This document shows positions 1 through 9,854 of a DNA stretch of 9,854 nt, one piece after another; position 1 is the stretch's first letter, and each line of letters begins with the position of its first letter. Under the pieces are notes generated by a model. That model was not told the origin of the DNA and searched no databases. It saw nothing but the letters and a program-made list of their open reading frames with translations. Source of the stretch: an archaeon (GTDB taxonomy: Archaea; Hydrothermarchaeota; Hydrothermarchaeia; JALTZZ01; JALUTC01). The stretch is from NCBI GenBank assembly GCA_027051265.1, contig JALTZH010000208.1:1-9854 (forward strand), written 5' to 3'. The position numbers were made by a program, and so were the translations under genes.

Positions 1-1926
1 GTATGTGACTATTGCAATAACATAATAAAAGAGGAAACTGATATTCATATATGTAATAATTGTGAAAGAAAATATAAAGTTGTATATAAATTAAGAGATG
101 AAATAACCGTTGATGATTTAAAGTATGGAAAATATTATATAGGAAAAATTAAGAACATAATTAACATTGGATATCTTGTATCATTAAACAATTATATACA
201 AGGATTAATAAAAAGAAGAGATATTGGGAACAAAAGCTTTAATGTTGGAGATGAAGTTATAGTTCTTATAAAAAATATCGAACAACAAACGAAAAAAATC
301 GACCTGATACCAGTGGAGTTAAAAGATTTTAAAGTTTATGAGATGAAAAAATATATCGAACGAAAATTTATTAATGAAATAAACTCAGAGCTAATTGGTA
401 CGATTGTTAAAATATCAGGAATTGTAACAAGAGTAAAAGATACTGGTCATGCTATAATATTTACGTTACTTGATGAAACTGGTAGTATTGATTGTTTATA
501 TTTTAAAAAGGATAAATATATATTGATAGAACCTGATGATATTTTAAACGTAATAGGTCTAGTTTCTTTTAGAGAAAATTTACATGTCGATGTTCGAGTT
601 ATAGAAAAACCAAAGGGTAATGATTATCTTAAAATAAAAAAATCGTTAGAATATCATATAGAAGAAAAGTCAAAACCTGTTTTCAATGGTTTTCTCGTTA
701 ATAATCCAGTATTAGAAAAATTGAAAGAAAAAATCTTATTAATAGCAAAGGAGATTAGAAAGGCCATTTTCTCTTTAACACCTATTCTGATAAGACACCA
801 CGCTGATACGGATGGATATATCGGAGGAATTGCTTTAGAACTAGCTATAATAGATTTGATGAAAAAACTTCATCCAGATATTGATGAGGATTATTTCTTC
901 AGGAGAAGTCCAAGTCGCGCACCGTTTTATGAAATGGAAGATGCACTTAAAGATCTATATTACTCATTAGAAGATATGAGAAAATACGGACAAAAATTGC
1001 CTCTAGTAATTTTAGTGGATAATGGATCGGGAGAAGAAGACATACCGGGTATTAAGCAGCTTAAATTTTATGGAGTAAAAGTTATTGTCATCGATCACCA
1101 TTATCCAGGAGAAATTAAAAACGGTCGTGTAGCGATAGATGATTACGTAGATATCCATGTTAACCCATATCTTGCCGGTTATGATTATAACTTTCCAGCT
1201 GGTGCATTAGCTGTAGAAATTGCTAGAATTGTAAATCCGAATATTTCCGATAAGATTAAACATCTTGCAGCTATTTCATTTTTTGCTGATAGGTCATCGA
1301 GCAAATTAAAATTTGAGTATTTAAAAATCGCAAAAGAAAAAGGTTACGATGAGGAATTCATAAAGAAACTAATAGAATGTCTTGACTACGAAGCTTATTA
1401 TCTTAGATTTTTGGATGGTAAAAAAATAGTTGAAGATTTATTAGGTTTAGGTAGGTTAGATAGACAGAAAATAATGGTTGAAGAGATTTATAAAGATGTT
1501 AAATCATTGTATGAGAAACAACTCAGAGCTACTATGAGAAATGTTAAGAGCATTAGATTAAAAAACGGTATAATTCTCAACACGATAAACCTAGATAACT
1601 ATAGTAATAAATTTGAATTTCCACCTGCAGGAAAAACAACGGGACTTGTACATGATGAAAAGGTTAAAGAATTTAAGAATAGAGAGCCAATAATAACCAT
1701 AGGGTTTGCAAAAGACTTTGCCATTGTTAGAGCAAATAATATCGTTAGAGAAAAATATAGGTTTAATTTAAATAATATCATAAAAGAATTGCAACATGAA
1801 ATCCCCTATGCTTATATTGAAGGTGGCGGTCATGAGATTGCTGGATCGTTAAAATTTGTAGAAGGATACGGTAAAGAAGTTCTTGAAAAGCTTGCACAAA
1901 AGATCGCGAATTTAAAACGATATTGA
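1..1926 (+). CDS. RecJ-like DHH-family phosphoesterase/exonuclease with zinc-ribbon, S1 and OB modules (5' partial)
   Basis: The frame is open from the first base to the TGA at 1924-1926, giving 641 codons, so the gene starts left of the window; the GTG at 313 is internal. Visible modules, in window codons: a zinc-ribbon-like CxxC (C2, C5) and CxxC (C18, C21); an S1-like RNA-binding domain at about 43-103; an OB-fold at about 130-203; then a DHH phosphoesterase core with HADTDG (267-272), the acidic VDN motif (D340), DHH (365-367) and the DHHA1 glycine-rich GGGH (608-611). All expected metal-binding motifs are present, so the enzyme should be an active Mn-dependent nuclease or phosphoesterase. 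The architecture matches the archaea-specific RecJ-like family with a DnaJ-type zinc finger (COG1107, from memory). The exact substrate, ssDNA or RNA, is not known to me. It is not the GINS-associated GAN type, which lacks the S1 and zinc modules. The gene converges on thrC. Confidence 0.85.
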   Translation, partial: VCDYCNNIIKEETDIHICNNCERKYKVVYKLRDEITVDDLKYGKYYIGKIKNIINIGYLVSLNNYIQGLIKRRDIGNKSFNVGDEVIVLIKNIEQQTKKIDLIPVELKDFKVYEMKKYIERKFINEINSELIGTIVKISGIVTRVKDTGHAIIFTLLDETGSIDCLYFKKDKYILIEPDDILNVIGLVSFRENLHVDVRVIEKPKGNDYLKIKKSLEYHIEEKSKPVFNGFLVNNPVLEKLKEKILLIAKEIRKAIFSLTPILIRHHADTDGYIGGIALELAIIDLMKKLHPDIDEDYFFRRSPSRAPFYEMEDALKDLYYSLEDMRKYGQKLPLVILVDNGSGEEDIPGIKQLKFYGVKVIVIDHHYPGEIKNGRVAIDDYVDIHVNPYLAGYDYNFPAGALAVEIARIVNPNISDKIKHLAAISFFADRSSSKLKFEYLKIAKEKGYDEEFIKKLIECLDYEAYYLRFLDGKKIVEDLLGLGRLDRQKIMVEEIYKDVKSLYEKQLRATMRNVKSIRLKNGIILNTINLDNYSNKFEFPPAGKTTGLVHDEKVKEFKNREPIITIGFAKDFAIVRANNIVREKYRFNLNNIIKELQHEIPYAYIEGGGHEIAGSLKFVEGYGKEVLEKLAQKIANLKRY

Positions 1927-1994
1927 AATAAAATTACTCTGTTACGAATTTTAGTTAAAAATCGGTTTATAAAAGTTCCCGTTTTAAGAAAGAT

Positions 1995-2020
1995 AATTAA
2001 TTTTGAAAAATTTTATTAAA
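1995..2020. terminator. T/A-rich convergent termination region
   Basis: The 115-bp gap between the convergent RecJ-like gene and thrC carries oligo-T runs on both strands: TTTT at 2001-2004 and 2011-2014 for the plus strand, and the complement of AAAAA at 2006-2010 for the minus strand. Archaeal termination commonly relies on U-tracts, so this could end transcripts from both sides. There is no strong hairpin and I see no gene in the gap. Confidence 0.3.
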
Positions 2021-2041
2021 TTACAATCAAGTAAAATGAAA

Positions 2042-3268
2042 CTATTTTTTTATTCTTTTAAGACCTAAGACTTTTTCTTCAAAATCTTCTAGAGTTGCTT
2101 TAATCTCAAACCATTTTTTTAATCTATCGTGTAAGACTTCTTGTGTTTTTAATCCGTTTCCGGTTATATAAGCGACAACAACATCTCCTTTGTCTATTTG
2201 TCCTTCTTCAACAGCTTTTTTCAAAGATGATATAACAACACCTCCAGCAGTTTCTGTAAATATTCCTTCGGTTTTTGCTAACAATCTTATTCCTTCTATT
2301 ATCTCGTCATCACTTACATCATATGCCAATCCATTACATTCCTTTAATGCTTTTATTGCATAAATACCATCGGCAGGATTTCCTATTGCAAGGCTTTTCT
2401 CAATAGTCTTAGGTTTAACCGGTTTTATTTTTCCATTTCCTCTATAAGCAGCTACAACTGGATTACAACCCATTGGTTGACATGCAACAAGTCTTGTTCG
2501 TACTTCATCTATTAAACCAAGTTTATCAAACTCGTTAAGACCTTTCCATATCATAGTTAATAATGATCCAGAAGCTACTGGTACAAAAGCAAAATCTGGA
2601 CTTTCCCAGTTTAATTGCTCCACAACCTCATATGCTAGTGTTTTTGATCCTTCAGCATAGTATGGTCTTATGTTTATATTTACAAATGCCCAATTATATT
2701 GACTTGAGATTTCGATAGCCAATCTATTCACATCATCATAGTTTCCATCTACTAGTACAAGATTTGGTTCATATATTAACGTTTGAACAATTTTTGAGAT
2801 GGAGATATCTTTTGGTACAAATATATAACAGTTTAGATTAGCAATCGCAGCATGTGCTGCTAGAGAATTTGCCAGATTTCCTGTTGATGCACAAGCTACG
2901 GTATTAAACCCAAACTCTAACGATTTAGAAACTGCAACAGATACGACACGATCCTTAAAGGAGAATGTTGGATGGTTTACGGAATCGTTTTTTATGTAAA
3001 GATTTTTTAAACCAAGCATTTCTCCAAGATTCTTAGCTTTAACTAATGGAGTAAACCCTGCTTGAGAATTTACTATGTATTTTTCGTTAACAGGTAGAAG
3101 TTTTCTATATCTCCATATGTTTTTAGGACCATTTTCTATTTCTCTTTTGTTTACATCGTATTCATAGATAACTTCTAATCCACCAAAACACTCTTCACAA
3201 ACATAGATAGGAGTTGCTGGATAAACTTTACCACAGGTTTTGCATCTTAGTCCTAGTATTTTACTCAT
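2042..3268 (-). CDS. thrC: threonine synthase (PLP-dependent, with N-terminal zinc ribbon)
   Basis: Converts O-phospho-L-homoserine to L-threonine and phosphate with PLP in the cytoplasm; it is the last step of threonine synthesis. The 408-residue product has an N-terminal zinc ribbon (C9, C12, C24, C27) as in many archaeal threonine synthases. The PLP lysine lies in HPTFSFKDR (K105), followed by the ASTGNLANS substrate/cofactor loop (about 127-135) and a serine/glycine loop ASGSLL near 232 that fits PLP phosphate binding. Length and motif order are normal for the family. The start is well fixed: ATG at 3268 follows a near-perfect SD (3273-3282) with 4-nt spacing. No hom or thrB lies beside it, so it appears monocistronic and divergent from ahcY. 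A related fold-type II enzyme such as threonine dehydratase or cysteate synthase is less likely, given the zinc ribbon and overall pattern. Confidence 0.93.
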   Translation of the reverse strand: MSKILGLRCKTCGKVYPATPIYVCEECFGGLEVIYEYDVNKREIENGPKNIWRYRKLLPVNEKYIVNSQAGFTPLVKAKNLGEMLGLKNLYIKNDSVNHPTFSFKDRVVSVAVSKSLEFGFNTVACASTGNLANSLAAHAAIANLNCYIFVPKDISISKIVQTLIYEPNLVLVDGNYDDVNRLAIEISSQYNWAFVNINIRPYYAEGSKTLAYEVVEQLNWESPDFAFVPVASGSLLTMIWKGLNEFDKLGLIDEVRTRLVACQPMGCNPVVAAYRGNGKIKPVKPKTIEKSLAIGNPADGIYAIKALKECNGLAYDVSDDEIIEGIRLLAKTEGIFTETAGGVVISSLKKAVEEGQIDKGDVVVAYITGNGLKTQEVLHDRLKKWFEIKATLEDFEEKVLGLKRIKK

Positions 3269-3272
3269 AAAT

Positions 3273-3282
3273 TCACCTCCTT
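3273..3282 (-). promoter_or_regulatory. strong Shine-Dalgarno site of thrC
   Basis: On the minus strand this reads AAGGAGGTGA, fully complementary to the usual archaeal 16S rRNA 3' end, four bases before the ATG. It decides the thrC start and shows that this organism uses SD-led initiation at least for some first genes. Confidence 0.85.
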
Positions 3283-3315
3283 ATTTAGAATTACTTAATA
3301 ATTAATTTGATTAAC

Positions 3316-3335
3316 GTTTAAACAATTTTTAAATA
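3316..3335. promoter_or_regulatory. divergent thrC/ahcY promoter with shared TATA-like box and 8-bp palindrome
   Basis: The 110-bp spacer 3269-3378 holds one clear A/T block, TTTTTAAATA at 3326-3335, placed to act as a TATA box in both directions: about 45-50 bp before the ahcY ATG, and about 60 bp before the thrC ATG, whose leader must also hold the SD. Beside it is the perfect palindrome GTTTAAAC (3316-3323), a possible operator. This is inferred from position and composition only; no transcript data were available. Confidence 0.4.
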
Positions 3336-3363
3336 AGAAATAACTAATAACTACGAATCATAA

Positions 3364-4632
<1,269 letters not shown>

Positions 4633-4635
4633 ACA

Positions 4636-4657
4636 ATATTATTTTTCTAATTTTATC
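4636..4657 (+). terminator. T-rich terminator candidate of ahcY
   Basis: Immediately after the ahcY stop, the plus strand carries T-runs at 4642-4646 and 4651-4654. They lie inside the 3' end of the convergent gene. This fits an archaeal U-tract terminator; there is no hairpin. Confidence 0.35.
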
Positions 4658-5625
4658 ATGCGTATCAATATTTGCTTAAGTTCATCAGTTGGAGGTGTTT
4701 CTGGATAGTTATATTTAGGTCCAGATGGACTTTCCGTTGAATAGGGTCTGTTACAATTTGGACAACCACATGCAACGAAAGGTTTACCTGACATAATTAT
4801 TTCTTTAAGTTTTTCTTTATCAATTCCAAAATCCACTAATTTATCGTTCTCAAATTTAAACCTGTTTAAATTCCATCCTTGTTTTATCAGATAATATGCA
4901 ATCTGGATTCTTCTGTACATATCAACATTAGGTCTCTTCAAATCCAATTTAGTGCCTGGAATTTTCACATATGCAAATAAACCAGCTTCAACACCCATGT
5001 TCCATAATCTGTATAACGTCTCGATTGCTTCTTTCTCACTTTCTCCTAATCCTATTATTATGTGTGTTCCTACTTTAAATTTACCAAAAACTTCAACTGC
5101 TCTTTTTAATCCGTTCCAATGTTCTTTCCATGTATAAGAATTACCTACTTTACGCCCCTTGATTTTTTCAAAAACATCTTCACTTGCAGCATCTAATGGT
5201 ATAACGATGCGATCAACGTTAAACCTTTTCATATGCTCCAACTCCTCATAACTCGCTGGATGTCTTGATACTGTTATTGGTACGTTTAATCTTGAAAATT
5301 TATCCAAGATATCATCCATATCCTTAAAAACTTTAGGGTGATTTATTGTTTGTAAACATATCCTTTTTATCTTACCTTCCGATACTGCTTTCTGCAAATG
5401 CATATATACAAGATCGAAATCATAGGCAGGATAATAAGCACGAGCAACTCTATCCAAGCTTGCTTTTGATTCTCTTGCATGAGCACAAAACAAACAATTT
5501 TGTGTACATCTTGAATCTACATAAGTTAAAAGATATGCAACTTCCATTTTGGTATTAAAATTTCTGATCTTTCTTAATCCCAGAACATGAAGAGTACCGA
5601 CACTTACTCTTATTTTCTCAACCAT
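4639..5625 (-). CDS. radical SAM protein, biotin-synthase-like; probable half of a LipS1/LipS2-type lipoyl synthase
   Basis: The 328-residue product has the radical SAM [4Fe-4S] motif CxxxCxxC as CTQNCLFC (C40, C44, C47), followed by a typical TIM-barrel pattern. A second cysteine cluster, CGCPNC (C286, C288, C291), lies near the C-terminus, next to a Ser/Thr-rich stretch RPYSTESPSG. Such a second cluster fits a sulfur-donating auxiliary [4Fe-4S], as known for lipoyl synthases. The gene is the promoter-distal member of a two-gene operon with another biotin-synthase-like protein; this pairing of COG2516-like and COG1856-like proteins matches the LipS1/LipS2 system described in Thermococcus kodakarensis. 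I cannot tell from sequence which of the two is LipS1. The start is ATG 5625, which has SD AGGTGA 5 nt upstream and overlaps the previous gene by 8 bp; the GTG at 5634 is less likely. An alternative is an uncharacterised biotin-synthase-related enzyme. Confidence 0.72.
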   Translation of the reverse strand: MVEKIRVSVGTLHVLGLRKIRNFNTKMEVAYLLTYVDSRCTQNCLFCAHARESKASLDRVARAYYPAYDFDLVYMHLQKAVSEGKIKRICLQTINHPKVFKDMDDILDKFSRLNVPITVSRHPASYEELEHMKRFNVDRIVIPLDAASEDVFEKIKGRKVGNSYTWKEHWNGLKRAVEVFGKFKVGTHIIIGLGESEKEAIETLYRLWNMGVEAGLFAYVKIPGTKLDLKRPNVDMYRRIQIAYYLIKQGWNLNRFKFENDKLVDFGIDKEKLKEIIMSGKPFVACGCPNCNRPYSTESPSGPKYNYPETPPTDELKQILIRMIKLEK

Positions 5626-6616
5626 ATTTCTCACCTAAATATGGTAGAAGACAACATACGTTCTGAACTTTATAATTTTTAATATCTTGCATTATTTTAT
5701 TTGTAGGGATTGCAATTGCATTAACACCAGCTTCTATTGCAAGTTTTTCAATTTTATATCTATCTAAACCTTTAGAATGAGCACATCCCAGTTTTATTTC
5801 TATATCTGGAAACATTAATCTTGCTATTGCTAAAACTTTAGCAACGTCATAAACATTTACAAAACATTTTTCCATAGGTGTATTTTTAAGAGGCATTAAA
5901 GCAGTTATAACAACGGATGTTGGTTTAATACTATCCCTTATTAACTTTAGAGACTCTAGTTCATGACTTAATTTTCCATAATATAAGCCTGTTGTTACAT
6001 GAGGAGAAGAGTATTTTATACCCGCTTTTTCAAAATTTTTAAGAGTTTTCTTATACGATGTTTTACTTATTCTGACACCATATACTTCTTCAGTAACTTC
6101 TTCCATTGCTGTAACATCTAGACTTATACCATCTAATCCGGAAGAGACTAAAAGTTTTGCTTTCTCATAATCTATTAATCCAGTATGAGCAACGACAAGA
6201 TACTTAAAGTTTTCTTTTATCTTCTTTATAGCATTGGAATATTTGTATACTGGAACAGTTGCATCGTGTTCACATCCACCTGTTATTAAAATGCCAAGTA
6301 CATTTTTTTCATAAAAATACTTACACAGATTATATAACTCTTCATTACTCATAGCTTTATGTAAAGGCTTTAACATATTCTTCATACAATGTTTACAGGA
6401 CAATTTACAAGAATAGCCGGTAATTGATATTGTTGGAAATTTTTCTCCAGTAAAATAGAAAACAACATCATCCTTAAAATTTCTCGTTTTGATATACTTG
6501 GCAAGTTTTAATATTTCTTTAAGTTCAGATTTGTCTTTTAAATAGAATATGTATTCAGCCTCTTTAAGATCAATCGGTTCTTTATTTTTAACTTTCTTTT
6601 TGATCTTGCTGATCAT
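5618..6616 (-). CDS. radical SAM protein, biotin-synthetase homologue (COG1856-like); probable partner half of a LipS1/LipS2-type lipoyl synthase
   Basis: The 332-residue product carries CxxxCxxC as CKLSCKHC (C70, C74, C77), a conserved-looking GGCEHDA (C115), and further cysteines at C278 (LGCAHSKG) and C321-C322, enough to support a second Fe-S cluster. It is the first gene of a two-gene operon and ends with TGA overlapping the next start by 8 bp. In the LipS system as published, two radical SAM proteins each bind two [4Fe-4S] clusters and insert the two sulfurs of the lipoyl group one after the other (C8 first, then C6). This pair fits that in size, pairing and cysteine content, but the assignment rests on recall, not alignment. 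The ATG at 6616 is preferred: the alternative upstream start at 6631 is TTG, there is no SD, and a TATA-like box lies about 25-30 bp before the ATG, as expected for a leaderless transcript. No lipoate ligase or lipoyl-carrier gene is visible in the window. Confidence 0.72.
   Translation of the reverse strand: MISKIKKKVKNKEPIDLKEAEYIFYLKDKSELKEILKLAKYIKTRNFKDDVVFYFTGEKFPTISITGYSCKLSCKHCMKNMLKPLHKAMSNEELYNLCKYFYEKNVLGILITGGCEHDATVPVYKYSNAIKKIKENFKYLVVAHTGLIDYEKAKLLVSSGLDGISLDVTAMEEVTEEVYGVRISKTSYKKTLKNFEKAGIKYSSPHVTTGLYYGKLSHELESLKLIRDSIKPTSVVITALMPLKNTPMEKCFVNVYDVAKVLAIARLMFPDIEIKLGCAHSKGLDRYKIEKLAIEAGVNAIAIPTNKIMQDIKNYKVQNVCCLLPYLGEKYG
5631..5636 (-). promoter_or_regulatory. internal Shine-Dalgarno site that sets the start of the second operon gene
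   Basis: The minus strand reads AGGTGA, 5 nt before ATG 5625 and inside the last codons of the upstream gene. It overlaps the alternative GTG at 5634, which makes that GTG an unlikely start, and points to translational coupling. Confidence 0.7.
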
Positions 6617-6639
6617 AATTATTAATAACAACAGTAGAT

Positions 6640-6650
6640 TATAATTTAAT
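6640..6650 (-). promoter_or_regulatory. TATA-like box for the radical SAM operon
   Basis: The minus strand reads ATTAAATTATA, ending 23 bp upstream of ATG 6616. With the usual archaeal TATA-to-start distance of about 25 bp, transcription would begin at or near the ATG, consistent with the missing SD. Confidence 0.45.
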
Positions 6651-6694
6651 TTTAAGTTAAAAGTAACAAAGCAAATAGATATTGAAAGGAAAGA

Positions 6695-6725
6695 TATAAA
6701 TTTTTATAGATAAAACTTTTATAAT
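6695..6725 (+). promoter_or_regulatory. two TATA-like boxes upstream of the DUF2258-type gene
   Basis: TATAAATTT at 6695-6703 is preceded by purine-rich GGAAAGA, a plausible BRE; it would give a leader of about 20 nt. A second box around TTTTATAAT (6717-6725) lies about 25 bp before ATG 6746 and would give a leaderless mRNA. No SD is present, so the second is attractive, but sequence alone does not decide. Confidence 0.45.
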
Positions 6726-6745
6726 TCTACATAAAATATAATATT

Positions 6746-7456
6746 ATGGTGGAAAGGAGAACGTTAAGTAGTGGTTATATTATTGTTGGTGCCTATGCTG
6801 ATAAAATAAGAAAAGTTTTATTCGGACATTTTTCCGATAAAATTAAAGCTAAAGAAATAGATCCAAAACTCGTAGCAAAATATGCTGGTGATTTAAATAA
6901 ATTCCTTTACGAAGTTTTAGTTAATAGATTAAAATTAAACAAAGGAGATGTTGTTAGAGTTAGGATAGATTATGAATACGATGAAGATTCAAAGGAATTA
7001 TCTTGGGATTTTACAACACTTAGATTAGAAGTATTCAGAAGAGAACCTGAAGAGAAAGTTAAAGAAATATTAGAAGAAGCTAAGAAGAAAGCAGAAGCAA
7101 TAATATCAGAGGAAATCGTTTACGATGTGAAAAAACTCGGAATAACAGAGCTTGGTGATGAAATCTATGAAGTTTATGTAAGTGATAAATCCGTAGGAAT
7201 CTTGCAGGTGACTAAAATAAACGAGGAAATAATAGTTAAGGGTGCTTTTACATACCCAGAGTCAAAAATAATAGAAAGAGCTAGATTAAAGATAGAGGAA
7301 AACATTGAAAATACGTTGAAATCAAACATCGGTAGTCTATTACTTACTGCCAAAGAATCGGATTACGATAAATGTGAGAAAATTATTGGAAGAATTAAAT
7401 CGTCTCTTGCTGAAGAAGTTGAAAAAGAAAAGGAAGAAGAATACAAATGGTATTAA
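6746..7456 (+). CDS. DUF2258-family protein (function unknown; possible nucleic-acid-binding role)
   Basis: The 236-residue protein begins with an ERRTLSSGYIIVGAYADK segment and continues with a conserved-looking core to about residue 110 (KGDVVRVRIDYEY, TTLRLEVFRRE). I recognise this as the crenarchaeal DUF2258 family (PF10015), for which a single-stranded-DNA-binding role is sometimes annotated without proof I can cite. After it comes a charged helical linker (about 108-125, EEKVKEILEEAKKKAEA), a second small mixed alpha/beta region (about 126-200), and an acidic/basic tail ending EKEKEEEYKWY. There is no signal peptide or membrane segment and only one cysteine (in YDKCEK), so it is a soluble, metal-free-looking protein. 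It stands alone, divergent from the radical SAM operon, and is followed by the folded element at 7494-7691. The start ATG 6746 is the first in frame and lies 25 bp from a TATA-like box. Confidence 0.75.
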   Translation: MVERRTLSSGYIIVGAYADKIRKVLFGHFSDKIKAKEIDPKLVAKYAGDLNKFLYEVLVNRLKLNKGDVVRVRIDYEYDEDSKELSWDFTTLRLEVFRREPEEKVKEILEEAKKKAEAIISEEIVYDVKKLGITELGDEIYEVYVSDKSVGILQVTKINEEIIVKGAFTYPESKIIERARLKIEENIENTLKSNIGSLLLTAKESDYDKCEKIIGRIKSSLAEEVEKEKEEEYKWY

Positions 7457-7477
7457 CTGTTATCCGTGCATATATCT

Positions 7478-7490
7478 AATTTTATTTTTT
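7478..7490 (+). terminator. U-tract terminator of the DUF2258-type gene
   Basis: A T-rich stretch (TTTATTTTTT at 7481-7490) begins 22 bp after the stop codon and directly precedes the folded element at 7494. It fits an archaeal U-tract terminator. Confidence 0.45.
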
Positions 7491-7493
7491 AGT

Positions 7494-7569
7494 TACGAAC
7501 TTCTTCCCCGCTACGAGTGGTAAGGATTCGTTTCGGATAAGTTTGTAGCTTCCGCTTAAGAAGTTCGTA
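7494..7569. repeat. long hairpin: 12-bp perfect inverted repeat with inner stem (first half of a folded non-coding element)
   Basis: TACGAACTTCTT (7494-7505) is the exact reverse complement of 7558-7569. Inside it, GCTAC (7510-7514) pairs with GTAGC (7545-7549), and ATTCG (7526-7530) pairs with CGGAT (7534-7538) around a TTT loop. The segment is clearly richer in G+C than its surroundings and has no coding potential. The inner 5-bp stem contains a T-G pair that is a G·U wobble only if the plus strand is the RNA, which slightly favours plus-strand transcription. Read on the minus strand it instead resembles, from memory, the right end and guide-RNA scaffold of IS200/IS605-TnpB elements (GAAGCTAC ... 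GTAGCGGGG). It could be a structured ncRNA, a decayed or non-autonomous IS200/IS605-type end, or a MITE-like palindrome. Confidence 0.55.
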
Positions 7570-7691
7570 GAGGTATGGTTTGGCAATGTATTCTGTTAAA
7601 CTTTACTTTATCAATTCCTCTAAGCTTACTTCGTTGCTGGTCTGACTTAGGAATTTCATTGATATTGTAAACTATTACAATGTATACCTCT
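7570..7691. repeat. second folded half: 8-bp closing stem with two inner hairpins
   Basis: AGAGGTAT (7569-7576) pairs perfectly with ATACCTCT (7684-7691), so this domain abuts the first hairpin with no gap. Within it, AATTCC plus TAAG (7613-7624, 2-nt bulge) pairs with CTTAGGAATT (7646-7655), and ATTGTAA (7664-7670) pairs with TTACAAT (7675-7681) around a 4-nt loop. Together with 7494-7569 it forms a compact element of about 198 nt between the DUF2258-type gene and the 3' end of mrp. A short open frame crosses it on the minus strand, but I see no family in it. This half gives the 7457-7708 spacer its content besides the terminator. Confidence 0.45.
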
Positions 7692-7708
7692 TGAATAAAG
7701 AAAAACAA

Positions 7709-8488
7709 TTAAATATTCACTTCTTTAAAGTAGTCTTTTTTTAAATCTTCAATCATACCATTATCGGATAAGTTTAAAATTTCATTATCTATAGGAACTT
7801 TAGCTATTATATTTAAATTATATTTGTTACAAAGTTTTTCCATTACGTCTCCTTTGAACATATTTATTCTTTTATTACAATGTGGACATATCATATATGA
7901 CATGTTTTCTATAATGCCTATAATTCTTGAATTTGTTCTTTTAGAAAAATCTATAGCTTTTTCAACAACAAACGCAGCTAGTTCTTGAGGTGTAGATACT
8001 ATTATTAAACCATCAGGTTTTAAATAATGAGTAATTACCAACGGCGCATCTCCTGTACCTGGAGGAAGATCTATGAAAAGATAATCCAACGAGTCCCATC
8101 TGGTAAATCTTAACATATCTACGATCATACTTCCAACAACGGGTCCTCTAAGTATTACGGATTTTTCATCTTTTGGAAGCAAGAATTGTACGGACATTAT
8201 TTTTATTCCATATTTCTTACTTTTTATTGGTAGTATCTCGTTGTTTGTTTTATCAGGTGCTATTCTCTCTTTCTCTAATCCAAAAATTTTTGGAATACTT
8301 GGACCATATAAATCAGCATCAAAAATTCCAACGTTCTTCTTCCTCTTTGCAAAACTTATCGCAAGTAAACTTGTTATTGTAGATTTTCCAACACCACCTT
8401 TTCCTGAAAGAATAGCAATTTTTCTTTTAATGTTTTGCGTTCTATCCCTTATATCTTTTAATATATCGAATATGTGTTCCCGAATTAT
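7709..8488 (-). CDS. mrp: Mrp/ApbC/NBP35-family P-loop ATPase, Fe-S cluster carrier, with no standard start codon
   Basis: Binds and delivers Fe-S clusters to apoproteins in an ATP-dependent way in the cytoplasm. Translating the open frame gives a complete family member of about 259 residues: deviant Walker A SGKGGVGKST (about 28-37), the DADLYGPSIPK segment, DLPPGTGD (about 140-147), and ENMSYMICPHC with the cluster-binding CPHC (about C201, C204). The reading frame is intact. However, between the preceding in-frame stop (near 8552) and the P-loop there is no ATG, GTG or TTG; the first ATG, at 8197, would delete the P-loop. The SD-like AGGGGGAG at 8495-8502 points to ATA at 8488 (or ATT at 8485) as start. 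Alternatively, one missing base in the G5 run 8497-8501 would join ATG 8505 to this frame. The start is therefore uncertain by a few codons. Nearby Fe-S enzymes are the LipS-like pair and TtuA. Confidence 0.88.
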   Translation of the reverse strand: MIREHIFDILKDIRDRTQNIKRKIAILSGKGGVGKSTITSLLAISFAKRKKNVGIFDADLYGPSIPKIFGLEKERIAPDKTNNEILPIKSKKYGIKIMSVQFLLPKDEKSVILRGPVVGSMIVDMLRFTRWDSLDYLFIDLPPGTGDAPLVITHYLKPDGLIIVSTPQELAAFVVEKAIDFSKRTNSRIIGIIENMSYMICPHCNKRINMFKGDVMEKLCNKYNLNIIAKVPIDNEILNLSDNGMIEDLKKDYFKEVNI

Positions 8489-8494
8489 TTTTAT

Positions 8495-8502
8495 CTCCCC
8501 CT
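8495..8502 (-). promoter_or_regulatory. SD-like site pointing to a non-canonical mrp start
   Basis: The minus strand reads AGGGGGAG, which can pair with the archaeal anti-SD with a G·U at one position and one mismatch. It lies 6 nt before ATA 8488 and 9 nt before ATT 8485. No standard start follows in frame. The same bases contain the G5 run that would explain the gene if one G were missing. Confidence 0.45.
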
Positions 8503-8543
8503 CATATTGAAAGTTTAAATTAACAGATGAAATGTATAGGAGG

Positions 8544-8597
8544 AATTTATTTTACTTATGATAAATCTAGCATTACGAAACTATATCTATTTATAAA
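8544..8597 (-). promoter_or_regulatory. TATA-like boxes upstream of mrp
   Basis: On the minus strand, TTTATAAATA (8597-8588) is the best TATA match and would give a leader of roughly 75-80 nt. A weaker TAAAATAAATT (8554-8544) would give about 30 nt, similar to what I infer for thrC. Either is compatible with SD-led translation. Confidence 0.4.
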
Positions 8598-8732
8598 AGT
8601 TTAACATTAAAAACAAATTTAAAATGTTCAGCTATTATAGATAGAGGTATATATTGATAAGAACAAAAAAGCAATTAGTGTTTAGTTGTTTGCATTTTTT
8701 CACATCTTTTTTATTTCTATATACATCTCGTG

Positions 8733-8759
8733 AGTTCCCGATCCCCGAAGTCGGGAATT
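8733..8759. repeat. GC-rich hairpin (7-bp perfect stem) in the mrp-ttuA spacer
   Basis: TTCCCGA (8735-8741) is the exact reverse complement of TCGGGAA (8751-8757), with a 9-nt loop; one wobble and one A-T pair extend it to 8733-8759. The 3' arm can instead pair with CCCG (8744-8747) to give a 4-nt-loop hairpin, because CCCGA occurs twice in the 5' half. No T-run follows directly on either strand, so it is not a standard terminator. It may be part of a small RNA, an operator or leader structure, or a remnant transposon end. Confidence 0.5.
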
Positions 8760-8774
8760 ACATAGGTCTCAGAG

Positions 8775-8860
8775 AGGTTTAAACTATACTTATAGTATTG
8801 TAAAGTAAAAATGGAAAGGATATAGATACTGGAAGGTTTAACTTATACTAGTAATATTGA
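8775..8860 (+). repeat. two imperfect direct repeats with palindromic cores upstream of ttuA
   Basis: Both copies start AGGTTTAA and then carry a similar A/T-rich stretch ending in ATTG: copy 1 at 8775-8800, copy 2 at 8834-8859, 59 bp apart. Copy 1 contains ACTATA-CT-TATAGT (8783-8796); copy 2 contains the palindrome TACTAGTA (8846-8853). Copy 2 is at the ttuA promoter position. They may be a duplicated promoter or a pair of binding sites for one regulator. Confidence 0.4.
8838..8848 (+). promoter_or_regulatory. TATA-like box of ttuA
   Basis: TTAACTTATAC lies about 20-25 bp before ATG 8864, the spacing expected for a leaderless archaeal transcript; no SD is present. It overlaps the second of the two direct repeats. 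Confidence 0.4.
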
Positions 8861-8863
8861 AGG

Positions 8864-9769
8864 ATGAAAGAGATGGTAGTATTGAAGTGTAAAAAGTGTA
8901 ACAATAAAGGAGTAATAACGATTCGTCATCGAAACATTACATTATGTAAAGAACATTTTCTTAAATATTATTTGAAGACAGTTGAATCTACCATTAAGAA
9001 ATATAGGATGTTTACTAAAAGAGATAAGGTTCTTGTTGCAGTATCCGGTGGTAAAGATTCGATGTCATTACTCGATGCACTTAAGAAGCTCGATTATAAT
9101 ATTAGTGCCTTATATATAAACCTTGGTATAAAAGACTATTCTGACCAATGTAAGAAGATTGTTGAAAAATATTGTAATGAAAATAATATAAATTTAATAA
9201 TATCAGATATTAAAGAAAATTATGGAAAATATCTTGAAGAATTTAAAAAGTTGAGAAGAAATTTATGTTCCGTCTGTGGAATCATAAAGAGATATGAAAT
9301 GAATAGAATCGCATATGAAAAAGGTTTTAACGCTATAGCAACGGGACATAATTTGGATGATGAGGTTTCGTTCATATTATGGAACCTGATGAATGGTAAC
9401 TTTCAATACATTAAACAAAAACCTGTTCTGGAAAAAATTCATGAGAAAACGGTTAAAAAAGTTAAACCTCTTATATTTCTAACAGAGAAAGAAAACTTAT
9501 TATATTCTTTATTAAATAATATTTATAGTATTCATTTAAGAATAGATTGCCCATACTCAACAAATGCCCCAACTAATATTTTGAAAGAAATGCTCAATAA
9601 ACTGGAAGAAAGAATTCAAGGAATTAAGATGAGATTTTATAAAAATTTCCTCAATAAATCATCTCAATTTCTTCCAAAAATTGATCACGAGATAAAATCA
9701 TGTAAGATATGTGGTTACATAACTTCTAGTAACGTATGTTCCTTTTGTAGATTATTTAGAAGAGGTTAA
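8864..9769 (+). CDS. ttuA: tRNA 2-thiouridine synthase, TtuA/Ncs6 (CTU1) family
   Basis: Adenylates and then thiolates a tRNA uridine: U54 in TtuA enzymes, wobble U34 in Ncs6/CTU1. The 301-residue product shows an N-terminal zinc finger (C9, C12, C28, H31), the ATP-pyrophosphatase P-loop SGGKDS (61-66), CSVC (C135, C138) and C229, which correspond to the three ligands of the catalytic [4Fe-4S] cluster in TtuA, the ATGHNLDDE motif (159-167), and a C-terminal zinc finger (C280, C283, C292, C295). All key residues are present and the length is typical. In archaea the sulfur usually comes from a ubiquitin-like SAMP protein; none is visible here. Sequence alone does not separate U54 from U34 specificity. 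ATG 8864 fits leaderless initiation; ATG 8873 is an alternative that would drop only three residues. It is divergent from mrp, whose Fe-S carrier role fits with a cluster-dependent enzyme, but shared regulation is not shown. Confidence 0.88.
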   Translation: MKEMVVLKCKKCNNKGVITIRHRNITLCKEHFLKYYLKTVESTIKKYRMFTKRDKVLVAVSGGKDSMSLLDALKKLDYNISALYINLGIKDYSDQCKKIVEKYCNENNINLIISDIKENYGKYLEEFKKLRRNLCSVCGIIKRYEMNRIAYEKGFNAIATGHNLDDEVSFILWNLMNGNFQYIKQKPVLEKIHEKTVKKVKPLIFLTEKENLLYSLLNNIYSIHLRIDCPYSTNAPTNILKEMLNKLEERIQGIKMRFYKNFLNKSSQFLPKIDHEIKSCKICGYITSSNVCSFCRLFRRG

Positions 9770-9812
9770 AGTTTCTCTTACCAATTGTTCTAAATATTTT
9801 TCTACAAAACAT

Positions 9813-9854
9813 TTAAAGTTTTTGTAAAGGTATCATTTTGAGATCTTCATATAT
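9813..9854 (-). CDS. possible 3' end of a convergent gene (partial, very short)
   Basis: On the minus strand one frame is open from the window edge to a TAA at 9813-9815, encoding 13 residues (IYEDLKMIPLQKL). The other two minus frames stop earlier. A convergent neighbour ending here is plausible, but 13 codons cannot be assigned to any family. The rest of 9770-9812 is T-rich on the plus strand (9796-9801) and may terminate ttuA. Confidence 0.2.
   Translation of the reverse strand: MYEDLKMIPLQKL

Follow-up and report, generated by a model that had tools for sequence, protein, structure and literature searches.

The mrp/NBP35-type gene on the minus strand of the 9,854-nt window (the whole stretch of DNA analysed, contig C208 of a 1.46-Mb assembly in 257 contigs) is intact and lacks a canonical start codon before its P-loop. 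We lean modestly towards the reading that it is translated from a near-cognate start, most likely the AUA at 8488. The same arrangement of a Shine-Dalgarno (SD) sequence and AUA or AUU occurs at the shikimate kinase and primase PriS genes, which makes occasional AUA/AUU initiation look like a trait of this genome, and the archaeon probably begins some of its proteins at these codons.

The stop-to-stop mrp frame (window 8551-7709, minus strand) spans 280 codons and is open throughout in translation. Its product matches PF10609 over nearly the full length of the domain (E 1.1e-83), and the nearest solved structures are PDB 2ph1 (E 2.5e-81) and 3kb1 (E 5.4e-80). The deviant Walker A motif GKGGVGKS that the Mrp/NBP35 family requires is present, together with a C-terminal CxxC cluster-binding motif (MSYMICPHCNK), and the protein belongs to the Mrp/NBP35 (ApbC-type) family of P-loop ATPases, predicted iron-sulfur carriers. 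No second Mrp-type gene was found in this 95% complete genome. The P-loop, the CPHC motif and the PF10609 domain are shared with 2ph1 and 3kb1, and the missing canonical start codon is the sole oddity. The preliminary description had reported an open frame without a standard start before the P-loop, and this is borne out: the first ATG, GTG or TTG is codon 119, the ATG at 8197 (8195-8197, minus strand), and the P-loop ILSGKGGVGKS lies 5' of it. This is the codon that a gene caller would choose, as was also foreseen, and a table-11 call would indeed yield a protein of 162 aa without the ATP site. Read from AUA, the gene covers 7709-8488 (minus strand), or 259 codons plus stop. Counted from query residue 16, 2ph1 and 3kb1 extend about 8 residues further towards the N-terminus, and the AUA and AUU codons correspond to query residues 6-7, a proximity that supports entry at these codons.

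Upstream of ATA 8488 (8486-8488, minus strand), the leader carries the SD sequence AGGGGG (8497-8502, minus strand), which includes a run of five G and pairs with UCCUCC at all six positions, once as G-U. The 20 nt preceding ATA 8488/ATT 8485 form a duplex with the anti-SD of -10.9 kcal/mol, a value matched by 0.3% of control ATA/ATT codons in the same genome; the anti-SD in these pairing and energy figures is assumed to be the universal archaeal tail. From the end of GGAG the distance is 6 nt to ATA 8488 and 9 nt to ATT 8485, so the earlier claim of an SD-like sequence at 8495-8502 sitting 6-9 nt before these codons stands, as do all coordinates given before for the start region. Among SD-led ATG genes, aligned spacings of 3, 4, 5 and 6 were found in 23, 25, 25 and 13 cases, and a spacing of 7 in 4. 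The aligned spacing is 4 for ATA 8488, within the 3-6 peak, and 7 for ATT 8485, on the shoulder of that peak, which makes AUA 8488 the best-placed codon. By both the energy and the aligned-spacing tests, the SD lies at normal spacing from AUA.

Further upstream, a TATA-like sequence, ACTTTTATAA, occupies 8600-8591 (minus strand), and the gene at 6746 has the identical 10-mer 31 nt ahead of its ATG. From this box, transcription of mrp probably begins near 8569, so that the transcript would carry a leader of some 80 nt instead of starting leaderless at ATG 8505. Gibbs sampling for a TATA motif in this genome returned a meaningless motif, and position counts of TATA words gave a weak signal, so the promoter argument is one of sequence inspection. 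In the proposed mechanism, the 16S rRNA 3' end would bind AGGGGG in this leader, and this pairing would position AUA in the P site. There the initiator tRNA, whose anticodon is CAU, would begin translation despite the third-position mismatch, presumably less efficiently. The leader also contains TTCCTCC (8538-8544, minus strand), which can pair with GGGGGAG. The predicted fold around the SD was no more stable than shuffled sequences (z -0.19), and masking of the mrp SD in such a hairpin, with possible regulation, is only a lead; if it does occur, mrp would be a regulated weak start.

The wider genome was surveyed in 852 kb of the assembly, with genes called by a dicodon model. GC content is 26.7% (first 367 kb). 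An SD is recognisable in about one third of genes, and those lacking one show T at -1, a feature also described for S. solfataricus genes that are leaderless (PMC7531240). Normal SD spacing and the leaderless-type T at -1 are shared with archaeal SD-led and leaderless initiation as described there, whereas the start codon proposed for mrp falls outside AUG, GUG and UUG. The 666 best-scored genes were scanned for an SD score of at least 13, a spacing of 3-6 and no earlier canonical start. When the next canonical start had to lie at least 10 codons on, 7 genes were left; in 4 of these a canonical codon comes 14 to 25 codons later, or the gene sits at the edge of a contig. With at least 30 codons, exactly three genes remained: mrp with ATA, L143 with ATA and L080 with ATT. 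ATA and ATT together make up 10.1% of codons, and the chance of finding one of them in the SD slot of all three genes is about 0.002, an approximate figure for a gene set picked for absent canonical starts. The aspartokinase gene L195 was considered as a further case and rejected; it has an SD-like site, but its normal ATG lies about 19 codons on. A radical SAM protein gene (L145:2290-3933), whose first 125 codons contain no ATG, GTG or TTG, was left out of the count as it lies near a contig end.

L143 scores 260.6 bits against TIGR01920 (cut-off 126.85) and encodes the archaeal type of shikimate kinase. Its start region reads AGGAGG-GATTACT-ATA TCT AAA, and the ATA lies near the position of the M in the G002 protein (MIGEAYALASGT). 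The third gene (L080:8163-9083, minus strand) encodes the DNA primase PriS (TIGR00335, 221.5 bits, cut-off 143.5), with the start region GAGGTG-TTACAAT-ATT. The orthologue in a genome of the same genus is 68% identical and starts at an ATG that overlaps the stop of the upstream gene, indicating that the non-canonical PriS start is derived. In the present genome, about 29 nt carrying the palindrome GTTACAATATTGTAAC are inserted between ATGTTTAGA and a conserved GAAGTA; the same-genus orthologue shares ATGTTTAGA and lacks the insertion. The comparison indicates that the old PriS start was lost through this frame-displacing insertion, and that the SD-ATT is now the best-placed predicted entry.

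Against these data we weighed the possibility, raised in the preliminary description, that one G has been lost at mrp, by assembly error or truly. With six G, the gene would read ATG AGG GGG GAG from ATG 8505 (8503-8505, minus strand) and begin MRGEIKII. The run at 8501-8497 is G5. It leaves ATG 8505 a single base off the mrp frame, and this ATG opens a four-codon ORF (ATG AGG GGG AGA TAA, MRGR*) that enters the mrp frame only with G6 or a -1 shift. At least one homopolymer frameshift, real or artefactual, is known in this assembly (a DNA glycosylase gene with an A9 run), and the T at -1 of ATG 8505 suits leaderless starts here. However, ATG 8505 has no SD (duplex energy +1.0) and no convincing TATA at -25, the good TATA lies about 95 nt upstream, and the perfect SD spacing of AGGGGG from ATA would be an accident. 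The loss of a G would also leave shikimate kinase, PriS and the scarcity of other frame breaks unexplained. We consider it unlikely, and no evidence was found for the phase switch at the G homopolymer that had been suggested with it.

A base-call error or strain-level mutation that replaced a usual ATG, GTG or TTG at 8488 or 8485 is likewise an improbable account. ATA is one base from ATG, the SD is suitably placed for it, and the 26.7% GC suggests pressure towards ATA. Random single substitutions in these genes would, however, produce about 22.6 nonsense codons (some 23) for every lost start, and at most about three nonsense-type breaks were seen in the sample (L120, L152 and perhaps L193 at a contig edge), against two start losses of the substitution type. 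From these numbers 0.13 start losses are expected, and two or more by random error have P of about 0.008, again approximate for genes picked for absent canonical starts. Both probabilities speak against generic error when the three genes are taken as a set, which sequencing error explains poorly; they do not extend to each gene singly, and for mrp by itself an error may still apply. That a few broken frames do exist in the assembly counts against the AUA/AUU reading.

The yardstick for error was the nonsense and frameshift breaks at L193, L120, L152 and L198. At L193:74 the C-terminal part of IleRS is cut by a stop near the contig end, at L120:17187 an in-frame stop lies within a nuclease-like gene, and at L152:5522-5701 a UDP-sugar dehydrogenase gene is broken. 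The DNA glycosylase gene (L198:1265-1896, contig C23) is frameshifted at its A9 run; the same-genus genome carries it as a single open frame.

AUU 8485 (8483-8485, minus strand) ranks second among the candidate start codons, and initiation there instead of at AUA 8488 is doubtful. Pairing of GGAG alone (8498-8495) would give this codon an aligned spacing of 4, and AUU is the classical start of E. coli infC (PMC5472188), but the longer AGGGGG pairing places it at 7, where few ATG starts are found. The earlier suggestion of real initiation at AUA or AUU is thus supported, by SD spacing more for the former than for the latter. Recoding, in which translation would start at ATG 8505 and shift by -1 ribosomal or RNA polymerase slippage on G5, is very improbable: GGG GGG permits a -1 shift, the stop comes at once and one archaeal -1 frameshift is known, in fucA (PMC8211752), yet the slippery run, stimulator and 0-frame initiation site of programmed -1 frameshifting were not found together at mrp, where ATG 8505 is without SD, G5 is short and no stimulatory structure exceeds shuffles, and nothing like this slippery run occurs at shikimate kinase.

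Initiation of mrp at AUA is the preferred reading, and a broader version of it, to which we give somewhat less than even credence, is that this lineage routinely starts proteins at AUA or AUU, perhaps also AUC, essential ones such as the primase and shikimate kinase included. Strong SDs would compensate for the weak codons, and that of mrp could be hidden by TTCCTCC. Were this so, start-codon selection would be relaxed relative to known archaea. The presence of aIF1 in this genome speaks against the AUA/AUU reading; in S. solfataricus, aIF1 disfavours non-canonical starts.

The RaSEA gene (L080:5929-6978, plus strand) was dropped from the near-cognate count, having no SD and an A9 run. It has no canonical start near its N-terminus in either genome of the genus; the same-genus copy (L217) has none before a TTG at codon 8. 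A TAA and the A9 run just before the gene are conserved in both genomes, and the ATT here and the ATC in the same-genus genome align by eye with the ATG of G002. Either a near-cognate start or poly(A) slippage may apply to this gene.

Neither mrp nor shikimate kinase was detectable in the one same-genus genome compared, and the homologues in G002, about 50% identical, have ATG. No near-identical or same-species copies were found in genome contigs (best 46%) or within the order.

Starts of this kind are documented in bacteria. In S. aureus, infC, ccpN and citZ start with AUA and cvfC1 with AUU, the SDs of infC, cvfC1 and ccpN are predicted to be extended, and the non-canonical starts yield about 10-30% of AUG in reporters (PMC13009471). 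With these genes and with E. coli infC and pcnB, mrp shares a candidate AUA or AUU start, a correctly spaced SD that is strong or extended, and a liability to be overlooked or wrongly annotated by gene callers (PMC13009471, PMC5472188). By this analogy, mrp appears to behave as a gene whose near-cognate start is rescued by its strong SD. The bacterial starts are IF3-controlled and verified by ribosome profiling and reporters, whereas the present cases involve aIF1 and archaeal factors, concern housekeeping genes and are known from sequence alone. Among 61,358 reconstructed AUG starts of bacteria and archaea, one switch to AUU was reported (PMC5622118). The start codons named by one archaeal review are AUG, GUG and UUG, and AUA or AUU starts go unmentioned in the searched open full text of the archaeal reviews PMC7531240 and PMC6412873.

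AUA/AUU initiation, known in bacteria, is proposed here for an archaeon. If it is correct, the accepted archaeal start set of AUG, GUG and UUG is incomplete, and in archaeal genomes rich in AT, gene callers would shorten or miss essential proteins. In the present genome they would drop the Mrp ATP site and, from PriS and shikimate kinase, the conserved N-termini. The genome would also offer a natural system for how start selection based on aIF1 and aIF2 tolerates a third-position mismatch.

Two other elements of the window recur in the assembly. The intergenic stretch between a ThermoDBP-like gene and mrp (window 7457-7708) shows minus-strand structure (z -2.9) and contains ACGAACTTCTT...AAGAAGTTCGTA, with related pieces in L121, L171 and L079. 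It had no Rfam match and could be a non-coding RNA or the end of an insertion element. A CRISPR-like leader block (GTGAGTTCCCGATCCCC...) together with a degenerate 28-nt repeat (GTTTAAGCTATACTAGTAGTATTGAAAG) was seen at about 20 places, either singly or in pairs, among them window 8675-8864, L079:8618, L079:13200, L112:19200, L149:6606, L164:761 and L160:4308. The repeat ends a few nucleotides from a gene start at the TtuA-like gene of the window and in L079, L112, L149 and L164, as if these units perhaps served as promoters. A multi-repeat array of the same GTTTAAGCTATACTAGTAGTATTGAAAG-type repeat lies at L080:395-760.
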